Shown: one piece after another, positions 1 to 64,000 of the stretch
How the letters are laid out: the number at the start of each line of letters is the position of its first letter
How positions within the stretch are numbered: position 1 is the first letter of the stretch
Source: Shinella sp. CPCC 101442
Lineage (GTDB): Bacteria > Pseudomonadota > Alphaproteobacteria > Rhizobiales > Rhizobiaceae
Assembly: GCF_024704725.1 (NCBI RefSeq)
Contig: NZ_JALIQS010000001.1
Span: 868,001-932,000 of the forward strand
Direction of reading: 5' to 3'
Length of the DNA stretch: 64,000 nt
Notes under the pieces: generated by a model
Databases searched by the model: none
Seen by the model: only the letters and a program-made list of their open reading frames with translations
What the model was told of the DNA's origin: nothing
Program-made: the position numbers and the translations under genes

Positions 1-1518
1 CGCGTTGACGAAGGCGAGAACGGTGTTGAGGCCGATCAGCCAGGTCGGTGCTTTCCAGGGACGCGGGATATGGCCGGAATCCATGCGGTGGATCCAGCCG
101 GCATTGAGGTTGAGGAAGTTGAAGATGATGTAACCGACATTGGAGACGGCCAGCACGAAGAAGTAACCGGCCACGTCGGAGGCGATGGCGAGCAGGATGA
201 GGTTGAAGGCGAAGTCGGTCCACATGGCGCGGGTTGGCGCGCCGTGTTCGTTGACGTGGTCGAGATACTTCGGCAGCCAGCCATCCTTCGAGCCCTGATA
301 GAGGGTGCGCGACGATCCGGCCATTGCGGTCATGATGGCGAGGAACAGCGCCATGATCATCAGGAGAACGAGGATCTGCGTGACGATCTGGCCGCCATGG
401 ACGAGGCTGGCCAGCGCTTCCGCGACACCTGTGCCATCGACGATGCCGGGGGCGAGCATGCCCGCATGGCCGAGAACGCCCTGGAAGGTGAAGGGAATGA
501 GGAAGAAGAACAGGCAGCAGAGAAGGCCGGAATAGAAGATCGCCTTGAACGTATCGGTTTTCGGGTTCTTCAGTTCGCGGGTGTAGCAGACGGCGGTTTC
601 AAAGCCGTAAGTCGACCAGGCGGCGATATAGAGACCGCCGAGGAACAGCGTCCAGCCGCCATTGCTCCACACACCGTCGATGCCGGAATAACCGGCCGTC
701 GGCGGAACGAGGTTGGTGACGTTGGCGCTGTCGATCTGGCCGGAGAAGATCGGGTACAGGCCGATGACCAGGAGCGGCAGCAGGACGATGAGGGCGAGCC
801 ATTTCTGGACGTTTGCCGTTCCCTGGATGCCGCGATGCTGGATCGCGAAGATGACCAGCATCAGGATGCCGCCGATGACGAAGGTGGCGTTGAGGTTTGC
901 CGTGGCAAGGAACGGAATGTCGAAGGTGAGCAGCGACCAGTTGCGGATCGCCGGTGTCAGCGCCGCAACGGCATCGGTCGACAGCAGGGCCGAGATGGCA
1001 TCCTGCGGTGTCTTGCCGGCATTGGCGGCAAGCCATTCGACGACGCGCGGGCTTTCCGCCGTCAACGTTGCCATATTGGCGGTGACCCATTCCACGACGG
1101 CCGGGGACGTGGCGCCGGGAATGGGGAACAGCGCATTGAGGATATAGCCCGCCGCGATGGCGCAGCCGAGCGACAGCACCGGCGACCAGGCGAACCAGTT
1201 GCACCACACCGAGAGCGGCGCGATGAATTTCGAATAACGCAGCCAGGCGGTGGCGCCATAGATCGAGGCGCCACCCGATTTGTTGCCGAACATGCCGGCG
1301 ATTTCGGCGTAGGTGAAGGATTGCAGGAAGCCCATCACCATGGAAATGATCCAGACTACGAAGGCGAGCTTGCCCGTCGTGCCTGCAATGCCGCCGATGG
1401 AAAACAGCACGAGCGGGGGCACGCCGGCGGCGACCCAGAATGCCCCTTTCCAGTCCAGCGCACGAATCAACCCCGTGCCCGAGGCAGCCGATCCCTCGGT
1501 CTCAACGATAGATGCCAT
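1..1518 (-). CDS. APC-family amino acid/amine permease (3' end outside window)
   Basis: An uninterrupted frame of 506 codons runs from an ATG preceded by GGAGA and leaves the window without a stop. The translation is highly hydrophobic with many membrane-spanning stretches. The N-terminus carries the APC-superfamily start (a glycine/isoleucine-rich helix, then helix 2 ending in FTYAEIAGMFGNKSGG). It is transcribed divergently from the TMAO demethylase gene, so import of a methylated amine or a pathway amino acid is a reasonable inference. Substrate cannot be read from sequence. The long plus-strand open frame over the same bases is an antisense shadow. Confidence 0.85.
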   Translation of the reverse strand, partial: MASIVETEGSAASGTGLIRALDWKGAFWVAAGVPPLVLFSIGGIAGTTGKLAFVVWIISMVMGFLQSFTYAEIAGMFGNKSGGASIYGATAWLRYSKFIAPLSVWCNWFAWSPVLSLGCAIAAGYILNALFPIPGATSPAVVEWVTANMATLTAESPRVVEWLAANAGKTPQDAISALLSTDAVAALTPAIRNWSLLTFDIPFLATANLNATFVIGGILMLVIFAIQHRGIQGTANVQKWLALIVLLPLLVIGLYPIFSGQIDSANVTNLVPPTAGYSGIDGVWSNGGWTLFLGGLYIAAWSTYGFETAVCYTRELKNPKTDTFKAIFYSGLLCCLFFFLIPFTFQGVLGHAGMLAPGIVDGTGVAEALASLVHGGQIVTQILVLLMIMALFLAIMTAMAGSSRTLYQGSKDGWLPKYLDHVNEHGAPTRAMWTDFAFNLILLAIASDVAGYFFVLAVSNVGYIIFNFLNLNAGWIHRMDSGHIPRPWKAPTWLIGLNTVLAFVNA

Positions 1519-1812
1519 AAACAGTCTCCTCGACCAGTTTTTGCCGTGAAGCGCGTTTGCGCGCGTCCCCATGAATGATGGTTCTCGCTGCGGTGTCTTC
1601 GCTGGATGGCGCCTGCGTTTTCGCAGTGTCACCACCTGTTCCCGTTTGCAATTTCGCGACCGCAACTTATTCTCATAGTGAATTTTTTTTCTTCTGGGTC
1701 AAGTCTCTCTTTACTTTTCGGGGCCTCCCGTAGGATAGTTTTGCCATATTGCCGGTGCATAAAGCGGCCCCTCCAGGGCAACGAAACGACCGTGCATTGG
1801 GTGGGAGCTGAG
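1519..1812. promoter_or_regulatory. Divergent intergenic region, permease / tdm
   Basis: About 290 bases separate the two divergent start codons. The stretch near 1670-1750 is markedly T-rich compared with the surrounding coding DNA, as expected of a promoter region. I see no convincing paired -35/-10 or long palindrome. The tdm reading frame stays open upstream to about 1606, but the composition and lack of family-like residues argue that this part is not translated. Confidence 0.4.
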
Positions 1813-4182
1813 ATGGACACGTCCGGACGATTTGCAGGCATCCTGATGCCGCCAAGACCGAGCACCATTCTGCGGCCGGGCATGCCGGCGCTGCCGGCCG
1901 GCGTCGAGCGCTACCGTGTCAAGGGACGTGGTACGACGGTGGTCAAGGTCACAGCTGGCGACCGGGTCGTCATCAAGGACGTCGAAGGCGGACAACTCTG
2001 TGAAGTGAGCTTCGTCGATGCCGGCGGCCGGTTCAACGCAGCGGGCCTCGGCATCGCGTTTTCGCGATCCGCTGATGGTCTTCAGGAAATTCTCGGGCGG
2101 GATGAGGACAGTGCGCGGCGGACGCTTGCCGCATTGAAACGGCGCAATGTCGACCCTGCGGGCGCGCAGGCGCTGGTCCTGTTCGGGGAAAGCTCCTCGC
2201 CAGGTGCCTCGGCCGAATTGGCGATCGCACTGGACGGCCTGCTGATCGTCGCAGCTCCGGCGCCACCGATGGACGCGGAAGCACAGAACACCGCGACTGC
2301 GCTCGAGCTACGCGTCATCCGCTCGACGATTGAACGCGCTTACGAGCAAATGCTGCCCGAGCCGATGGCCGATCCGATACAGGATCTGCGCATTCAGGCA
2401 GCGCGCGCTTCGGCCTATTTCGTGCGGGCCGGCGAGTTCATCCAGATCATCGATGTTTCAGGCCGGCAGTGCACGGATTTCCAGGCTTTTTCGGCCCGCA
2501 AGGTCGACAAGGGGCTGGATCTCGCGCTCGATGCGACGGTGACGCGCACGCTTCTCGGACGTAGCTACCCGATGCCCGGCCTGCCATCGAAGGCATTCGA
2601 CCGGGATTTCGAGCCGCTGGTGGAGATCGTGCAGGATACGGTCGGGCGCCACGATGCCTTCGCCACTGCCTGCAACTCGCGCTACTACGACGACATGGGT
2701 TATCCGGGGCATGTCAACTGCACGGATAACTTCAACCATGCGCTGGCGCCCTATGGCATTGCGCCGCGCAAGGGCTGGGAAGCGCTCAACTACTTCTACA
2801 ACACCAATGTCGACCATCATAACCAGCTCTATCTCGACGAGCCCTGGTCGCGGCCGGGCGACTATGTGCTGATGCGGGCGCTGACCGATCTCGTCTGCGT
2901 CTCCTCGTCCTGTCCTGATGATATCGATGCGGCGAATGGCTGGGATCCGACCGACATCCATGTCCGCACCTATTCGGACAAGGAGACATTCTCGCGCGCC
3001 GTCGCCATCCGAATGACCCCCGATGCAGAGCCCGAAATGACCCAGGAAACCGCCTTCCATCCCCGCTTCTCAGGCCTGACCCGCAACCATGTGGAATATC
3101 GCGGCTACTGGTTGCCGAACCGCTTCAACAATGAAGGGGCGATCGAGGAATACTGGGCCTGCCGCGAAAATGCCGTGGTGATGGACCTATCGCCGCTCAG
3201 GAAATTCGAGGTGACGGGACCGGACGCGGAGGCGCTGCTGCAATATTGCGTCACCCGCGATATCCGTAAGCTGTCGCCCGGACAGGTGGTCTACACGGCC
3301 ATGTGCTACGAGAACGGCGGTATGATCGACGACGGCACGGTGTTCCGGCTCGGCCAGAACAATTTCCGCTGGATCGGCGGCGATGACGTCAGCGGCATCT
3401 GGCTGCGCGAGCAAGCGGAGAAAATGGGCTACAAGGCCTGGGTGCGCTCCTCCACCGACCAGATGCACAACCTCGCCGTCCAGGGGCCGAAGAGCCGCGA
3501 GATCATCAAGGAGATCATCTGGACGGCACCGGCGCAGCCGTCGATCGGCGAGCTCGAATGGTTCCGCTTCGCGGTCGGCCGCATCGGTCATTTCGAAGGC
3601 GCGCCGGTCGTCGTTTCGCGCACCGGCTATACGGGCGAGCTCGGTTACGAAATCTTCTGTCATCCGAAGGATGCCCTTGCCGTGTTCGATGCGGTCTGGG
3701 AGGCTGGCCAGAAGCGCGGGCTGAGGCCGATGGGACTGGAAGCGCTCGACATGGTGCGCATCGAGGCCGGGCTGGTGTTCGCCCACTATGACTTCTCCGA
3801 CCAGACCGACCCCTTCGAGGCCGGCATCGGCTTCACCGTGCCGCTGAAGTCGAAGACCGAGGATTTCATCGGCCGCGAGGCGCTGATCAAGCGCAAGGAG
3901 AACCCGCGCTACAAGCTGGTCGGCCTCGATATCGACGCCAACGACGCCGTCGGCCACGGCGACACGGTGCATATCGGTCGGGCACAGGTGGGCGTGGTTA
4001 CCAGTTCGACGCGTTCACCGCTTCTGAAGAAGACGATCGCGCTGGCGCGGATGGATGTGCTCCATTCGGAAATCGGCACCGACGTCGAGATCGGCAAACT
4101 GGACGGCCAGCAGAAGCGGCTCCCGGCGAAGATCGTGCCGTTTGCCCATTACGATCCGCAGAAGCTCAAGCCGCGATCGTAG
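1813..4182 (+). CDS. tdm: Trimethylamine N-oxide demethylase (DUF1989 + GcvT fusion)
   Basis: Converts TMAO to dimethylamine and formaldehyde in the cytoplasm. The 789-residue product has a degenerate DUF1989-like segment (about 30-130), a full DUF1989 domain (about 190-400) and a C-terminal aminomethyltransferase/folate-binding half (about 413-789). This architecture is described for Tdm of Methylocella silvestris. The DUF1989 part has cysteines at 220, 287, 303, 362 and 367, candidates for the Zn site. The ATG at 1813 is chosen because GGGAG precedes it and homology begins there; an open extension upstream to 1606 looks non-coding. The folate-binding half suggests formaldehyde is passed to tetrahydrofolate, which is inference. 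The linked tmm gene supports the assignment. Confidence 0.9.
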   Translation: MDTSGRFAGILMPPRPSTILRPGMPALPAGVERYRVKGRGTTVVKVTAGDRVVIKDVEGGQLCEVSFVDAGGRFNAAGLGIAFSRSADGLQEILGRDEDSARRTLAALKRRNVDPAGAQALVLFGESSSPGASAELAIALDGLLIVAAPAPPMDAEAQNTATALELRVIRSTIERAYEQMLPEPMADPIQDLRIQAARASAYFVRAGEFIQIIDVSGRQCTDFQAFSARKVDKGLDLALDATVTRTLLGRSYPMPGLPSKAFDRDFEPLVEIVQDTVGRHDAFATACNSRYYDDMGYPGHVNCTDNFNHALAPYGIAPRKGWEALNYFYNTNVDHHNQLYLDEPWSRPGDYVLMRALTDLVCVSSSCPDDIDAANGWDPTDIHVRTYSDKETFSRAVAIRMTPDAEPEMTQETAFHPRFSGLTRNHVEYRGYWLPNRFNNEGAIEEYWACRENAVVMDLSPLRKFEVTGPDAEALLQYCVTRDIRKLSPGQVVYTAMCYENGGMIDDGTVFRLGQNNFRWIGGDDVSGIWLREQAEKMGYKAWVRSSTDQMHNLAVQGPKSREIIKEIIWTAPAQPSIGELEWFRFAVGRIGHFEGAPVVVSRTGYTGELGYEIFCHPKDALAVFDAVWEAGQKRGLRPMGLEALDMVRIEAGLVFAHYDFSDQTDPFEAGIGFTVPLKSKTEDFIGREALIKRKENPRYKLVGLDIDANDAVGHGDTVHIGRAQVGVVTSSTRSPLLKKTIALARMDVLHSEIGTDVEIGKLDGQQKRLPAKIVPFAHYDPQKLKPRS

Positions 4183-4185
4183 CGT

Positions 4186-4476
4186 CTAGAGTTTCAGAAG
4201 GCGCACGCTCCTCGCGGGAACGACTGCGAGGATGAGGACGGTATCTGCCGCCGCCTCGTAGAGAATGATGTGGCTCTGATGCGTGTGCCGCCGCACACGC
4301 TCGCCGATCGATGGGACGAGCCTGCCCATCTGTGGACGCGACGCTATCAACTGAAAACAGCGTACCAGTTCATCCTTGTAGCGACGGGCCTGGGTGAGGC
4401 CGAACATCTCGATGCCATCGAGAAACAGGGAGAGCAAGTCATCTTCGGCACGCTCCGTCAGCGTGTAGCTAGTCAC
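4186..4476 (-). CDS. RelE/ParE-family toxin
   Basis: A small basic protein of about 96 residues with the ParE pattern: an N-terminal LTERAEDDLLSLFLDG helix, a central YKDELVRCFQLIASRPQMGR segment, and a C-terminal strand region typical of plasmid-stabilisation toxins. I place the start at a GTG whose first bases overlap the stop of the antitoxin gene by 8 bases, a usual toxin-antitoxin arrangement. A longer frame with an ATG at 4512 exists. The C-terminus reads HIILYEAAADTVLILAVV, matching the family's last strands. Likely a DNA gyrase or ribosome-dependent toxin; the target is not deducible. Confidence 0.82.
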   Translation of the reverse strand: MTSYTLTERAEDDLLSLFLDGIEMFGLTQARRYKDELVRCFQLIASRPQMGRLVPSIGERVRRHTHQSHIILYEAAADTVLILAVVPARSVRLLKL

Positions 4477-4735
4477 GCACAACGCCTCTTGCTCTGGCAA
4501 GGCGCTCCGCATTTTCGAAGATCTCGTCGATGCTTTGCTTGCCGGGCCCGCTCGACCGGGATTCCAGAACGATCTGGCGCAAGTCGTCGATGGTCAGTTC
4601 CTGATCTCTGCGGGAACGATCGCGGCGCACGAGATCGCGCACATAATCGCTGGTACTCGCGTACTCGCCCTTGCTGATCTGGGCTTCGATCCATTCTTTC
4701 ATGGGGTCGGGCAGGGATATGGTCATGGTCGCCAT
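4469..4735 (-). CDS. ParD-like antitoxin (ribbon-helix-helix)
   Basis: A protein of 88 residues whose first residues, MATMTISLPDPMKEWIEAQI, form the RHH DNA-binding strand and helix of ParD/CopG-type antitoxins. The C-terminal half is charged and probably binds the toxin. The ATG at 4735 is chosen over one seven codons upstream because AAAGGAG lies just before it. It overlaps the downstream toxin gene, so the two are co-translated and presumably autoregulated from the promoter just upstream. This addiction module interrupts the methylamine locus between tdm and tmm. Confidence 0.85.
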   Translation of the reverse strand: MATMTISLPDPMKEWIEAQISKGEYASTSDYVRDLVRRDRSRRDQELTIDDLRQIVLESRSSGPGKQSIDEIFENAERLARARGVVRD

Positions 4736-4754
4736 GTGGATACTCCTTTGGGGC

Positions 4755-4783
4755 ATCCTATCATGGATAAGAACAAATCACAA
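4755..4783 (-). promoter_or_regulatory. Candidate sigma-70-type promoter for the toxin-antitoxin operon
   Basis: On the minus strand TTGTGA and TAGGAT are separated by 17 bases, with the -10 element about 20 bases before the antitoxin ATG. The match to consensus is moderate, and the short leader fits an autoregulated RHH antitoxin. Assigned by eye only. Confidence 0.4.
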
Positions 4784-4842
4784 AAACGCTTAGTATGAGC
4801 CACGCAGTCCGTCGAAACGTTGCTCTCAGGAGCGGACGGCCT

Positions 4843-5442
4843 TCAGCCCGATTTGCCCTGCGTTGTCGCAATCTGCCGTGCGACAGCCTCGGAATCATTG
4901 GCAAGGGCACGCATTTCCGAGGCGAGGACGGCGAAGCCGGCACCGGCCGTGCCGGCGCGAGCTGCCTCGATGCCGGCATTGACGGCGAGCAGTTTCAGCG
5001 AGCGCAGAGAATGCAGGATTTCGGCAGTGCGCGAGGCTGTGGCGCGCATGTCGGCGGTCTGCTCGTCGATGCGCTGGTAGAAGGATTCGATGTTGACGAT
5101 GCTGCCTTCGAGATAGAGCAACTCGCCGTTGGTGCCCCAGACGCCGCCACCGGTTTCGGTGACCCAGAGATAGTGACCCTTGTTGTGGCGGATGCGGTAT
5201 TCGAGCGTCCAGTCGGTGTGGTTTTCCAGCGCCTTGCCGACCGCCGCGTCCATGGCCGGGACGTCCTCCTCGCACATGATGGAAGTAAAGGTGCGCACAC
5301 GGTTGCCGACGATCTCGTCAGTCGGATAGCCAAAGATCCGCTGGATGCCGTCGGTCATTTCCAGCATCGTATAATGCTCGTCTGCCCGGCACCGGTACAG
5401 AAAACCATTCATGCGACCGAGAACGCTGCTCAGAAAATCCAT
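4843..5442 (-). CDS. PAS-domain protein with truncated MCP signalling segment
   Basis: A soluble protein of 199 residues with no membrane segment. Residues about 1-115 form a PAS_3-type sensor (DGIQRIFGYPTDEIVGNRV, then EYRIRHNKGHYLWVTETGGG). About 120-199 form one arm of a methyl-accepting signalling helix (LLAVNAGIEAARAGTAGAG, FAVLASEMRALANDSEAVAR), but the second arm of the hairpin is absent. The start at MDFLSS is chosen from the PAS homology; an ATG 30 codons upstream exists but the extra residues look non-coding. It sits 30-120 bases past the end of tmm on the same strand, so it may be the last gene of that transcription unit. It could be a cytoplasmic sensor or chemotaxis accessory protein. 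Confidence 0.75.
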   Translation of the reverse strand: MDFLSSVLGRMNGFLYRCRADEHYTMLEMTDGIQRIFGYPTDEIVGNRVRTFTSIMCEEDVPAMDAAVGKALENHTDWTLEYRIRHNKGHYLWVTETGGGVWGTNGELLYLEGSIVNIESFYQRIDEQTADMRATASRTAEILHSLRSLKLLAVNAGIEAARAGTAGAGFAVLASEMRALANDSEAVARQIATTQGKSG

Positions 5443-5562
5443 GGGAACCTGGCGGTTGCTGGAGTGTGGACAGGAAGGTTGGCGGTGGCCGTGAAAGACA
5501 GTCCGCTGTTCAGATTGCGAGCCGAAGACCATTGGCCTTCGGCCGCGCCGTCATCGAACGGA

Positions 5563-6900
5563 TCAGTTCTTCAGATAGACCTCGAGCGTATCGTCCATAG
5601 CCTCAAGCCACGGCGTATGATGCTTGGGTGCGAGGGTGCCGGTCATCAGCGACTTGTAGGCGTTGTCGCGGAAGCCCATGATGTTCTCGGCCTTGTGGTG
5701 CTCCCATTCCATGAAGGTCTTGTTGGTGCCCTCGACGTCGAACTTCGGATAGTCCGTGTCCTCCAGAAGCTCGATGACGTAATCGCCCTGGAACCAGATC
5801 ATCTGCTCGGCATCCTCAAGCGTTTCCTCGCGGGCACGCCATGTGTCGAAATGCGCCTTCATCTCCACCTTCGAGGGCAGGCCGATGCGGCCCATGATGA
5901 CGTCGCGGGCATACCAGGCCTGGGCGTCGAACATGTTGAAGGTATAGAACTGGTCCTGCATGCCGATGTACATCAGTTGCGGATTGTCCTCGTAAACCAC
6001 GCCCTTGTAGAGATTGTCGGACCACAGGCGGTTGGCGGTCTTCAGGCGCAGGTCGTCCGGCAGGAACGGGAAATGATGGAGGTAGCCGGTGCAGAGGATC
6101 AGGGCATCGACCTCCTTGGTCGATCCATCGGCGAAATGGGCCGTCTTGTTGACGAGTTTCTGCAACAGCGGCCGCTCCTCGAAGCGCTCCGGCCATTTGA
6201 AGCCCATCGGTTTGGAGCGGTAGCTCGTCGTCACCGATTTCGCGCCATATTTCCAGCACTGCGAACCGATGTCCTCGGCGGAATAGCTGCGGCCGACGAT
6301 CAGCACATCCTTGTCCTTGAATTCCAGGGCATCGCGGAAATCATGGGCATGCAGCACGCGGCCGCCAAAAGTCTTCACGCCTTCGAAATAGGGCACGTTC
6401 GGTGTAGAGAAATGGCCGGAGGCGACGACGACATAGTCGAATTCCTCGTCATACATCCGGTCCTCGACGCGGTTGTGCGCCGTCACCGTGAACTTCTTCG
6501 TCGCCTCGTCGAACCGCACCATGCGAACCGGGGTCGAGAAGCGCACCCATTTGCGCACGTCGGCCTTTTCGACGCGCCCCTTGATGTAGTCCCACAGCAC
6601 CGCGCGGGGCGGATAGGAGCCGATCGGCTTGCCGAAATGTTCCTCGAAGGAATAGTCGGCAAACTCCAGGCATTCCTTGGGTCCGTTAGACCAGAGATAG
6701 CGGTACATGCTGCCATGGACCGGCTCGCCATATTCATCGAGCCCGGTGCGCCAGGTGTAGTTCCACAACCCGCCCCAGTCGGCCTGTTTTTCGAAGCAGA
6801 CCACTTCGGGGATTTCCGCACCCTTCTGGGCGGCGGACTGGAAGGCTCTCAATTGAGCAAGGCCCGATGGCCCTGCGCCGATCACCGCTACTCTGGTCAT
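5563..6900 (-). CDS. tmm: Trimethylamine monooxygenase (flavin-containing monooxygenase)
   Basis: Oxidises trimethylamine to TMAO using FAD, NADPH and O2. The protein has 445 residues, close to known bacterial Tmm. It shows the FAD-binding GAGPSG at 8-13, the FMO fingerprint [11 protein letters not shown] at 178-188, and the NADP segment [10 protein letters not shown] at 203-212. Tyr206 there corresponds to the mobile tyrosine studied in Roseovarius Tmm (from memory of that family). It is the last or next-to-last gene of an 11-kb same-strand series starting at mgsA. The product TMAO is the substrate of Tdm encoded 1.4 kb away. Confidence is high because the GSSYSAED-like motif and the context agree. 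Confidence 0.93.
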
Positions 6901-6945
6901 ATGTGTCTGTTCCCTTTTATATCGTTGTAAGCTTTATGAAGACCT

Positions 6946-7986
6946 TCAATCCGGATGGATGCCTGCACTTGTCGGCGCCCCATCGTCGTATTTCGCCAGC
7001 CAGTCGATCATGATCGGCCGGTTGCGGGTCAGACCCTTGTAGTCGGCGATCTCCGGCGGCAGGCTTTTCAGCACGCGCGGCAGGCGGCGGCCCCATTTGG
7101 GCACGGTCACCAGTTCGTTCAGGCTGATCAGGTAGCAGCGGATGACGAAGAGGATGGCGTTGGAGCGCGGCAGGCGCCAGAGGCTCTGCAACTCGACGCG
7201 CAGGTGCATCTTGTCGCCGACATTCTCCGGCGTCACCGTCGTGCGGTCCGGCCCCCATTTGTGATAGTTTTCCGGCGAGGTATCGAGCCGCGGATTGACC
7301 GTCATCGTCCAGTTGAGGCGGCGGGTCGGCTTGCCCTGTTGCAGGTTGAGCAGGAATTTCAGCGCCCGGTCGAACACGCCGATCTGGTGGGCAAGCGGTA
7401 CGGGACCATGCCATTCCATGAAGTTCATGCCGATGTCGAAATCCAGCGACCAGTCGGCCTGAGTGGTCACCATACCGGCATCCATCCAGAGATTGTTGTC
7501 GCGCTGGTCAACGATGCAGAAATCGCCCTGGGCCTGGCGAGTGATGTATTCCATCGGCGGATGGGGAAGCGTTGCCGGATCGCCGAAGGTGAAGGTGTCG
7601 TCAATGCCCATCGGCCGGTTGATCCAGCGCCAGCGGTCACCGTCCTTCGTCAGCGTGAAATGCTCCGGGTAATCCTGTGCCTGATGCTCCATGATGAGCT
7701 CCAGCACGTCCCATTGCGCCGCCATCATATGCGGCAGCGCCTGGCAGCGCAGCGGATCGTCCTTCAGCACCATCGCCCGGTCCTGCATCTCGGCGACATA
7801 GTGCTCGTCGACATCGATCAGGTTTTCAAAAACGCTGTCCGCCTTGCCCCGGATATGCGGCTCCATATTGACCGAATACATGTATTCGTCGCGATCGAAG
7901 GGGAAGGGAAAGCGTTTGATGTTGTAGAGGCTGTTGCGGAAGGTGAAGTCGTCGCGGAACGTTTCGCTCCTGAACGTGATGGTCAT
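6946..7986 (-). CDS. Dimethylamine monooxygenase subunit, DUF3445 heme-dependent oxidative N-demethylase
   Basis: A 346-residue cytoplasmic protein of the DUF3445 / heme-dependent oxidative N-demethylase family, the presumed oxygenase component that removes a methyl group from dimethylamine to give methylamine plus formaldehyde. Supporting features are the conserved front end (FPFPFDRDEYMYSVNMEPHI) and a middle WSLDFDIGMNFMEWHGPVP segment with a histidine suited to heme contact. It is followed by a VELQSLWRLPRSNAILFVIR block characteristic of the family. It lies 18 bases after a ferredoxin-reductase gene and 45 bases before tmm. Published dmm operons have four genes, dmmDABC; I am not certain which letter this one carries, so no symbol is given. 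Confidence 0.85.
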   Translation of the reverse strand: MTITFRSETFRDDFTFRNSLYNIKRFPFPFDRDEYMYSVNMEPHIRGKADSVFENLIDVDEHYVAEMQDRAMVLKDDPLRCQALPHMMAAQWDVLELIMEHQAQDYPEHFTLTKDGDRWRWINRPMGIDDTFTFGDPATLPHPPMEYITRQAQGDFCIVDQRDNNLWMDAGMVTTQADWSLDFDIGMNFMEWHGPVPLAHQIGVFDRALKFLLNLQQGKPTRRLNWTMTVNPRLDTSPENYHKWGPDRTTVTPENVGDKMHLRVELQSLWRLPRSNAILFVIRCYLISLNELVTVPKWGRRLPRVLKSLPPEIADYKGLTRNRPIMIDWLAKYDDGAPTSAGIHPD

Positions 7987-8004
7987 CTGTCCGGTCCCCT
8001 TAAG

Positions 8005-8970
8005 CTACAATTGAAGAACGAGTTGCTGGCCCTTGAACCGCGAGACGCAGATCATGACCTTCTTGCCGGACGCCTTTTCCTCGTCCGACAGGTAGATGTC
8101 GTTGTGCTGCAATGTGCCGTCACAGGAGAGCACCTCCGTCTCGCACTGGCCGCAGGCGCCGCCGCGACACATGTAGGGCGCATCGCAGCCATGGGCCTCG
8201 GCCGCTTCCAGAATGCTCTGGTGCTCACCGACGGTCATGTGGATATTGGACCTCTCGAGGAAGACCTGGAACGGCAGGCCGGCGGGCGGCGCGAGGAACC
8301 GTTCCGAATGCAGGTTCTCCTTCGGCCAGCCGGCTTTCAGCCCGGTCATCAGCACGCCGTCGATCATACCCGCCGGGCCGCAGACATAGAGATGCGTGCC
8401 GAGCGGCTGGTTGTCGGCGATCTCGGCGACGGGGATGAATGTCTTTTCCTCGTCGACATAGATCTTGATGCGCCGCGGGCCGTAGCGATCGAGCAGTTGC
8501 TGCCAGTAGGCGCCGTGCGAGCGTGAGCGGATGGCGTAGTGCAGTTCAAACGCAATGTTGTCGCGGCTGAACTGCTCCATCATGGCGATGAACGGCGTGA
8601 TGCCGATGCCGCCGGCAATGAGGATGTGCTTGCGTCCGCGATGGTCCGGCGCGAAGAGGTTGACCGGCTGGCTGACGGTCAATTGATCGCCCGGCCGCAC
8701 CTGTTCGTGCATGAAGATCGACCCGCCGCGGGAATTGGGAACCCGGAGCACGCTGATTTCATAGGCGCTGTTGTCGTCGGGATTGGACATCAGCGAATAG
8801 GGGTTGCGGCGCAGGAGGCCGTTGTCGTTCATCGAGACGACGACATGGGCGCCGCCGGAGAAGAACGGCATGGGATGGCCGTCCAGCCGCTCGAAGCGGA
8901 AGCGCTTGACCAGATCGGTCACCTGCGTCACCGCGGCGACCCGCACAGGCATGTCTGTGTTGAGGCTCAC
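8005..8970 (-). CDS. Dimethylamine monooxygenase reductase subunit (PDR/VanB-type flavin/2Fe-2S oxidoreductase)
   Basis: A 321-residue electron-transfer protein. It has an N-terminal FAD/FMN ferredoxin-reductase barrel, a central NAD(P)-binding domain (ILIAGGIGITPFIAMMEQF, about 115-135) and a C-terminal plant-type ferredoxin domain. The [2Fe-2S] cysteines are at 268, 273, 276 and 308. This order matches phthalate dioxygenase reductase and vanillate demethylase reductase. It presumably feeds NAD(P)H electrons to the DUF3445 oxygenase encoded 18 bases downstream. Its start overlaps the stop of the preceding small subunit gene by 4 bases, indicating translational coupling. Confidence 0.9.
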   Translation of the reverse strand: MSLNTDMPVRVAAVTQVTDLVKRFRFERLDGHPMPFFSGGAHVVVSMNDNGLLRRNPYSLMSNPDDNSAYEISVLRVPNSRGGSIFMHEQVRPGDQLTVSQPVNLFAPDHRGRKHILIAGGIGITPFIAMMEQFSRDNIAFELHYAIRSRSHGAYWQQLLDRYGPRRIKIYVDEEKTFIPVAEIADNQPLGTHLYVCGPAGMIDGVLMTGLKAGWPKENLHSERFLAPPAGLPFQVFLERSNIHMTVGEHQSILEAAEAHGCDAPYMCRGGACGQCETEVLSCDGTLQHNDIYLSDEEKASGKKVMICVSRFKGQQLVLQL

Positions 8971-9572
8971 GGGAACATCTCCTCAGGTTCTGGGGCCGTG
9001 CCCGGTTCTTCTGCATCGATGTTGACGCCCTGGAAGGCGCCAAGCCGTCTGGAGTAATGGTCGCGCACCAGAAGCGGCAGACCGCAATGGCTGCAGGCAA
9101 AGGGGCTGGTCGTCACATTGTCAGTGATGCCCTTGCAGTGCACGCATTGCACGCGGCGTGCCGTCGAACCGCGATGTTCGGTGTGGATCGAATGGTAGTC
9201 GATGCCGTATTCGATCGCCACCTGCATGATCTGGCCGATGAAGCCCTCGGTGCCGGCAATGGAGAGCCGCGTTCCCATCCGGGCCTGCTCAAGACAGGCG
9301 CGCAGGCGAAAGAGCAGCGGCTGAAGCGTCGGCGCCTGCCAGAAGACATCGGGCGCGAGCGCCGAAAGCGCGACGTCATAGGCTTTGGGGGCCGCACCCG
9401 CCGCCAGATAGAGGATTTCCGACTTTGCCAGGAAGTCGGGGCCCTTCGCCCCGACTTGATCCATCAGGGCCTGAGCCCCTTCGCCCTCGAGGACGAAGAG
9501 GTGGCGCTTGGCATGGGGATCAATATCGAGCCCCTTATATTCCGGCCTGCTTTTGATCCCTTGTACGAGCAT
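8967..9572 (-). CDS. dmmA: Dimethylamine monooxygenase small subunit, DmmA family
   Basis: A 201-residue protein with a C-terminal zinc-ribbon-like cysteine set (Cys143, Cys146, Cys160, Cys163). The tail LLVRDHYSRRLGAFQGVNID resembles what I recall of the DmmA family. The N-terminal 130 residues form a flavodoxin/reductase-like alpha-beta part (LSIAGTEGFIGQIMQVAIEYG). In described operons this small subunit sits with the reductase and DUF3445 genes, as here. Its precise role (assembly, electron relay) is not known to me. It ends 4 bases into the reductase gene and begins 10 bases after the GcvT-like gene. Confidence 0.75.
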   Translation of the reverse strand: MLVQGIKSRPEYKGLDIDPHAKRHLFVLEGEGAQALMDQVGAKGPDFLAKSEILYLAAGAAPKAYDVALSALAPDVFWQAPTLQPLLFRLRACLEQARMGTRLSIAGTEGFIGQIMQVAIEYGIDYHSIHTEHRGSTARRVQCVHCKGITDNVTTSPFACSHCGLPLLVRDHYSRRLGAFQGVNIDAEEPGTAPEPEEMFP

Positions 9573-9582
9573 GCCGATATCC

Positions 9583-10716
9583 TCAGCCTTGCGCCGTCCG
9601 TTTCGTCTTCTTCGGATCGTCGAAGGTGATGGTGTGGGCGATGGCCGGCGCGTTGACGGTCTTGCCCTTCACTTCGAGCTTGGTGCCCTGCACGGCATAG
9701 GGAACCTCGACGCGCATGATCGCCATGGAGCGGTTGGTGAGCTTGGAATAGGATGGGCACGTGATGACGCCGACCTTCTTGTCGCCGGCCCAGACCTCGT
9801 CGCCGAGATCGGTCGGACCATCGGCCTCGACCAGCAGGCCGAAGATCTTGAAGCGCTCCTTGCCCTTGAGACGGGCATGTTCCTCGGCACCGCAGAAGCC
9901 GGTCTTGCCGGGGCTGACGGTGAAATCGAGGCCGAGCTCCCACAGGCTATCGCCGGGCTGCTCGTTGGCGAAGGGATACATCTGCGAATTGTCGTAGGGG
10001 TAGAACAGCAGGTAGCTTTCGACGCGCAGCATGTCGAGAACGCTGAAGCAGACGGGAATGATGCCCATCGCCTTGCCTTCGTCGACGATCCGGTCCCAGA
10101 CCATGCCGGCATCCTGGCCGCGCACGAAGATTTCATAGCCGCGCTCGCCGGTATAGCCGGTGCGCGAGATCATCACCGGTGCGCCGAACAAAGTCGTCTG
10201 CATGTGGTGGAAATATTTGAGGTCGCGGATGCCCGGCACGTATTTTTCGAGATAATCGACGGCGAGCGGCCCCTGGAGCGACAGGTCGTGCAGGTCGTCG
10301 TCGAACAGCACCGCGCAATTGCGGCCCTGTGCCTGCTTGACGATTTCCTCGAAGCCGGAACCCGAGCCGTGCACCAGCATCCAGGAATTGGGACCGGTGC
10401 GGTAGACGATGCAATCGTCGGTGAAATGGCCGCGCTCGTTAAGCATGCAGGCATAGACCGACTTGCCGGGATAGACCTTCGTCATGTCGCGGGTGGTGAT
10501 GTATTCCAGAATGGCAATCGCGTGTGGGCCGACGAGATGGACTTTTTTCAGGCCCGAGACATCCATGATGCCGGCCTTGGTGCGCACCGCGATGTGCTCT
10601 TCGTAGATGTCCTTGTCGTAGGTCCAGGCGGTTCCCATGCCGCTCCAGTCTTCGAGGTTCGATCCGAGTGCCCGATGCCTGTCTGCAAGGGCGGAAAAAC
10701 GCCAGCTAAGACTCAT
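9583..10716 (-). CDS. GcvT-type aminomethyltransferase linked to dimethylamine oxidation
   Basis: A 377-residue member of the glycine-cleavage T-protein/YgfZ fold family. Recognisable parts are the folate-site loop region DLSLQGPLAVDYLEKYVPGI, the family signature SRTGYTGERGYEIFV and the C-terminal barrel with ITCPSYSKL. No gcvH or gcvP accompanies it. It heads the dmm gene set, 10 bases before dmmA. By analogy with Tdm and MgdC, it may capture formaldehyde from dimethylamine demethylation as methylene-tetrahydrofolate. That is inference; it could also be an obligatory subunit of the oxygenase. A candidate promoter lies about 40 bases upstream. Confidence 0.82.
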   Translation of the reverse strand: MSLSWRFSALADRHRALGSNLEDWSGMGTAWTYDKDIYEEHIAVRTKAGIMDVSGLKKVHLVGPHAIAILEYITTRDMTKVYPGKSVYACMLNERGHFTDDCIVYRTGPNSWMLVHGSGSGFEEIVKQAQGRNCAVLFDDDLHDLSLQGPLAVDYLEKYVPGIRDLKYFHHMQTTLFGAPVMISRTGYTGERGYEIFVRGQDAGMVWDRIVDEGKAMGIIPVCFSVLDMLRVESYLLFYPYDNSQMYPFANEQPGDSLWELGLDFTVSPGKTGFCGAEEHARLKGKERFKIFGLLVEADGPTDLGDEVWAGDKKVGVITCPSYSKLTNRSMAIMRVEVPYAVQGTKLEVKGKTVNAPAIAHTITFDDPKKTKRTAQG

Positions 10717-10757
10717 ATTCTCGTTCCCATTTTCTTTTGCGGAATATTTATTTCCTG

Positions 10758-10785
10758 AGTATATCGCCGCTGCTCAAACTCGCAA
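10758..10785 (-). promoter_or_regulatory. Candidate internal promoter for the dmm-tmm gene set
   Basis: Minus-strand TTGCGA and TATACT with a 16-base spacer lie in the 110-base gap between folD and the GcvT-like gene, the longest gap in the series. The flanking sequence is AT-rich. The position would allow dmm and tmm to be expressed separately from mgs-gmaS-purU-folD. Seen by eye; no experimental support. Confidence 0.4.
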
Positions 10786-10826
10786 GAGTGTTAAAACTGG
10801 TATCTCCATTGTTCTTTGGCATCAGT

Positions 10827-11732
10827 CTAGAAACGCGGCGGCTCACGGCCAGACGCGCGGTAGGCGGCGATCACAGTGTTGGCCATCAGCATGGCGATGG
10901 TCATCGGCCCGACACCGCCCGGAACCGGGGTGATCGCACCGGCAACCTCTGAAACCTCGTCATAGGCGACATCGCCCACCAGACGGCTCCTGCCCTCGCC
11001 GCCCTCCGGCGCATCGATGCGGTTGATGCCGACGTCGATGACGGTGGCACCCGGCTTCACCCAATCGGCTTTCACCATGTCCGCACGGCCGACGGCGGCG
11101 ACGAGGATATCCGCGTGACGGCAGACGTCCGCCAGGTCCTTCGTGCGCGAATGCGCGATCGTCACCGTCGCATTGGCATGGAGCAGCAATTGCCCCATCG
11201 GTTTGCCGAAGAGGTTGGAGCGGCCGATGACGACGGCTGTCAGACCCGCCAGGTCCTCGCCATGGATGGAGCGGACGAGGCGCATGGCGCCCGCCGGCGT
11301 GCAGGAAATCAGGCCGGTTGCCAGATCGCCGGTCGCAAGCTTGCCGGCATTAACCACATGCAGGCCGTCGACGTCCTTCTCCGGCCTGATCGACTGGATG
11401 ATCGGCTCGGCGTCGAGGTGCTTCGGCAGGGGCAGTTGCACCAGGATGCCATGCACGGCGGGATCCGCGTTCAGCGACGCCACCAGGCTTGCGAGGTCCC
11501 CTTGCGTTGTCTCCTCCGGCAGCGTGTGCTGGGTGGAGTTGAAGCCACATTCCTTGGCCAGACGACCCTTGGCACCGACATAGGTGTGGCTTGCCGGATC
11601 ATCGCCAACGATGACGACCGAAAGTCCGGTCTTCACCCCGGTTTCCTCTTCAAGCGCCGAGGTCGCAGCCTTCACGGCCTCGGTCACCGACGCTGCAACT
11701 TTCTTCCCGTCAATGCGCGTCGCACTCCCCAT
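10827..11732 (-). CDS. folD: Methylene-tetrahydrofolate dehydrogenase/cyclohydrolase
   Basis: The 301-residue bifunctional enzyme oxidises 5,10-methylene-THF with NADP and hydrolyses methenyl-THF to 10-formyl-THF. It shows the catalytic-lysine region [13 protein letters not shown], the family motif [10 protein letters not shown] and the nucleotide-binding stretch [17 protein letters not shown]. The C-terminal block [16 protein letters not shown] is also present. It lies 3 bases after purU. In this locus it handles C1 units released by Tdm, Dmm and Mgd, and may be a second copy beside a housekeeping folD elsewhere. Confidence 0.96.
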
Positions 11733-11735
11733 GGT

Positions 11736-12620
11736 TCAACCCATACGCTCTGACGCGTAGCTGCCGGGGCTCGGCGGGAAGACGATCGTCTTGTTGCCGT
11801 TCATGAAGGTGCGGTGGTGGATGTGGGCGTGTACGGCGCGGGCGAGAACCTGGCTCTCCACGTCCCGGCCGATCGACACATAATCCTCCGCCGATTGCGC
11901 ATGCGTGATGCGCGCCACGTCCTGCTCGATGATCGGACCCTCGTCGAGATCCTCCGTCACATAGTGCGCCGTCGCCCCGATCAGCTTCACGCCGCGCTCG
12001 AAGGCCTGCTTGTACGGGTTGGCCCCCTTGAACGACGGCAGGAAGGAATGATGGATGTTGATGATCCGGCCCGACATCTTCTTGCACACCGCATCCGACA
12101 GAACCTGCATGTAGCGGGCGAGCACGATCAGTTCGGCGCCGGACTGTTCCACCACCTCCATCAGGCGCGCTTCGGCCTGCGGCTTGTTCTCCTTCGTCAC
12201 CTTGATGTGGTGGAAGGGGATGTCGTGGTTGACGATGACCTTCTGGTAGTCGAAGTGGTTCGACACGACGCCGACGATGTCGATCGGCAGCGCGCCGATC
12301 TTCCAGCGGTAGAGCAGGTCGTTCAGGCAATGACCGAAGCGCGACACCATCAGCAGCACCTTCATGCGCTCATCGCTGTCGTTGAAGCGGTGGGTCATCG
12401 CGAACTTTTTCGCGACCGGGGCGAAGCCGGCCTTGATGTCCTCCTCCGACACACCTTCCTGACTGAGAAAGGTGAGGCGCATGAAGAACAGGCCGGTTTC
12501 TAGGTCGTCGAACTGCGACGAATCCGAGATGTAACACCCCTTCTCGGCGAGGTAGCCGGTGATCGCGGCGACGATGCCGCGGGTCGATTGGCAGGATACG
12601 GTCAGGACGTGGCTTTTCAT
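11736..12620 (-). CDS. purU: Formyltetrahydrofolate deformylase
   Basis: Hydrolyses 10-formyl-THF to formate and THF, regenerating free folate. The 294-residue protein starts with an ACT regulatory domain (MKSHVLTVSCQSTRGIVAAI), followed by a formyltransferase-like catalytic domain with FHHIKV, a conserved HSFLPSFKG block and GATAHYV. The start at 12620 is selected because the ACT domain begins there and AAGAACC precedes it; an upstream ATG would add 40 unrelated residues. It lies 3 bases before folD. Methylotrophic alphaproteobacteria often use PurU to complete C1 oxidation, so this copy is likely catabolic. Confidence 0.95.
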   Translation of the reverse strand: MKSHVLTVSCQSTRGIVAAITGYLAEKGCYISDSSQFDDLETGLFFMRLTFLSQEGVSEEDIKAGFAPVAKKFAMTHRFNDSDERMKVLLMVSRFGHCLNDLLYRWKIGALPIDIVGVVSNHFDYQKVIVNHDIPFHHIKVTKENKPQAEARLMEVVEQSGAELIVLARYMQVLSDAVCKKMSGRIINIHHSFLPSFKGANPYKQAFERGVKLIGATAHYVTEDLDEGPIIEQDVARITHAQSAEDYVSIGRDVESQVLARAVHAHIHHRTFMNGNKTIVFPPSPGSYASERMG

Positions 12621-12679
12621 CGGTTCTTTCCCGGTCAAACGATTGCCGAAGTGGCGTCTCTTTTCCGAAGCGCCAAGCC

Positions 12680-13987
12680 TCAGATATCGAGCGTCGTCTG
12701 CCGCTCCCAATCCGTGAAATGCGACGCGTAGGCATTCCATTCCTGATGCTTGAGCTTCAGGTAGGCGCTGGAGAAGCCCTTGCCGAGCGTGGCCTTCAGC
12801 TCCTCGTCCTTGTCGTATTCCCTGAGCGCATCGAGCAGGTTCAAGGGCAGGCGCGGCGCGTCGGTGACGGTATGGCCTTCCTTGTACATGTCGATGTCGT
12901 AGTGGCGGCCGGGATCAGCGTTCTTCCGGATACCATTCAGGCCGGCCGCGATGATGATGGCCTGCAGCAGATACGGATTGACGGCACCATCCGGTAGGCG
13001 CAGCTCGAACCGACCCGGACCCGGAACGCGGACCATGTGCGTGCGGTTGTTGCCGGTCCATGTCACCGTATTCGGCGCCCAGGTCGCACCGGAAATGGTA
13101 CGCGGCGCGTTGATGCGCTTGTAGGAGTTGACCGTCGGATTGGTCACCGCGGCAAGCGCCGACGCATGCTGCATGATGCCGCCGAGGAAGGTCTTTCCCT
13201 TGGCCGAAAGACCAAACGGCATGGCCTTGTCGGCGAAGGCATTGGTTTTGCCTTCCAGATCCCAGACGGAGATATGGGCGTGGCAGCCGTTACCGGTCAG
13301 GCCCTTGAAGGGCTTGGGCATGAAGGTGGCGCGAAGGCCGTGTTTCTCGGCGACCGTCTTCACCATGAACTTGAAGAAGGAATGTTTGTCGGCCGTCTGC
13401 AGCGCGTCGTCATATTCCCAGTTCATCTCGAACTGGCCATTCGCGTCCTCGTGGTCGTTCTGGTAGGGCTTCCAACCCAGTTCAAGCATGTAATCGCAAA
13501 TCTCGGCGATTACGTCGTAACGGCGCATGACGGCTTGCTGGTCGTAGCAGGGCTTTTCAGCCGTATCGAATTCGTCGGAAATCTTGCCGCCATCCGGCGA
13601 GATCAGGAAGAATTCCGGCTCGACGCCAGTCTTGACGCGAAGGCCTTCCTTGGCGGCTTCGGCGATCAATCGCTTCAGCATGACGCGCGGCGCCTGGTCG
13701 ACCGGCTGGTCGTCCATCACGCAATCGGCAGCGACCCAGGCAACATCCTTCTTCCACGGAAGCTGGATGGCAGAAGACGCATCCGGAAGCGCAAAGAGAT
13801 CGGGATGGGCGGGCGTCAGATCGAGCCAGGTGGCAAAGCCCGCAAAACCCGCGCCGTCCTTCTGCATATCGGCAATTGCTTCGGCCGGAACAAGCTTTGC
13901 CCGCTGGCCGCCGAACAGGTCGGTAAAACTGATCATGAAATATTTGATGCCACGGTCCATGGCAAAGGTAGCAAGATCGAGTGTCAC
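12680..13987 (-). CDS. gmaS: Gamma-glutamylmethylamide synthetase
   Basis: A glutamine-synthetase-fold ligase of 435 residues that joins methylamine to glutamate using ATP, the first step of the N-methylglutamate route. Visible are the GS metal/glutamate motifs GVEPEFFLISPDG, NGCHAHISVWDLEGK and the RLPDGAVNPYLLQAIIIAAG block. The GTG start at 13987 is preferred because AAGGGGAACACA precedes it; an in-frame ATG 12 codons upstream gives non-conserved residues. The sequence is GlnA type III-like, but linkage to mgsABC makes GmaS much more likely than glutamine synthetase. It lies between mgsC and purU on the same strand. Confidence 0.93.
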   Translation of the reverse strand: MTLDLATFAMDRGIKYFMISFTDLFGGQRAKLVPAEAIADMQKDGAGFAGFATWLDLTPAHPDLFALPDASSAIQLPWKKDVAWVAADCVMDDQPVDQAPRVMLKRLIAEAAKEGLRVKTGVEPEFFLISPDGGKISDEFDTAEKPCYDQQAVMRRYDVIAEICDYMLELGWKPYQNDHEDANGQFEMNWEYDDALQTADKHSFFKFMVKTVAEKHGLRATFMPKPFKGLTGNGCHAHISVWDLEGKTNAFADKAMPFGLSAKGKTFLGGIMQHASALAAVTNPTVNSYKRINAPRTISGATWAPNTVTWTGNNRTHMVRVPGPGRFELRLPDGAVNPYLLQAIIIAAGLNGIRKNADPGRHYDIDMYKEGHTVTDAPRLPLNLLDALREYDKDEELKATLGKGFSSAYLKLKHQEWNAYASHFTDWERQTTLDI

Positions 13988-14029
13988 TGTGTTCCCCTTT
14001 GGATTATTCAGACACTTTTTCAAGAAAAT

Positions 14030-14063
14030 GGCCGCCGCTGGCTTGGGAGATCAGACGACGGCC
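14030..14063 (-). terminator. Hairpin between mgsC and gmaS (possible attenuator)
   Basis: An 8-bp stem with one G-T pair and a loop of about 18 bases lies in the 92-base gap after mgsC. On the minus strand it is followed by only a short T-rich run, so it could partly attenuate expression into gmaS or stabilise an mRNA end. On the plus strand it is followed by a T7 run, although no plus-strand gene ends here. Confidence 0.35.
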
Positions 14064-14079
14064 GAAGTTTTTTTAAGGG

Positions 14080-15408
14080 TCAGAAGCCTCCCTTGCCTGG
14101 GATCCAGCTGGTGCCCGCAAGCGGCACCTGCGCCATGGCGGATGCCTCAATCGTCAGCGCGACGAGGTCTTCCGGTTCCAGATTGTGCAGATGGTTCTTG
14201 CCGCAGGCGCGCGCGATGGTCTGGGCCTCGAGCGTCATCACCTTGAGATAGTTTGCGAGACGCCGTCCGGCAGCAACCGGATCGAGACGCTTGGAAAGCT
14301 CCGGATCCTGCGTGGTGATGCCGGCCGGATCCTTGCCTTCATGCCAGTCGTCATAGGCGCCGGCCGTCGTTCCGAGCTTCTGGTATTCCTCTTCCCAGTG
14401 CGGATCGTTGTCGCCGATAGCGACCAGGGCTGCCGTGCCGATGGCAACCGCGTCGGCACCCAGCGCCAAAGCCTTCGCTACATCGGCGCCGGAACGGATG
14501 CCACCGGAGATGATCAGTTGCACCTTGCGGTGCATACCAAGATCCTGCAGCGCCTGGACGGCGGGGCGGATACAGGCCAGCGTCGGCATGCCGACATTCT
14601 CGATGAAAACATCCTGCGTCGCCGCCGTGCCACCCTGCATGCCGTCGAGCACCACGACGTCGGCACCGGCCTTCACCGCCAGCGCCGTATCGTAATAGGG
14701 ACGCGCGCCGCCGACCTTCACATAGATCGGCTTTTCCCAATCGGTGATTTCGCGCAGTTCCATGATCTTGATTTCGAGGTCGTCCGGGCCGGTCCAGTCC
14801 GGATGACGGCAGGCCGAGCGCTGGTCGATGCCCTTCGGCAGATTGCGCATGTTGGCGACGCGGTCGGAAATCTTCTGGCCGAGCAGCATGCCGCCGCCGC
14901 CGGGCTTGGCGCCCTGGCCGACAACAATCTCGATGGCATCGGCGCGGCGCAGGTCGCGCGGGTTCATGCCGTAGCGTGACGGCAGATACTGATAGACCAG
15001 CGTCTGGCTGTGGCCGCGCTCCTCATCCGTCATGCCGCCGTCACCGGTGGTGGTCGATGTGCCAGCGATTGTGGCGCCTCGACCGAGCGCTTCCTTGGCA
15101 TTGCCCGAAAGCGCACCGAAACTCATGCCGGCAATGGTGATCGGCGTCTTCAGGATGATCGGCTTCTTGGCGTGGCGCGCACCGAGCACGACGGATGTGT
15201 CGCATTTCTCGCGGTAGCCTTCGAGCGGATAACGCGAGATCGACGCACCGAGGAACAACAGGTCGTCGAAATGCGGAACCTTGCGCTTGGTGCCAGCGCC
15301 TCTGATATCATAGATACCGGTCGCCGCCGCACGCCGGATTTCCGCCAGCGTATAATCGTCGAAGGTCGCTGACTTGCGCGGCGGGGTATAGGGGTTGTGA
15401 TAGCTCAT
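14080..15408 (-). CDS. mgsC: N-methylglutamate synthase subunit C (glutamate synthase FMN-domain-like)
   Basis: A 442-residue homologue of the FMN/Fe-S catalytic domain of glutamate synthase. It contains the phosphate/FMN-binding glycine segments (AGMSFGALSGNAKEALGRG, GGTAATQDVFIENVG, SGGIRSGADVAKALALGADA) and the substrate block GQGAKPGGGGMLLGQKI. With MgsA and MgsB it forms N-methylglutamate from gamma-glutamylmethylamide and 2-oxoglutarate. The three genes correspond to pieces of GltB split into separate polypeptides. It follows mgsB after 15 bases. Confidence 0.93.
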   Translation of the reverse strand: MSYHNPYTPPRKSATFDDYTLAEIRRAAATGIYDIRGAGTKRKVPHFDDLLFLGASISRYPLEGYREKCDTSVVLGARHAKKPIILKTPITIAGMSFGALSGNAKEALGRGATIAGTSTTTGDGGMTDEERGHSQTLVYQYLPSRYGMNPRDLRRADAIEIVVGQGAKPGGGGMLLGQKISDRVANMRNLPKGIDQRSACRHPDWTGPDDLEIKIMELREITDWEKPIYVKVGGARPYYDTALAVKAGADVVVLDGMQGGTAATQDVFIENVGMPTLACIRPAVQALQDLGMHRKVQLIISGGIRSGADVAKALALGADAVAIGTAALVAIGDNDPHWEEEYQKLGTTAGAYDDWHEGKDPAGITTQDPELSKRLDPVAAGRRLANYLKVMTLEAQTIARACGKNHLHNLEPEDLVALTIEASAMAQVPLAGTSWIPGKGGF

Positions 15409-15423
15409 GAACGGGTCCCTGCC

Positions 15424-16146
15424 TTAGTACGCATCAGCGTTATCGATGTTGAAGTTGTAGAGCGTGCGGGCCGAACCGTAGCGCTTGAATTCTTCCGGAG
15501 AGACACCCGTAATGCCGGCTCTTTCCAGAAGCTCGGCAAGCAGCTTCAGATGTTTTGGCTTCATTTCCTTTTGGATGCAGTCGGCGCCAAGGCTCTTGAC
15601 CTCGCCGCGCACGAACAGCTTGGCCTCGTAGAGGGAATCGCCGAGCGCATCGCCGGCGTTGCCAAGCACCACCAGGTGACCCGACTGGCCCATGAAGGCC
15701 GACATGTGACCGATATTGCCCTGGACGACGATATCGATGCCCTTCATCGAGATGCCGCAGCGCGAGGCAGCATTGCCCTTGATGACCAGGAGGCCGCCGC
15801 GGCCCGTGGCCCCGGCATACTGGCTGGCATCACCCTCGATGACAACCGTGCCTGACATCATGTTCTCCGCGACACCAGGCCCGGCGGAACCATGGACCGT
15901 CACGGTGCCGCCATCGTTCATGCCGGCGCAATAATAGCCGACGCTGCCGCGCACCTCGACGGTGACCGGCTGATCGATGCCGACGGCAACGGCATGGCTG
16001 CCGCGCGGATTGACGACCTCGAAATTCGTATCATTGGTGCCGGGGGCGATGGCGTGAAGCGCGCTGTTCAGTTCGCGCAACGGCGTTGTGGCAAGGTCGA
16101 ATACGCGCATCGCTTCCAGACTTTCTCGTTTGACGCTGACATCCAC
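15424..16146 (-). CDS. mgsB: N-methylglutamate synthase subunit B (GltB C-terminal helix-like)
   Basis: A 240-residue protein related to the C-terminal GXGXG beta-helix of glutamate synthase. It consists of successive short repeats such as VEVRGSVGYYCAGMNDGG, VTVHGSAGPGVAENMMSG, VIEGDASQYAGATGRGG and IVVQGNIGHMSAFMGQSG. This domain is structural, linking the amidotransferase (MgsA) and FMN (MgsC) parts. Two bases separate it from mgsA, so the subunits are probably made in equal amounts. Confidence 0.92.
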   Translation of the reverse strand: MDVSVKRESLEAMRVFDLATTPLRELNSALHAIAPGTNDTNFEVVNPRGSHAVAVGIDQPVTVEVRGSVGYYCAGMNDGGTVTVHGSAGPGVAENMMSGTVVIEGDASQYAGATGRGGLLVIKGNAASRCGISMKGIDIVVQGNIGHMSAFMGQSGHLVVLGNAGDALGDSLYEAKLFVRGEVKSLGADCIQKEMKPKHLKLLAELLERAGITGVSPEEFKRYGSARTLYNFNIDNADAY

Positions 16147-16148
16147 GG

Positions 16149-17054
16149 TTAGGCCGCCTTCTCATGATCCCAGAAATACACGGTGGCCGGCTCCGGCTCC
16201 CAGACGCGGGCATTTTCGATGCCTGGCAGGTTGACGAGCGCGCGGTACTCCGAGCCGAAGGCGATGTACTGATCCGTTTCGGCCATCACGGCCGGCTTGC
16301 AGGCAATGGGATCGCGCACCACGCCGAAGCCGGATTTCGTGCCGACGACGAAGGTGAAGAAGCCGTCGAGATCGTCGAGCGCGCTGGTCAGCGCTTGGCC
16401 CAGATCCTTGCCCTTGGCCATCTCGGCCGACAGATAGGCGGCGGCGACTTCGGTATCGTTCTGCGTCTCGAAGGTCATGCCTTCGCGCACCAGCTCACGG
16501 CGCAGGTTGTTGTGGTTGGAAAGCGAACCGTTGTGCACCAGGCACTGGTCGGCGCCGGTCGAGAACGGATGGGCACCAAGCGTGGTGACGGCCGATTCCG
16601 TAGCCATGCGGGTATGGCCGATACCGTGCGTGCCCGCCATCTGGCGAATGCCGAAGCGGGAGACCACGTCCTTCGGCAGCCCGACTTCCTTGTAGATCTC
16701 GACGCTGTCGCCGGAGCCCATGACACGAATCTCCGGCCGCTCCTGGACCAGCAGGTCGCGCACCGCCTGAGCCTTGTCGGCACTGGCTTCGATGACCGCG
16801 TGGGTGCTTTTCAGCTCCACGGCAACGCTCGAATCGGCTGGCTTCAACGCCGCTTCAAGCCCGGCAAAATCCTGTTTAGGGTCGGCCGATTGCACGGTGA
16901 TTTTCGCGCGGCCGTCTGAAGGCGTACCGTAGATGGCGATGCCGGCGCTATCGGGCCCGCGGTCGGTCATGGTGACCAACATATCGGACAGCATGGCACC
17001 CAATTGCGGCTCCAGACTTCTGTCCTTCAAAAACAATCCGACAATTCCGCACAT
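16149..17054 (-). CDS. mgsA: N-methylglutamate synthase subunit A (class II glutamine amidotransferase-like)
   Basis: A 301-residue Ntn-type amidotransferase domain starting MCGIVGLFLKD, where Cys2 becomes the N-terminal nucleophile. Further class-II features are GIGHTRMATESAVT, the substrate loop HPFSTGADQCLVHNGSLSNH and ETQNDTEVAAAYL. It would release methylamine from gamma-glutamylmethylamide for transfer to 2-oxoglutarate in MgsC. The start must be at 17054 because the catalytic Cys has to be residue 2; an in-frame extension of 20 residues upstream is rejected. It follows the GlxA-type regulator gene on the same strand after an 82-base AT-rich gap. Confidence 0.93.
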   Translation of the reverse strand: MCGIVGLFLKDRSLEPQLGAMLSDMLVTMTDRGPDSAGIAIYGTPSDGRAKITVQSADPKQDFAGLEAALKPADSSVAVELKSTHAVIEASADKAQAVRDLLVQERPEIRVMGSGDSVEIYKEVGLPKDVVSRFGIRQMAGTHGIGHTRMATESAVTTLGAHPFSTGADQCLVHNGSLSNHNNLRRELVREGMTFETQNDTEVAAAYLSAEMAKGKDLGQALTSALDDLDGFFTFVVGTKSGFGVVRDPIACKPAVMAETDQYIAFGSEYRALVNLPGIENARVWEPEPATVYFWDHEKAA

Positions 17055-17136
17055 GGGGACAATCCTTCGTTTCGTTGATGAAAGATGGATAGCAGGTGCG
17101 TTTTTTGATTTCAACTACGAGGAAAGTTATTTTCTT

Positions 17137-18126
17137 TTAAAGCAATTCCATCCGTGCTGTCGGCACTGCGGACTGGCGGTGTGCGCCCGGCGGCTCGCCG
17201 AAGGCCGCGCGGTAGGTTCGTGCGAAATGCCCGGCACTGGAAAACCCGGTGGCGAAGGCAATTTCGGAGATGGAAAGCGGGCTTTGCTGCAATAGGCGCC
17301 GGGCGTGATCCAACCGCAGTTTCCGATATTCGAGCAGGAAGGACGAGCCCATCAGGCTGGAAAAAAGCCGATCGAGGTGACGTGGCGAAATGCCGGCCAG
17401 CTTGGCCATGGCCTGCCGGTCGAGTGGCGCCTCGATCGTTGCTTCCATTTTTTCCAGCACCATCAGCAGGCCCGGATGGTTGACCCCGTAACGCTCCGCC
17501 AGCGAAGCCCGCTGGGGTGCCCCGGAGCTTTCGACCTGGGTATGCAGGTACCAGTCGCTCACCCGGCGGGCAAAATCCGAGCCCATGCGCTCCGAGATCA
17601 GCGCGTGCATCATGTCGAGCGGGGCCACGCCGCCGCCACAGGTGATGCGGTTGCCATCGAGGACATAGCGCGCCTGACGGGGTGCAAGACGCGGAAAGGC
17701 CTCCACCAGGGCCGGGGCATGTTCCCAGTGTATGGTGAAGTCGCGATCCTCCAGCAATCCCGCCGCCGCCATGAGATAGGGACCACCGGAAATGCCGCCG
17801 ATGCGCACGCCGTCGCGGGCAAGCTGGCGCAGGCACGCCAGGACGGCCGGCACGTTCCAGTCAACCGGTGTGCCGCCGGCGCAGACGAAGACGGTGTGGA
17901 AACCGGCACCGCGGCCCGGCAGCGGCATGGCGGGAACGGGAATGCCCGATGATGTCATCCCGACATTCCCTTCGACGACATGCGCCGAAAGCGCATAAAT
18001 ATCCCGGCCGGCCAAAAGGTTGGCGGCCCGCAGCGGCTCCACTGCCGAGGCATAGGACATCAGCGCAAATCCCGGGATTAGGATAAAGCCGATCTTCTGG
18101 ACGTTTTTCAGGTCATCTGAGGCCAT
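17137..18126 (-). CDS. GlxA-family transcriptional regulator (DJ-1/PfpI + AraC HTH)
   Basis: A 329-residue regulator. Residues about 10-190 form a class-I glutamine-amidotransferase-like ligand domain (IGFILIPGFALMSYASAVEPLRAAN, GGISGGPYLMAAAGLLEDR). Residues about 225-320 hold two AraC helix-turn-helix units (MAKLAGISPRHLDRLFSSLMG and ISEIAFATGFSSAGHFARTYR). Relatives such as GbdR and CdhR respond to betaine, dimethylglycine or carnitine. Placed between the divergent mgd operon and mgsA, it is the most likely activator of both. The inducing ligand (N-methylglutamate, methylamine or another) is unknown. Confidence 0.9.
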   Translation of the reverse strand: MASDDLKNVQKIGFILIPGFALMSYASAVEPLRAANLLAGRDIYALSAHVVEGNVGMTSSGIPVPAMPLPGRGAGFHTVFVCAGGTPVDWNVPAVLACLRQLARDGVRIGGISGGPYLMAAAGLLEDRDFTIHWEHAPALVEAFPRLAPRQARYVLDGNRITCGGGVAPLDMMHALISERMGSDFARRVSDWYLHTQVESSGAPQRASLAERYGVNHPGLLMVLEKMEATIEAPLDRQAMAKLAGISPRHLDRLFSSLMGSSFLLEYRKLRLDHARRLLQQSPLSISEIAFATGFSSAGHFARTYRAAFGEPPGAHRQSAVPTARMELL

Positions 18127-18216
18127 GGCTCAATCATGGCTCAAAGCGTCTCTTTTCTGCAAGTGCCGAAACGCAATCCTGTCATGATCGGCATGCTCCA
18201 TCGGGATTCGATTGCC

Positions 18217-19467
18217 ATGCGCTACTCTGCCTTTTCCGTTTTCCTGAACGCCCTGCGTGGCAACAAGGGCTGGGCGCCGGCGTGGCGCAGTCCGGTGCCG
18301 AAGAACCACTATGACGTGGTCATCATCGGCGGCGGCGGGCATGGTCTGGCCACGGCCTACTACCTCGCCAAGGAATTCGGCGTCACCAATGTGGCGGTGC
18401 TGGAAAAGGGCTATATCGGCTCCGGCAATGTCGGCCGCAACACCACGATCATCCGCTCCAATTACCTGCTGCTGGGCAACAATCCGTTCTACGAGCTGTC
18501 GATGAAGCTCTGGGAGGGGCTGGAGCAGGATTTCAACTTCAACGCCATGGTCTCCCAGCGCGGCGTGCTCAACCTCTATCATTCCGACGCCCAGCGCGAC
18601 GCCTATACGCGGCGCGGCAACGCCATGCGGCTGCACGGGGTCGATGCCGACCTGCTCGACCGCCACGCCGTGCGCCAGATGCTGCCCTTCCTTGATTTCG
18701 ACAATGCCCGTTTCCCGATCCAGGGCGCGCTGATGCAGAAGCGCGGCGGCACCGTGCGCCATGACGCCGTTGCCTGGGGCTATGCCCGTGGCGCGGATAT
18801 GCGCGGGGTCGATATCATCCAGAATTGCGAGGTCACCGGCATCCGCCGCGAAAACGGCCGTGTCACCGGCGTCGAGACCAGCCAGGGCTTTATCGGCTGC
18901 GGCAAGCTGGCCTTGGCGGCGGCCGGCAATTCCACCGTGGTTGCCGACATGGTCGACCTGAAGCTACCGATCGAAAGCCATGTGTTGCAGGCTTTCGTTT
19001 CCGAAGGGCTGAAGCCGTTCATCGACAATGTCGTCACCTTCGGCGCCGGTCATTTCTACGTCTCCCAGTCGGACAAGGGCGGCCTCGTCTTCGGCGGCGA
19101 TATCGACGGCTATAATTCCTATGCGCAGCGCGGCAATCTCGCGACGGTCGAGCATGTCGCCGAGGCCGGCGTCGCGATGATCCCGGCGCTGTCGCGTGTC
19201 CGGGTGCTGCGCTCCTGGGGCGGGGTGATGGACATGAGCATGGACGGTTCGCCGATCATCGACCGCACCCACATCGACAATCTCTACCTGAACGCCGGCT
19301 GGTGTTACGGCGGCTTCAAGGCCACGCCCGCCTCCGGCTTCTGCTACGCCCATCTGATCGCCAGGAACGAACCGCACGAGACCGGCCGCGCCTTCAGGCT
19401 CGACCGCTTCGCGCGCGGCCGGATGATCGATGAAAAGGGCGTCGGCTCGCAACCCAACCTGCACTGA
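18217..19467 (+). CDS. mgdA: N-methylglutamate dehydrogenase subunit A (sarcosine oxidase beta-like)
   Basis: A 416-residue FAD-dependent DAO-family subunit with the dinucleotide motif IIGGGGHGLATAYYLAKEFG at about 36-55, followed by GYIGSGNVGRNTTIIRSNYL typical of SoxB. It carries the amine oxidation site that acts on N-methylglutamate, giving glutamate and a methylene group. The ATG at 18217 is chosen since SoxB-type proteins begin (M)RYSxFS; upstream in-frame ATGs exist at 18184 and 18193. First gene of a four-gene operon matching soxBDAG order. Sarcosine oxidase is the alternative, but linkage to mgsABC favours N-methylglutamate. Confidence 0.88.
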   Translation: MRYSAFSVFLNALRGNKGWAPAWRSPVPKNHYDVVIIGGGGHGLATAYYLAKEFGVTNVAVLEKGYIGSGNVGRNTTIIRSNYLLLGNNPFYELSMKLWEGLEQDFNFNAMVSQRGVLNLYHSDAQRDAYTRRGNAMRLHGVDADLLDRHAVRQMLPFLDFDNARFPIQGALMQKRGGTVRHDAVAWGYARGADMRGVDIIQNCEVTGIRRENGRVTGVETSQGFIGCGKLALAAAGNSTVVADMVDLKLPIESHVLQAFVSEGLKPFIDNVVTFGAGHFYVSQSDKGGLVFGGDIDGYNSYAQRGNLATVEHVAEAGVAMIPALSRVRVLRSWGGVMDMSMDGSPIIDRTHIDNLYLNAGWCYGGFKATPASGFCYAHLIARNEPHETGRAFRLDRFARGRMIDEKGVGSQPNLH

Positions 19468-19476
19468 GGACATTTC

Positions 19477-19749
19477 ATGGCCAGCCTGATCGCCTGCCCC
19501 CATTGCGGGCCGCGCCCCAAGGAAGAATTCACCGTTCGCGGCGATGCCGGCATCACCCGCCCGGCGCCGGATGCCGGTGAGGACGCCTGGCACGCTTACG
19601 TCTACCTGCGCGACAATCCGCGGGGACGCCATAAGGAACATTGGCACCACACATCCGGCTGCCGCCGCTGGCTGGTGGTCGAGCGCGATACGATGACCCA
19701 CACAATCCATGCCGTATCGGATGCCAGCGCCGAGGGAGCGACCGCATGA
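19477..19749 (+). CDS. mgdB: N-methylglutamate dehydrogenase subunit B (sarcosine oxidase delta-like)
   Basis: A 90-residue zinc subunit. Cys7, Cys10, His58 and Cys62 fit the zinc ligands of heterotetrameric sarcosine oxidase delta (IACPHC and WHHTSGCRRW). It begins 9 bases after mgdA and its stop overlaps the mgdC start in an ATGA arrangement, so the operon is translationally coupled. Confidence 0.9.
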   Translation: MASLIACPHCGPRPKEEFTVRGDAGITRPAPDAGEDAWHAYVYLRDNPRGRHKEHWHHTSGCRRWLVVERDTMTHTIHAVSDASAEGATA

Positions 19750-22703
19750 CGTCCTATCGTCTTTCCCGGGGTGGCCGCATCGATCGCGCCAAGCCGCTCG
19801 ATTTCACCTTCGACGGCAAACCGATGCAGGGTTTTGCCGGCGACACGCTGGCTTCTGCGCTTCTGGCAAACGGCCGCCAGCTCGTCGGCCGCAGCTTCAA
19901 GTATCATCGCCCGCGCGGTATCCTGACGGCGGGTGCCGCCGAACCCAATGCCCTGGTGACGATCGGCGAAGGCGGACGCACCGAGGCCAATACCCGCGCC
20001 ACGCTGGTCGAGCTCTACAGCGGCCTGACCGCCAAGAGCCAGAACCGCTGGCCCTCGGTCGATTTCGACCTCGGCGCTATTAACAGCCTGCTCTCGCCCT
20101 TCCTCGGCGCCGGCTTCTACTACAAGACCTTCATGTGGCCGGCCGCCTTCTGGGAAAAGGTCTACGAGCCGATCATCCGCAAGGCCGCAGGCCTCGGCCG
20201 CGCCACCTATGAACCCGATCCCGATAGCTACGAAAAATGTTGGGCGCATTGCGACCTGCTGGTCATCGGCGCAGGGCCCGCCGGCCTCGCCGCCGCCCTG
20301 ACCGCCGGCCGCGCCGGTGCCCGCGTCATTCTTGCCGATGAAGGTTTTGAACCCGGCGGTTCATTGCTGTCAGAAACGGCACCAGTCAGTGGAAAATCCG
20401 CGAGCGACCTGCTGGCCCAGACGCTGGCCGAGCTGGCGGATATGCCGAATGTCCGCATCTTCTCCCGGACAACCGTCTTCGGCTGGTACGACGGCAATGT
20501 GTTTGGCGCCGTCGAAAGCGTGCAGAAGAACACGGCCACGATAGACCCGAACCGGCCGGTCGAGCGCATCTGGCGCATCGCCGCCAAACAGGCGATCCTC
20601 GCTTCCGGCGCAGAGGAGCGTCCGCTGGTTTTCGGCGGCAATGACATTCCCGGCGTGATGATGGCTGGCGCCATGCGCTCCTATCTCAACCGGCAGGCCA
20701 TCGCGCCCGGAAAGAGCACGGTCATCTTCACCAACGACGCCTCCGGCTACGCGGCCGCCGCCGATCTCGAAGCCGCCGGCCTTGATGTCGCGGCCATCGT
20801 CGACAGCCGCCCGGATGCCGCGCGCACATGGTCCGGCAAGGCACGCATCCTGCCCGGCGCCGTGGTCGTCGATGCCAAGGGCGGCCGGAGCCTCAAGGGC
20901 GTGACCGTGCTGAACAACGGCCGCACGGAAACCATCGCGGCGGATGCACTCGGCATGGCCGGCGGCTGGAGCCCGATCATCCATCTCGCCTGCCATCGCG
21001 GCGCAAAGCCGGTCTGGTCCGATGCAAAGGCCGCATTCCTTGCTCCGCAAGCCCAGGAAGGGCTGACCGTTGTGGGTGCCGCCGCAAGCATCGGCAGCAT
21101 TGAAGCCTGCCTTGCAGACGGCGCCGGAAAGGCTGCGTCCACTTTGCTAGCGCTCGGCTTTTCGAAGGCCAGCGCCGCATTCGCCGAAAAGGCCGATACG
21201 ACAATCGTCTCCAAGCCGCTCTGGCGGGTCCACGGATCGAAAGGCAAGGCCTTCGTCGACTACCAGAACGACGTGCACCTCAAGGACCTCGGCCTCGCGG
21301 TCAGCGAAGGTTATGGCCATGTCGAGCTTGCCAAACGCTACACCACCAATGGCATGGCAACCGACCAGGGCAAGCTGTCGAACATCAACGCCATCGGCAT
21401 TCTCGCCGAAGCGCGAAAGGTCTCGCCGGCCGACGTCGGCACCACGACATTCCGCCCGTTCTATACGCCGCTCTCCTTCGGCGCGCTGACCGGCGCCTCC
21501 AAGGGCAAGCATTTCCAGCCGGTGCGCAAATCGCCGCTGCATGACTGGGCGAGGAAGAACGGGGCGGTCTTCGTCGAAACAGGCCTCTGGTATCGCTCGT
21601 CCTGGTTCCCGAAGGCGGGCGAAACGACCTGGCGCGAAAGCGTCGATCGCGAAGTGCTCAATGTCCGCAAGAACGCCGGCATCTGCGATGTCTCCACGCT
21701 CGGCAAGATCGAGATTTTTGGCCGGGACGCCGCCGAGTTCCTCAACCGGGTCTACTGCAACGCCTTCCTGAAGCTCCCCATCGGCAAGGCGCGGTACGGC
21801 CTGATGCTGCGCGAAGACGGCATGATCTACGACGACGGTACGACGAGCCGCCTTGGCGAAACCCATTTCTTCATGACGACGACCACGGCTTACGCCGCAG
21901 GCGTGATGAACCATCTGGAATTCTGCGCTCAGGCGCTCTGGCCCGATCTCGACGTGCAGTTCGCCTCCTCGACCGATCAATGGGCGCAGATTGCCGTTGC
22001 CGGTCCGAAATCGCGCACGATCCTGCAAACGCTGGTGGATGAGGACATTTCCGACGCGGCCTTCCCGTTCCTCAGCGCCAAGGAAGTGTCGCTCTGCGGC
22101 GGCATGCTGACCGGCCGGTTGTTCCGCATCTCGTTTTCCGGCGAACTGGCCTATGAACTGGCAGTCCCTGCCGGCTACGGCGAAGCGATCGCCGATGCGA
22201 TCATGGACGCCGGCAAGCCGCATGGCATCTGCCCTTACGGTGTCGAGGCGCTGGGTGTCATGCGCATCGAGAAGGGTCATGTCACCCATTCCGAGATCAA
22301 CGGCACGGTCATCCCGTCGGATCTCGGCTTCGCCAAGATGGTCTCCACGACCAAGCCGGACTTCATCGGCAAGGCGATGCTCTCGCGCGAAGGCCTGATG
22401 GCGGAGGACCGGCTTTCGCTGGTCGGCGTCAAGCCGCTCGATCCGGCGACGACCTTCAAGACCGGCTCGCATATCCTCTCGGAGGGTGCTGTTCCGTCGC
22501 TCGAAAACGACCATGGCTATGTCTCCTCCAGCTGCTACTCGCCGAACCTCGGCTCGACCATCGGCCTCGCCCTCGTCAAGCATGGCCCGAAGCGCCACGG
22601 CGAGCATGTCACCGTCTGGAACGACCTGAAAAACGAATACACCAAGGCCGTGCTGTGCAGCCCGGTCTTCTTCGACCCGGAAAACGGAAAGCTCCATGGC
22701 TGA
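19746..22703 (+). CDS. mgdC: N-methylglutamate dehydrogenase large subunit C (sarcosine oxidase alpha-like)
   Basis: A 985-residue multidomain subunit. It has an N-terminal ferredoxin-fold segment without cluster cysteines (GFAGDTLASALLANG), an NAD-binding Rossmann domain (LVIGAGPAGLAAALTAGRAG, about 175), a middle helical domain and a C-terminal GcvT/folate domain (about 610-985, with MLREDGMIYDDGTTSRLG and GELAYELAV). In this enzyme class the T-protein-like half transfers the oxidised methyl group to tetrahydrofolate, delivering methylene-THF to FolD. The start at 19746 overlaps the mgdB stop; an extension upstream lies inside mgdB and is rejected. Confidence 0.92.
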   Translation: MTSYRLSRGGRIDRAKPLDFTFDGKPMQGFAGDTLASALLANGRQLVGRSFKYHRPRGILTAGAAEPNALVTIGEGGRTEANTRATLVELYSGLTAKSQNRWPSVDFDLGAINSLLSPFLGAGFYYKTFMWPAAFWEKVYEPIIRKAAGLGRATYEPDPDSYEKCWAHCDLLVIGAGPAGLAAALTAGRAGARVILADEGFEPGGSLLSETAPVSGKSASDLLAQTLAELADMPNVRIFSRTTVFGWYDGNVFGAVESVQKNTATIDPNRPVERIWRIAAKQAILASGAEERPLVFGGNDIPGVMMAGAMRSYLNRQAIAPGKSTVIFTNDASGYAAAADLEAAGLDVAAIVDSRPDAARTWSGKARILPGAVVVDAKGGRSLKGVTVLNNGRTETIAADALGMAGGWSPIIHLACHRGAKPVWSDAKAAFLAPQAQEGLTVVGAAASIGSIEACLADGAGKAASTLLALGFSKASAAFAEKADTTIVSKPLWRVHGSKGKAFVDYQNDVHLKDLGLAVSEGYGHVELAKRYTTNGMATDQGKLSNINAIGILAEARKVSPADVGTTTFRPFYTPLSFGALTGASKGKHFQPVRKSPLHDWARKNGAVFVETGLWYRSSWFPKAGETTWRESVDREVLNVRKNAGICDVSTLGKIEIFGRDAAEFLNRVYCNAFLKLPIGKARYGLMLREDGMIYDDGTTSRLGETHFFMTTTTAYAAGVMNHLEFCAQALWPDLDVQFASSTDQWAQIAVAGPKSRTILQTLVDEDISDAAFPFLSAKEVSLCGGMLTGRLFRISFSGELAYELAVPAGYGEAIADAIMDAGKPHGICPYGVEALGVMRIEKGHVTHSEINGTVIPSDLGFAKMVSTTKPDFIGKAMLSREGLMAEDRLSLVGVKPLDPATTFKTGSHILSEGAVPSLENDHGYVSSSCYSPNLGSTIGLALVKHGPKRHGEHVTVWNDLKNEYTKAVLCSPVFFDPENGKLHG

Positions 22704-23268
22704 TTTTGCGCTCCTTCACCGACCAGCCCTTGCCGGTGCCAAGGCCGGCTCGTTCGGTGCCCCGTCAACCGGTGCACGGATCACACTCACCGCCCTGCCG
22801 GAAGGCCATGTGCTGCAGGTTCTCGCCGCGCGCGACAGCGACCATCTGCAAGACCTGATCCCACGGATCGGCGATGGCAGCCCTCATGCGGTGCGTCCCT
22901 ATGGCCCCGGACAATGGTTCGTCATCGGCGACGCGGCCCTTTCCGCTGCGGAAATTTTCGGCAAGACGCCGCTGCTGGACGGCATGGCCTCCATTTCCGA
23001 CCAGGGCCACGGCCGTATCCGGATCGGCATCAGCGGACGGGCGGTCGAAACCGTCCTTGCCAAGGGCACGGCCGTCGATCTCGACAGAGCCAGCTTCCCC
23101 GTCGGCCGGTCCGCCATGACGCTGATCGGCCACATCTCGGCGCTGATCACCCGAACAGGCGCGGAAAGTTTTGAGCTACTGGTGTTGCGTGGCTTTGCCG
23201 AAAGCCTGTGGGATGAGCTGATCCAGATGAGCCTTGAATTCGGCGTGGACGCAAGAGCGACGCAATAG
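22696..23268 (+). CDS. mgdD: N-methylglutamate dehydrogenase subunit D (sarcosine oxidase gamma-like)
   Basis: A 190-residue SoxG-type subunit, a small YgfZ/GcvT-related fold that packs between alpha and beta. Typical elements are GPGQWFVIGD and the C-terminal LVLRGFAESLWDELIQMSLEFG. It overlaps mgdC by 8 bases and ends the mgdABCD operon, facing the convergent XRE-cupin regulator gene 35 bases away. Confidence 0.9.
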   Translation: MADFALLHRPALAGAKAGSFGAPSTGARITLTALPEGHVLQVLAARDSDHLQDLIPRIGDGSPHAVRPYGPGQWFVIGDAALSAAEIFGKTPLLDGMASISDQGHGRIRIGISGRAVETVLAKGTAVDLDRASFPVGRSAMTLIGHISALITRTGAESFELLVLRGFAESLWDELIQMSLEFGVDARATQ

Positions 23269-23303
23269 GCGGTCGCCAGGCTTTGAATTTCCGCAAGGCA
23301 AAA

Positions 23304-23972
23304 TCAGACGGTTTGGTTCCGCTTTTGCGGGTAGCTGATGATTGACAGGTAACGAGCCGGCAGATGAACCAGTTCCTGCGGTCCGTGCGGTGAATCGGCA
23401 TCGAAGAACAGGCTGTCACCCGGTTGCATCGTGTAGAGTTGATCGCCGTGTCGGTAGACCACTTCGCCTTCCAGCATATGCAGGAACTCCATGCCTTCAT
23501 GCTGGAACGTCGGAAAGACGTCGGACTCGGTCGTCAGCGTTATGAGATAGGGTTCCACCGTGACGCCGCTGGTGTTGTTGGCGATGTGACCGAGCAGGCT
23601 GTACTGATGCCCAGCGCGCGTGCCGCGCCGCTCGATATTCACGCCTTCCCCCGCTTTGACGAATGTCGCATTGTGTGGCTCCTCGAACCGGCGAAAGAAC
23701 GCCGTGAGCGGCACGCCGAGCGCTCTGGTCAGGGCTTGCAGCGTGGTCAGCGAGGGTGAGATGTTGCCGTTCTCGATCTTCGACAGCATGCCCACGGAAA
23801 TGCCCGTCGCGGTTGCGAGGTCGGTGACGGTGATGCCGAGCGCTTTGCGATAGGTTCGAACCTCGTGCCCGATCGCCATTTCCAGATTGTTTTCGCGGGG
23901 CTCGCGAACCCGGTGCGGATCCTGGGACAACAGGGCCAGCTTCTGCCCGTCCTTCTCGTGCTTATCGGTCAT
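23304..23972 (-). CDS. XRE-family regulator with C-terminal cupin
   Basis: A 222-residue regulator: a helix-turn-helix of the phage-repressor type at about 32-88 (VTDLATATGISVGMLSKIEN, LTTLQALTRALGVPL) and a small-ligand cupin barrel at about 130-215 (EFLHMLEGEVVYRHGDQLYT, GDSLFFDADSPHG). Such regulators often control amine, polyamine or amino-acid catabolism. It is convergent with mgdD and upstream of nothing on its own strand, so its target is uncertain. Autoregulation is likely, and an inverted repeat lies just before its start. Confidence 0.88.
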   Translation of the reverse strand: MTDKHEKDGQKLALLSQDPHRVREPRENNLEMAIGHEVRTYRKALGITVTDLATATGISVGMLSKIENGNISPSLTTLQALTRALGVPLTAFFRRFEEPHNATFVKAGEGVNIERRGTRAGHQYSLLGHIANNTSGVTVEPYLITLTTESDVFPTFQHEGMEFLHMLEGEVVYRHGDQLYTMQPGDSLFFDADSPHGPQELVHLPARYLSIISYPQKRNQTV

Positions 23973-23993
23973 CGTAATCTCCTGCGAATTATG

Positions 23994-24006
23994 TTCCTTA
24001 CAGGAA
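23994..24006. promoter_or_regulatory. Candidate operator before the XRE-cupin gene
   Basis: TTCC-TTACA-GGAA is an inverted repeat about 20 bases upstream of the regulator's start codon, inside an AT-rich stretch. Half-sites are short, so confidence is low. XRE-cupin repressors commonly bind inverted repeats at their own promoter. Confidence 0.3.
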
Positions 24007-24156
24007 ACATCTCGTTATTCGGAGGAAATTTTTCGGCTGAGTGGAAACGCCGCATCAAGGCGGTGTCTTAGGCCCTTCCGAGACTTTGCAGATGCGAGGC
24101 GAGCCGGTCCGCATCGACGGTGGCAAGGTAGCGGCATTCTCAGGGTGAACTTCGGC

Positions 24157-25347
24157 TCACGCCCCTTCCATTTGGGCGATGATCATTTCTGCGATAGGGA
24201 TCGCTGACGTGGCTGCAGGAGACGGTGCATTGCAGACATGCAGCATGCGATCGGTTTCGGCAAAAAGGAAATCGTGAATCAGCGTGCCATCGTTACGCAC
24301 CGCTTGCGCGCGAATGCCCGCGTCACAGGGCAGAAGATCCTCCAGGGCGAGGCTAGGGCAGTATTTCCGGCATTCCTCAAGATAACCCGGTTTCCAGAAG
24401 GAGTTGCGGAATTCCTTCATCGCCGATTTACGATGTGCGAAGGCGGTTTTCCAGAATCCCGGGAAAAGCACGATGTCGGCCGTGTCGGAGAGATTGACGG
24501 AGAGGCGCGGATAGCCTTCGCGGGCAAAGCCGATGACCGCATTGGGGCCGACCGTTACGCCGCCATCGATCATGCGGGTGAGATGTATGCCGAGGAAGGG
24601 CAGCGCGGGGTCAGGGATCGGATAGATGAGATGGCGGACAATGGCGCTCTTTTCAGCCGGGAGACGGTAGTACTCTCCCCGGAAGGGAACGATGCGATGG
24701 TCAATGCTCAGGCCTGCGAGCCGTGCCAGCCGATCGGATTGCAGGCCACCGCACACGATCAGCTTCTTCGCCTGCCAGCTTTTGCCGTCGGCGTCGATGT
24801 CGACGGCGTCCACGCGTTCGTGGATGCCGGATACGCGCGTCGACAGCTGGATTTCACCACCGAGCATTGCGATACGCCGGCCCATGGCTCGGCAGATCTC
24901 GGAATAATCGACGATTCCGGTCGAGGGAACGAGCAGTGCGCCGAGGCCGCTGATGTTCGGTTCCTGTTCCCTCAGTTCGCCGGCGCCGAGCCTGACGACC
25001 TCGATTCCGTTCTGCCTCGAGCGCTCATATAGCGCCTCCATCCGTGCCGTTTCAGAATCGGATGTCGCCACCAGCAGCTTGCCGCACACGTCGAAGCGGA
25101 TGTCATTCTCCGCGCAGAATGCCTTGGTCGCCGCAGCACCCTTGCGGCAAAGCTCCGCCTTCAGACTGCCCGGCGGGTAGTATATTCCAGCATGGATGAC
25201 CCCGCTGTTATGGCCGGTCTGGTGCTGCGCGAGCTCATTTTCCTTCTCCAGCAGGACCAGACTGATGCCCGGCCTTGATTCGAGAAGTCGCATGGCGGTT
25301 GCCAGGCCGACGATACCGCCACCGATGACGCAATAGTCGAAGATCAT
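24157..25347 (-). CDS. lhgO: L-2-hydroxyglutarate oxidase (FAD-dependent)
   Basis: A 396-residue DAO-superfamily flavoprotein that oxidises L-2-hydroxyglutarate to 2-oxoglutarate. FAD motif IGGGIVGLATAMRLLE is near residue 8, followed by QTGHNSGVIHAGIYYPPGSL, which is diagnostic for LhgO. The C-terminus has GIRAQAVRNDGTLIHDF. It is the last gene of a long minus-strand series beginning with the BMP binding protein, 102 bases after an ABC ATPase gene. Its placement suggests that a hydroxy-acid like 2-hydroxyglutarate arises in that pathway, but it might also be an independent unit. Confidence 0.88.
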   Translation of the reverse strand: MIFDYCVIGGGIVGLATAMRLLESRPGISLVLLEKENELAQHQTGHNSGVIHAGIYYPPGSLKAELCRKGAAATKAFCAENDIRFDVCGKLLVATSDSETARMEALYERSRQNGIEVVRLGAGELREQEPNISGLGALLVPSTGIVDYSEICRAMGRRIAMLGGEIQLSTRVSGIHERVDAVDIDADGKSWQAKKLIVCGGLQSDRLARLAGLSIDHRIVPFRGEYYRLPAEKSAIVRHLIYPIPDPALPFLGIHLTRMIDGGVTVGPNAVIGFAREGYPRLSVNLSDTADIVLFPGFWKTAFAHRKSAMKEFRNSFWKPGYLEECRKYCPSLALEDLLPCDAGIRAQAVRNDGTLIHDFLFAETDRMLHVCNAPSPAATSAIPIAEMIIAQMEGA

Positions 25348-25449
25348 ATCAAGGGCTCTTGAATGTCCAGTTTTGACTTGTCGGCGTCAGCGGCAAAGTC
25401 AATCGAGCGTGGACGATGGTGGTCGGTCCGAGCTTCAAAGACCGGATGA

Positions 25450-26538
25450 TCACGAGCGATAGCTTTTGCCGGCTTCGTCGAAAAGATGAAGCTTGGATTT
25501 ATCGGCAGTAAAGCGAACCTTTGCGCCGCGTGCAACATCGAGAATGCCCGGCACCTTGGCGATGATCGGTTCGTTGGCGACGAGGCCTTCGATATAGAGG
25601 AGCGTGACCTCGCCGAGCGCCTCGATGATGGAGACAATGCCTTCGAAGAGGAAGTCGTCGCCTTCCGCGATCCGCAGATCCTCCGGCCGCACGCCAAAAC
25701 TCGCGGTCTTTCCCGCTTCGTCCGCCTTCGTGGCGATGGCGAGCGTATCGCGCTTTCCGCCGACAAGCTCGACCGTCGTCTGCTCGCCTGCGGCGATGAT
25801 CTTCGCCGGAATGACGTTCATGGACGGTGAGCCGATGAAACGGGCGACGAAGAGATTGGCCGGGCGCTCGTAAAGTTCGAGCGGCGGGCCGACCTGCTCG
25901 ATATGGCCGGCCGAAAGCACGACGATGCGGTCGGCAAGCGTCATCGCCTCCACCTGATCGTGCGTCACGTAAATCATGGTCGTGTCGGCCATCTGCTCGT
26001 TGAGCTTGGCGATCTCGATGCGGGTGGCGACACGCAGCGCCGCGTCGAGGTTCGACAAAGGTTCATCGAACAGGAAGACCTTGGGATCGCGGCAGATGGC
26101 ACGGCCGATCGCAACGCGCTGGCGCTGGCCGCCCGAGAGCGCCTTGGGCAGGCGGTCGAGATACTGGGTGAGTTGGAGGATATCGGCGGCCGAGCGCACC
26201 CGGCGGTCGATCTCCTCCTTGCTCTCACCGGCGATCCGCATGCCGAAAGCCATGTTGTCGTAGACGGTCATGTGGGGATAGAGCGCGTAGGACTGGAAGA
26301 CCATGGCGATGCCGCGCTTCGAGGGTGGCACGTCGTTGACGCGTTCGCCCTCGATGAACATGTCGCCATCGCTGATTTCCTCGAGACCGGCGATCATGCG
26401 CAGCAGGGTCGATTTCCCGCAGCCGGACGGGCCGACGAAAACGACGAACTCACCCTTCCTGATTTCCAGATCGATGCCATGAATGACATCGACGGCGCCG
26501 TAGGACTTGCGGATATTCTTCAGTTCGAGACCTGACAT
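25450..26538 (-). CDS. ABC transporter ATP-binding protein, UgpC/MalK type (orphan)
   Basis: A 362-residue MalK-like ATPase. Walker A GPSGCGKST is at 36-44, followed by a Q-loop in VFQSYALYPHMTV, the signature LSGGQRQRVAIGRA, Walker B VFLFDEPLSNLD and an H-loop. The C-terminal TOBE-type domain (about 240-362) is of the carbohydrate class. It sits 33 bases downstream of nucleoside-hydrolase genes in an operon that already has its own dual ATPase. No CUT1 permeases adjoin it. The nearest partners lacking an ATPase are the MalF/MalG-type permeases at 39934-41753. Confidence 0.9.
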   Translation of the reverse strand: MSGLELKNIRKSYGAVDVIHGIDLEIRKGEFVVFVGPSGCGKSTLLRMIAGLEEISDGDMFIEGERVNDVPPSKRGIAMVFQSYALYPHMTVYDNMAFGMRIAGESKEEIDRRVRSAADILQLTQYLDRLPKALSGGQRQRVAIGRAICRDPKVFLFDEPLSNLDAALRVATRIEIAKLNEQMADTTMIYVTHDQVEAMTLADRIVVLSAGHIEQVGPPLELYERPANLFVARFIGSPSMNVIPAKIIAAGEQTTVELVGGKRDTLAIATKADEAGKTASFGVRPEDLRIAEGDDFLFEGIVSIIEALGEVTLLYIEGLVANEPIIAKVPGILDVARGAKVRFTADKSKLHLFDEAGKSYRS

Positions 26539-26571
26539 GCGGTTTTCTCCAGCTCGATGCCCGTGCAGTCG

Positions 26572-27495
26572 TTACCTCAGCAGATCGAACATCAGCTTGA
26601 AGAAGCGGTCTGCATCCACTTCATAGGCAATGCGGGCGTTGTCGGGCTCGCCGCGCTCCTTCCAGAAGTCGGCAACCGTCGCCCCGAAAGCATAGGTGCC
26701 GCCGAGGTCGACGCCGATATGGACCGGCCGGGTGCGAACCAGCGTGGGATCGATCACCAGCGCCAGTGCCAGCGGGTCGTGCATCGCGCCGCCGACGCCC
26801 ATCGAGTTGCGGTGGAGCTTTTCGTAGAAGCGCAGCCAGTCCATAACGAGATTGCCGAGCTGTGTGTCGATCTTGCCAAGCTCTTCATATTGCTCGGCCT
26901 CGATCAGCACCTGCATGGTCACATCCAGGCCGACCATCGTGATCGGCACGCCGCTTTCGAGCACGATCTTCAGCGATTCAGGGTCGCAGAAAGCGTTGAA
27001 CTCCGTCGGCGTGATGATCTCGCTCTTGCGATAGAAAACGCCGCCCATCCAGATCAGCTCCTTGATCTTGGAGAGGACTTCCGGGTGCTTCAAGACGAGC
27101 AGGCCGATATTGGTGAGCGGGCCGGTGGCGACGACCGTCATGGGCTCATCAGCCGCGGCTAGTTTCTCGGCAAGAAAATCGACCGCGTGCTGGGCGATGG
27201 GGCCGCGCTTCGGCTCCGGCAGATAGGGCGAGCCGTCCATGCCACTCGGACCATCGGCGGTGCCGAGAACCAGCGGGCGGACGAGCGGGCGGGCGCAGCC
27301 GGCCGCAACCGGCACATTCGTGGCGCCGAGGAAATCGAGAACACGGATGGCGTTCGCCGTTGTGCGTTCGAGTTCCGCATTCCCGCAGGTGGTCGTAACG
27401 CCCACCAGTTCGATTGCCGGCGAGCGGTGCGCCATGACGAGCGCGATGGCGTCGTCGTGCCCGGGATCGCAGTCATAGAGGATAGGTGTGGCCAT
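26572..27495 (-). CDS. Nucleoside hydrolase (IunH family), canonical motifs
   Basis: A 307-residue inosine/uridine-preferring-type nucleoside hydrolase that cleaves the N-glycosidic bond to ribose and free base. The calcium-binding aspartate cluster appears as LYDCDPGHDDAIALV at the N-terminus. The substrate loop is TEFNAFCDPES and the active-site histidine-aspartate is in GGAMHDPLALAL. It begins 12 bases after a second, divergent paralogue. Encoded in the nucleoside ABC operon, it presumably acts on the imported riboside in the cytoplasm. Base preference cannot be read. Confidence 0.9.
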   Translation of the reverse strand: MATPILYDCDPGHDDAIALVMAHRSPAIELVGVTTTCGNAELERTTANAIRVLDFLGATNVPVAAGCARPLVRPLVLGTADGPSGMDGSPYLPEPKRGPIAQHAVDFLAEKLAAADEPMTVVATGPLTNIGLLVLKHPEVLSKIKELIWMGGVFYRKSEIITPTEFNAFCDPESLKIVLESGVPITMVGLDVTMQVLIEAEQYEELGKIDTQLGNLVMDWLRFYEKLHRNSMGVGGAMHDPLALALVIDPTLVRTRPVHIGVDLGGTYAFGATVADFWKERGEPDNARIAYEVDADRFFKLMFDLLR

Positions 27496-27507
27496 GGGTC
27501 TGATCCT

Positions 27508-28527
27508 TCAGGCAGCAGGGCGCTCGTAGCGCGCCATCGTCGTCTTGAACATGTCGAGGAAGCGTCGGCCATCGAGGTCGGTGGCGATGCGTGTCGTCTT
27601 CGGGCCGTCTCCGCCCGGGAGGATCTGATGGCCGCGATAGGCAACGGTCTGGCCGCGTGCGATACCCTTCTCGATGACGACATCGGCAAACAGCGGTGCT
27701 GTGGTGGTCACGAGATCCGGAGCGAAAGCAAGCGCGACCGTGATCACGTCATCCATCGGGAAACCGACGAGCCCGAAGAACTCGCGCCAGATGTCGATAT
27801 AGATCGGGAACACCTCGCCGATCATGTCGATGACCGCATTGTCCTTCGCACCGGTTGCCATGTCGGCAAGGTCGTCGCGGGTCAGCATGCTGTCGGCAAC
27901 GCGATTGTCTTCGCAGATGTCGAGTGGCACGAGGATTTTCGGGCAGTCGGCATTCAGAACGATGCGGGCGGCTTCCGGGTCAGCCCAGATGTTGTATTCC
28001 GAGAGCGGCGTTATGTTGCCGGGTGTCGAGAAGTTACCACCGAGAACCAGCATGTTCTTGAGCAGCGACGGCAGCGCCGGTTCCTGGAGAATGGCCATCG
28101 CCGCATTGGTCGTCGGTCCCGTCGTGACGAGGGTCAGTTCGCCGGGATGCGCCTTGGCGGTTTCGATAATGAAATCGACGGCATGCCCCGGCGTCGCTTT
28201 GCGCTTCGGCGCGGGGGCAGGGGGGTTGAAGGTCTTCAGGCGATCGCCGAACCGTGCAATCAGCCGCTTTTCGAAGTGGACTGGAGCCTCCATGTCCGCC
28301 TTGGAATTTCCGACGATCGGCCGCCATGCGCCGGCATGGACGGGAATGTCGTCACGCCCGGCCAGCGACAGCGTATTGAGGACGACGTTGGTGACCTGCG
28401 TGATCGGGCCGGCGGCGCCGGTGACCGTCGTGATGCCCTCCAGCTTGATGTCGGGATGGGCGGCGGCGAAGAGGACGGCGAGAATGTCGTCTCCGGCGGA
28501 GTCAACGTCGAGGATGATGCGTTGCAT
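27508..28527 (-). CDS. Nucleoside hydrolase-family protein with altered active-site motifs
   Basis: A 339-residue IunH-family protein. The N-terminal motif is DVDSAGDDILAVL rather than the usual DxDPGxDD, keeping the aspartates but losing the proline-glycine. SEYNIWADPEAA is retained. Where the canonical histidine-aspartate pair should be, the protein reads GFPMDDVITVAL, so the leaving-group histidine is replaced by methionine. It also has a proline/lysine-rich insert (FNPPAPAPKRKATPGHA). Activity on an atypical riboside is the likely explanation; a non-hydrolytic role is possible. It is tandem with a canonical paralogue and 26 bases after a permease gene. Confidence 0.85.
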   Translation of the reverse strand: MQRIILDVDSAGDDILAVLFAAAHPDIKLEGITTVTGAAGPITQVTNVVLNTLSLAGRDDIPVHAGAWRPIVGNSKADMEAPVHFEKRLIARFGDRLKTFNPPAPAPKRKATPGHAVDFIIETAKAHPGELTLVTTGPTTNAAMAILQEPALPSLLKNMLVLGGNFSTPGNITPLSEYNIWADPEAARIVLNADCPKILVPLDICEDNRVADSMLTRDDLADMATGAKDNAVIDMIGEVFPIYIDIWREFFGLVGFPMDDVITVALAFAPDLVTTTAPLFADVVIEKGIARGQTVAYRGHQILPGGDGPKTTRIATDLDGRRFLDMFKTTMARYERPAA

Positions 28528-28553
28528 GACAAGCCTTCGATAGGTGAAAAAGA

Positions 28554-29549
28554 TCAGGAACGGTTGGATGGAGCGTCCGGCGTTTCAGATTTCGCCGGGT
28601 GGATGGAAAGTGCCCGCTGCATCGTTTCGATGGTTTCGCGGATAAACTTCGGGCGGGCTTTCCAGGACAGCGCGAACAGCGCCGTCAGGGCCACCGCATA
28701 GGGTACGGCAAGCACAAGATAGGACGGAAAACCGAACGTCTGCAGCCGTAGGGACAGGGAGTCGGCAAAGCCGAACAGCAGGCAGCCGGCCAGCACGCGC
28801 CAGGGATCGCCACCCGAGAAAATCAGGATCGCGACGGCCATGAACCCGCGACCGGAGGACATGTTTTCCGTGAACATCGTGATGTAGCCGAGCGACATAT
28901 GCGCGCCCGCCAGGCCCGCCAGCAGGCCACAAAGCAAGGCTGCGATATAGCGGACCTTGACGATCGAAATCCCGAGCGCTTCCGCCGCCTCCGGCTTCTC
29001 GCCGACGACGCGGATATAAAGGCCGAGCCGTGTACGACCATAAATCAGGACCAGCAGGGGCACCGCGATGAACGCGACATAGATCAGCGGCGTATAGCCG
29101 GAGATCAGCTGGGCATAGGGCCCGAGGAGGTCGCGGGCACCGGGAATATGCACCTTGGGCAAGCCGACGATGCCGCGCCCGACGATCGAGCCGCGCGTGC
29201 CGAAGATGGCTTTCATCAGCGAAACGGTCATGCCGCCGGCGAGAATGTTGAGGGCCAGGCCGACGACCACTTCATTGGCGCGGAAGCTGATCACCAAGAC
29301 GGCGAAGACGAGGGCGAAGACAAGCGCCGCCGCCACGCCGATCACCAGCCCGCCGAGGGAGGAGCCGGTCCATATGGAGCCAAGCACCGCGAAGAAGGCG
29401 GCGATCAGCATCTGTCCTTCAAGCCCGATATTGAAGATACCGGCCTTGGTGGTGAACGAGCCACCGAGCGCAACGAGCAGGATCGGTGCCGTGGTGCGGA
29501 TCGTCGCGACAATCAACGCGACGTTGAAGATAGTGCTTAGAACTTCCAT
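28554..29549 (-). CDS. Nucleoside-type ABC transporter permease (second subunit)
   Basis: A 331-residue BPD_transp_2 permease with roughly eight to ten hydrophobic helices. Family hallmarks are GGSFTTKAGIFNIGLEGQML near the N-terminus and SIVKVRYIAALLCGLLAG in the centre. The start at 29549 is set by the family N-terminus; a longer in-frame extension runs antisense-like through the neighbouring gene and is rejected. The start overlaps the preceding permease gene by 13 bases. It forms the membrane pore with its partner at 29537-30592. Confidence 0.93.
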   Translation of the reverse strand: MEVLSTIFNVALIVATIRTTAPILLVALGGSFTTKAGIFNIGLEGQMLIAAFFAVLGSIWTGSSLGGLVIGVAAALVFALVFAVLVISFRANEVVVGLALNILAGGMTVSLMKAIFGTRGSIVGRGIVGLPKVHIPGARDLLGPYAQLISGYTPLIYVAFIAVPLLVLIYGRTRLGLYIRVVGEKPEAAEALGISIVKVRYIAALLCGLLAGLAGAHMSLGYITMFTENMSSGRGFMAVAILIFSGGDPWRVLAGCLLFGFADSLSLRLQTFGFPSYLVLAVPYAVALTALFALSWKARPKFIRETIETMQRALSIHPAKSETPDAPSNRS

Positions 29550-30592
29550 CGACGCTCTCCCGTGCGATCGCCGCGTCGGCGCATCATGAGGTCCGCAGAG
29601 ACCGCGAGGATGATCAGGGCCTGAATGACGGTGATGATTTCCCGTGACGCCGTCGTATCGACCTCGAGCAGCAGCGATCCCGCTCTCAGCGCACCGAAGA
29701 ACAGCGCGGTAATGATGGTGCCGATCGGCGAGCCGTTTGCGAGCAGGGCGGCAATCAGGCCGTCGAAACCGAATCCGGGGGCGAAGCCTTCCATGAAGCG
29801 GTGGTGCACGCCGAGAGTCTCGATGCCGCCGGCAAGGCCACCGACCGCACCGGACGCGAGCAGAACGCCAAAACCCACCTTGCGAACATTGATGCCGCCA
29901 TATTCCGCGAATTTGGGAGCGGATCCGACCATCGTCACCGCATAGCCGGTCGAGGCCCATCGGAAAAACGCCGCCGTGGCGATTGCCAGGAACAGACCGA
30001 TCAGCAGCCCGATGTTCAACCGCGAGAAGGAGAAGAGTTCGGGCAAATAGGCTGACGGAAGGATTGGTGGCGTTTCGGACCAACCGCCCGGACGCTTGAA
30101 GAGAAAGATCGTGAAATAGGAGGTCAGCAAGGTTGCGATGTAATTCGCCAGGATGGTGGAGACCACCTCGTTGGTTCCGTAGCGAACACGGAAAAAGGCG
30201 GGGATCGCGACCCAGGCGGCACCGGCAAGAACGGCGCAGGCGATTGCCACGAGGACATGCAGGACCGGCGGCAGGGCGAAGGCGAAGCCGACCCAGGCGG
30301 CGGCGAAACCGCCCAGGAAAAGCTGGCCCTCGATGCCGACATTGAACATGCCGCCGCGAAGCCCGATACAGGCGGCGATGCCGCAGATCAGGATCGGCGT
30401 CGTCTGCAACAGGGTTCCAGCGATCTTTTCGGCATCGCCAAAGGCGCCGCGCATGAGCGTCGTGAACACGGTCACGGGATTTTCGTCGATCAGCAGGATG
30501 ATCACGGCGCCGAGCGACAGCGCGACAAGGAAGGCAAGCGCCTGACCTGTCAGGGTTCGGATCAGGCCGTCGGGCAACAGGGCCGTTTTCAT
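29537..30592 (-). CDS. Nucleoside-type ABC transporter permease (first subunit)
   Basis: A 351-residue inner-membrane permease of the BPD_transp_2 family. It includes the conserved block LICGIAACIGLRGGMFNVGIEGQ and the cytoplasmic loop GYAVTMVGSAPKFAEYGGIN that contacts the ATPase. Its start overlaps the ATPase stop by 4 bases. With the BMP-type binding protein and the dual ATPase it makes a complete importer like YufOPQ/RnsBACD-class nucleoside systems. Confidence 0.93.
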   Translation of the reverse strand: MKTALLPDGLIRTLTGQALAFLVALSLGAVIILLIDENPVTVFTTLMRGAFGDAEKIAGTLLQTTPILICGIAACIGLRGGMFNVGIEGQLFLGGFAAAWVGFAFALPPVLHVLVAIACAVLAGAAWVAIPAFFRVRYGTNEVVSTILANYIATLLTSYFTIFLFKRPGGWSETPPILPSAYLPELFSFSRLNIGLLIGLFLAIATAAFFRWASTGYAVTMVGSAPKFAEYGGINVRKVGFGVLLASGAVGGLAGGIETLGVHHRFMEGFAPGFGFDGLIAALLANGSPIGTIITALFFGALRAGSLLLEVDTTASREIITVIQALIILAVSADLMMRRRGDRTGERRWKF

Positions 30593-32118
30593 TCGTGTTC
30601 CTTCACGTCTGCTGGGTCTACGCCGGCCATCATCAGGCCGATCGCATCTTCATCCATGGCATTTCCCTCGACGATCCCCATGATGCGCCCCTCGAACATG
30701 ACGATGATGCGATCGGCGAGCGCCTTGAGTTCATCGAGTTGGGTGGAGATGAGAAGGATCGCGCGACCTTCCGCGCGCTGCCGCATGATCTCGTCGTGGA
30801 TGGCTTCCTGCGCGCCGATATCCACGCCACGGCTCGGCTGGTCGATCAGCAGCATGTCGCCGCCGGCGGTGAATTCGCGCGCCAGCACGACCTTCTGGAT
30901 GTTGCCGCCGGAGAGACTTCTTGCCACGTCCTTCGGACCGCGCGCACGAATATCGAAGCGTTTGATCAGCGCGCGCATCTCGTCCTGCACGACGGTCCAG
31001 TTTATGACACCGTGTTTGGCGAAGGGAGCCTTGTCCTGGCGTCCCATCAGGATGTTCGTCGAGAGCGAGGCATTGCGATCAACGCCGCGGGCAAGCCGGT
31101 CGCCGGGGACATGCGCAAGTCCAAGGGCGCGGATTTCCGCGGGTGCACGGCCGACAAGCTCCTTGCCATGCAGTTTTGCCTGTCCGTGGCTTGCCTCGCG
31201 CAGGCCGGAAAGCACTTCGGCAAGCTCGGTCTGGCCGTTTCCTGCGACACCGGCAATGCCGACGATCTCGCCTGCACGAACGGAGAAGCTGGCAGATTTC
31301 AGTGCGGGAAGACGCCGGTCGTCGCGCGCCCAGAGATCCTGGACCTCCAGCACGGCTTTCCCTTGAGCGACCTCGCGTGGACGGCGATCGAAGCTGACGT
31401 CGCGGCCGACCATGAGCCGGACAAGCTCACGTTTGGAGAGCTCCTGCTTGGGCCGGGTCGCAACGACGCGTCCGTCCCGCAGGACGGTGATCGTGTCCGA
31501 AACGGCCATGACTTCTTCGAGGTGATGGGAAATGAAGATGACGGTCATGCCGTCGTCGACGAAGCTGCGCAGCGTCTGGAAGAGGTCGCGGCTTTCCTGG
31601 GGCGTCAGGACCGCCGTCGGCTCGTCCAGAATGATCGTGCGCGCGTTGCGTGCGAGAACCTTGAGAATTTCGATGCGCTGCTCGATGCCGACGGAGAGGC
31701 CGGCGACGCGTTCCTCGGCATCCACCTTGAGGCCGAATTTTTGGGAAAGCGCCCTCGTGCGCTCCACCTGCGCGGCACGGTCGATCAGTCCCCTCCGGCG
31801 GATCTCCATGCCAAGAAAGATATTTTCCGCAACCGTCAGCGACGGCACCAGCTTGAAATGCTGGTGTACCATGCCGAGACCCTCGTCGATGGCGACGGCC
31901 GGGCTATCGATGGCCATGGCCTTGCCGTTGAGGGCAATCGTGCCTTCGTCCGGCTGGAGAAGGCCGAACAGGACATTCATCAGCGTCGTCTTGCCCGCAC
32001 CGTTTTCGCCGATGATGGCGTGGATCTCGCCTTGTCGTACGGCAAGATCGATGCCCGCATTGGCGGTGAAGGCGCCGAAGCGTTTGGTAATGCCTTTGAG
32101 GTCGACAGCTAAAGTCAT
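30589..32118 (-). CDS. ABC transporter ATPase with two nucleotide-binding domains (nucleoside importer)
   Basis: A 509-residue fused ATPase of the RbsA/YufO class. Domain one has Walker A GENGAGKTT (about 37-45), with LSVGIEQRIEILKVLAR and a Walker B in TIILDEPTAVLTPQE. Domain two has the degenerate P-loop GVAGNGQTEL and the signature LSGGNIQKVVLAREFT. This asymmetry is normal for the class. It lies 134 bases after the binding-protein gene, and a strong hairpin in that gap may set the stoichiometry. Confidence 0.94.
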   Translation of the reverse strand: MTLAVDLKGITKRFGAFTANAGIDLAVRQGEIHAIIGENGAGKTTLMNVLFGLLQPDEGTIALNGKAMAIDSPAVAIDEGLGMVHQHFKLVPSLTVAENIFLGMEIRRRGLIDRAAQVERTRALSQKFGLKVDAEERVAGLSVGIEQRIEILKVLARNARTIILDEPTAVLTPQESRDLFQTLRSFVDDGMTVIFISHHLEEVMAVSDTITVLRDGRVVATRPKQELSKRELVRLMVGRDVSFDRRPREVAQGKAVLEVQDLWARDDRRLPALKSASFSVRAGEIVGIAGVAGNGQTELAEVLSGLREASHGQAKLHGKELVGRAPAEIRALGLAHVPGDRLARGVDRNASLSTNILMGRQDKAPFAKHGVINWTVVQDEMRALIKRFDIRARGPKDVARSLSGGNIQKVVLAREFTAGGDMLLIDQPSRGVDIGAQEAIHDEIMRQRAEGRAILLISTQLDELKALADRIIVMFEGRIMGIVEGNAMDEDAIGLMMAGVDPADVKEHE

Positions 32119-32206
32119 GTTTCAAGCGATCATAGCAAGGATGGCAGCCGGGCTCACGCCGATCGACAGCCTTCCCAAGCGGACAGAACAGGGGGAAATT
32201 TCAAGA

Positions 32207-32243
32207 CGGCGGGCAGGGTGAGGTTTACCTCTCCCGCCCGCCG
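32207..32243 (-). repeat. Intercistronic hairpin downstream of the BMP binding-protein gene
   Basis: Eight perfectly paired G/C-rich bases, then an inner GAGG/CCTC stem around a TTTA loop, begin 10 bases after the binding-protein stop. There is no T tract, so it more likely protects the 5' binding-protein mRNA and reduces downstream expression than terminates fully. Such structures are common between binding-protein genes and the rest of ABC operons. Confidence 0.55.
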
Positions 32244-32252
32244 GCTCAAGCG

Positions 32253-33254
32253 TTATTTCGCTTTGACGATCTGGATCTTGCCGTCAACGACTTCCTTGCG
32301 GATCTCTTCGAGCTTCGCCGGAATCTCTGCCGGCAGCTTGGAGGCGACATCTTCGCAAAGCTTGACTTCGACGCCGCCCGAAGCGAGGTCGAAGGTGCGG
32401 ACACCCGGCTTGGCGGGCTTGCCTTCGACTTCGTCCTTGATGATCGAGTAGACGGCGATATCGCCACGCTTCAGCATGCTGGCGAGCACGTTGCCCGGTG
32501 CGCTGGCGCACATGTCGACATCGACGCCGAGCGAATACTTGTCGGCGGCGGCACTTGCCTGCATGACGCCTTCACCGGTCGGGCCAGCAACATTGTAGAC
32601 GATATCGGTGCCCTGGCCGTAAAGCGCCATGGCGAGCTCGCTACCCTTGGCGGGATCGTCGAAGGTGCCGGCGAAGACGGAATTTACCTTCACGTCGGGA
32701 ACCGCGTATTTTGCGCCCTGCTCGTAGCCGCCGAGGAAGTTGCGGATGACGGGAATATCGCGGCCGCCGACGAAGCCGATGGCCTTGCCGTCGCCGATCT
32801 TGTCGAATTCAGGTCCAAGATTCTCCACCAGCGCGGCAAGCGCACCGGCGATGAACGAACCCTGCTCTTCAGCAAAGCTTGCATAGACGATCTTGTCGCT
32901 GTCGAGCACACCGTCGATGAAGACGAAACGCTGGTTCGGATAGGCGGCGCTGACTTTCTGCAACGCATCGACCAGTTCCCAACCCATGACGAAGATGAGG
33001 TCGTATTCGCCGCTCTTGGCAAGGTTGCCGAACTGCTCTTCGTAGTCGAGCGCGCGATTGCCGGTATCGACGAGCTTCAGATCGATGCCGAAGTCGGCCT
33101 TTGCCTTGTTGAGGCCTTCGACGATCGAGACGCCGAAGCCTTGGGCAAAATACCCGGAAATGGCTGCGACGCTGACCTTGTCTGCTGCAAAGGATGGCAT
33201 TGCGGATGCAGCGAGCACGACGCCGGCTGCCAAAAACTGGGTGAAATTCTTCAT
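32253..33254 (-). CDS. BMP-family ABC substrate-binding protein (nucleoside-type)
   Basis: A 333-residue periplasmic binding protein with a Sec signal peptide of about 23 residues (cleavage near SFA-ADK). The mature part follows the PnrA/BMP pattern: QGFGVSIVEGLNKAK, LIFVMGWELVDAL, GVLDSDKIVYASFAEEQGSFIAGALA and GVDVDMCASAPGNVLASMLK. Members bind purine or pyrimidine nucleosides, or related ribosides and autoinducer-like furanosyl compounds. It is the first gene of the minus-strand operon, with the divergent DUF1185 pair starting 274 bases away. Confidence 0.93.
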   Translation of the reverse strand: MKNFTQFLAAGVVLAASAMPSFAADKVSVAAISGYFAQGFGVSIVEGLNKAKADFGIDLKLVDTGNRALDYEEQFGNLAKSGEYDLIFVMGWELVDALQKVSAAYPNQRFVFIDGVLDSDKIVYASFAEEQGSFIAGALAALVENLGPEFDKIGDGKAIGFVGGRDIPVIRNFLGGYEQGAKYAVPDVKVNSVFAGTFDDPAKGSELAMALYGQGTDIVYNVAGPTGEGVMQASAAADKYSLGVDVDMCASAPGNVLASMLKRGDIAVYSIIKDEVEGKPAKPGVRTFDLASGGVEVKLCEDVASKLPAEIPAKLEEIRKEVVDGKIQIVKAK

Positions 33255-33528
33255 GGCGGTTCAATCCCTCTGGTGGCCATAAGGCGTTTCCATCGCATCG
33301 ATCTTGGGTGTCGATTTCATTGATGGTCGTACAAAAGATTGCGCATCCTATTTTTTCTTGTCAATCGTTTTTTGTGAGTTTGAATGGTCAATTTTGACGA
33401 TGATGTCATGAGTAATGGCCGATAATTAGCGAATTCCGGGCTAACCCACCGATTTTCCTTTCGCTGGCTTGACATTTCCCGGGGCGAAGAGAATTGTTTC
33501 CACTCTAACAAGTTTTGGGAGTTTTCAG
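33255..33528. promoter_or_regulatory. Divergent control region, nucleoside operon / DUF1185 pair
   Basis: AT-rich intergenic DNA. It holds the palindrome GTCAA-TT-TTGAC at 33387-33398 and TGAC-GATGAT-GTCA at 33395-33408, overlapping each other. A plus-strand TTGACA at 33473-33478 with AATTGT 17 bases later is a candidate promoter for the DUF1185 pair. These overlapping inverted repeats are plausible operators for a regulator serving both directions. Confidence 0.4.
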
Positions 33529-34113
33529 ATGGCGGACGTGAAAGTACGCAAGATTGTCGTTTCGGTCGATGAGATTTTCCACGAGGGGGGACCGAAAGCC
33601 GCAACCCCGCTGAAGCGGGCGGCCGTCCTTGCCGTGATCGAGAACCCCTTTGCCGGCGGGTATGTCGAAGACATCGCCCCCTTCATGGATGCGCTCCGTC
33701 CCCTCGGGCTGGATATGGCCAAGCGTCTTCTCGATGCGCTCGGCGGAGATCCAGCCGTAGTGGAGGGATATGGAAAAGGGGCGATTGTCGGCGCGGCCGG
33801 CGAGCTTGAGCACGCCGCGCTCTGGCACAATCCGGGCGGGTATGCGATGCGAGAGATGTTGGGCGATGCGAAGGCCATCGTACCTTCCACGAAGAAAGTC
33901 GGCGGACTGGGCACTCACCTCGATATCCCCATCACCCACGTCAACGCATCCTATGTCCGCAGCCACTTCGATGCGATCGAGGTCGGCATCAACGACGCGC
34001 CGCGCGCCAACGAGATGGTCGTCGTGCTCGCAATGACGACAGGCCCGCGCATTCACGCCCGTGTGGGCGGCCTGAAGGCGAGTGACATCAAGGGCGAGGA
34101 CGGCCTGCGATGA
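33529..34113 (+). CDS. AA_synth/DUF1185-family protein, first of a tandem pair
   Basis: A 194-residue soluble protein of the AA_synth (DUF1185) family, whose biochemical role I do not know. Conserved blocks are PLKRAAVLAVIENPFAGGYV, VVEGYGKGAIVGAAGELEHA, AIVPSTKKVGG and VRSHFDAIEVGINDAPRANE. The ATG at 33529 follows GGGAG by 8 bases; an upstream frame opening is unconvincing. The family name suggesting amino-acid synthesis is not backed by anything here. The locus contains a nucleoside importer, nucleoside hydrolases and an enamidase-like enzyme, so an amide or lactam ring-related reaction is a hypothesis. Confidence 0.88.
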   Translation: MADVKVRKIVVSVDEIFHEGGPKAATPLKRAAVLAVIENPFAGGYVEDIAPFMDALRPLGLDMAKRLLDALGGDPAVVEGYGKGAIVGAAGELEHAALWHNPGGYAMREMLGDAKAIVPSTKKVGGLGTHLDIPITHVNASYVRSHFDAIEVGINDAPRANEMVVVLAMTTGPRIHARVGGLKASDIKGEDGLR

Positions 34114-34706
34114 GCGGTATCGAGGATACGGGCGTCCGCCGCATCGTCACCGTTGTCGAGGAAACCTTCATCGAGGGTGGAAAGGTTCTGGACAAGCCGG
34201 TGCGCCGCGCCGCCTCCGTCGCTGTGATCAAAAACCCGTTCTCGGGACGGTATGTCGAGGACCTGACACCTCTGATGGCAATCGGCCGCGCGCTGGGGCG
34301 CATCCTGCCTGAACGGGCGGTTGCCGCCCTCGGCGTGCCGGCCGGCGCGGTGGAGAGCTTCGGCAAGGCTGCCCTGGTGGGGGAGGATGGAGAGCTTGAG
34401 CACGCCGCGGCGCTCCTTCATCCCGAACTCGGCGCGCCGTTTCGCGATGTTCTGGGCGGCGGCGCTGCCCTCATACCGTCGTCGAAGAAGCGCGGTGCGC
34501 CCGGTGCACCGTTCGACATTCCGCTCGGCCACAAGGATGCCGCACGGGTCAGAACCCATTTCGACGGCATGGAGGTTCGCGTCGCGGATGCGCCGCGCGC
34601 AAACGAGATCGCCGTTGCGATTGCCGTCACCGATTCCGGCCGTCCGCTCCCGCGGGTGGGCGGTTTGACGGTGGACAAGATTGTCGGCAAGGACGGCTTG
34701 ATCTGA
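34110..34706 (+). CDS. AA_synth/DUF1185-family protein, second of a tandem pair
   Basis: A 198-residue paralogue of the preceding gene, starting within its stop codon (4-base overlap). Shared blocks include NPFSGRYVEDLTPLM, GKAALVGEDGELEHAAALLH, LIPSSKKRG and DIPLGHKDAARVRTHFDGME. Differences are spread throughout, so the copies are old rather than recent duplicates and may form a heteromer. A strong bidirectional terminator follows 23 bases later. Confidence 0.88.
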   Translation: MSGIEDTGVRRIVTVVEETFIEGGKVLDKPVRRAASVAVIKNPFSGRYVEDLTPLMAIGRALGRILPERAVAALGVPAGAVESFGKAALVGEDGELEHAAALLHPELGAPFRDVLGGGAALIPSSKKRGAPGAPFDIPLGHKDAARVRTHFDGMEVRVADAPRANEIAVAIAVTDSGRPLPRVGGLTVDKIVGKDGLI

Positions 34707-34728
34707 GCATCTTCGCCGGCTCAACCGA

Positions 34729-34766
34729 AACGAAAAAGGCCCGCTTTCCAGCGGGCCTTTTTCGTT
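34729..34766. terminator. Bidirectional intrinsic terminator
   Basis: Two 17-base perfectly complementary arms around a TTCC loop, with A5 and T5 runs inside the arms, lie between two convergent genes. Either strand therefore presents a GC stem followed by a U-rich tail. It ends both the DUF1185 pair and the isochorismatase-MarR-amidohydrolase unit. Confidence 0.9.
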
Positions 34767-34786
34767 CGGGAGGACGAGGTTCGTGA

Positions 34787-35977
34787 TTACGCTGCGAGGG
34801 TCTCGGGCACGAGAATGGAGGGCGGGGTGTTGCGGCTGCGCGCCGTCCGCTGGACGCCATCGACCAGGATCATGCCGATGCCGGGCAGGTTGCCGAGCGC
34901 CATGCTGTCGAGCACGCCATCGCCGGCGCCGCCCATGGCCTGATCGATGAAGACGAGATCTGCCGCCAGGCCGGGCGCGATACGGCCACGGTCGTTGAGG
35001 CCGCGCAACGTCGCTACGTTACCGGTCGCAAAGCACACGGCCACCTCGGGGGACACGCCGCCGAGCGAAGCCAGCATGGTGACGAGGCGCAGCATTCCAA
35101 GCGGCTGCACGCCCGATCCTGCCGGCCCGTCCGTGCCCAGCACGAGACGATCGAGAGCGCCGACATCCTTGATGACGTCAAGCACGAACAGCCCGGCCTT
35201 CATGTTGCCGTTATGGATGATTTCGAGCCCCCGCTTGCTCTCCCGGCAGATCAGCTCGAGTTCCGAAAAGGGGAGGGAGGTCGGTCCGCCATTCATGTGG
35301 GCCGCGACGTCGGCGTCCACTTCCAGCACGACCTCAGCGCCGATGCGCGACGAGCCCGGAATGGAATGGCCGCCCGTATGGGTCATCGACGTCATGCCGT
35401 ATTTGCGCGCCCAGTCGATCATCCGCCGGCCCGTCGGGCCATCCTTCACGGTGCCGAGGCCGACTTCACCGACGAGCGTGACGCCCGCGTCGGCCAGTTC
35501 GCTGAAATCCTTCTCCTCGAGACCATGTTCGAGGATGAGGGCGCCGGCCAGAACCTTCATGCCTGTCGGAGAAAAATTCGAAAAGGCGCGCTGCGCGGTG
35601 ATCGCCAGCGCCTTGACGCCGATCACGTCGCGGGGGCGGCCGGGAAGATGTACCTCGCCGGCGGAAACCAGCGTGGTCACGCCGCCGTGCAGGGTGGAAT
35701 CGATCCAGCCCAGCTGGTTCTGGCGCGGCGTCCAGTCGCCCATGACCGGATGAGAGTGATTGTCGATCATGCCCGGCATGATCGCGGAGCCCTTGGCATC
35801 GATGACGCGCTTCACGCCGTGGGAGCCGATATCGGCCTCTTTCCCCACCGCGGCGATCTTTCCACCCTCGATGAGGATTGCGTCGGCATCCGCCAGGGGA
35901 GCGGTAAGTTCGCCCGTGAGCACCGCGCCCAGGTTTCGGATCAGGAGGCGGTCGGTGTGGTCGGCGGCATTTGACAT
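34787..35977 (-). CDS. Enamidase-like zinc amidohydrolase
   Basis: A 396-residue amidohydrolase-superfamily enzyme that closely resembles, as I recall it, enamidase of Eubacterium barkeri nicotinate fermentation. That enzyme opens 1,4,5,6-tetrahydro-6-oxonicotinate to 2-formylglutarate. Likely metal ligands are His74 and His76 (IDNHSHPVMG), Glu171 (VGEVGLGT), His200 (THTGGHSIPGSS), His227 (HMNGGPT) and Asp283 (GTDGPAGSG). The C-terminal SRNTPP block is also kept. The substrate here is unknown; no 6-hydroxynicotinate reductase or hydroxylase is visible nearby. It is the third gene of a unit with MarR and isochorismatase genes. Confidence 0.85.
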   Translation of the reverse strand: MSNAADHTDRLLIRNLGAVLTGELTAPLADADAILIEGGKIAAVGKEADIGSHGVKRVIDAKGSAIMPGMIDNHSHPVMGDWTPRQNQLGWIDSTLHGGVTTLVSAGEVHLPGRPRDVIGVKALAITAQRAFSNFSPTGMKVLAGALILEHGLEEKDFSELADAGVTLVGEVGLGTVKDGPTGRRMIDWARKYGMTSMTHTGGHSIPGSSRIGAEVVLEVDADVAAHMNGGPTSLPFSELELICRESKRGLEIIHNGNMKAGLFVLDVIKDVGALDRLVLGTDGPAGSGVQPLGMLRLVTMLASLGGVSPEVAVCFATGNVATLRGLNDRGRIAPGLAADLVFIDQAMGGAGDGVLDSMALGNLPGIGMILVDGVQRTARSRNTPPSILVPETLAA

Positions 35978-36049
35978 GGTTTGTCCTTAAAGTCTGTCTG
36001 TATTGTCAGATTCCAGGCCGCAACCATGCGCATGCAGGCTGCGTCGGGC

Positions 36050-36619
36050 TTAGTCCGTGGTTTCCGGGCCGCTGACGCGGTTGAGCAGATCGAGGAGCGT
36101 TGCCTGTTCGGCGGGGCTCAACGGCTCCAGAAGCGTGCGGGCCACCTGCATGCTGGAATCCAGCAAAGGCAGGGTGTAGTGCACGCCACGGTTCGTCAGC
36201 GTGATCATTGTCATGCGCTGGTCGGTTTCGGAGCGTTTGCGCGCGATGAGGCCGCGCTTCAGCAAGGCCTTGACCACCAGGCTGATGGTCGACGGGTCCA
36301 TCTGGCTGATGCGTCCGAGATGGTTCTGCGAGAGCTCGCCGGCCTTCAGCAGCGTCACCAGCGCCGCGAGCTGCGTCGGGGTTACGTCGCTGACCGGGAT
36401 GACTTCCTGAAAGCATGCGGTCGCACGCTGATGCGCTCGCCGGATGATATGCGCCGGATGGTGCTCCAGCGCGTAGCCGGTGCGGGCGACATAGGCCAGT
36501 ATTTCCTCCCGGCCAAGTTCCGGCGGCTCCGCTTCCTGACTGCCGTTCACCTCCACCAGCGCGTCGTCTTCGATCGTTTCGATAATGTTCAAGTCCTGCC
36601 CCACATGTTTACGCTGCAA
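36050..36619 (-). CDS. MarR-family transcriptional regulator
   Basis: A 189-residue winged-helix protein. The core at about 55-145 includes LAALVTLLKAGELSQNHLGR, ISQMDPSTISLVVKALLKRG and the wing region RKRSETDQRMTMITLTNRG. It overlaps the isochorismatase-type gene by 11 bases. It probably represses its own operon by binding the TTTGATAATCAAA palindrome before the first gene, with a heterocyclic or aromatic-acid-like ligand as inducer. NicR of nicotinate pathways is also a MarR protein, which fits but does not prove a pyridine-type substrate. Confidence 0.9.
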   Translation of the reverse strand: MQRKHVGQDLNIIETIEDDALVEVNGSQEAEPPELGREEILAYVARTGYALEHHPAHIIRRAHQRATACFQEVIPVSDVTPTQLAALVTLLKAGELSQNHLGRISQMDPSTISLVVKALLKRGLIARKRSETDQRMTMITLTNRGVHYTLPLLDSSMQVARTLLEPLSPAEQATLLDLLNRVSGPETTD

Positions 36620-37250
36620 CCTGGTTGGCGATGGTAACGCCTTCGCTCAGGGCTGCAACAACAGCCTTTGAGTCCGAGACGATGCCGAAGTGGGTTCCGA
36701 TATCGTAGAGCGAGCTTTCCTGCTCGCGCGGGCCGGTTGCCGCGCATGCATCGGCGGGAACGACAACCTCATAGCCGTTGAAGAATGCATCATGCACCGT
36801 CGAGCGGACACAGATGTTGGTGACGACACCGAACACGACGAGCTGATCGATCTTCATGTCCTTGAGCACGAGGTCCAGGTCTGTCTGGAAGAAGGACGAG
36901 TAACGGCGCTTTGTCACATGGATCTCGTCCGGGCGCGCGTCGAGATCATCGATGATCTCGACGGCCCAGGTGTTCTCCAGGCAATGCGGCGTGCGCTTTG
37001 CCCATTCCCGCTCGTGCCGCATACCGGGACGGTGGGCGTCATGGATCCAGATCACCGGCGCATTGCTCGCGCGTGCCGCCTCGATGATGGCGCGTTGCGG
37101 CCCGACCAGGGTTTCATATCCCGGCAGGACCATTTTTCCGCCGGGCTTGCAGAACTCGTTGATCATGTCGACCACGATGATCGCCGTCCGTTTCGCATCG
37201 AGGCGCACGTCCTGTTCGTTGCGGTGTGCGGAAAAGACATCGAGCGACAT
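36609..37250 (-). CDS. Isochorismatase-family cysteine hydrolase
   Basis: A 213-residue alpha-beta hydrolase of the isochorismatase/nicotinamidase superfamily with the catalytic triad visible: Asp28 (IIVVDMINEF), Lys114 (HVTKRRYSSF) and Cys147 (GVVTNICVRST), the latter preceded by a cis-peptide-type Val-Thr. Members hydrolyse amides such as nicotinamide, N-carbamoylsarcosine or maleamate. First gene of the unit with MarR and the enamidase-like enzyme, so it probably hydrolyses an amide formed in ring cleavage. The specific substrate is not deducible. Confidence 0.9.
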   Translation of the reverse strand: MSLDVFSAHRNEQDVRLDAKRTAIIVVDMINEFCKPGGKMVLPGYETLVGPQRAIIEAARASNAPVIWIHDAHRPGMRHEREWAKRTPHCLENTWAVEIIDDLDARPDEIHVTKRRYSSFFQTDLDLVLKDMKIDQLVVFGVVTNICVRSTVHDAFFNGYEVVVPADACAATGPREQESSLYDIGTHFGIVSDSKAVVAALSEGVTIANQVAA

Positions 37251-37290
37251 TGTTCTGGTTCCCTTTGGTTCACCGTTCGAACGGCTTTTA

Positions 37291-37303
37291 TTTGATAATC
37301 AAA
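37291..37303. promoter_or_regulatory. Candidate MarR operator
   Basis: TTTGAT-A-ATCAAA is a perfect 13-base inverted repeat 40 bases upstream of the isochorismatase-type start codon, within AT-rich DNA. Size and sequence resemble MarR-type operators. A regulator of that family is encoded by the second gene of this operon. Confidence 0.55.
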
Positions 37304-37523
37304 CAATCAAGGCGCGCGCCGCAAAGTCAAGGGTTTTCTTTGAGGTTTTTGCGGAAAGCGGCCTCTATGTGCCGATTATCGAGGATTTATATGCATTTTC
37401 ACGACGAGAGAGACGATGCACAAGAGCGCTTGACAAGAACGGAAAGCTCATTCTTACTCGTATGACCATCAACGATATGGTCGACGGCGCGCTTGCGCCG
37501 AGCGTAGCAATAAGGGGTTCGCT

Positions 37524-38888
37524 ATGCCGTTTTCTCAACCAGTTCATGCCCGTATTCCCGCAAATCTTCGCCGCCAATCCACGTTTCGCGTCCTGGCGAC
37601 GGTGCTCAGCCTCTCGGCGGCGTTCATGCCGGTTTCCGCGAGTGCGGAGGGTGTTACCCTGAAAATCTTCGGTGGCTCGTCGCTCGATGTTCTTGCGCCG
37701 CGCGAGACGCCCGAGGTCCAGACGAAAATCCGCGAGGAAATCGTCGCCGGCTTCCTGAAGGAACATCCCGACGTCGCCGCTGTCGAGTGGGATGCGCAGG
37801 GCCCCCAGTCGGGCTCTCTTCAGCGCCTGATGACCGCCAAGCTCGCCGGCCAGGAAATGGACCTGATCGCCTGCTCGGCCTATTGGGTCAATGGCGCCTA
37901 CGTTCGGCGCGGCCTGCTGCGCCCGATCACGGACGAAATCAAGCCTTTTGCCGAAAACGTCGATCCGGCCAGTCTTGGCGCCTTCAACGTGAACGGCAAG
38001 GTCTATGGCGTGCCGATCACCTCGCTGTCGACCTCGACGATTTTCTACAACGTCGATCTCTTCAAGAAGCTCGGCATTCCGACGCCACCCACCTATGAAG
38101 ACCTCAAGGCGGCCGTGCCCAAGCTGCAGGAAGCCGGCGTCATTCCGTTGCTGCATCAGGGCGCCAACAGCGTCATGTGGCCGATGTGGTATTTCGAGAC
38201 CTTCTCGCAGGCGGCCGGCGATCCCGTCGGGGTCACCCAGGCACAGCTCGAAAGCAAGGAAGGGTTCGACAATGCCGCAAGCGTCGAAGCTTTCCGCCTG
38301 ATCAAGCAATGGGTCGACGACGGCATCCTTTCCAAGGACTCGCTTTCTGTCGATATGGAGGGCATGCGCGCCGCTTTCTCCAGCGGCAAGAGTGCGATGT
38401 ACTACGGTGGCACGTGGGAGGTTCCTTCGCTCAAGGAAAACGTGAAGGGGTTCGCCTGGGGCGTCTTCCCGTTCCCGAAAATGGCTGGAACGCCCGGTGA
38501 AGCCCGGCACGGCGGCGGCGCCGACAACGGCATGTGCCTTTCCGCCTCCATTCCGGAAGAGAAGGTCAAGCCGGCGCTCGATTTCGTCGCCTATCTGACG
38601 AAGCCCGAGGTGGCCAGGATCTACCTTGACGCGGAGCAGCCGATCGCGACATCCATCAAGGGTGTCGATGGCGTCGACGAACAATACGCCAAGGATCTGC
38701 GCGCCACGGCGTTCCCCAACACGATCAAGTTCCTGGACTGGATCTGGCCGAGTGAAGTGACGACCGCCGTTGCATCCGGCATTGCCGGGGTCGTGGGTGG
38801 CACCGCGACGCCCGAGGAGGCCGCCCAGAGCGTTCAGGCCACGTTCAAATCGCTCGTCGACGACGGCAACTGGCCGCCGAAAGATTGA
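37524..38888 (+). CDS. ABC transporter substrate-binding protein, carbohydrate (CUT1) type
   Basis: A 454-residue extracellular binding protein. The N-terminus has a long signal sequence with cleavage around residue 41 (SAS-AEG). Then come the family's LKIFGGSSLDVL strand, the hinge area IKPFAENVDPASLGAFNVNG, and VPITSLSTSTIFYNVDLFKK. The C-terminal part has MYYGGTWEVPSL. RBS AAGGGG precedes the ATG. It is the first gene of a sugar/polyol operon and is followed by a strong hairpin. Substrate is unknown. A long open frame on the opposite strand is an antisense artefact. Confidence 0.93.
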   Translation: MPFSQPVHARIPANLRRQSTFRVLATVLSLSAAFMPVSASAEGVTLKIFGGSSLDVLAPRETPEVQTKIREEIVAGFLKEHPDVAAVEWDAQGPQSGSLQRLMTAKLAGQEMDLIACSAYWVNGAYVRRGLLRPITDEIKPFAENVDPASLGAFNVNGKVYGVPITSLSTSTIFYNVDLFKKLGIPTPPTYEDLKAAVPKLQEAGVIPLLHQGANSVMWPMWYFETFSQAAGDPVGVTQAQLESKEGFDNAASVEAFRLIKQWVDDGILSKDSLSVDMEGMRAAFSSGKSAMYYGGTWEVPSLKENVKGFAWGVFPFPKMAGTPGEARHGGGADNGMCLSASIPEEKVKPALDFVAYLTKPEVARIYLDAEQPIATSIKGVDGVDEQYAKDLRATAFPNTIKFLDWIWPSEVTTAVASGIAGVVGGTATPEEAAQSVQATFKSLVDDGNWPPKD

Positions 38889-38900
38889 TCGGACGCGGCA

Positions 38901-38928
38901 CGGCGGCGCGCCAATGTACGCGCCGCCG
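38901..38928 (+). repeat. Intercistronic hairpin downstream of the sugar-binding-protein gene
   Basis: Ten-base perfect G/C arms with an 8-base spacer, 12 bases after the binding-protein stop. No T tract follows. It matches the usual position of mRNA-stabilising structures that raise binding-protein levels relative to permeases, like the one found after the BMP gene. Confidence 0.6.
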
Positions 38929-38998
38929 GCAACACCATCGATAATTGCTGTGCGCTTCAGGCAGCGCTTGATGACGTGCACGTTTGAAAGACAAAGCC

Positions 38999-39922
38999 AT
39001 GACCCGTTCCTCCCGCCAACGCTTCTCCATCGGCTATCACCTCAACAGCTGGGACCTGACCGGCCAGCCGCTGCGCCCGGCGCTCGATTTCCTGGCCGGA
39101 GAAGGTTTCGGCTGGTTTGAAATTCTCGCCTTCACCAGCCTGTCCGACCAGTTCGCCCGCAAATACATGCAACTGGGCGACCTGCCGCCGCCGGGTGTTA
39201 CGACGGATACGGATATTCTGCGGCGCTATGCCCTGCTTTCCGAAGCGCAAAGCGATCTGGGCATCCGCCTTTCCTCGCTCTATGTGAATGCGACCTTCGT
39301 GAACCCGGTGCTCTGGGAACACGAACGCGCCTGCCTCATTTCTCTTGCCCGCATCCTCAAGGGTTTTGGCGCGCCGATCCTGGTGCTCGGCGGCGGCCCT
39401 TCCGAGGCTTCGGGCAACAAGCACACGGCCGACGACTACAAGGCATTCTGCCGCGCGCTGGAAGACATCGGCCGCCGGACCGCGGATCTTGGCATCGCCA
39501 CCGTGTATCATCCGCATCTCGACACCTTCATCGAACGGCGCGAACAGCTCGATCGCATGATGGATGAACTCGATACGCGCCATGCCGGTCTTTGCATCGA
39601 TCCCGCACATCTGGCGCAGACCCATTCCGATCCGGTGGACGCCCTCAAAACCTATATGTCCGCCGTCCGCTACATGCATCTCAAGGATACGCGGGTGGAT
39701 GACAGCCTCGTCGGTCCGGAGCGCTATGCCGCGTTCAGCGAACTCGGGGCAGGCGTCGTCGACATGCCGGGGCTCGTCGATGTTCTCCTGGATGCCGACT
39801 ACGACGGCCTTGCGATCGTCGAGCTCGACGCGTCGCAGAAGACCGCCGAGCAGAGTGCAAGGGAGAGCGTCGCCTATCTCACCGAAACGCTTGGGCTTGT
39901 GCTGACCCCCAACAAGCGTTGA
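38999..39922 (+). CDS. Sugar phosphate isomerase/epimerase (TIM barrel)
   Basis: A 307-residue xylose-isomerase-like/AP-endonuclease-2-type barrel. Characteristic are the first strand SIGYHLNSWDLTG, the middle strand ATVYHPHLDTFIERREQLDRM with metal-ligand histidines, LCIDPAHLAQTHSDP and AIVELDAS at the end. The ATG at 38999 is preferred to a TTG five codons earlier, since GAAAG precedes it. Similar proteins (IolE/IolI, Hyi) act on inososes, ketoses or hydroxypyruvate. Lying between transporter genes, it probably acts on the imported compound. Confidence 0.85.
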   Translation: MTRSSRQRFSIGYHLNSWDLTGQPLRPALDFLAGEGFGWFEILAFTSLSDQFARKYMQLGDLPPPGVTTDTDILRRYALLSEAQSDLGIRLSSLYVNATFVNPVLWEHERACLISLARILKGFGAPILVLGGGPSEASGNKHTADDYKAFCRALEDIGRRTADLGIATVYHPHLDTFIERREQLDRMMDELDTRHAGLCIDPAHLAQTHSDPVDALKTYMSAVRYMHLKDTRVDDSLVGPERYAAFSELGAGVVDMPGLVDVLLDADYDGLAIVELDASQKTAEQSARESVAYLTETLGLVLTPNKR

Positions 39923-39933
39923 AGGAGCCGGGT

Positions 39934-40839
39934 ATGTTCACGCGGATAACGAGGACGATCCGGCGGGACGACGATGCGACGGTCGCGGCTTTCATGCTCG
40001 CGCCTGCCGCCGTCCTTTTCGCGCTTTTCTTCCTGTGGCCGTTCGTCCGCGGGCTTTGGATCAGCCTGACGCGGTGGGACGGGTTTTCGGCGCCGGTCTT
40101 CGTCGGCGCCGCCAACTACATGAAGCTTCTGGGCGACAGGCTGTTTCTCGGCGCGCTCGAAAACAACCTGATTTTCGTGGTTCTCATCCTGCTCTTCAAG
40201 AATGTGCTTGGTCTTGGCCTGGCGATTTTGCTGGACAGGGCGATTTTCATGCGTGGTCCGATCCGCGCCGCCGTCTTCATTCCGGTCACGCTCTCCTTCG
40301 CTGCCACCGGTCTCCTGTGGTCGTGGATCTACAATCCGGTCTTCGGCCTGCTCAACGCCGCGCTTGATGGCCTCGGCCTTTCCGGGCTGAAGATGTCGTG
40401 GCTCGGCGATGCCGATATCGCGCTCTACTCGATCATCGCCGTCGATGTCTGGAAGTGGCTCGGTTTCCATGCCGTCATCTATCTTGCCGGCCTTCAGACC
40501 ATACCGGATGAGCTTTACGAAGCCGCGCGCATCGATGGCGCCGGTGCGGTGCGGCGCTTCCGGCATGTCACCCTGCCGCTGATGATGCCCGTCATCCTGA
40601 TCAACGTCATTCTGGGGCTTTCCGGAGCTTTCGTGCGCAACTTCGATATCGTGCAGGTGCTGACGCAAGGCGGACCGAACCACGCCACCGAAGTCGTCAT
40701 GACCTACATGGTCAAGACCGCGTTCCAGGACGGCAACATGGGCTATGCCAGCGCCATGGGCTACGCGCTGTTCCTGATCGTGGCGCTGTCCTGCGTCGCT
40801 CTGCTCGGCATCATGCGACGCAGCAAGGTGGAGATGTAG
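39934..40839 (+). CDS. ABC transporter permease, MalF type
   Basis: A 301-residue inner-membrane protein with about six helices. The EAA-like cytoplasmic loop reads LYEAARIDGAGAVRRFRHVTLPL, the site that docks with the ATPase. The ATG at 39934 follows AAGGAG; an in-frame TTG five codons earlier overlaps the preceding stop. Two bases separate it from the MalG-type partner. No ATPase gene occurs in this operon. Confidence 0.93.
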   Translation: MFTRITRTIRRDDDATVAAFMLAPAAVLFALFFLWPFVRGLWISLTRWDGFSAPVFVGAANYMKLLGDRLFLGALENNLIFVVLILLFKNVLGLGLAILLDRAIFMRGPIRAAVFIPVTLSFAATGLLWSWIYNPVFGLLNAALDGLGLSGLKMSWLGDADIALYSIIAVDVWKWLGFHAVIYLAGLQTIPDELYEAARIDGAGAVRRFRHVTLPLMMPVILINVILGLSGAFVRNFDIVQVLTQGGPNHATEVVMTYMVKTAFQDGNMGYASAMGYALFLIVALSCVALLGIMRRSKVEM

Positions 40840-40841
40840 TC

Positions 40842-41753
40842 ATGGAGAAAAACACCTCCGTTCGCCATGCCGATCCGCGCAGCCAGCCCTCGTTCGCAAG
40901 CCGCCGCTGGTGGAAGGGGTTGCTTGCCGGTCGTTCGGTCGGCGAACTCGCGCTTGTCTATGGCCTGCTGGCGATCGTGCTCGTCGAAACGCTGTATCCG
41001 CTCTTCTGGGTGCTTTCAGGTTCGTTGAAGACCAAGGAAGAGGTCATCGCCAATGTCTGGGGCCTGCCGTCCGGCTTCGTCTGGCAGAATTATGCCGAGG
41101 CATGGCGGGTCTCGGGCATGGGCGCGCGCATTCTCAACAGCGTCATCGTTACGGCAACGGCGCTTGCGCTTCTGCTGGTGGTCGCAACACCCGCCGCCTA
41201 TTCTCTCTCGCGGCTCAAGTTCCGTGGCCGCAATATCATTCTTGCCCTGATCGTCGCGGCCATGCTGATACCGCCGCAGGTCATGGCGATCCCGCTTTTC
41301 ATGACGGCGCGCGATCTGGGGCTGGTCAACAGCCGCATCGGCATCGCCTTGATCCATGCGGCCTCGAACCTTCCGCTTTCGATTTTCATCCTGCGCAGCT
41401 TCTTCCTGTCCTTGCCCGCCGAGCTGGAAGACGCTGCCCGCATAGATGGAGCCAGCCGGTTGCAGATCCTCGGGCGGGTCATGCTACCGCTGATCCGCCC
41501 CGGCCTCGCTCTGGTGACGATCTTCGGCTTCATCGAGATCTGGAACGACTTCTTCCTCGCCTTCCTTCTGCTGCGCGATCCGGCGCTCCAGACGATACCA
41601 CTCGGTCTCGTCGCCTTCTTCCAGCAGTACGGCTCGATGTGGAACCTCTATTTCGCGGCTCTGGCGATGACGACGCTGCCCGTCATCATCGTGTTCGTGC
41701 TCATGCAGAAACAGTTTATCGCCGGGTTGACGGCCGGCGCGGTCAAATCCTGA
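40842..41753 (+). CDS. ABC transporter permease, MalG type
   Basis: A 303-residue inner-membrane permease of the CUT1 family. The EAA motif is LEDAARIDGASRLQILGRVMLPL, and the N-terminal part ends in the periplasmic segment LSGSLKTKEEVIANVWG. It pairs with the MalF-type subunit just upstream. The ATP-binding partner must be encoded elsewhere; the UgpC-type gene at 25450-26538 is the closest candidate. Confidence 0.93.
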   Translation: MEKNTSVRHADPRSQPSFASRRWWKGLLAGRSVGELALVYGLLAIVLVETLYPLFWVLSGSLKTKEEVIANVWGLPSGFVWQNYAEAWRVSGMGARILNSVIVTATALALLLVVATPAAYSLSRLKFRGRNIILALIVAAMLIPPQVMAIPLFMTARDLGLVNSRIGIALIHAASNLPLSIFILRSFFLSLPAELEDAARIDGASRLQILGRVMLPLIRPGLALVTIFGFIEIWNDFFLAFLLLRDPALQTIPLGLVAFFQQYGSMWNLYFAALAMTTLPVIIVFVLMQKQFIAGLTAGAVKS

Positions 41754-41775
41754 CCGGAATGACAAGGAGTTCACA

Positions 41776-42873
41776 ATGACAGTTTCCCACTCCAAAACGC
41801 CGATCGGCGTCGGTGTCATCGGTTGCGGCGAGATCGCACAGCTGATGCATCTGCCGATCATCCATGAACTGCCGGAATTGCGGCTTGCTGCGCTCTGCGA
41901 CCTGTCCCCGACGGTTCTGGATACGCTGGGTTCACAATACGGCGTGTCCGCCCGCTACAGGGAGTATCAGGCACTGCTCGACGATCCCTCCGTCGATGCG
42001 GTCGTCATCTGCACCTTCGATCACGGCCCCGTCGTCGAAGCCGCCATCAAGGCCGGCAAACATTTCATCGTCGAGAAGCCGTTGGCCTTTACGGCGCAGG
42101 AAGCGCGGCCGCTCGTGAAGGCGGCGGAGGAGAGCGGTCTGGTCGGCCTTGTCGGCTACATGAAACTGTACGATCCGGGCTACCGGCTGGGGCTGGAGAA
42201 GATCGGCGGCATCGGTCGGCCGAAAATGATCCACGTCCACGACTTCGCCGGCCGGTTCGATCGCTACCAGCAGCTCTATACGCAGGTGCGCGGCAAGGAT
42301 GTCGATATGGAGCTGATCAAGGCTACCCAGGTCGACGTCGCCAAACGGGTGGCAGCAGGGCTCGGACAGGATCACGCCGGTTATGTCGATCTCTACATGA
42401 CCCTGCTGATGCTCGGCAGCCACGATCTTGCGGTGCTGCGCGGCGCTTTCGGGGTTGCGGAGCGTGTCGACTATGCTCAGGCTGTGGGACCGACCCATAT
42501 CATGGCCGTGCTCGGTTTTCCCGATCGCGTTCCCGCCCTGCTGGAAGTGGCCTTCGGCGCGCAATATGAATGGTGGGACGAGTGGATGACCGTCCATGGC
42601 GAGAAAGACGAAGTGCGGATCGACTTCCAGAACCCCTATGTCCGCAACACGGCTGCGACCGTGCGCCTGCGGGAAGCGGCTGGCGACGGGCCAAGCGAGC
42701 GCGTCTTGCCGGGCACGCCCGAAACGGCTTTCCGTCGGCAGTGGCAGCATTTCATTGCCTGCGTGGACGGAAAAGCCGTGCCCATGACGCCCCTCCAGGG
42801 CGGTCTGGACGATCTGGAACTTGCTGAACGCATCATCAGGGCATTGCCCGTCAAGTCGGGGGAGCAGGCATGA
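41776..42873 (+). CDS. Gfo/Idh/MocA-family oxidoreductase
   Basis: A 365-residue NAD(P)-dependent dehydrogenase with the N-terminal Rossmann motif VIGCGEIAQLMHLP (about 14-27), the conserved catalytic-region stretch KHFIVEKPLAF (about 95-105), and a C-terminal substrate domain ending in the usual FRRQWQHFIACVDG block. Such enzymes oxidise myo-inositol, glucose or other cyclitols and sugars. Encoded 22 bases after the permease gene. It ends 4 bases into the epimerase gene. Confidence 0.9.
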   Translation: MTVSHSKTPIGVGVIGCGEIAQLMHLPIIHELPELRLAALCDLSPTVLDTLGSQYGVSARYREYQALLDDPSVDAVVICTFDHGPVVEAAIKAGKHFIVEKPLAFTAQEARPLVKAAEESGLVGLVGYMKLYDPGYRLGLEKIGGIGRPKMIHVHDFAGRFDRYQQLYTQVRGKDVDMELIKATQVDVAKRVAAGLGQDHAGYVDLYMTLLMLGSHDLAVLRGAFGVAERVDYAQAVGPTHIMAVLGFPDRVPALLEVAFGAQYEWWDEWMTVHGEKDEVRIDFQNPYVRNTAATVRLREAAGDGPSERVLPGTPETAFRRQWQHFIACVDGKAVPMTPLQGGLDDLELAERIIRALPVKSGEQA

Positions 42874-43730
42874 GCCGGGTTCTCGTCACCGGATCCAGCG
42901 GCCTCCTGGGCCGCCACGTTGCTGCGGCTCTCTCGGACGCGGGGCACGCCGTGACCGGCCTCGACATGACGGCTCCGCCGCCGGGTTCCGGTTGGGGCCA
43001 TGTCACGGCGGATGCAGGGGATCTCGGCGTTGTTGCCGAACTGGCCGCGGGCAAGGATGTTCTGGTGCATATCGCGGCGATCCCGCGGCCGACGGGTCGC
43101 GCCGCGGCCGACATCTTTCGGATCAACATGAGCGCCATGTATGCGGCCACCGAGGCTGCCCGCATCGCCGGTATCCGGCGGTTTGTCTATGCCTCCTCCT
43201 TCAGCGTGCTCGGTTATCCCTTCTTCGAAAACCCGTTGGTGCCGCCTTATCTGCCGGTCGACGAGGGCCATCCTGTCGGCGCGCAGGATGTCTACGCCAT
43301 CACCAAATGGCTGGGAGAGGAGATGGTCGATGCCTCGGTCCGGCGCGGCGTCTTTTCAGCCATCAGCCTGCGCATGCCCTGGATCCAGACGCCGGAAACC
43401 TTCCATGCCCAGATCGGCCCGCGTCGAGCACAGGCCGAAGCGGCCCGCGACCTCTGGGCCTACCTCGACGCGCGCGACGCCGCTGCCGCTTTCCTGGCTG
43501 CCGTGGAACGGCCGATCGAGGGGCATCTCCGCGCGTTTCTGAGTGCTGCCGACAGCTATATGGAAAGGCCCTCGGCCGAACTCGCGGCGACGGCCTATCC
43601 CGGCGCTCCCCTCGGTCGGCCACTTGAAGGTCATGCTTCATTCATCGATACGAGCAGGGCGCGAGATGCGCTCGGTTTCGTTCCGCGTTATTCCTGGCGC
43701 GACTATCCGCTGCCACCGGCAGGAAATTGA
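42870..43730 (+). CDS. NAD-dependent epimerase/dehydratase family protein
   Basis: A 286-residue extended short-chain dehydrogenase. The cofactor motif is VTGSSGLLGRHVAAAL at the N-terminus and the catalytic YxxxK appears as YAITKWLGEEM, with the serine in VYASSFSVLG. Resembles uronate dehydrogenases and nucleoside-sugar epimerases, so it may act on a free sugar acid. It overlaps the oxidoreductase gene and precedes the SDR gene by 12 bases. Confidence 0.88.
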   Translation: MSRVLVTGSSGLLGRHVAAALSDAGHAVTGLDMTAPPPGSGWGHVTADAGDLGVVAELAAGKDVLVHIAAIPRPTGRAAADIFRINMSAMYAATEAARIAGIRRFVYASSFSVLGYPFFENPLVPPYLPVDEGHPVGAQDVYAITKWLGEEMVDASVRRGVFSAISLRMPWIQTPETFHAQIGPRRAQAEAARDLWAYLDARDAAAAFLAAVERPIEGHLRAFLSAADSYMERPSAELAATAYPGAPLGRPLEGHASFIDTSRARDALGFVPRYSWRDYPLPPAGN

Positions 43731-43742
43731 GAAGGACAGAAG

Positions 43743-44546
43743 ATGCGTTTCGAAAACAAGATCGTGCTGGTGACCGGGGCTGCCGGCGTTATCGGCTCCG
43801 CCGCCGTGCGACGTTTCGTTTCGGAAGGCGCTCGTGTAGCGATCGCCGATCTCGACGGGGCGAAGGCCGAGGAACTTGCCCGTGAATTCGGCGATCGTGC
43901 AAAGGCGTTCGCTGTCGATGTGGCCGACCCGGTCGCGGTCGAAGCCATGGTGAAGGCCGTTGCCGGTCATTTCGGCGGGATCGACGTCCTGTTCAACAAT
44001 GCCGGTATCTCCGGCACCGTGGCGCCGGTCCACGAGCTCCCGATTTCGGAGTGGCAGAAGATCGTCGGCATCAACCTCAACGGCATCTTTTACGTTCTTC
44101 GCGCGACCCTCGCCGCCATGATCGAAGGGAAGCGGCAGGGCGCCATCGTCAATATGGGCTCGTCGATGGCAGGTTGGGACGTCCTGTCCGGCGGGGTGGG
44201 CTATGCCGCGACCAAACACGGGGTCGTTGGTATTACCCGCATAGCGGCGCTTGATGCTGCCCCCTACGGCATCCGGATCAATGCCGTCTGCCCGGGTGTC
44301 ATCGAAACACGCCTTGGCGTTCCGGCCGGAGACGAGGCCGCCTACTCGGCCGGCATCGAACGCTTCGCCCAGCGAATTCCGTTGCGCCGGATCGGCCAGC
44401 CGGAAGATGTCGCAGCCGCTGTCGCCTTTCTCGCATCCGACGACGCGAAGCATGTGACGGGTGTCGATTGGCTGATCGATGGTGGCCAGACGCTGCAGAG
44501 CTGGGCAAATGCACCCGACAGCGACCGCTACCCACGCTTCGTGTGA
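43743..44546 (+). CDS. Short-chain dehydrogenase/reductase
   Basis: A 267-residue classical SDR. The nucleotide motif is VTGAAGVIGSAAVRRF, an unusual GVIG in place of GIG. The NNAG equivalent is FNNAGISGTV, the active site SSMAGWDVLSGGVGYAATKH provides Ser, Tyr and Lys, and the C-terminus has VTGVDWLIDGGQTL. It is the last gene of the sugar operon. Probably oxidises or reduces an intermediate of the imported sugar. Confidence 0.92.
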   Translation: MRFENKIVLVTGAAGVIGSAAVRRFVSEGARVAIADLDGAKAEELAREFGDRAKAFAVDVADPVAVEAMVKAVAGHFGGIDVLFNNAGISGTVAPVHELPISEWQKIVGINLNGIFYVLRATLAAMIEGKRQGAIVNMGSSMAGWDVLSGGVGYAATKHGVVGITRIAALDAAPYGIRINAVCPGVIETRLGVPAGDEAAYSAGIERFAQRIPLRRIGQPEDVAAAVAFLASDDAKHVTGVDWLIDGGQTLQSWANAPDSDRYPRFV

Positions 44547-44656
44547 TGGCTTGTTGCGATCCTCGTCCTCGGGCAGGAAAGCGCGATGCCGACGACAAGG
44601 CGACCGCGTCCTTCCTTTTTTGCCAAGGGCCGATGATCTCCAGCGCCTGACAGCGC

Positions 44657-45493
44657 TCAGGTCGGCTCCGCACCCATGACCAATCCCTCGATGTCGTGTT
44701 TCTGCGTGATCGGCACCAGCTCGTCGACCACGCGGCAGACGAGATGCTTCCTGCCGATCTCCGGCAAGGCATCATACCAGTCCCGGGTCACCATCATATC
44801 GTGCAGTTCGGCATGTCCGGCACCCGGCGCATCGACGCCGAGCACCAGGACAGGCCGAGCGATGGGCGATTGATGCTCCGTGCCACGATGTACCGTCAGC
44901 GCGGACCGGCAGGAAATGTCACCGCGCTGCGGATACTTGCGTGTGGCGCGCTCCTGGAACCGGCCCCAGAGCGCCTTGTCGGGAAACATCTCGTGCTTCC
45001 AGCTGCGGCCGTCGTCATATTGCGTTCCGGGCGCCACCTCGAAAGGCCCCATGTCTTCGGTGACATCGACGCCAGTCAGGTTGAAGGCAAGCGAGGTGAT
45101 TTTCCGGTCGCGGTAGGTATCGACGGGGGAGGGGAAGTCGCGGTGCCAGGGCTGGTACTTCGCGCCCTGGAAGGGCACGTCGAGACCGATTTCCACGATC
45201 TGGTAGTCTGGCCCGAGCCTGTTGGTGCAGACATCCACCACCCAGGGATGGGTGACGAGATCGGCGAAACCGCGAAAGGCTTGCGGGTGGATTTCGACAT
45301 ACCAGCGGCGCGGGCCGCGCCCGACGGCGCCGCCGGGTCTTTGGATCGCCGACCAGAAGGCCGTCATCATGTCCTCCCGCATCCCGTCGGCCCACTCAGG
45401 GCTGAAGGCACCTTTCAGCCCGATGATGCCGTCTTCGGCGAGTTGCGTCATCTGCGCAGCGATATCGTAGTCGAATGTCGGTCGCGTGTTCAT
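44657..45493 (-). CDS. Phytanoyl-CoA dioxygenase (PhyH) family protein
   Basis: A 278-residue Fe(II)/2-oxoglutarate-dependent oxygenase. The metal-binding HxD is in YQPWHRDFPSPVDTY and the distal histidine is in LTVHRGTEHQSPIARPVL. Between them lies GPFEVAPGTQYDDG, typical for PhyH proteins. It is convergent with the sugar operon and divergent from the LacI gene, sharing a palindromic operator region with that gene. Its natural substrate could be the imported compound or a derivative; no member-specific residues are recognised. Confidence 0.85.
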   Translation of the reverse strand: MNTRPTFDYDIAAQMTQLAEDGIIGLKGAFSPEWADGMREDMMTAFWSAIQRPGGAVGRGPRRWYVEIHPQAFRGFADLVTHPWVVDVCTNRLGPDYQIVEIGLDVPFQGAKYQPWHRDFPSPVDTYRDRKITSLAFNLTGVDVTEDMGPFEVAPGTQYDDGRSWKHEMFPDKALWGRFQERATRKYPQRGDISCRSALTVHRGTEHQSPIARPVLVLGVDAPGAGHAELHDMMVTRDWYDALPEIGRKHLVCRVVDELVPITQKHDIEGLVMGAEPT

Positions 45494-45530
45494 CTGCTTG
45501 GTCCTCCCGATATGACATCAGCCTATCGCT

Positions 45531-45546
45531 ACTAATAATTATTAGT
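45531..45546. promoter_or_regulatory. LacI-type operator candidate between PhyH and lacI-like genes
   Basis: ACTAATAATTATTAGT is a perfect 16-base palindrome 38 bases before the PhyH start and 51 bases before the LacI-family start. A further half-site-like TATTAGT lies at about 45562-45568. In such GC-rich DNA this AT palindrome stands out, and the adjoining LacI protein is its obvious binder. Confidence 0.65.
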
Positions 45547-45596
45547 CAATGGCCGAAGTTTATTAGTTGCGGTAAAGGAGATCGACAGGGGGATGC

Positions 45597-46646
45597 ATGA
45601 ACAGCCGGAAAATCGCCAAACGCGTGACGATGATGGATGTCGCCAAGGCGGCCGGCTGTTCGCAGGCGACGGTCTCCGTCGTTCTGAACAACGTCACCGA
45701 CATCAAAATCTCGGCGGAGTTGCGTGAACGGGTGCTGGAGGCCGCGCGGTCGCTGGCTTACGGCCTGTCAAGCCCTGTCCGCCGTGCGGGGCTCGAGGAG
45801 CTGCGGGGAAGCTGCATCGGTTTCATCGTGGACCAGCTTGCGACGACGCCGGAGGCGGTCAACGCGATCGAAGGTGCCCGACATGCATCCTGGGAAGACG
45901 ACGTGACCATCCTTGTCGCGCAAACCCAGGGCAGGGCGGAGCATGAACGAAAGGCGGTCGCGCGGCTTCTCCAGGCCGGTGCCCAGGGCATCGTCTACAT
46001 GTCGATCTTCACCCGCCGCGTCTCGCTCGATCCGGTCCTGGATCAGCTTCCGGTCCCCCTGGTGCTGCTGAATTGCTATACGAGCGACAATCGATTTCCC
46101 TCGGCGGTCCCGGATGAAACGACAGGCGGACGCACGGCGACCGCTTCCCTTGTCCGGAAAGGCCACAGGTGCATCGGCATGATCGTTGGCGAGAGCTTCA
46201 TGGAAGCGGCTCAGGACCGGTTGGCCGGATACAGGCAGGCGCTGGCGGAGGCTGGCATCTCCTATGACGACAGCCTGGTGGTCGAAGGAAACTGGACGCC
46301 GACATCCGGCTTCGAGGCAACGCAAAAGCTCCTGTCACTGAAGGCGCCGCCGACGGCCATCTTCTGCCAGAACGACAAGATGGCCATGGGATGCTTCAAC
46401 GCGATCGGCGAGGCCGGGCTTCGTATCCCGGGCGACATTTCCGTCGTGGGTTACGATGACGACGAGCTTTCCCGGCACTTGCGGCCCCGTCTGACGACGC
46501 TTGAACTTCCCCATCGTTCCATGGGCGCCTGGGCGATCGCGCAGCTTGCGAAAAAGCCGACGCCGGGGCCGCATCGCGTTCACAAGGTTGGATGTACGCT
46601 GATCGAACGGGCCTCCGCTGGCAGGCTTGCCGCGCATCCGTCGTGA
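45597..46646 (+). CDS. LacI-family transcriptional regulator
   Basis: A 349-residue regulator with an N-terminal HTH (VTMMDVAKAAGCSQATVSVV, LNNVTDIKISAELRERVLEAA) and a periplasmic-binding-like ligand domain (IGFIVDQLATTPEAVNAIEG, SVVGYDDDELSRHLRPRLTT). It probably represses PhyH and itself through the palindrome at 45531-45546, and possibly the sugar operon at 37524-44546. The ligand is presumably the imported sugar or an intermediate. Confidence 0.92.
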   Translation: MNSRKIAKRVTMMDVAKAAGCSQATVSVVLNNVTDIKISAELRERVLEAARSLAYGLSSPVRRAGLEELRGSCIGFIVDQLATTPEAVNAIEGARHASWEDDVTILVAQTQGRAEHERKAVARLLQAGAQGIVYMSIFTRRVSLDPVLDQLPVPLVLLNCYTSDNRFPSAVPDETTGGRTATASLVRKGHRCIGMIVGESFMEAAQDRLAGYRQALAEAGISYDDSLVVEGNWTPTSGFEATQKLLSLKAPPTAIFCQNDKMAMGCFNAIGEAGLRIPGDISVVGYDDDELSRHLRPRLTTLELPHRSMGAWAIAQLAKKPTPGPHRVHKVGCTLIERASAGRLAAHPS

Positions 46647-46655
46647 GTCCGGCTT

Positions 46656-47330
46656 CTAGCGCTTGGTCGCCATCCAGATAACATGGCGCGCGCCCCGATG
46701 CCGGGTGCTGGCGCGCACGCTCACCTCTTCCGCGACAAAGCCCACGTCACGCAATCGGCGGGTGAAAACACTGTCGGGCGCCGATGACCAGACGGCAAGC
46801 ACTCCGTTCGGGCGCAGGGCGGCCTTGGCGGCACGCAGGCCGTCGTGGCTGTACAGGTTGTCGTTGGAGACGCGCGTCAATCCATCGGGGCCGTTGTCGA
46901 CATCAAGGAGGATAGCGTCGAACGCAGCGGTCTTCGAACGGATGAGCGCGCCGACATCGCCGACATGGATATCGACACGCGGGTCGTCGAGTGTGCCGGC
47001 ATGCAGATCCGCCATCGGTCCGCGCGCCCAGTCGACGACGGCGGGAACAAGTTCGGCGACGACGACGGAGGCGTCACGCGGCAGTGCGCCCAGGGCTGCG
47101 CGCAAGGTAAAGCCCATGCCGAGGCCGCCAATCAGCATCCTTGTGTCTTTCCGGCCCGCAATCCGCTCGCAGCCGAGCGTCGCCAGTGCTTCTTCCGAAC
47201 CGCTCAGCCTGCTGTTCATAAGCTCCGTGGAGCCGAGCATGATGGAAAACTCGCTGCCGCGCTGTTTCAGGCGAAGCTCGCCGCCATCACCGGGAATGGT
47301 TGCACGATCAAGCTGAATCCAGGGAAGCAT
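46656..47330 (-). CDS. Spermidine-synthase-like methyltransferase-fold protein
   Basis: A 224-residue Rossmann-fold protein related to spermidine synthases: KDTRMLIGGLGMGFTLRAAL as the nucleotide/SAM loop, VVVAELVPAVVDWARG, and DAILLDVDNGPDGLTR in the putative active-site position. It lacks the N-terminal domain of true spermidine synthases, so polyamine synthesis is unlikely. Common as a stand-alone hypothetical in rhizobia. It lies convergent with the LacI gene and has no operon partner. Confidence 0.8.
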   Translation of the reverse strand: MLPWIQLDRATIPGDGGELRLKQRGSEFSIMLGSTELMNSRLSGSEEALATLGCERIAGRKDTRMLIGGLGMGFTLRAALGALPRDASVVVAELVPAVVDWARGPMADLHAGTLDDPRVDIHVGDVGALIRSKTAAFDAILLDVDNGPDGLTRVSNDNLYSHDGLRAAKAALRPNGVLAVWSSAPDSVFTRRLRDVGFVAEEVSVRASTRHRGARHVIWMATKR

Positions 47331-47658
47331 CGAAGTATCTCATGGCGTTGTTCGGCGCCTCGTAGCATGGCGGCCGGGTCGAAGATATCACATTGTCGCC
47401 GAACCGGGATCAGAACGGTTCAGCGCGGTCATTCACTCGGGTTACTCGGTCCGCACAAGCTCTTTCGGAACACGATACGCGGATGCTTCATCTCGAAGCC
47501 GATATGTGGGGATGCTTGCCTTTTGGCTGTCGACGCACGCCCCACCCTTGCCGCCGCAGGGATCGCCGATCCACCTGATCGACGATATCGCTCAGAGCGG
47601 CGAACCTTCGCTCTAGTGGCGCTTGCAGAAATCGCTCGATAGCGAATTTCCCGGGCCG
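47331..47658. other. Intergenic stretch without a recognised gene
   Basis: About 330 bases between the methyltransferase-like gene start and the dapB stop. Short open frames exist, but none has a ribosome-binding site or recognisable family residues. The only structure seen is a short hairpin near the dapB end. The first part should contain the promoter of the methyltransferase-like gene; no clear elements were identified. Confidence 0.5.
47628..47650 (-). terminator. Candidate terminator after dapB
   Basis: On the minus strand a short hairpin (TCGCT-ATCG-AGCGA plus outer GAAA/TTTC pairs with one bulge) begins 8 bases after the dapB stop and runs into a TTTC tail. The stem is short and the T run limited, so termination may be partial. 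Confidence 0.4.
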
Positions 47659-48456
47659 TCAGACTTCAGCGCGCTTTGTATCCTGGCCGCCGAGATTGAG
47701 AACATCCGCCATTGTGTATTCGCCCGGCGGCTTTCCGACGATCCAGCGGGCCGCAGCCAATGCGCCGCGGGCGAACATGTCCCGACCCAGCGCCGCATGA
47801 GAGATCGTGATGGTTTCTTCTTCCGCGGCGAAAATCACGCTGTGTTCGCCGATGATGCCGCCACCGCGGATGACCGAGAAGCCGATTTCGCCATCCGGCC
47901 GCGCGCCCGTCAGTCCGTCGCGGCCACGGCGCTCCACCTTTTCGAGCGGAACCTCGCGCCCCAACGCCGCTGCTTCGCCGAGCATGAGCGCGGTTCCCGA
48001 GGGGGCGTCGATCTTTCGGCGATGATGAGCTTCGACGATCTCGATGTCCCATGTGTCGGGGGCAAGTATCCCGGACATCTGCGAGATGAGCGTTGTCAGC
48101 AGGTTGAGGCCGATGGAGAAATTACCGGATCGAAGAATGGGGATTTGACGCGCTGCATTGGCGATCCTGTCTTCCTCGTCGCCATCGAAGCCCGTTGCGC
48201 CAATGACCAGCGCGGGGCCTGCCTGTCCGGAACATCGTTGCGCCAGTGCCGCTGCCGCCCCCGCCGTCGAAAAATCCACGATGACGTCAGCGGTCTTGAG
48301 CGCGACATCGATATCGATCAGTCCCGCGCCGCTTTGGTTGGGACGGCTGATCCCGCCCACGTATTGAAAGGTCGTGTCCGAATGCAGCGCGGCAACGATC
48401 GTCTGCCCCATCCGCCCGCGCGACCCTGCGACGGCGACTTTGATTGGAGATGTCAT
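47659..48456 (-). CDS. dapB: 4-hydroxy-tetrahydrodipicolinate reductase
   Basis: Lysine/diaminopimelate biosynthesis enzyme of 265 residues. NAD(P) motif VAVAGSRGRMGQTIV is at the N-terminus, the substrate signature EAHHRRKIDAPSGTALMLGE is present, and FSVIRGGGIIGEHSVIF lies near the end. The ATG at 48456 is chosen because the family begins there; the frame continues upstream into the ABC ATPase gene. It follows the iron ABC ATPase by 10 bases, an unusual partner, so it might be a second dapB or simply be read through from that operon. Confidence 0.92.
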   Translation of the reverse strand: MTSPIKVAVAGSRGRMGQTIVAALHSDTTFQYVGGISRPNQSGAGLIDIDVALKTADVIVDFSTAGAAAALAQRCSGQAGPALVIGATGFDGDEEDRIANAARQIPILRSGNFSIGLNLLTTLISQMSGILAPDTWDIEIVEAHHRRKIDAPSGTALMLGEAAALGREVPLEKVERRGRDGLTGARPDGEIGFSVIRGGGIIGEHSVIFAAEEETITISHAALGRDMFARGALAAARWIVGKPPGEYTMADVLNLGGQDTKRAEV

Positions 48457-48466
48457 TTCGTCTCCT

Positions 48467-49501
48467 CTAGGCGAGCACATGCGCGCGGCCGGCGATGCCA
48501 AGCTGGACGGTATCACCGGGAACGGGGAGCATGATGCCCGACGTCCTGATGGAGATGGGGGGCAGAGAGGCGTCCGGCAGGGCAATGGCGACCGTCGAGA
48601 CGGCGCCGCCGAACTGGACATCGACCACCCGGGCGCCCGCTTCCGGCGCGGAATCGTTGGCTGTGATGGTGATCTGATCCGGCCGCAGCATGATTTCCCC
48701 CCGCCCCGTATGATCGCCATCGACGGCCACGCGCCCGAGGGCGCAATCGGCGAATCCCCCGCTCACATCGGCCGGCAGGAGAATGGCGTCGCCGAGGAAG
48801 AGTGCGGTTTCGCGATCGCGGGGCTGCCGGTAGAGAACCTGCGGTGGACCGGCCTGGATCAGTTTCCCCTCGCGCAGCACAGCAAGTTGATCGGCAAAGG
48901 AAAGCGCTTCCCCTTGGTCATGGGTAACGAGGATCGCGGTAATGCCGGCATTTTGCAAAACCCGCGCGACGGCCTTGCGCATGGTTTCGCGCAGGCCCGT
49001 GTCGAGGGCCGAGAAGGGTTCGTCGAGCAACATCAGGCGCGGCTGGCGACCGAGCGCGCGGGCGAGCGCCACGCGCTGCTGCTGGCCGCCGGAAAGCTGG
49101 TGGGGACGGCGCGTCGCCATGGCGCCATCGAGTTCCACCATGTCGAGCAGCCCGGCGACGCGTTCTGCGCGGTCGGGTATGCGGCGCTCGAAGCCGAAGG
49201 CGATGTTTTCGGCAACGCTCAGATGCGGGAACAGCGCGCCGTCCTGCGAGACGATACCGATACCGCGTTTGTGCGCCGGCATGCCGGCAGGGCCTTCGGC
49301 GAGCAGCGTTCCGTCGCAGGAAACCCGACCGCGATCGGGAAACTCGAAACCGGCAATGATGCGCAGCAATGTCGACTTGCCGGACCCCGAAGGGCCGACC
49401 ACGGCCGTGCGGCTTCCCGGCCTCACCGAGAGGCTGACGGACTCCAGCGCCTGAACCTCGCCGTACCGCTTGCTGATGGACTCAAGGGAAAGCAGCGTCA
49501 T
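48467..49501 (-). CDS. Ferric-iron ABC transporter ATP-binding protein (FbpC type)
   Basis: A 344-residue ATPase: Walker [16 protein letters not shown] (about 35-49), the Q-loop in [15 protein letters not shown], signature [16 protein letters not shown], and Walker [13 protein letters not shown]. The C-terminal TOBE-type domain includes [14 protein letters not shown]-loop sequence and partner permease indicate the iron(III) class. It overlaps the permease gene by 4 bases and precedes dapB. Polyamine or thiamine ATPases are less likely alternatives. Confidence 0.9.
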
Positions 49502-51078
49502 TGTCCGGCAGTCCGTTTCGATTGGGCATGGAGAAGAAGGGTCAGGGGCAGCGAGAGCACGACCATCATGGTCGCGTAGGGGGCCGCCGCGACGTAATCG
49601 ATCTCGCTCGTCAGCGACCAGAAGCGCGTCGCCAGCGTTTCGACGCCATTCGGCGCCAGCATCAGGGTGGCGGTCAGCTCGTTGGTAATGCCAAGCGCGA
49701 CAAGGGCGACGCTTGCCGCCGCACCCGGCGCGGCGAGCCGCAGCGTGACTTGCCGCAGCGCTTGCGCTGGCGTGCGCCCAAGCGCCATGGCGGCCCGCTC
49801 CAGTTCGACAGGTGCTTGGGCGATGCTCGCGCGCAGCCCCACCATGGCGCGCGGCAGGAACAGAAGGACGTAGCCGGCGAGCAGCATCGCGAAGGTCTGG
49901 TAGAGCGGCAGCAGGAAGCGCACCGTGATCGAAACCAGCGCCAGCGCCACCACGACGCCCGGCAGGGAGCCGACATAGTAGTGGCAGGCTTCGAGAATGC
50001 GTTGCAGCCGTCCCGGCGCGCGCACCGAGAGCCAGGCCATGGGAACCGCGACGATGGTCGCGAGGATGCCGCCGGAGAGAGCGAGCAGCAGGGTCTCGCC
50101 CACCGCACGGGTCACGTCGCCGTCCCAGATGGCGGCGCCGCCGAACCAGAGCCAGCGACCAAGCGTCACCAGCGGCACGCCGAGGGTGAGGATGGCGAGC
50201 CCCACCGGCAGGATGAGGGCAGGCAGCGCCAGGCGGCCGAGCCGGCGCCGTTCGGCCGGCCGCGCCGCGCCGGCACCGACGCGCGCATAGCGCTCGTTGC
50301 CGCGCAGCAGGAATTCGAGGGCGAGCAGGAACAGGCAGCAGCCGACGAGCACGCCGCCGATCATGTTGGCGGCGGGGCTGTTGTAGGAGGACTGGAACTG
50401 ATCGACGATCGCGGTCGCCAACGTGTCGAAGCGGATCATCGCGAAGAGGCCGTATTCCGACAGGAGATGCAGGCCGATCAGAAGCGAGCCGCCGCAGATG
50501 GCAAGCCGCAACTGCGGCCGAACAACGCGAAAGAACACGGCGACGGGCGCAAGGCCGAGCGACGCGGCGGCATCTTCCACGGCGGGATCGAGACGCCGGA
50601 GGGCGGCTGCGACCGGCAGGTAGAGAAAGGGATAGTAGGCGAGAACGGCAACGAAGGTGGCGCCGGCAAGGCCGCGCATGCTCGGCACGAGACTGACCCA
50701 GGCATAGCTGTGCACGAAAGCCGGAACGGCAAGCGGCGTTATCGCAAGCCACGCCCAGAGCCGGGCACCGGGGATGTCGGTGCGCTCGGTCAGCCAGGCC
50801 ATGCCAACCGCGACGACGATCGACAGCGGGATCGTCAGGAGTTCGAGATAGATCGTGCTGAGAACGAGTTCGCCGACGCGCGGGCGCAGGACGAGCGTCT
50901 TCACCGTCTCCCAGCCCACATCATAGGTCACCCAGCCGATGAAGCCGAGCGGCACGAGGCTGAACAGCGCGACCAGTGTGGCGAGCACGACGACGGGCAG
51001 ATGCGGCAGGGACGCGCGCATGCGCCTCCGTGCCGGCCAGGGCCGGTCGAATGTCTCTGCTGTACTATCCTGCAACAA
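49498..51078 (-). CDS. Ferric-iron ABC transporter permease (FbpB type, fused two-domain)
   Basis: A 526-residue inner-membrane protein made of two homologous halves of about six helices each. The EAA loops are [22 protein letters not shown] in the first half and [22 protein letters not shown] in the second. This length and fusion are typical of FbpB/AfuB-type iron(III) permeases. It is divergent from the binding-protein gene with a 220-base control region between them. Confidence 0.9.
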
Positions 51079-51113
51079 GGCTCATGCCTTCATGCCATGA
51101 AAACGACAGGACA

Positions 51114-51133
51114 CCTGTTTCGCGATAAACAGG
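51114..51133. promoter_or_regulatory. Inverted repeat in the iron-transport control region
   Basis: CCTGTTT and AAACAGG flank a six-base centre in the 220-base region between the divergent permease and binding-protein genes. It could be an operator (Irr/Fur or other) but does not match a consensus that I can name with confidence. Confidence 0.35.
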
Positions 51134-51298
51134 CCGCCCGTTTCTGCCCTAAGGATTTCTTGAGTGAAAGGCAATGGTTTGCACAATCGAGATGCCCGCC
51201 TGCGGCGTGGTGACACTGGCGCCGGGTTTGGCCGCGCGATAAGTAGAGCTCGCTTGCCCAGTTTTTCTGGCGGCAACTCGGCTCTAAAGGAGAACACC

Positions 51299-52306
51299 AT
51301 GAACCCGTCGATCCGATTGACAATCGCAGCCGTGTCGCTTGCCGCGTTCGCGTCTCTGGCATCCGGCGCCAAAGCGCAGGAAGCCGGCGAGCTCGTCATC
51401 TACAATGCCCAGCACGAAGGGCTCGGAAAAGCGTGGATCGATGCGTTCACCAAGGAGACCGGGATCAATGTCGTGGTCCGCAAGGGCAGCGACATGGAGT
51501 TTGCCAACCTCATCCTGCAGGAAGGTGACCTGACGCCGGCCGACGTCTTCCTGACGGAAAACTCGCCTGCCATGGCGCTGCTCGATGCGGCCGGACGATT
51601 TGCGCCCGTCGACAAGGAAACGCTCGATCAGGTGCCGTCGGACTATCGCCCGGCGGATGGCATGTGGACAGGCATCGCCGCGCGTTCGACGGTCTTTGCC
51701 TATGACAAGACCAAGCTCACCGAGGACGCATTGCCGAAATCGATGCTCGATCTTGCCGATCCCGCCTGGAAGGGCCGCTGGGGGGCTTCACCCAATGGCG
51801 CGGATTTCCAGGCGATCGTCGGTGCGCTCCTCCAGCTCAAGGGCAAGGAGGCGACGGCAGCCTGGCTGACGGCGCTGAAGGAGAATGCGACGCCCTACAA
51901 GGGCAACAGCGTTGCAATGAAGGCGGTCAATGCCGGCGAGATCGAAGGCGCGGTGATCTACCACTATTACTGGTTCGGCGATCAGGCGAAGACCGGCGAA
52001 AACAGCGGCAACGTCGCGCTGCACTACTTCAGGAACCAGGATCCGGGCGCCTTCGTCAGCATTTCCGGCGGCGGCATCCTGAAGACCAGCACGCACCAGA
52101 AGGAGGCGCAGGCCTTCCTGAAGTGGATCACCGGCAAGGCCGGCCAGTCGATCCTGCGTGACGGCACTTCGTTCGAATATGCCATCGCCGGCGATGCGAA
52201 CCCCAAGCTTGTCCCGCTCAAGGATCTGGACGCTCCGAAGGTCGAGGCTTCCACGCTCGACAGCAAGACGGTCGTCGAACTGATGACGGCCGCCGGCCTG
52301 CTCTAG
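51299..52306 (+). CDS. Iron(III) ABC substrate-binding protein (FbpA/IdiA type)
   Basis: A 335-residue periplasmic binding protein: signal peptide of about 26 residues (AKA-QEA), then ELVIYNAQHEGLGKAWIDAF, DVFLTENSPAMALLDAAGRF and a C-terminal VIYHYYWFGDQAK. The adjacent tyrosines of that last motif correspond to the iron-ligand tyrosines of FbpA proteins. RBS AAAGGAG is well placed before 51299; the frame is open upstream but without conserved residues. Its partner permease and ATPase are divergent. Confidence 0.9.
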   Translation: MNPSIRLTIAAVSLAAFASLASGAKAQEAGELVIYNAQHEGLGKAWIDAFTKETGINVVVRKGSDMEFANLILQEGDLTPADVFLTENSPAMALLDAAGRFAPVDKETLDQVPSDYRPADGMWTGIAARSTVFAYDKTKLTEDALPKSMLDLADPAWKGRWGASPNGADFQAIVGALLQLKGKEATAAWLTALKENATPYKGNSVAMKAVNAGEIEGAVIYHYYWFGDQAKTGENSGNVALHYFRNQDPGAFVSISGGGILKTSTHQKEAQAFLKWITGKAGQSILRDGTSFEYAIAGDANPKLVPLKDLDAPKVEASTLDSKTVVELMTAAGLL

Positions 52307-52319
52307 GCGAACAACGGCC

Positions 52320-52670
52320 TCATGCTTGATAGGGGCTCGTCATCCGCAGCCAGCGGACATCCATGTCGCCATCGAGCAGGGTTTGGCGCTTTGCCAGGAA
52401 GTCCTGCACGTAAGGCTGCGAGAGATGTGCCTCGAGATGCGCGGTGCTCTCCCATACCTCATAGAACACAAAGAGGTCCGGATCGGCGCGGTCGCGGTGC
52501 ACATGGTATTGCAACACACCCTCTTCCCTGCGCGTCGGTTCGACCAGAGCGATCAGCGCGGCCTCCAGCGCTTCTGCCTTTCCGGCCTGGGCTCGCGCCT
52601 GCCCGGCGAGCGCATAGGGGCCGGTCTCATCTGTTTCTTGTGCGGGAAGGGTGAAGGCGGGGCTCGACAT
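52320..52670 (-). CDS. Antibiotic biosynthesis monooxygenase (ABM) domain protein
   Basis: A 116-residue small ferredoxin-like protein of the ABM/YgiN class: GQARAQAGKAEALEAALIAL, the conserved REEGVLQYHVHRDRADPDLF, and YEVWESTAHLEAHLSQPYVQ. It works without cofactors on quinols or similar electron-rich aromatics, or as a stress protein. The start at 52670 follows AAAGGAGACGCC. Upstream in-frame ATGs would place translation inside the shared operator and are rejected. It is divergent from an ArsR-type regulator. Confidence 0.85.
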   Translation of the reverse strand: MSSPAFTLPAQETDETGPYALAGQARAQAGKAEALEAALIALVEPTRREEGVLQYHVHRDRADPDLFVFYEVWESTAHLEAHLSQPYVQDFLAKRQTLLDGDMDVRWLRMTSPYQA

Positions 52671-52683
52671 GGCGTCTCCTTTT

Positions 52684-52736
52684 GGTATGGATTGTATCGT
52701 ACCTAGCATTACGAAAGGTACGATACAATCCATACC
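52684..52736. promoter_or_regulatory. Large inverted repeat operator for the ArsR-type regulator
   Basis: Two perfectly complementary 20-base arms (left arm GGTATGGATTGTATCGTACC) flank a 13-base spacer containing TAGCAT. It fills the gap between the two divergent start codons. Each arm contains an internal near-palindrome around GGTACGATAC, so two dimers could bind. It most likely controls both genes. Confidence 0.85.
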
Positions 52737-52749
52737 TTGAGGCATCAGC

Positions 52750-53067
52750 ATGGATCACGAAGGTCATCCCGCAGAGCACGAAATCGTACTCGGTGCCGTC
52801 CTGTCGGCGCTGGCGGATCCATTGCGGCGGCGCGTCGTCACGGAACTGGCACAGGCTCCGGCCGGGACAGCGCGGACCTGTGCGTCCTTCGAATTGCCGG
52901 TCAGCAAGGCCACCCTGACGCACCATTTTCGCGTTCTCCGCGAGTCGGGGCTCATCCGTCAGGTCGACCGGGGCAATAGCCGCGCGGCAACGCTCAGGCG
53001 CGAGGAGATTGACAGACGTCTGCCAGGCCTGCTCGATCTCGTCGCGGCGGAGACGCCGTCGACTTGA
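52750..53067 (+). CDS. ArsR-family transcriptional regulator
   Basis: A 105-residue winged-helix repressor: VLSALADPLRRRVVTELAQA, the recognition region LPVSKATLTHHFRVLRESGL and wing IRQVDRGNSRAATLRREE. No CxC metal site is visible, so it is a non-metal ArsR member that probably senses an organic ligand. Only 79 bases separate its start from that of the divergent ABM monooxygenase, and the 20-base inverted repeat lies between. Confidence 0.9.
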   Translation: MDHEGHPAEHEIVLGAVLSALADPLRRRVVTELAQAPAGTARTCASFELPVSKATLTHHFRVLRESGLIRQVDRGNSRAATLRREEIDRRLPGLLDLVAAETPST

Positions 53068-53152
53068 ATGGGTGTCGAGCAATCGGCGTGTCGCGGAATG
53101 CCATTGGCAAAAAGGCCGTCGATTTCGTATGCAACCTCAAAATACATAAATA

Positions 53153-53161
53153 TTATAGAAT
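53153..53161 (-). promoter_or_regulatory. ATTCTATAA element upstream of the amino-acid ABC unit
   Basis: Minus-strand ATTCTATAA within a very AT-rich stretch (about 53143-53170) before the binding-protein gene. Similar nonamers occur upstream of ssuA and of the FAD protein gene, suggesting a shared regulator site. An additional inverted repeat, CAGCTA-TAGCTG with 7 bases between, sits at 53199-53217. Confidence 0.35.
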
Positions 53162-53227
53162 TAATTATCTACTGTAGCGCGATCCGCCCCGTTAAGGTCA
53201 GCTATCTGACATAGCTGGAGGCTGATC

Positions 53228-54052
53228 ATGTCGAAACCATTCACCAGTGCCATTCTGGCGCTCGGACTTGCCACCCTTGCGACTGCGGCCCAAGCCGGTG
53301 AAGTGCTTGATCGCGTGAAGCAGAAGGGAGAAGTCGTCAACGCCGTCGTCAACGACTATCCGCCCTTCGCCTATATCAACGACAACAACGAGCTCGACGG
53401 CTTCGACATCGACGTGGCCAAGGCGTTCGCCGAAAAGCTGGGCGTAAAGCTGAAGCTCGAAACGCCCGGCTGGGAAACGATTATCAGCGGCCGATGGGCT
53501 GGCCGCTGGGACGTCGCGATCACCTCGTCCACCCCGACCGAGGAACGCGCGAAGGTCGTCAACTTCCCGGTGAACTACTACAGCGTCCCCGCGGTCCTCG
53601 TCGTGAACAAGGACGAGCAGACGATCAGGTCTGCCGCCGACCTGACCGGCAAGAAGGTCGGCGTCGGCACTGGCTCGTCCTACGAGGCCTATGTCAACAA
53701 GAGCTTCACGATCCCGGGACAGGCGGCGATTTCCTTCCCGTTCGGTGCCGTGCAGTCGGTGCCGAATGACGAGACGGTCAACTTCCAGAACCTTGCGCTC
53801 GGAGCAGGCGTGCGCCTTGACGCCATTGTCGCCTCGCTCGGCACGGCGCAGGGGCAGATCGATGCGACGGGCAAGCTGAAGCTCGCAGGCGAGCCGCTCT
53901 TTGCCGAGCCCAACGCCGTCGTCACCGACAAGGGCGATCCGGAATGGGATGCCGAGGTGAAGCGGGTGATCACCGAACTCAAGGATGACGGTACGCTCGA
54001 AAAGATTTCGCAGAAGTGGTTCAAGGTCGATATCACCCGATATGCATTCTGA
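53228..54052 (+). CDS. Polar amino acid ABC substrate-binding protein
   Basis: A 274-residue periplasmic protein with signal peptide MSKPFTSAILALGLATLATA (cleavage about AQA-GEV). The mature protein follows the SBP_bac_3 pattern: NDYPPFAYINDNNELDGFDI, ITSSTPTEERAKVVNFPVNY and GKKVGVGTGSSYEAYV. GGAGG precedes the ATG. Followed by one permease gene, then a homocysteine S-methyltransferase gene, so a sulfur-containing amino acid such as methionine, S-methylmethionine or cystine is a plausible ligand (inference). Confidence 0.9.
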   Translation: MSKPFTSAILALGLATLATAAQAGEVLDRVKQKGEVVNAVVNDYPPFAYINDNNELDGFDIDVAKAFAEKLGVKLKLETPGWETIISGRWAGRWDVAITSSTPTEERAKVVNFPVNYYSVPAVLVVNKDEQTIRSAADLTGKKVGVGTGSSYEAYVNKSFTIPGQAAISFPFGAVQSVPNDETVNFQNLALGAGVRLDAIVASLGTAQGQIDATGKLKLAGEPLFAEPNAVVTDKGDPEWDAEVKRVITELKDDGTLEKISQKWFKVDITRYAF

Positions 54053-54902
54053 CGTCGGTCTTCCCGCCTTGCGGACATCAACCGGTGCCCGGCCACGGTT
54101 CTCCGTGACCGGGCCCGCCGGCTTTCGGCTGCGCGTTCAGCTGACGTGGCTGGCCTTGTCGATGCTGCTTTTCTGGCTCTTCTACAATCTCGGGCTGGAT
54201 TTCGGCCTGATCGGGCAGAAACTGCCTTTCATGCTGGGCCTGCGCCTCTCGCCCGACGGCTTCATCCAGGGCGTTGCGCTTACCTTGCTGATCACGGTCG
54301 CTTCCATGGCCATCTCGCTTGTGGTGGCGATCCTGACGGCGCTCGGCCGCCTGTCCTCCAATGCGCTGGCCTTCGGCGTCGCCACCTTCTACGCGTCCTT
54401 CTTCCGGGGCACACCGCTGCTGGTGCAGGTGTTGATCATCTATCTCGCGCTGCCGCAATTCGGCGTGGTGCTGTCGGGGCTTGCCTCCGGCATTGTCGCG
54501 CTCTCGCTGAACTACGGCGCCTATCTCGCCGAGACGATCCGTGCCGGCATTCTGTCCGTACCACGCGGACAGGGGGAGGCGGCGGTGGCGCTTGGGCTCG
54601 GGCGCGGCGTCATCGCCTTGAAGATCATCGCGCCGCAGGCGATGCGCATCATCATTCCCCCGGCCGGCGGCCACTTCATCTCGATGCTGAAGGATTCCTC
54701 CCTCGTGTCGATCATGGGGCTCTGGGAACTGAATTTTCTGGCGCAGTCCTACGGCCGCGCCACCTATCACTACATGGAAATGCTGCTCACGGCGGCAGCG
54801 ATCTACTGGTTTCTGTCGATCGGCCTCGAGCTGGTGCAGAACCGCCTGGAACGGCATTTCGGTCGCGCATTCGCCGGCGATCGGCAAGGAGGAACAAGAT
54901 GA
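54042..54902 (+). CDS. Polar amino acid ABC transporter permease
   Basis: A 286-residue HisM-type permease with a hydrophobic helix near 40-60, a conserved FRGTPLLVQVLIIYLALPQ segment, the EAA loop GQGEAAVALGLGRGVIALKI and APQAMRIIIPPAGGHFI. Its start overlaps the binding-protein gene by 11 bases. It is followed within 4 bases by the methyltransferase gene. No ATPase gene accompanies this pair. Confidence 0.9.
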   Translation: MHSDVGLPALRTSTGARPRFSVTGPAGFRLRVQLTWLALSMLLFWLFYNLGLDFGLIGQKLPFMLGLRLSPDGFIQGVALTLLITVASMAISLVVAILTALGRLSSNALAFGVATFYASFFRGTPLLVQVLIIYLALPQFGVVLSGLASGIVALSLNYGAYLAETIRAGILSVPRGQGEAAVALGLGRGVIALKIIAPQAMRIIIPPAGGHFISMLKDSSLVSIMGLWELNFLAQSYGRATYHYMEMLLTAAAIYWFLSIGLELVQNRLERHFGRAFAGDRQGGTR

Positions 54903-55822
54903 CCACGAACCAACCGTCCTTCACCATTCTCGATGGCGGCATGGGACGCCTCCTCGAGCGGCTCGGCGCACCCTTCCGCCTGCCGGAATGGTCGGCGCTC
55001 TCACTGATCGAGGCGCCGGATTACGTTACGCGGGCGCATCAGGCCTATGTCGATAGCGGCGCTGACATCATCACGACCAATTCCTACGGCCTCGTGCCGC
55101 ATATGCTGGGCGAAGAGCGTTTTGCCGCGGCGGGGCGGGCGCTTGCCGACCGTGCGGGCCGTCTAGCGCGCGCCGTTGCGGATGGCGCCGGCCGGCGGGT
55201 TCTGGTTGCCGGATCGCTCCCGCCGCCGTTCGAGAGCTACCGGCCGGAGCGCTTCCACGCCGACGGTGCGCCGCGCATCGTCGAAAGTCTCGTTGGCGGG
55301 TTGTGGCCCCATGTCGATCTGTGGCTGATCGAGACCCAGAGTTCGACCGTCGAGGCTCTGACTGCACTGTCGGCGGTGATCGGCGACGGCAAGCCGGCCT
55401 ATGTTTCCTATACGCTGAAAGACGAGGACGGGCGCACGGGACCGGCGGAGCTGCGTTCGGGCGAACCGGTCGAGGAGGCCGTGCGCAAAACGCTCGCCGC
55501 GGGCGCAAGCGGGATCTTCTTCAATTGCAGCCAGCCGGAAGTGATGGGCGCGGCCGTGCGTGCCGCGCGCCGGGCGGCGGATGAAACGGGTGCCTCCGCC
55601 GCCATCGGCGTCTATGCCAATGCCTTCGCGCCGGAGCCGCCCTCCGATACGCCCTATGCCGGCATTTCCGACATTCGCGCCGATCTCGACCCGGAAAACT
55701 ACCTGAAATGGATCGAGCGCTGGCTTCGCGATGGCGCGTCCGTCGTTGGCGGCTGCTGCGGCATCGGGCCGGAACATATCGATGCGATCCGCACATTCCG
55801 GAAGGTACGGGAAGCGGCTTGA
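54899..55822 (+). CDS. Homocysteine S-methyltransferase family protein
   Basis: A 307-residue barrel enzyme with the zinc cysteines of the family: FFNCSQPEVMG near residue 210 and VVGGCCGIGPEHIDAI near 285. The N-terminus has FTILDGGMGRLLERLG and GADIITTNSYG. It transfers a methyl group from S-methylmethionine or a related donor to homocysteine (or an analogue). Its start overlaps the permease stop (ATGA). The coupling to an amino-acid importer suggests salvage of methylated sulfur amino acids. Confidence 0.9.
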   Translation: MTTNQPSFTILDGGMGRLLERLGAPFRLPEWSALSLIEAPDYVTRAHQAYVDSGADIITTNSYGLVPHMLGEERFAAAGRALADRAGRLARAVADGAGRRVLVAGSLPPPFESYRPERFHADGAPRIVESLVGGLWPHVDLWLIETQSSTVEALTALSAVIGDGKPAYVSYTLKDEDGRTGPAELRSGEPVEEAVRKTLAAGASGIFFNCSQPEVMGAAVRAARRAADETGASAAIGVYANAFAPEPPSDTPYAGISDIRADLDPENYLKWIERWLRDGASVVGGCCGIGPEHIDAIRTFRKVREAA

Positions 55823-55923
55823 ATGTTTCGGCGGTGGCCGGACGAGGTGCAGGCGGCGAGAATAGGAGAAAAAACTACGCGGCCCGGTGAAAGTTGGAAT
55901 GGGCGTCCTCGCCGATGGTTAAA

Positions 55924-55953
55924 TTCTATAGATTATGTAGTCTTTAGAGAATA
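55924..55953. promoter_or_regulatory. Near-palindromic element upstream of ssuA
   Basis: ATTCTATAGA, ten bases, TTTAGAGAAT: arms match at 8 of 10 positions as an inverted repeat, 17 bases before the ssuA start. It resembles a LysR-type (CysB/Cbl-like) site. Related nonamers lie before the amino-acid ABC unit and the FAD protein gene. Confidence 0.45.
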
Positions 55954-55970
55954 TCTCGAAGGGGAACGCC

Positions 55971-56924
55971 ATGACAATGACACGCCGCATTTTCTCCGCC
56001 GCTCTTGCCGCCTCGATCGCGCTGCCGCTTCTGGGTGGCGGTGTCGCCTGGGCTTCCGACAAGGTCGTCCGTATCGGCTACCAGAAATACGGCACGCTCG
56101 TGCTGCTCAAGGGCAAAGGATTGCTCGAAGAGAAGCTGGAGAAGATCGGTTACACCGTGACGTGGACCGAGTTTCCGGCGGGTCCGCAGCTGCTCGAAGC
56201 ACTCAATGTCGGCGCCGTCGATTTCGGCACGACGGGCGAGACGCCGCCGATCTTCGCACAGGCTGCCGGTGCGCCGCTGATCTACATCGCGCATGAGCCG
56301 CCGGCGGCGCGCGGCGAGGCGATCCTCGTGCCCAAGGATAGCCCGATCAAGACCGTTGCCGACCTCAAGGGCAAGACCGTCGCGCTCAACAAGGGCTCGA
56401 ACGTGCATTTCCTGCTGGTGAAGGCGCTGGAGGAAGCCGGCCTCAAATATACCGACATCAAGACGACCTTCCTCCCGCCGGCCGACGGCCGCGCCGCCTT
56501 CGAACAGGGCGCCGTCGATGCCTGGGTCATCTGGGATCCCTTCCAGGCGGCCGCGGAAGTCGCGATCGAGGCGCGCGAGCTGCGGAACGGCGAGGGCATC
56601 GTTCCGAACCATCAGTTCTATCTCGGCGCCAAGCCCTTCGTGGAAGCCAATTCCGAAGCGGTGGATGTCGTGATCGAAGCCGTTGCGGAAATCGACGAAT
56701 GGGCAAAGGCCAACACCGCGGCCGCGGCTGCCGAGCTTGCACCTTCCGTCGGCATTCCGGCTGATGTGTTGACCGTTGCGCTGGAGCGGCAGTCCTATGG
56801 CGTGAAAGCCATCGATGACAGCGTGGTCAAGCAACAGCAGGCCATTGCCGATACCTTCTTCGACCTCGGCCTGATCCCCGAAAAGATCTCGATTGCGGAC
56901 GTCGTACGCAAGGGCGGTGCCTGA
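55971..56924 (+). CDS. ssuA: Aliphatic sulfonate ABC substrate-binding protein
   Basis: A 317-residue periplasmic protein. Signal peptide ends near WAS-DKV; the mature protein has IGYQKYGTLVLLKGKG, TEFPAGPQLLEALNVGAVDFG, TGETPPIFAQAAGA, VALNKGSNVHFLLVKALEEA and VIWDPFQAAAE. The stretches match the well-known SsuA pattern very closely. RBS AGGGGAACGCC precedes the ATG. First gene of ssuACB; the monooxygenase gene ssuD is absent here. Confidence 0.95.
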   Translation: MTMTRRIFSAALAASIALPLLGGGVAWASDKVVRIGYQKYGTLVLLKGKGLLEEKLEKIGYTVTWTEFPAGPQLLEALNVGAVDFGTTGETPPIFAQAAGAPLIYIAHEPPAARGEAILVPKDSPIKTVADLKGKTVALNKGSNVHFLLVKALEEAGLKYTDIKTTFLPPADGRAAFEQGAVDAWVIWDPFQAAAEVAIEARELRNGEGIVPNHQFYLGAKPFVEANSEAVDVVIEAVAEIDEWAKANTAAAAAELAPSVGIPADVLTVALERQSYGVKAIDDSVVKQQQAIADTFFDLGLIPEKISIADVVRKGGA

Positions 56925-57763
56925 TGGCGGAAACGTCGGTGGCCGGCGGCTACGCTGCCGGTGAAAGCCGCAAACTCAACCTGAAGGGCCTGGGGAGCGC
57001 GCTCGCCCCCTGGACTCTTCCCATCGCGCTCCTCCTCCTCTGGGAAATCGCGTCGCAGACCGGCCTCGTCAACGCCCGTCTCATGCCGGCGCCGACGAAG
57101 ATCGCCGCAACCTTCTGGCGGTTGCTGCTGGATGGATCGCTGTTCTTTCACACGCTCGCCTCCACGCAGCGCGCCGTGATCGGGCTCGTCATCGGCGGCG
57201 GGCTCGGTTTTGTCGCGGGCGTTCTCACGGGGCTCTGGAAGCCGGCGGAAACACTGCTCGACAGCACCTTGCAGATGGTGCGCAACATTCCACATCTGGC
57301 ATTGATTCCGCTCGTCATTCTCTGGTTTGGAATCGACGAGACGGCCAAGATCTTCCTTGTTTCCATCGGCGTCTTCTTCCCGATCTACATCAACACCTTC
57401 TACGGCGTTCGTACCATCGATCCGCAGCTCGTCGAGATGGCGTCGGTCTACGGGCTCGACCGCAAGGCGCTGGTCCAGCGCATCATCCTGCCCGGCGCAC
57501 TGCCGTCTATCCTCGTCGGCCTGCGCTATGCGCTCGGCTTCATGTGGCTCACGCTCATCGTCGCCGAAACGATCTCGGCCACCAGCGGCATCGGCTACAT
57601 GACGATGAACGCGCGTGAATTCCTGCAGACCGATGTCGTGCTTCTCGGCATCATCGTCTATGCGCTTCTCGGCAAGCTTGCCGACGTGGCGACCCGGGCG
57701 ATCGAAAAGCGCGTGCTCGTCTGGCATCCCGCCTATCAGGTGAAGCCGGGGAGCATAAAATGA
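56924..57763 (+). CDS. ssuC: Aliphatic sulfonate ABC permease
   Basis: A 279-residue inner-membrane permease of the nitrate/sulfonate class with about six helices. Conserved segments: WEIASQTGLVNARLMPAPTK, HTLASTQRAVIGLVIGGGLG, the ATPase-docking loop VEMASVYGLDRKALVQRI and the SATSGIGYMTMNAREF-like TISATSGIGYMTMN block. It overlaps ssuA by one base and ssuB by 4 bases. Confidence 0.93.
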   Translation: MAETSVAGGYAAGESRKLNLKGLGSALAPWTLPIALLLLWEIASQTGLVNARLMPAPTKIAATFWRLLLDGSLFFHTLASTQRAVIGLVIGGGLGFVAGVLTGLWKPAETLLDSTLQMVRNIPHLALIPLVILWFGIDETAKIFLVSIGVFFPIYINTFYGVRTIDPQLVEMASVYGLDRKALVQRIILPGALPSILVGLRYALGFMWLTLIVAETISATSGIGYMTMNAREFLQTDVVLLGIIVYALLGKLADVATRAIEKRVLVWHPAYQVKPGSIK

Positions 57764-58503
57764 GTGCTGCCGACTTCTATGTGCCGGAAAGCGCCGGTGG
57801 CCTGCCGATCAGCCTTTCGCGGGTCGAAAAATCCTTTGGCGCGCTCAATGTGCTCGGCAACTTCAACCTCGACATCCCGGCGGGCCAGTTCCTGGCCGTC
57901 GTCGGCCGGTCGGGTGGGGGAAAGTCGACCCTGATGCGCCTTGTCGCCGGGCTCGATGCGGCCGACAGCGGCCGCGTCGGGATTGGAGGGCGCCAAGTCG
58001 AGCGCCTACATCCTTCCGTGCGCCTGCTTTTTCAGGAGGCACGGCTGGTGCCGTGGCAGCGGGTCATCGAAAATGTCGGCATTGCCCGCGGCCCGAACTG
58101 GCAGGAGACGGCGCGCCGAACACTGGCCGATGTCGGACTGGAGGGGCGTGAGAACGATTGGCCGAGCGTCCTGTCCGGCGGCCAGCGCCAGCGCGTTGCC
58201 CTGGCGCGGGCTCTGGTCAGCGAGCCGCAGATCCTGTTGCTCGACGAACCCTTCGGCGCGCTGGATGCGCTCACCCGTATCGAAATGCACCGGCTGCTCG
58301 AACGCATCTGGGCCGCGCGCGGCTTCACCACGGTGCTGATCACGCACGATGTTGCGGAAGCTGTCGCGCTGGCGGATCGCGTCGTTGTGTTGCGGGAAGG
58401 GGCTATCGCGCTGGACATAGAGATCGATCTGGACCGTCCGCGCCAGGAGCTTGCCGATCCGCGCGCCGTCGACCTCCAGCGCCGCATATTGGACGCGGTG
58501 TAG
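57760..58503 (+). CDS. ssuB: Aliphatic sulfonate ABC ATP-binding protein
   Basis: A 247-residue ATPase: Walker A VVGRSGGGKSTLMRLVAG (about 47-64), Q-loop in LLFQEARLVPWQRVIENVG, signature [15 protein letters not shown], Walker B ILLLDEPFGALDALTR, and H-loop ITHDVAEAVALADR. The EARLVPWQ segment is characteristic of SsuB. It completes the importer and ends 42 bases before a TIGR01244-type gene. Confidence 0.94.
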   Translation: MSAADFYVPESAGGLPISLSRVEKSFGALNVLGNFNLDIPAGQFLAVVGRSGGGKSTLMRLVAGLDAADSGRVGIGGRQVERLHPSVRLLFQEARLVPWQRVIENVGIARGPNWQETARRTLADVGLEGRENDWPSVLSGGQRQRVALARALVSEPQILLLDEPFGALDALTRIEMHRLLERIWAARGFTTVLITHDVAEAVALADRVVVLREGAIALDIEIDLDRPRQELADPRAVDLQRRILDAV

Positions 58504-58545
58504 CGAGCCGCGATCCTCTTCCAGTCCCGAATGAAGGAAAGACCC

Positions 58546-58881
58546 ATGGATATTCGCAAGATCAACGATGATTACTCCGTCTCACCGCAGATCGATGCGG
58601 AAGACGTCGATATCGTCAGCCTGCACGGCTTCCGGTCGATCGTGTGCCACCGCCCGGACCACGAACAACCCGAACAGCCTGAATTTGCCGCCATTGCCGC
58701 CCGCGCCCGCGAACTCGGCATCGAAGTCCGGCATATTCCCGTGGCGCCGTCCGGACCGACGGTCGAGGCGGTAAGCAGCATGGCGGAGGCGCTCGCCGAA
58801 TTGCCCGGCCCGGTTCTCGGCTATTGCCGGTCGGGTGCCCGCTCGACGAAGATTTTTGAACAGGCACTGCTGCCGCTCTGA
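58546..58881 (+). CDS. TIGR01244/DUF442-family sulfur transferase-like phosphatase-fold protein
   Basis: A 111-residue protein of the beta-lactamase-hydrolase-like/DUF442 family with a Cys-loop YCRSGARSTKIFEQA, which is the CxxGxRS phosphatase/rhodanese-like signature. The start at 58546 follows AAGGAAAGACCC; an in-frame ATG five codons earlier is less likely. Family members are linked with sulfide and persulfide metabolism (for example Blh-type fusions). Its place directly after ssuACB fits handling of released sulfite or sulfide, as inference. Confidence 0.85.
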   Translation: MDIRKINDDYSVSPQIDAEDVDIVSLHGFRSIVCHRPDHEQPEQPEFAAIAARARELGIEVRHIPVAPSGPTVEAVSSMAEALAELPGPVLGYCRSGARSTKIFEQALLPL

Positions 58882-58929
58882 GATTCCGGCTGGGATCGTA
58901 CTCGGAGGGGGCTTGATTTCGCGGGCAAT

Positions 58930-58938
58930 ATTCTATTG
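58930..58938 (+). promoter_or_regulatory. ATTCTATTG element upstream of the FAD protein gene
   Basis: ATTCTATTG in an AT-rich stretch about 90 bases before the next gene, matching at 7 of 9 bases or more the elements seen before the amino-acid ABC unit and ssuA. A shared regulatory site is possible. Confidence 0.3.
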
Positions 58939-59024
58939 TTTTAGTCGATAATACCGTGTCACCACTCGTCGGACAGGACGAGTTCTGGAAGCCGCCGCAC
59001 CCTGTGCAGGAAAGGAGCCTATCG

Positions 59025-60392
59025 ATGACGCTTGTACCCGCCCATTTCCTCCCGCAATCGCAGGACGCCGGTTCTCTTGCCCGGATCGCCATCGTCGGCC
59101 GCGGCTTTACCGGTCTGATGACGGCGATTGCGCTGCTGAAGACTTTTCATCGTCCTTTCCATCTCGTGATGTTCGACCCGTTCCCGAAAATCGATGGCGG
59201 AGAGAGCATCGGCCGCCCGGCTTCGGCGCTGCTCAACAGCCGTGTTCGCGACCTCTCGGTCGATCCGGCGGCACGGGACGATTTCCGGCACTGGCTGGAG
59301 ACCAATGACGACTGGCGTGATCGCGGCGATCCATTGTCCGGCAATGTCGACCACGCCTTCGTGCCGGGAGAGGTGTTCAGCGCCTACGCCTATCAGCGTT
59401 TCTCCGAAGCCTTGCGCACGCGCGCCGATGTCATGGTCCAGGTGCGCGCGGAGAGCGTGGCGACGATCGGCCGGCATCCTCAGGGCGGCCTCTCGGTGAC
59501 ATCAGGCGATGGGGAGCAGGCGCGCTTCGACACCGTGTTTCTGGCGACGGGCTATGGCCTGCGCGAAGGCGCCGAGGGCAAAGCCGGTCTTACCGCTGCG
59601 AAAGAGGTGCAGGTGATCGGCGGTGGCGTCCATGCCGTCGATCGCGCCTTGCGCCTGCTGGCGGCGGGAGAAGCGTCCCATGTGACGCTGATTTCCGCGT
59701 CCGGCTTCCTGCCGCAGCCGCATGCGTCATCGGCCGTCGGCACCGTTTCCTCCGATCGTCCGTTCCCCAACACGCTTCGCGGCGCTTTCCGCCATCTGCG
59801 CGAGGCGGCGAACCGCGCAGCGCTGGAAGGCACGGGCTGGCAGGGGATCATGAACGATTTTCGCCTGCACGCGCGCGAACTCTGGCAGGGCCTGACGCCG
59901 GAGGAGCGCCGTCGCTTCAAGCGCCACGTCAAACCGATCTACGACAGCCACCGCAACCGTCTTCCGCTTGGCCACTACGATCGCCTGCGCCAGGCGATCG
60001 CCAGCGGCGCGATCACCGTGCGAAAGGGCAGGGTCGAGCGTATCGCGACGAACGGCGTGCTGCTTTCAGGCGCGGCGGGATTGCAGGTGTTGCCGGCGGA
60101 CCGGACGATCGATTGTCGCGTGCGCCCGACCGATCTCGATTCCCCGCTGTTCCGCTCGCTTCTCTCCGCGCAGCTCGTAAGACGCGACGAACTCGACCTC
60201 GGCATCACCGTCGACCGCGATGGCCGGGCGCTCGTAGGGGCAGGGGTCTTCGAAGGCCTTTTTGCGATGGGGCCGCTCGGCCTCGGGAGCCTGCCCGATA
60301 TCGATCTCGTGCCACAGATCGTCGCCCAGGCCCATGCGGCGGCCACAGCGCTTGAGACATGGTTGGCAGCGGCGCAACCTCGCACACATTAG
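59025..60392 (+). CDS. FAD/NAD(P)-binding protein (NAD_binding_9 type)
   Basis: A 455-residue flavoprotein: dinucleotide motif IAIVGRGFTGLMTAIALLKT near 22-41, second nucleotide-binding part VQVIGGGVHAVDRALRLLAAG in the middle, and the C-terminal FAD-contact block LFAMGPLGLGSLPDIDLV. RBS AAAGGAG precedes the ATG at 59025. Proteins of this class act in sulfur compound or siderophore-linked redox chemistry, but no specific substrate can be assigned. It follows the TIGR01244 gene and shares an AT-rich element with the other sulfur units. Confidence 0.8.
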   Translation: MTLVPAHFLPQSQDAGSLARIAIVGRGFTGLMTAIALLKTFHRPFHLVMFDPFPKIDGGESIGRPASALLNSRVRDLSVDPAARDDFRHWLETNDDWRDRGDPLSGNVDHAFVPGEVFSAYAYQRFSEALRTRADVMVQVRAESVATIGRHPQGGLSVTSGDGEQARFDTVFLATGYGLREGAEGKAGLTAAKEVQVIGGGVHAVDRALRLLAAGEASHVTLISASGFLPQPHASSAVGTVSSDRPFPNTLRGAFRHLREAANRAALEGTGWQGIMNDFRLHARELWQGLTPEERRRFKRHVKPIYDSHRNRLPLGHYDRLRQAIASGAITVRKGRVERIATNGVLLSGAAGLQVLPADRTIDCRVRPTDLDSPLFRSLLSAQLVRRDELDLGITVDRDGRALVGAGVFEGLFAMGPLGLGSLPDIDLVPQIVAQAHAAATALETWLAAAQPRTH

Positions 60393-60420
60393 GAAATCGG
60401 CCTCGCTGCGGCGGGCAGGT

Positions 60421-61374
60421 TCAGCGCCCGGGATCCGCCTGGGCTGAGCCCTGTCCTTGGCGCCAACGCCGCACGTCTTCCTCGCTTGCCTTGCCGCCAC
60501 GGGGGCCGTGAATGGTGACGGAACGGGAGGCGGCGGCGACGGCGAAGTCGAGGGCGTCGGTGAAGGTCTGGTTGCGGGCAAGGCACCAGGTGAGCGCGCC
60601 GCCGAACGTGTCGCCGGCCCCGGTCACGTCGGCCACCTCGACCGGATAGCCGGCGACCCGCTGGTGTGTTTTGCCATCGAAAGCCTCCGCGCCGTCCGCC
60701 GCCAGCGTGCGCACCACCCGACCGATACCGTGGTCGCCGATCCAGTCGCCGATGCGGGCCATGTCGTCATGGCCGAAGGTGGCGCGAAAGCCGACCTGGT
60801 TGAAGATGACGACGGCCGCACCGGAGAGATAGGGCATATCCTCGGATGTGCAGCCGCCGACATCGAGATCGAATATGGCACGACGACCGTGCTGAAGCAG
60901 GTCGGCGAGCAGGTCGGCCTGCTTGAGTATGCCGTTCTGCGTTTGTGTATGCAGCCTGCGAACACGATAGAGCGTCGTGTAAAGGAAACCGGGCTGGCGC
61001 AAGGCGGCAAGCGTTTCGGGCGCCAGCCACATCGGCTGCTCGCCCATTTCGACCGTGAGCACCACATGTTCGCCATCGATCAGGAAGATCAGGTTGCGCG
61101 ATTCCGCGATGGTGGCGTCGGTCAGCATATGGTCGACGCCGACACAGTTCTGCCGGAGATCGTCGACGAGCCGCTGCGACAAAGGGCTGTCGTTCAGCAA
61201 GGAGATGAACTGCGTGTCGCCGCCCAGCGTCGCATGCACGACGGCCGCGTTGGCAATGGAACCGCCGATCTCGGCGGGCAATTCCCGGACCATGCCCTTG
61301 TCGGCGCGGCCAGGCCAGCGGTCCGCGGTGTAGTATTCGTCGAGCGCGACGTCGCCGATGAAGAAGGCGGTCAT
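60421..61374 (-). CDS. PfkB-family carbohydrate kinase
   Basis: A 317-residue ribokinase-like enzyme with the N-terminal substrate region RELPAEIGGSIANAAVVHAT and the C-terminal PfkB signature DVTGAGDTFGGALTWCLA holding the catalytic aspartate. The FDLDVGG segment is part of the lid side. It overlaps the upstream cupin gene by 4 bases in a GntR-controlled unit. Substrate is unknown; pentose, nucleoside or sugar-acid phosphorylation is likely. Confidence 0.92.
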   Translation of the reverse strand: MTAFFIGDVALDEYYTADRWPGRADKGMVRELPAEIGGSIANAAVVHATLGGDTQFISLLNDSPLSQRLVDDLRQNCVGVDHMLTDATIAESRNLIFLIDGEHVVLTVEMGEQPMWLAPETLAALRQPGFLYTTLYRVRRLHTQTQNGILKQADLLADLLQHGRRAIFDLDVGGCTSEDMPYLSGAAVVIFNQVGFRATFGHDDMARIGDWIGDHGIGRVVRTLAADGAEAFDGKTHQRVAGYPVEVADVTGAGDTFGGALTWCLARNQTFTDALDFAVAAASRSVTIHGPRGGKASEEDVRRWRQGQGSAQADPGR

Positions 61375-61880
61375 GCCGAAGGTCCATCAGTCGTCCGGAC
61401 CTGGCGTGGCCCGCCGGCGACCGGAATCCAGGGGCTTTCACCGAGGCCGCAGATTGCCATCCAGTAGTACGCCGCCGGGCGGGTCGCGCCCCGGCAGGCA
61501 TCGTGCCAGACATTGCGATGCATCACCACCGCCTGGCCCGGCGCGATGACGAAGGCTTCGATCTCGTCGCGATGCGGCGCGTCGGCGGTCGAGGCAGGGG
61601 CCACGGCGAGGACGACCGGCTCGGCGGCGCAGAAGATCGCTTCTTCGGTCTGCGGATGCCGTTCCATGGCCGTGCAGGACCACGGCGCGCTTCCGCCGCG
61701 AGTCATGCCGAGATGGCCCGAACCGTCGATCAGCGGCGTACGGGTAAAGCCGTCCTGCCATCCGTCGCCGTTCGTGCGGATCACATCGCGATCGGTATCC
61801 CCGGCAAGATCGTAGACCTTGCCGTAACGGGCAAAATTCCCGGCCGCCACAGGCCGGGCAACGATGGCGTCGGCGCTCAT
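61371..61880 (-). CDS. Ureidoglycolate lyase-like (AllA family) cupin protein
   Basis: A 169-residue cupin. Relevant stretches are CTAMERHPQTEEAIFCAAEP, VVLAVAPASTADA, IEAFVIAPGQAVVMHRNVWH and a terminal DACRGATRPAAYYW. These match the AllA pattern of metal-binding histidine/glutamate/histidine and GxxVxxxxxxWH. Start at 61880 overlaps the BtpA-type gene by 4 bases. No other allantoin genes are near, so the true substrate is probably not ureidoglycolate. Confidence 0.8.
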   Translation of the reverse strand: MSADAIVARPVAAGNFARYGKVYDLAGDTDRDVIRTNGDGWQDGFTRTPLIDGSGHLGMTRGGSAPWSCTAMERHPQTEEAIFCAAEPVVLAVAPASTADAPHRDEIEAFVIAPGQAVVMHRNVWHDACRGATRPAAYYWMAICGLGESPWIPVAGGPRQVRTTDGPSA

Positions 61881-62617
61881 GCGGCGCTCCTGAGGGCGCG
61901 GACCGCGCGCATCAGGCGAGCGACGTGGGTGGCCTCGACACGCCCGGTATCCTTGTGGTCGTGCTTGAACCAGCTTCCGACGATCGCACCGTCGGCATGG
62001 GCGAGGTGCTCGGCAGCGTTCGCTTCGGTGAGGCCGGCGCCGACAAGCAGCGGCACTGTGCCGCCGGTGGCGGCGCGGAAGCGTGCCACTTTGTCCATGT
62101 CCGTCGGCTGGCCGGTGGCATCCGAGGTCACCACGAGGCCATCGCAGCGCGCGGCACCCAGCCGCACATCCTCTTCTTCCGGTCGCCCGGAAAGGACCGG
62201 TTGATACTTGAACCGCACGCCGCCGAGCAGCAGCGATGGAACGCTCGCCCGCCGGGCGGCAAAATTCGCCGCGAAGACGGCATCGTCCTCCGGCGGCAGG
62301 TGGCCGGCGACGGAATCGACCTGAATGAAGGAAACCGGATAGCGTTTGGCGAGCGTAAAGGCGCGCGGATCGTCGCGCAGCACATTGACGCCGATCTTCG
62401 CGCCGAGATCGAGGCTGCACAGCCGGTCGAGGACACGCTCGACGTCATCGGCATCGCCGAAATAGTTTTCCACCACCAGCCCGTCGACGCCTTCGCCGGC
62501 CATGATGCGGGCTTCCTCCTCGGCCTGAGCGAGTTTCGCGGCGGGACCTTCGCCGGCAAGATGCAGCATGCCGAGAATGGGTTTCACGGTGTTGAAGGTC
62601 TCACTGAGACGGTTCAT
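61877..62617 (-). CDS. BtpA/SgcQ-family TIM-barrel protein
   Basis: A 246-residue protein with the family's features: ILGMLHLAGEGPAAKLAQAEEEAR at the start, GVDGLVVENYFGDADD, SFIQVDSVAGHLPPEDD and a final ADGAIVGSWFKHDHKDTGRV. The family includes SgcQ of sugar clusters and BtpA of photosystem I biogenesis, and its catalytic role is poorly known. Here it is grouped with a kinase and a cupin under GntR control, pointing to a sugar or riboside pathway. Confidence 0.85.
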   Translation of the reverse strand: MNRLSETFNTVKPILGMLHLAGEGPAAKLAQAEEEARIMAGEGVDGLVVENYFGDADDVERVLDRLCSLDLGAKIGVNVLRDDPRAFTLAKRYPVSFIQVDSVAGHLPPEDDAVFAANFAARRASVPSLLLGGVRFKYQPVLSGRPEEEDVRLGAARCDGLVVTSDATGQPTDMDKVARFRAATGGTVPLLVGAGLTEANAAEHLAHADGAIVGSWFKHDHKDTGRVEATHVARLMRAVRALRSAA

Positions 62618-62643
62618 GTCGGTTCTCCTGCGTCGCGCCGCCC

Positions 62644-63420
62644 TCAGGCGGGCGCGGTATCGCGCCCCCAGCGCGTTGCGAATTTCATCTGGACGGCCGG
62701 CGAGTAGACGATCGACGTGCGCTCGACCAACCGGTCGTCCGCGTCGAGCACATCCCCGCTGGCGCAAAGGTAGCCAGGCACATGTGGTGCCGGGCCAAAG
62801 ACCTCCCGCAGGCGTTCGGACGGCGGCACGACAGTCAGCAGCAGTTCCGAGCGCAGGGGGTGGCGGTCATAGTCGCGGCGCAACACCTCGTAGAGCGATT
62901 GCGCCGCGAAATCGTTGGTCTCGATACCGGGATAGAGAGCCAGGTCGAGCTGGGACGTATCGACGTTCAGCCAGCTGACCGTTTCGTCATTGGCCAGCCC
63001 TCGGGCGCGGACGAGCAGCAGCTCGCCATTTTCCACCCGGTGTTCGAGCACCCGCGTGACGGGGCGCTGACCCTGCCGGCGGGCGAGTTCGGTAAAACTG
63101 CCGAAATTCCAGATATTGTGGCTGATCGGTCGATGCGAGACGATGGTGCCCCGGCCGCGTACCTGCTGGACCAAACCTTCCGACACCAGAAGCGCCATCG
63201 CGTTGCGCACGGTGGTGCGGGCGATGCCGAACTGGTCGCGCAACTGGTTTTCAGAGGGGATGGCCTCCCCCTCCGAGAAATCGCCGCTGAGAATAGCGGC
63301 ACGCAGCGCCCGGTAGAGCTGGCGATAGAGCTGCTCGCTCGAATAGGAATCGAGGCGAAAGCGCGACAGCCGGTCATCCGGGCTCGTGGTGTTGGCGTCT
63401 GGCGTGGAAGGCTGGGTCAA
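62644..63420 (-). CDS. GntR-family transcriptional regulator (HutC/UTRA type)
   Basis: A 258-residue regulator: a winged helix at about 25-95 (LYRALRAAILSGDFSEGEAI, PSENQLRDQFGIARTTVRNA) and a UTRA ligand domain at about 110-250 (VTRVLEHRVENGELLLVRAR, LRSELLLTVVPPSERLREVF). First in the run of genes it probably regulates: BtpA-type, AllA-type and PfkB. The 22-base gap to the solute-binding gene upstream suggests they share a transcript. Confidence 0.92.
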   Translation of the reverse strand: MTQPSTPDANTTSPDDRLSRFRLDSYSSEQLYRQLYRALRAAILSGDFSEGEAIPSENQLRDQFGIARTTVRNAMALLVSEGLVQQVRGRGTIVSHRPISHNIWNFGSFTELARRQGQRPVTRVLEHRVENGELLLVRARGLANDETVSWLNVDTSQLDLALYPGIETNDFAAQSLYEVLRRDYDRHPLRSELLLTVVPPSERLREVFGPAPHVPGYLCASGDVLDADDRLVERTSIVYSPAVQMKFATRWGRDTAPA

Positions 63421-63442
63421 GGCAGGCTCCGGCAGAGTTCCG

Positions 63443-64000
63443 TTACTTCGTGGTTCCGTTTATCTTGAACTCTTCCACGCCCGCCTCTTTCAAGCCGTAG
63501 CGGTCGAGGATCTGTGCATAAGTGCCATCCGCCTTCAGTGCGTCGAGCGTGGCGTGCACCGCGTCGCGCAGTTCTCCATTCGCCTTGGCGAAGGCGATGC
63601 CGTAGTGGTTGACGTCGCCGACCTCGCCGATCTGGTAGAACTTGCCCGGCTCCTGCTTCATCAGGTCGAGCAGGCCTTCCAGGCCGATGACCGACGCCTG
63701 GGCGCGGCCCTGGCGGATTTGCATGATGTGCTCGGCCTGGGTCGGGATCTGGATGACGGTGATCAGCTTGTCGGCCGGGCAAATGGACTTGCCGAGCTCT
63801 TCTGCCCAGGTGACCCAGCTCGTGCCGGTCGCCACGGCGACGGTCTTGCCGCAGAGATCGGCTTCGGTCTTGATCTCGGCCTGATGGTCGACGCTCGAAT
63901 AGAAGACGTTGCCCGTCTTGAAGTAGTCGATGAAATCGAGCTGTGTCTGGCGCTCGACCTTGTCGGAGAAGGCCGTGATGATCATGTCCGACCGGCCCGT
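63443..64000 (-). CDS. Polar amino-acid-type ABC substrate-binding protein (5' end outside window)
   Basis: The frame runs from a stop at 63443 to the window edge without a start. It reads as the C-terminal two thirds of an SBP_bac_3 binding protein: SDMIITAFSDKVERQTQLDF, EADLCGKTVAVATGTSWVTW, HIMQIRQGRAQASVIG, and LKADGTYAQILDRYGLKEAG. It precedes the GntR gene on the same strand, so transport and the kinase/BtpA unit may form one operon. Any permease and ATPase lie outside the window. Confidence 0.9.
   Translation of the reverse strand, partial: TGRSDMIITAFSDKVERQTQLDFIDYFKTGNVFYSSVDHQAEIKTEADLCGKTVAVATGTSWVTWAEELGKSICPADKLITVIQIPTQAEHIMQIRQGRAQASVIGLEGLLDLMKQEPGKFYQIGEVGDVNHYGIAFAKANGELRDAVHATLDALKADGTYAQILDRYGLKEAGVEEFKINGTTK

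Follow-up and report, generated by a model that had tools for sequence, protein, structure and literature searches.

What kind of compound would call for a PfkB-family kinase, an AllA-like cupin and a BtpA/SgcQ-family TIM-barrel protein, encoded together behind a GntR-type regulator and next to an amino-acid-type importer? The question is posed by the far end of the window, that is, the whole stretch of 64,000 nucleotides analysed here, from a soil bacterium of the genus Shinella, and it has broader implications, as the BtpA/SgcQ family is widespread, occurring even in E. coli K-12, and a recurrent gene set makes its role testable. In the openly licensed PMC literature, no paper was found that reports a catalytic activity for the family or, in agreement with the original prediction, that places BtpA/SgcQ and AllA-like proteins in one pathway; likewise, no paper was found for COG0434 or for the S-component name CD3073, and no close relative has, to our knowledge, an assigned substrate or activity. 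We call the operon a new variant of kinase-dependent sugar (or sugar-amine) catabolism.

Organization of the Locus

On the minus strand, the kinase gene occupies positions 60421-61374 (PF00294, 102.6 bits), the cupin gene 61371-61880 (PF04115, 47.3 bits against a gathering threshold of 23) and the BtpA gene 61877-62617 (PF03437, 76.3 bits against 30). The predicted four-base coupling of these genes is evident on direct reading of the sequence: the BtpA stop and cupin start share an ATGA at 61877-61880, and the cupin stop and PfkB start share another at 61371-61374, both on the minus strand and behind the GntR/HutC-type regulator gene (62644-63420, minus strand; PF00392, 74.1 bits, and PF07702, the UTRA domain, 31.6 bits). 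Beyond this lies the gene of a family-3 solute-binding protein (SBP) of a PAAT importer (63443-64000, minus strand; SBP_bac_3, PF00497, 45.7 bits), which is cut by the window end. Genome sequence recovered upstream (L002, in which a position equals the window position minus 58000) supplies the complete SBP gene (L002 5443-6315) and, upstream of it, genes for the importer ATPase (starting at L002 6337) and a polar-amino-acid-type permease (L002 7098-8033). The importer set is thus complete and its genes adjacent, and no known route was recognized in the flanking genes. No Rfam family matched within L002 1-12000, scanning for promoters gave no candidate, and terminator-like sites were no more frequent than expected by chance. 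A LacI gene (L002 8334-9389) was rejected as a member of the operon: it adjoins the importer genes only in L005 besides its own genome, the weak matches at L076 and L083 represent different LacI proteins, and the gene is divergent from what appears by eye to be an ABC operon of the MsmE/MalE type that includes a DhaK-like gene.

A Recurrent Gene Set and Its Kinase

The same combination of genes is found in distant bacteria. Of 297 genomes from the family, that of the window included, 15 have BtpA and the same 15 have the cupin, with the three genes adjacent in 15/15; the PfkB subfamily is present in these 15 and, as a 127-aa fragment, in a sixteenth. Analysis of the best 80 of 232 BtpA loci gave PfkB at 64, the cupin at 50 (at a threshold of 150 bits, by which L069, with an 81-bit partial match, counts as lacking it), the trio at 50 and the whole seven-gene set at 39, with L028 and other short contigs stopping before the permease. 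The trio first noticed in the window is thus conserved, and its recurrence is no coincidence.

The transporters at these loci vary. Besides the PAAT type, they include ECF importers (13 of the best 80 of 232), a mannose-type PTS (10 of the best 80) and, at individual loci, systems of the peptide and polyamine types; "OppA" matches at three loci include unrelated minus-strand genes, and only that of L071 is in line with the operon. The ten PTS loci have neither kinase nor cupin, so that PfkB is found at 64/70 non-PTS loci as against 0/10 PTS loci (Fisher p 4.9e-9, a value that overstates independence, the 80 loci being related sequences). As a PTS would itself do the phosphorylating, the role of PfkB is most likely to phosphorylate the compound taken up, and the association of the kinase with ABC and ECF importers but not with the PTS points to the kind of compound that BtpA would receive. 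Consistent with this, a PfkB-type kinase gene adjoins those BtpA genes of Shinella, Rhizobium and Haloferax that are more distantly related, E. coli sgcQ belongs to an operon that has a PTS but no kinase, and only one of the ten PTS genomes has the PfkB subfamily elsewhere, the others holding at best a 28%-identical PfkB. The pattern has its exceptions: six non-PTS loci lack the PfkB subfamily (L075, among them, has a different PfkB), and the L066 genome combines a PTS locus with PfkB and a double cupin elsewhere.

The kinase belongs to a distinct subfamily, with the motifs GDVALDEYY near the N-terminus and VTGAGDT near the C-terminus, and it shares D12, N42 and A253-G254-D255 with both RbsK and FrlD of E. 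coli when the three are aligned. Its best NCBIfam model is ribokinase (82.2 bits, cut-off 299.65), and the fructoselysine 6-kinase model scores 47.1 bits against a cut-off of 247; at 24% identity to FrlD and 22% to RbsK, it is not clearly closer to FrlD.

Importer, Substrate, and Regulator

The amino-acid class of the importer had been taken as a hint to a glycosylated or sugar-amine substrate, and as a pointer it proves weak, given the ECF, PTS, peptide-type and polyamine-type transporters at other loci and the replacement of key acids in the SBP itself. The window SBP keeps the Arg at GlnH position 75, presumably the carboxylate binder, but has Gly for Asp157 and Ser for Asp10, which we take to be the acids holding a free amino acid, Asp157 presumably by the ligand α-amino group. 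An ordinary free amino acid is consequently an unlikely ligand, and the same losses would weaken the case for a simple zwitterionic sugar-amine. Among 11 related SBPs aligned, position 157 is Gly in eight, Thr in L048 and Asp in L051 and L056.

The proposed fructosamine-like substrate draws independent support from elsewhere. FrlA-like permeases, 51-55% identical to E. coli FrlA, are encoded at two of the best 80 loci (L059 and L075, both Firmicutes), and the BtpA of L075 forms a fusion with a xylose-isomerase-like protein; together these suggest where the substrate of BtpA should be sought. The window operon has its PAAT importer in place of such a permease, and tblastn with E. coli FrlB (>60 bits, E ≤1e-8) detected no FrlB-type deglycase in the fetched loci, the frl locus itself excluded. 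Elsewhere in 7/7 genomes searched, those of L059, L075 and the window among them, are genes for SIS-domain proteins with a distant resemblance to FrlB (21-27% identity, at most 80.6 bits), so that a deglycase might be encoded away from the locus. The sugar-amine idea is thus favoured, not proven. One of the SIS proteins (G020:C4:605673-606476, in the L075 genome) may, if the contig is the same, lie some 10 kb from BtpA at the margin of L075; a further SIS protein, at L102, matches GlmS models (69 bits) and belongs to a different cluster. Literature on fructosamines in an ECF or rhizobial context yielded nothing useful, and the M24 protein found at some loci has no PDB relative at 1e-6.

That the operon is GntR-controlled, as originally proposed, is supported though not proven by a conserved palindrome, TTGTAGG-N6-CCTACAA, located just before the permease ORF (G000:C1:934034-934053, about 2 kb past the window end) and unique in the 6.1-Mb genome at up to one mismatch. 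This candidate operator was derived from 12-mers shared by upstream regions, an initial palindrome scan with its own settings having found nothing in seven of them. With up to three mismatches it occupies the same place in 37/39 full seven-gene loci, from Rhizobiaceae to Arthrobacter. Sought anywhere in the 51 most distant loci, it gave 11 matches against 2 in the reversed control at two mismatches and 23 against 29, or chance level, at three; weak matches therefore carry weight only at the fixed position ahead of the permease, the reversed control referring to matches anywhere in the loci rather than to that position. The GntR/UTRA protein is a probable repressor that would bind this palindrome and be released upon binding the substrate or its phosphate, a direction of regulation that we infer. 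A single operator offers a reporter and hence a defined inducer screen.

What the Operon May Do

The most satisfactory explanation, and one we consider probable, is that of a substrate-induced catabolic operon with a single operator. The PAAT-type ABC importer would take up an external compound that contains a sugar moiety and, probably, a carboxylate; PfkB would phosphorylate the sugar moiety within the cell; and BtpA would most likely split or rearrange the phosphorylated compound to give a central sugar phosphate and a leftover. The cupin would contribute an accessory step such as carbinolamine or hemiaminal opening or sugar isomerisation. Within this frame, the likeliest substrate class is a fructosamine-like or other N-linked sugar compound, with BtpA filling the place of the deglycase FrlB in the frl operon. 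This explanation is favoured because of the co-occurrence and adjacency of the trio, the absence of PfkB from PTS loci, the phosphate-barrel fold of BtpA and the single operator, and further because of the kinase-less sgcQ operon, the distant BtpA genes beside PfkB-type kinase genes, the FrlA-like permeases and the L075 fusion. The genes with their order and overlaps, their co-occurrence, the conserved palindrome and the lack of PfkB beside a PTS are observations, from which all the reactions, the substrate and the direction of regulation are inferred.

BtpA is a probable enzyme for a phosphorylated intermediate, and most likely acts on the phosphate made by PfkB. The folds nearest its model (pLDDT 96.6) are mostly phosphate-binding TIM barrels, and it conserves a GxG on strand 7 and an IVGS..K on strand 8, which presumably bind phosphate. 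It scores 70.1 bits against the TIGR00259 subfamily, short of the 153.4 cut-off, its loop after strand 1 is shorter than in seven distant BtpA proteins aligned (none cyanobacterial), and phmmer against the PDB returned only IMPDH (E 0.59). VIA-align and Foldseek comparisons of the predicted model cannot single out one reaction. In the strongest alternative, an unusual but otherwise plain sugar or sugar acid would serve as substrate, PfkB would turn it into a ketose phosphate, BtpA would be a phosphate-barrel-class aldolase or epimerase, and the cupin would be an aldose-ketose isomerase or mutarotase. KDPGal/KDPG aldolases do come first in VIA-align (Z 20.4, rmsd 2.5, 200 aligned, 14% identity), but many TIM barrels lie within a few Z units, and where KDPG aldolases have their Lys, on strand 6, BtpA has Thr, its Lys137 following strand 5. 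The cupin's fold matches after AllA, namely DUF4867 and sugar-nucleotide 3,5-epimerases, count in favour of this alternative, as does the xylose-isomerase-like partner at 5 of the best 80 of 232 loci, one of them fused to BtpA, and a mannose-type PTS and an SBP without amine-binding acids suit a neutral or acidic sugar. Also in its favour, a 2026 study of sgc prefers pentitol-type sugars, with unusual carbohydrates or pentitols as working model (PMC13343008). Against this, the FrlA-like and PAAT transporters, along with those of peptide and polyamine type at single loci, point to a nitrogen-containing substrate. A plain sugar is a credible substrate, if an unlikely one.

The cupin raises a second alternative. 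Its model (pLDDT 94.4) is matched best by the AllA structures 2bdr (Foldseek E 2e-9), 1xsr and 1yqc (1.2e-8), and it shares the ERH and WH motifs with E. coli AllA; the AllA label describes a match of predicted fold, from which function is only predicted. The allantoin/ureidoglycolate pathway itself was rejected, the best equivalog score (52.6 bits, cut-off 260) and all others lying below every curated ureidoglycolate-lyase cut-off. Moreover, in a loose first look at 20 draft genomes, of the 30 with a cupin-less BtpA locus, PF04115 was absent from 17/20, so that the cupin looks like an accessory enzyme; two others carry PF04115 proteins at 195 and 180 bits, typical of true AllA, and G004, also among the 20, holds the double cupin of L102. 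The substrate might nonetheless be a nucleoside- or ureide-like N-glycoside, such as a ribosyl-urea or a damaged nucleoside, that PfkB converts to a 5-phosphate and whose C-N bond BtpA or the cupin cuts, the cupin eliminating urea or an amide in the manner of AllA. The ECF importers have an S component akin to the CD3073 family, whose model it matches at 102 bits (cut-off 180), and a C. difficile member of that family adjoins a gene named by eye as a nucleoside hydrolase (L094). At L102, PfkB and a double AllA-like protein stand beside nucleoside-phosphorylase-like proteins (by eye) and an ADP-ribosylglycohydrolase-like protein, ADI/DDAH-like and M24 proteins occur together at 3 of the best 80 loci, a more distant BtpA operon has M20 peptidase-family and GATase1-like proteins, and sgc activity is described as rising together with hypoxanthine in starving E. 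coli (PMC13343008). Conversely, the mannose-type PTS and FrlA-like permeases suit sugars or sugar-amines better, no gcl or other allantoin genes were seen by eye near the window locus, and the 17/20 genomes make urea elimination unlikely as a core step. We consequently hold an N-glycoside to be doubtful and rank it below a plain sugar.

That BtpA is instead non-enzymatic here and serves to stabilise or chaperone the kinase, the cupin or a PTS is very improbable despite reports that a cyanobacterial BtpA binds and stabilises GluTR (PMC11449065) and that SgcQ has PTS chaperone-like features (PMC13343008), as BtpA has no single constant partner, occurring in PTS loci without kinase or cupin and in ABC/ECF loci without a PTS, and its conserved His, Asn and Lys, several shared with distant BtpA proteins, are expected from the model strands at the barrel mouth.

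The kinase-fed breakdown of an N-linked sugar compound thus remains our preferred explanation. Counting against it are the restriction of FrlA-like permeases to two of the best 80 loci, a kinase about as distant from FrlD as from ribokinase, the SBP acids, the six kinase-less non-PTS loci, the L066 genome and the distant SIS proteins. To these are added GluTR stabilisation (PMC11449065) and, from the sgc study, the pentitols, the chaperone features and the absence of a growth defect of sgc mutants on carbon-source panels (PMC13343008). Still more tentatively, and with the odds against it, BtpA/SgcQ might constitute a second enzyme class for the cleavage or rearrangement of phosphorylated N-linked sugars, unrelated to the SIS-fold fructosamine-6-phosphate deglycases and fed by kinase or PTS, with swappable importers in at least four bacterial phyla and with the window operon and E. 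coli sgcQ as members. If so, the family would be among TIM barrels what those deglycases are among SIS-fold proteins.

Relation to Known Systems

The cupin shares fold and ERH/WH motifs with AllA of the allantoin pathway, but its scores are far below the curated cut-offs, its residue 80 is Glu as opposed to the Gln of E. coli AllA, and it adjoins a kinase and BtpA rather than allantoin genes. Similarly, the importer resembles PAAT systems such as GlnHPQ in its family-3 SBP, one permease, one ATPase and carboxylate-binding Arg, and differs in the Gly and Ser that replace Asp157 and Asp10. The cyanobacterial thylakoid/tetrapyrrole factor BtpA belongs to the same Pfam family, PF03437, whereas the window protein falls under the TIGR00259 cut-off and has a catabolic operon context.

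The E. coli sgc operon (sgcXBCQAER) likewise has a dedicated transporter and regulator alongside a BtpA-family protein, SgcQ (24% identical). It differs in having a PTS, of the galactitol type, in place of the ABC importer and PfkB, in the absence of a cupin and in the presence of the epimerase SgcE. The 2026 study states that sgc substrate, function and biochemistry are not established (PMC13343008). The E. coli frl operon (frlABCD with frlR, for fructoselysine/psicoselysine) offers a parallel in its uptake, a PfkB kinase and a GntR/UTRA regulator, and two related loci add an FrlA-like permease and a xylose-isomerase-like protein, the superfamily to which FrlC belongs. The window operon departs from frl in its PAAT importer and in a PfkB only about 24% identical to FrlD, and loci of its type have, instead of an FrlB-type deglycase, BtpA and the AllA-like cupin.

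Operon layout and candidate operator

On the minus strand at 60421-64000 lie, in transcription order, the gene for a family-3 solute-binding protein (SBP), cut by the window end, and those for a GntR/UTRA regulator, a BtpA/SgcQ-family protein, an AllA-like cupin and a PfkB kinase (window, G000:C1:868001-932000). The four-base overlaps originally described within the last three genes, here called the trio, are indeed present as ATGA at both the BtpA/cupin and cupin/PfkB junctions. The recovered flanking sequence completes the SBP past the window end and adds, further upstream, an ATPase and one permease, making the predicted amino-acid-type importer a full polar-amino-acid-type system; one strand holds all seven genes. 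On the plus strand of the window, 53228-58503, genes appear by eye to encode a further family-3 SBP and permease, a homocysteine S-methyltransferase-like protein and an SsuABC-like importer.

An inverted repeat of 20 bases immediately precedes the permease ORF: TTGTAGGGTTAGGCCTACAA, at 8034-8053 of our own fetched locus L002 (plus-strand reading). It is the single such site across the 6.1-Mb genome at ≤1 mismatch and recurs exactly in 26 additional fetched loci. With ≤3 mismatches it occupies the same place in 37 of 39 full seven-gene loci, three Arthrobacter loci included, the exceptions being L025, with 4 mismatches at that place, and L044, with none listed. When position is disregarded, 3-mismatch matches are no commoner than expected by chance (in 51 distant loci, 23 with a match vs 29 in a reversed control). 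The palindrome is probably bound by the GntR protein, acting as a repressor.

Distribution of the trio

Within the family, conservation of the trio was surveyed in 297 genomes, our own included (BtpA E ≤1e-40, cupin E ≤1e-20, PfkB E ≤1e-50). BtpA occurs in 15, cupin in the same 15 and PfkB in those 15 plus a 127-aa fragment in genome G422, and the conservation on which the original prediction depended is borne out by coordinates that place the three genes side by side in 15 of 15 carriers. These carriers are distributed over 8 of 109 genera. Genomes thus tend to have either the whole module or none of it, and its distribution is patchy, as would be expected if the genes were transferred or lost together. 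The fragment (G422:C6:277235-277615) is 83% identical, comes from a genome that has neither BtpA nor the cupin, and resembles a module remnant. Order-wide, among 199 genomes, all three genes reach high scores in two, one of them our own; cupin-like matches in five others reach at best E 4.7e-11 and 40% identity, BtpA-like matches in 15 others at best E 4.9e-15, and no kinase match at 1e-40 was found beyond the two trio carriers.

Kinase or phosphotransferase beside BtpA

More widely, the species-genome collection yielded 232 confirmed BtpA relatives; at the best 80 of them, neighbours within 7 kb were called by six-frame profile searches with fixed thresholds. PfkB is present at 64 of these 80 loci, the cupin at 50 (always with PfkB), the complete seven-gene set at 39, an ECF importer at 13, a mannose-type PTS at 10, a small M24 protein at 11 (none with the cupin), a xylose-isomerase-like protein at five and an ADI/DDAH-like protein at three. 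The kinase is found at 0 of the 10 PTS loci vs 64 of the remaining 70, the six exceptions being L050, L055, L070, L075, L077 and L078. Elsewhere in the PTS genomes, this PfkB subfamily occurs in one of 10 (37% identity); the best of the other matches in these genomes is 28% identical (E 2.3e-19). On the simplest reading, BtpA acts on a phosphorylated substrate: the phosphate would come from PfkB where an ABC or ECF importer brings the compound in, and from the PTS where that system imports it. PfkB-type kinase genes also adjoin more distant BtpA genes, found in Haloferax and on plasmids of Shinella and Rhizobium. On balance we favour a general mechanism in which the kinase acts first and BtpA follows.

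In eight of 11 ECF-type loci without the cupin (L047, L053, L057, L076, L079, L081-L083) BtpA is followed, either immediately or behind a GATase1-like gene, by a small M24-only protein, which there may replace the role of the cupin. A distant BtpA also sits within a rhizobial plasmid operon (L084 2572-11057, L085 2566-11039) with an HTH-cupin regulator, a sugar ABC importer, phosphotriesterase-like and GATase1-like proteins, PfkB and an M20 hydrolase; this would be another pathway.

The two putative enzymes after the kinase

The predicted model of the window BtpA, built from a 44-row alignment, has a mean pLDDT of 96.6, and its Foldseek neighbours are mostly phosphate-binding TIM barrels (TrpA, GGGPS, IGPS, ThiE, KDPGal aldolase, NanE). 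In VIA-align KDPGal aldolase ranks first (Z 20.4, rmsd 2.5, 200 aligned), but numerous other barrels score nearly as well, and the reaction therefore cannot be read from the fold. By sequence, no solved relative was found (best match E 0.59). H19, N78, Q99, G195 and K218 are invariant in 42 subfamily sequences; among seven more distant members, G195 and K218 occur in all seven, and H19, N78 and R123 in six of the seven.

The cupin model (pLDDT 94.4) best matches AllA structures, followed by DUF4867 and by epimerases of sugar nucleotides. E73-R74-H75 and W125-H126 are common to the cupin and E. coli AllA, whereas position 80 is Glu in the former and Gln in the latter; H75, E80 and H126 would be suited to a metal site. 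The protein widely misses all curated ureidoglycolate-lyase cut-offs, and PF04115 is wholly absent from 17 of 20 genomes searched whose BtpA locus has no cupin (30 such loci), so that it looks like an accessory enzyme. In the Lachnospiraceae genome G004, L102 (4268-11226) holds a PfkB of this subfamily and a double AllA-like protein of 396 aa but no BtpA. Their neighbours are a sugar ABC importer and proteins that resemble nucleoside phosphorylases (by eye), a GlmS-like SIS protein and an ADP-ribosylglycohydrolase; a PTS-type BtpA locus lies elsewhere in G004.

Candidate substrates

Aligned to GlnH, the window SBP retains Arg at position 75, which presumably contacts the carboxylate, whereas Asp157 and Asp10, the acidic residues that would be expected to contact a free amino acid, are replaced by Gly and Ser respectively. 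Gly at 157 recurs in eight of 11 related SBPs (Thr in L048, Asp in L051 and L056). These residues would count against a simple zwitterion and would be compatible with a carboxylate-bearing ligand that has a substituted nitrogen, or with one that lacks an amine. The fructosamine-like compound hinted at originally is favoured by permeases 51% (L059) and 55% (L075) identical to E. coli FrlA; the FrlA model scores 541.7 bits on the former, below its cut-off of 800, the next best family reaching 197.4. A ureide or nucleoside is a rival substrate, to which the AllA fold of the cupin, the ECF importers, whose S component is CD3073-like, and the ADI- or DraG-like neighbours at a few loci all point. 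At L043 6177-9940, L054 6415-9990 and L049 11991-14750, BtpA and PfkB are accompanied by a large M24 protein and a hydrolase of ADI/DDAH-like type; L043 and L054 also have what looks by eye like a polyamine-type binding protein. There are hints of a guanidino substrate in these variants.

Relation to known systems

L075 resembles the fructoselysine (frl) layout, with BtpA at the position FrlB would hold: an FrlA-like permease is followed by a BtpA fusion protein and a PfkB of a second type. The fusion, a 646-aa single frame (9989-11929), joins BtpA to a part 54% identical to a separate L059 protein; this part is called xylose-isomerase-like from an L048 relative (PF01261, 35.2 bits), Pfam seeing only BtpA in the fusion itself. 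In the frl pathway the kinase phosphorylates C-6 and the deglycase yields glucose 6-phosphate and the amine (PMC12632257). FrlB has no match in the fetched BtpA loci; outside them, all seven genomes searched contain distant SIS relatives (21-27% identity), leaving room for an unlinked deglycase. A deglycase-like role for BtpA itself we regard as less likely than not.

The E. coli gene sgcQ belongs to a PTS operon that has no kinase. The sgc authors favour unusual sugars or pentitols (PMC13343008), a SlyA paper describes sgc as a PTS whose sugar is unknown (PMC5797941), a review reports a GluTR-stabilising role for cyanobacterial BtpA (PMC11449065), and the one paper found that names both BtpA and SgcQ refers to the family only as one of several sets of genes that were transferred (PMC11433714). 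In accord with the original prediction, no paper placing BtpA/SgcQ and AllA-like proteins in a joint pathway was found in the openly licensed literature searched, nor was one there for BtpA with PfkB or ribokinase. As a type, an operon of importer, kinase, regulator and further enzyme is ordinary; the pair that would act after the kinase, BtpA and the cupin, has no pathway assignment in the literature found.
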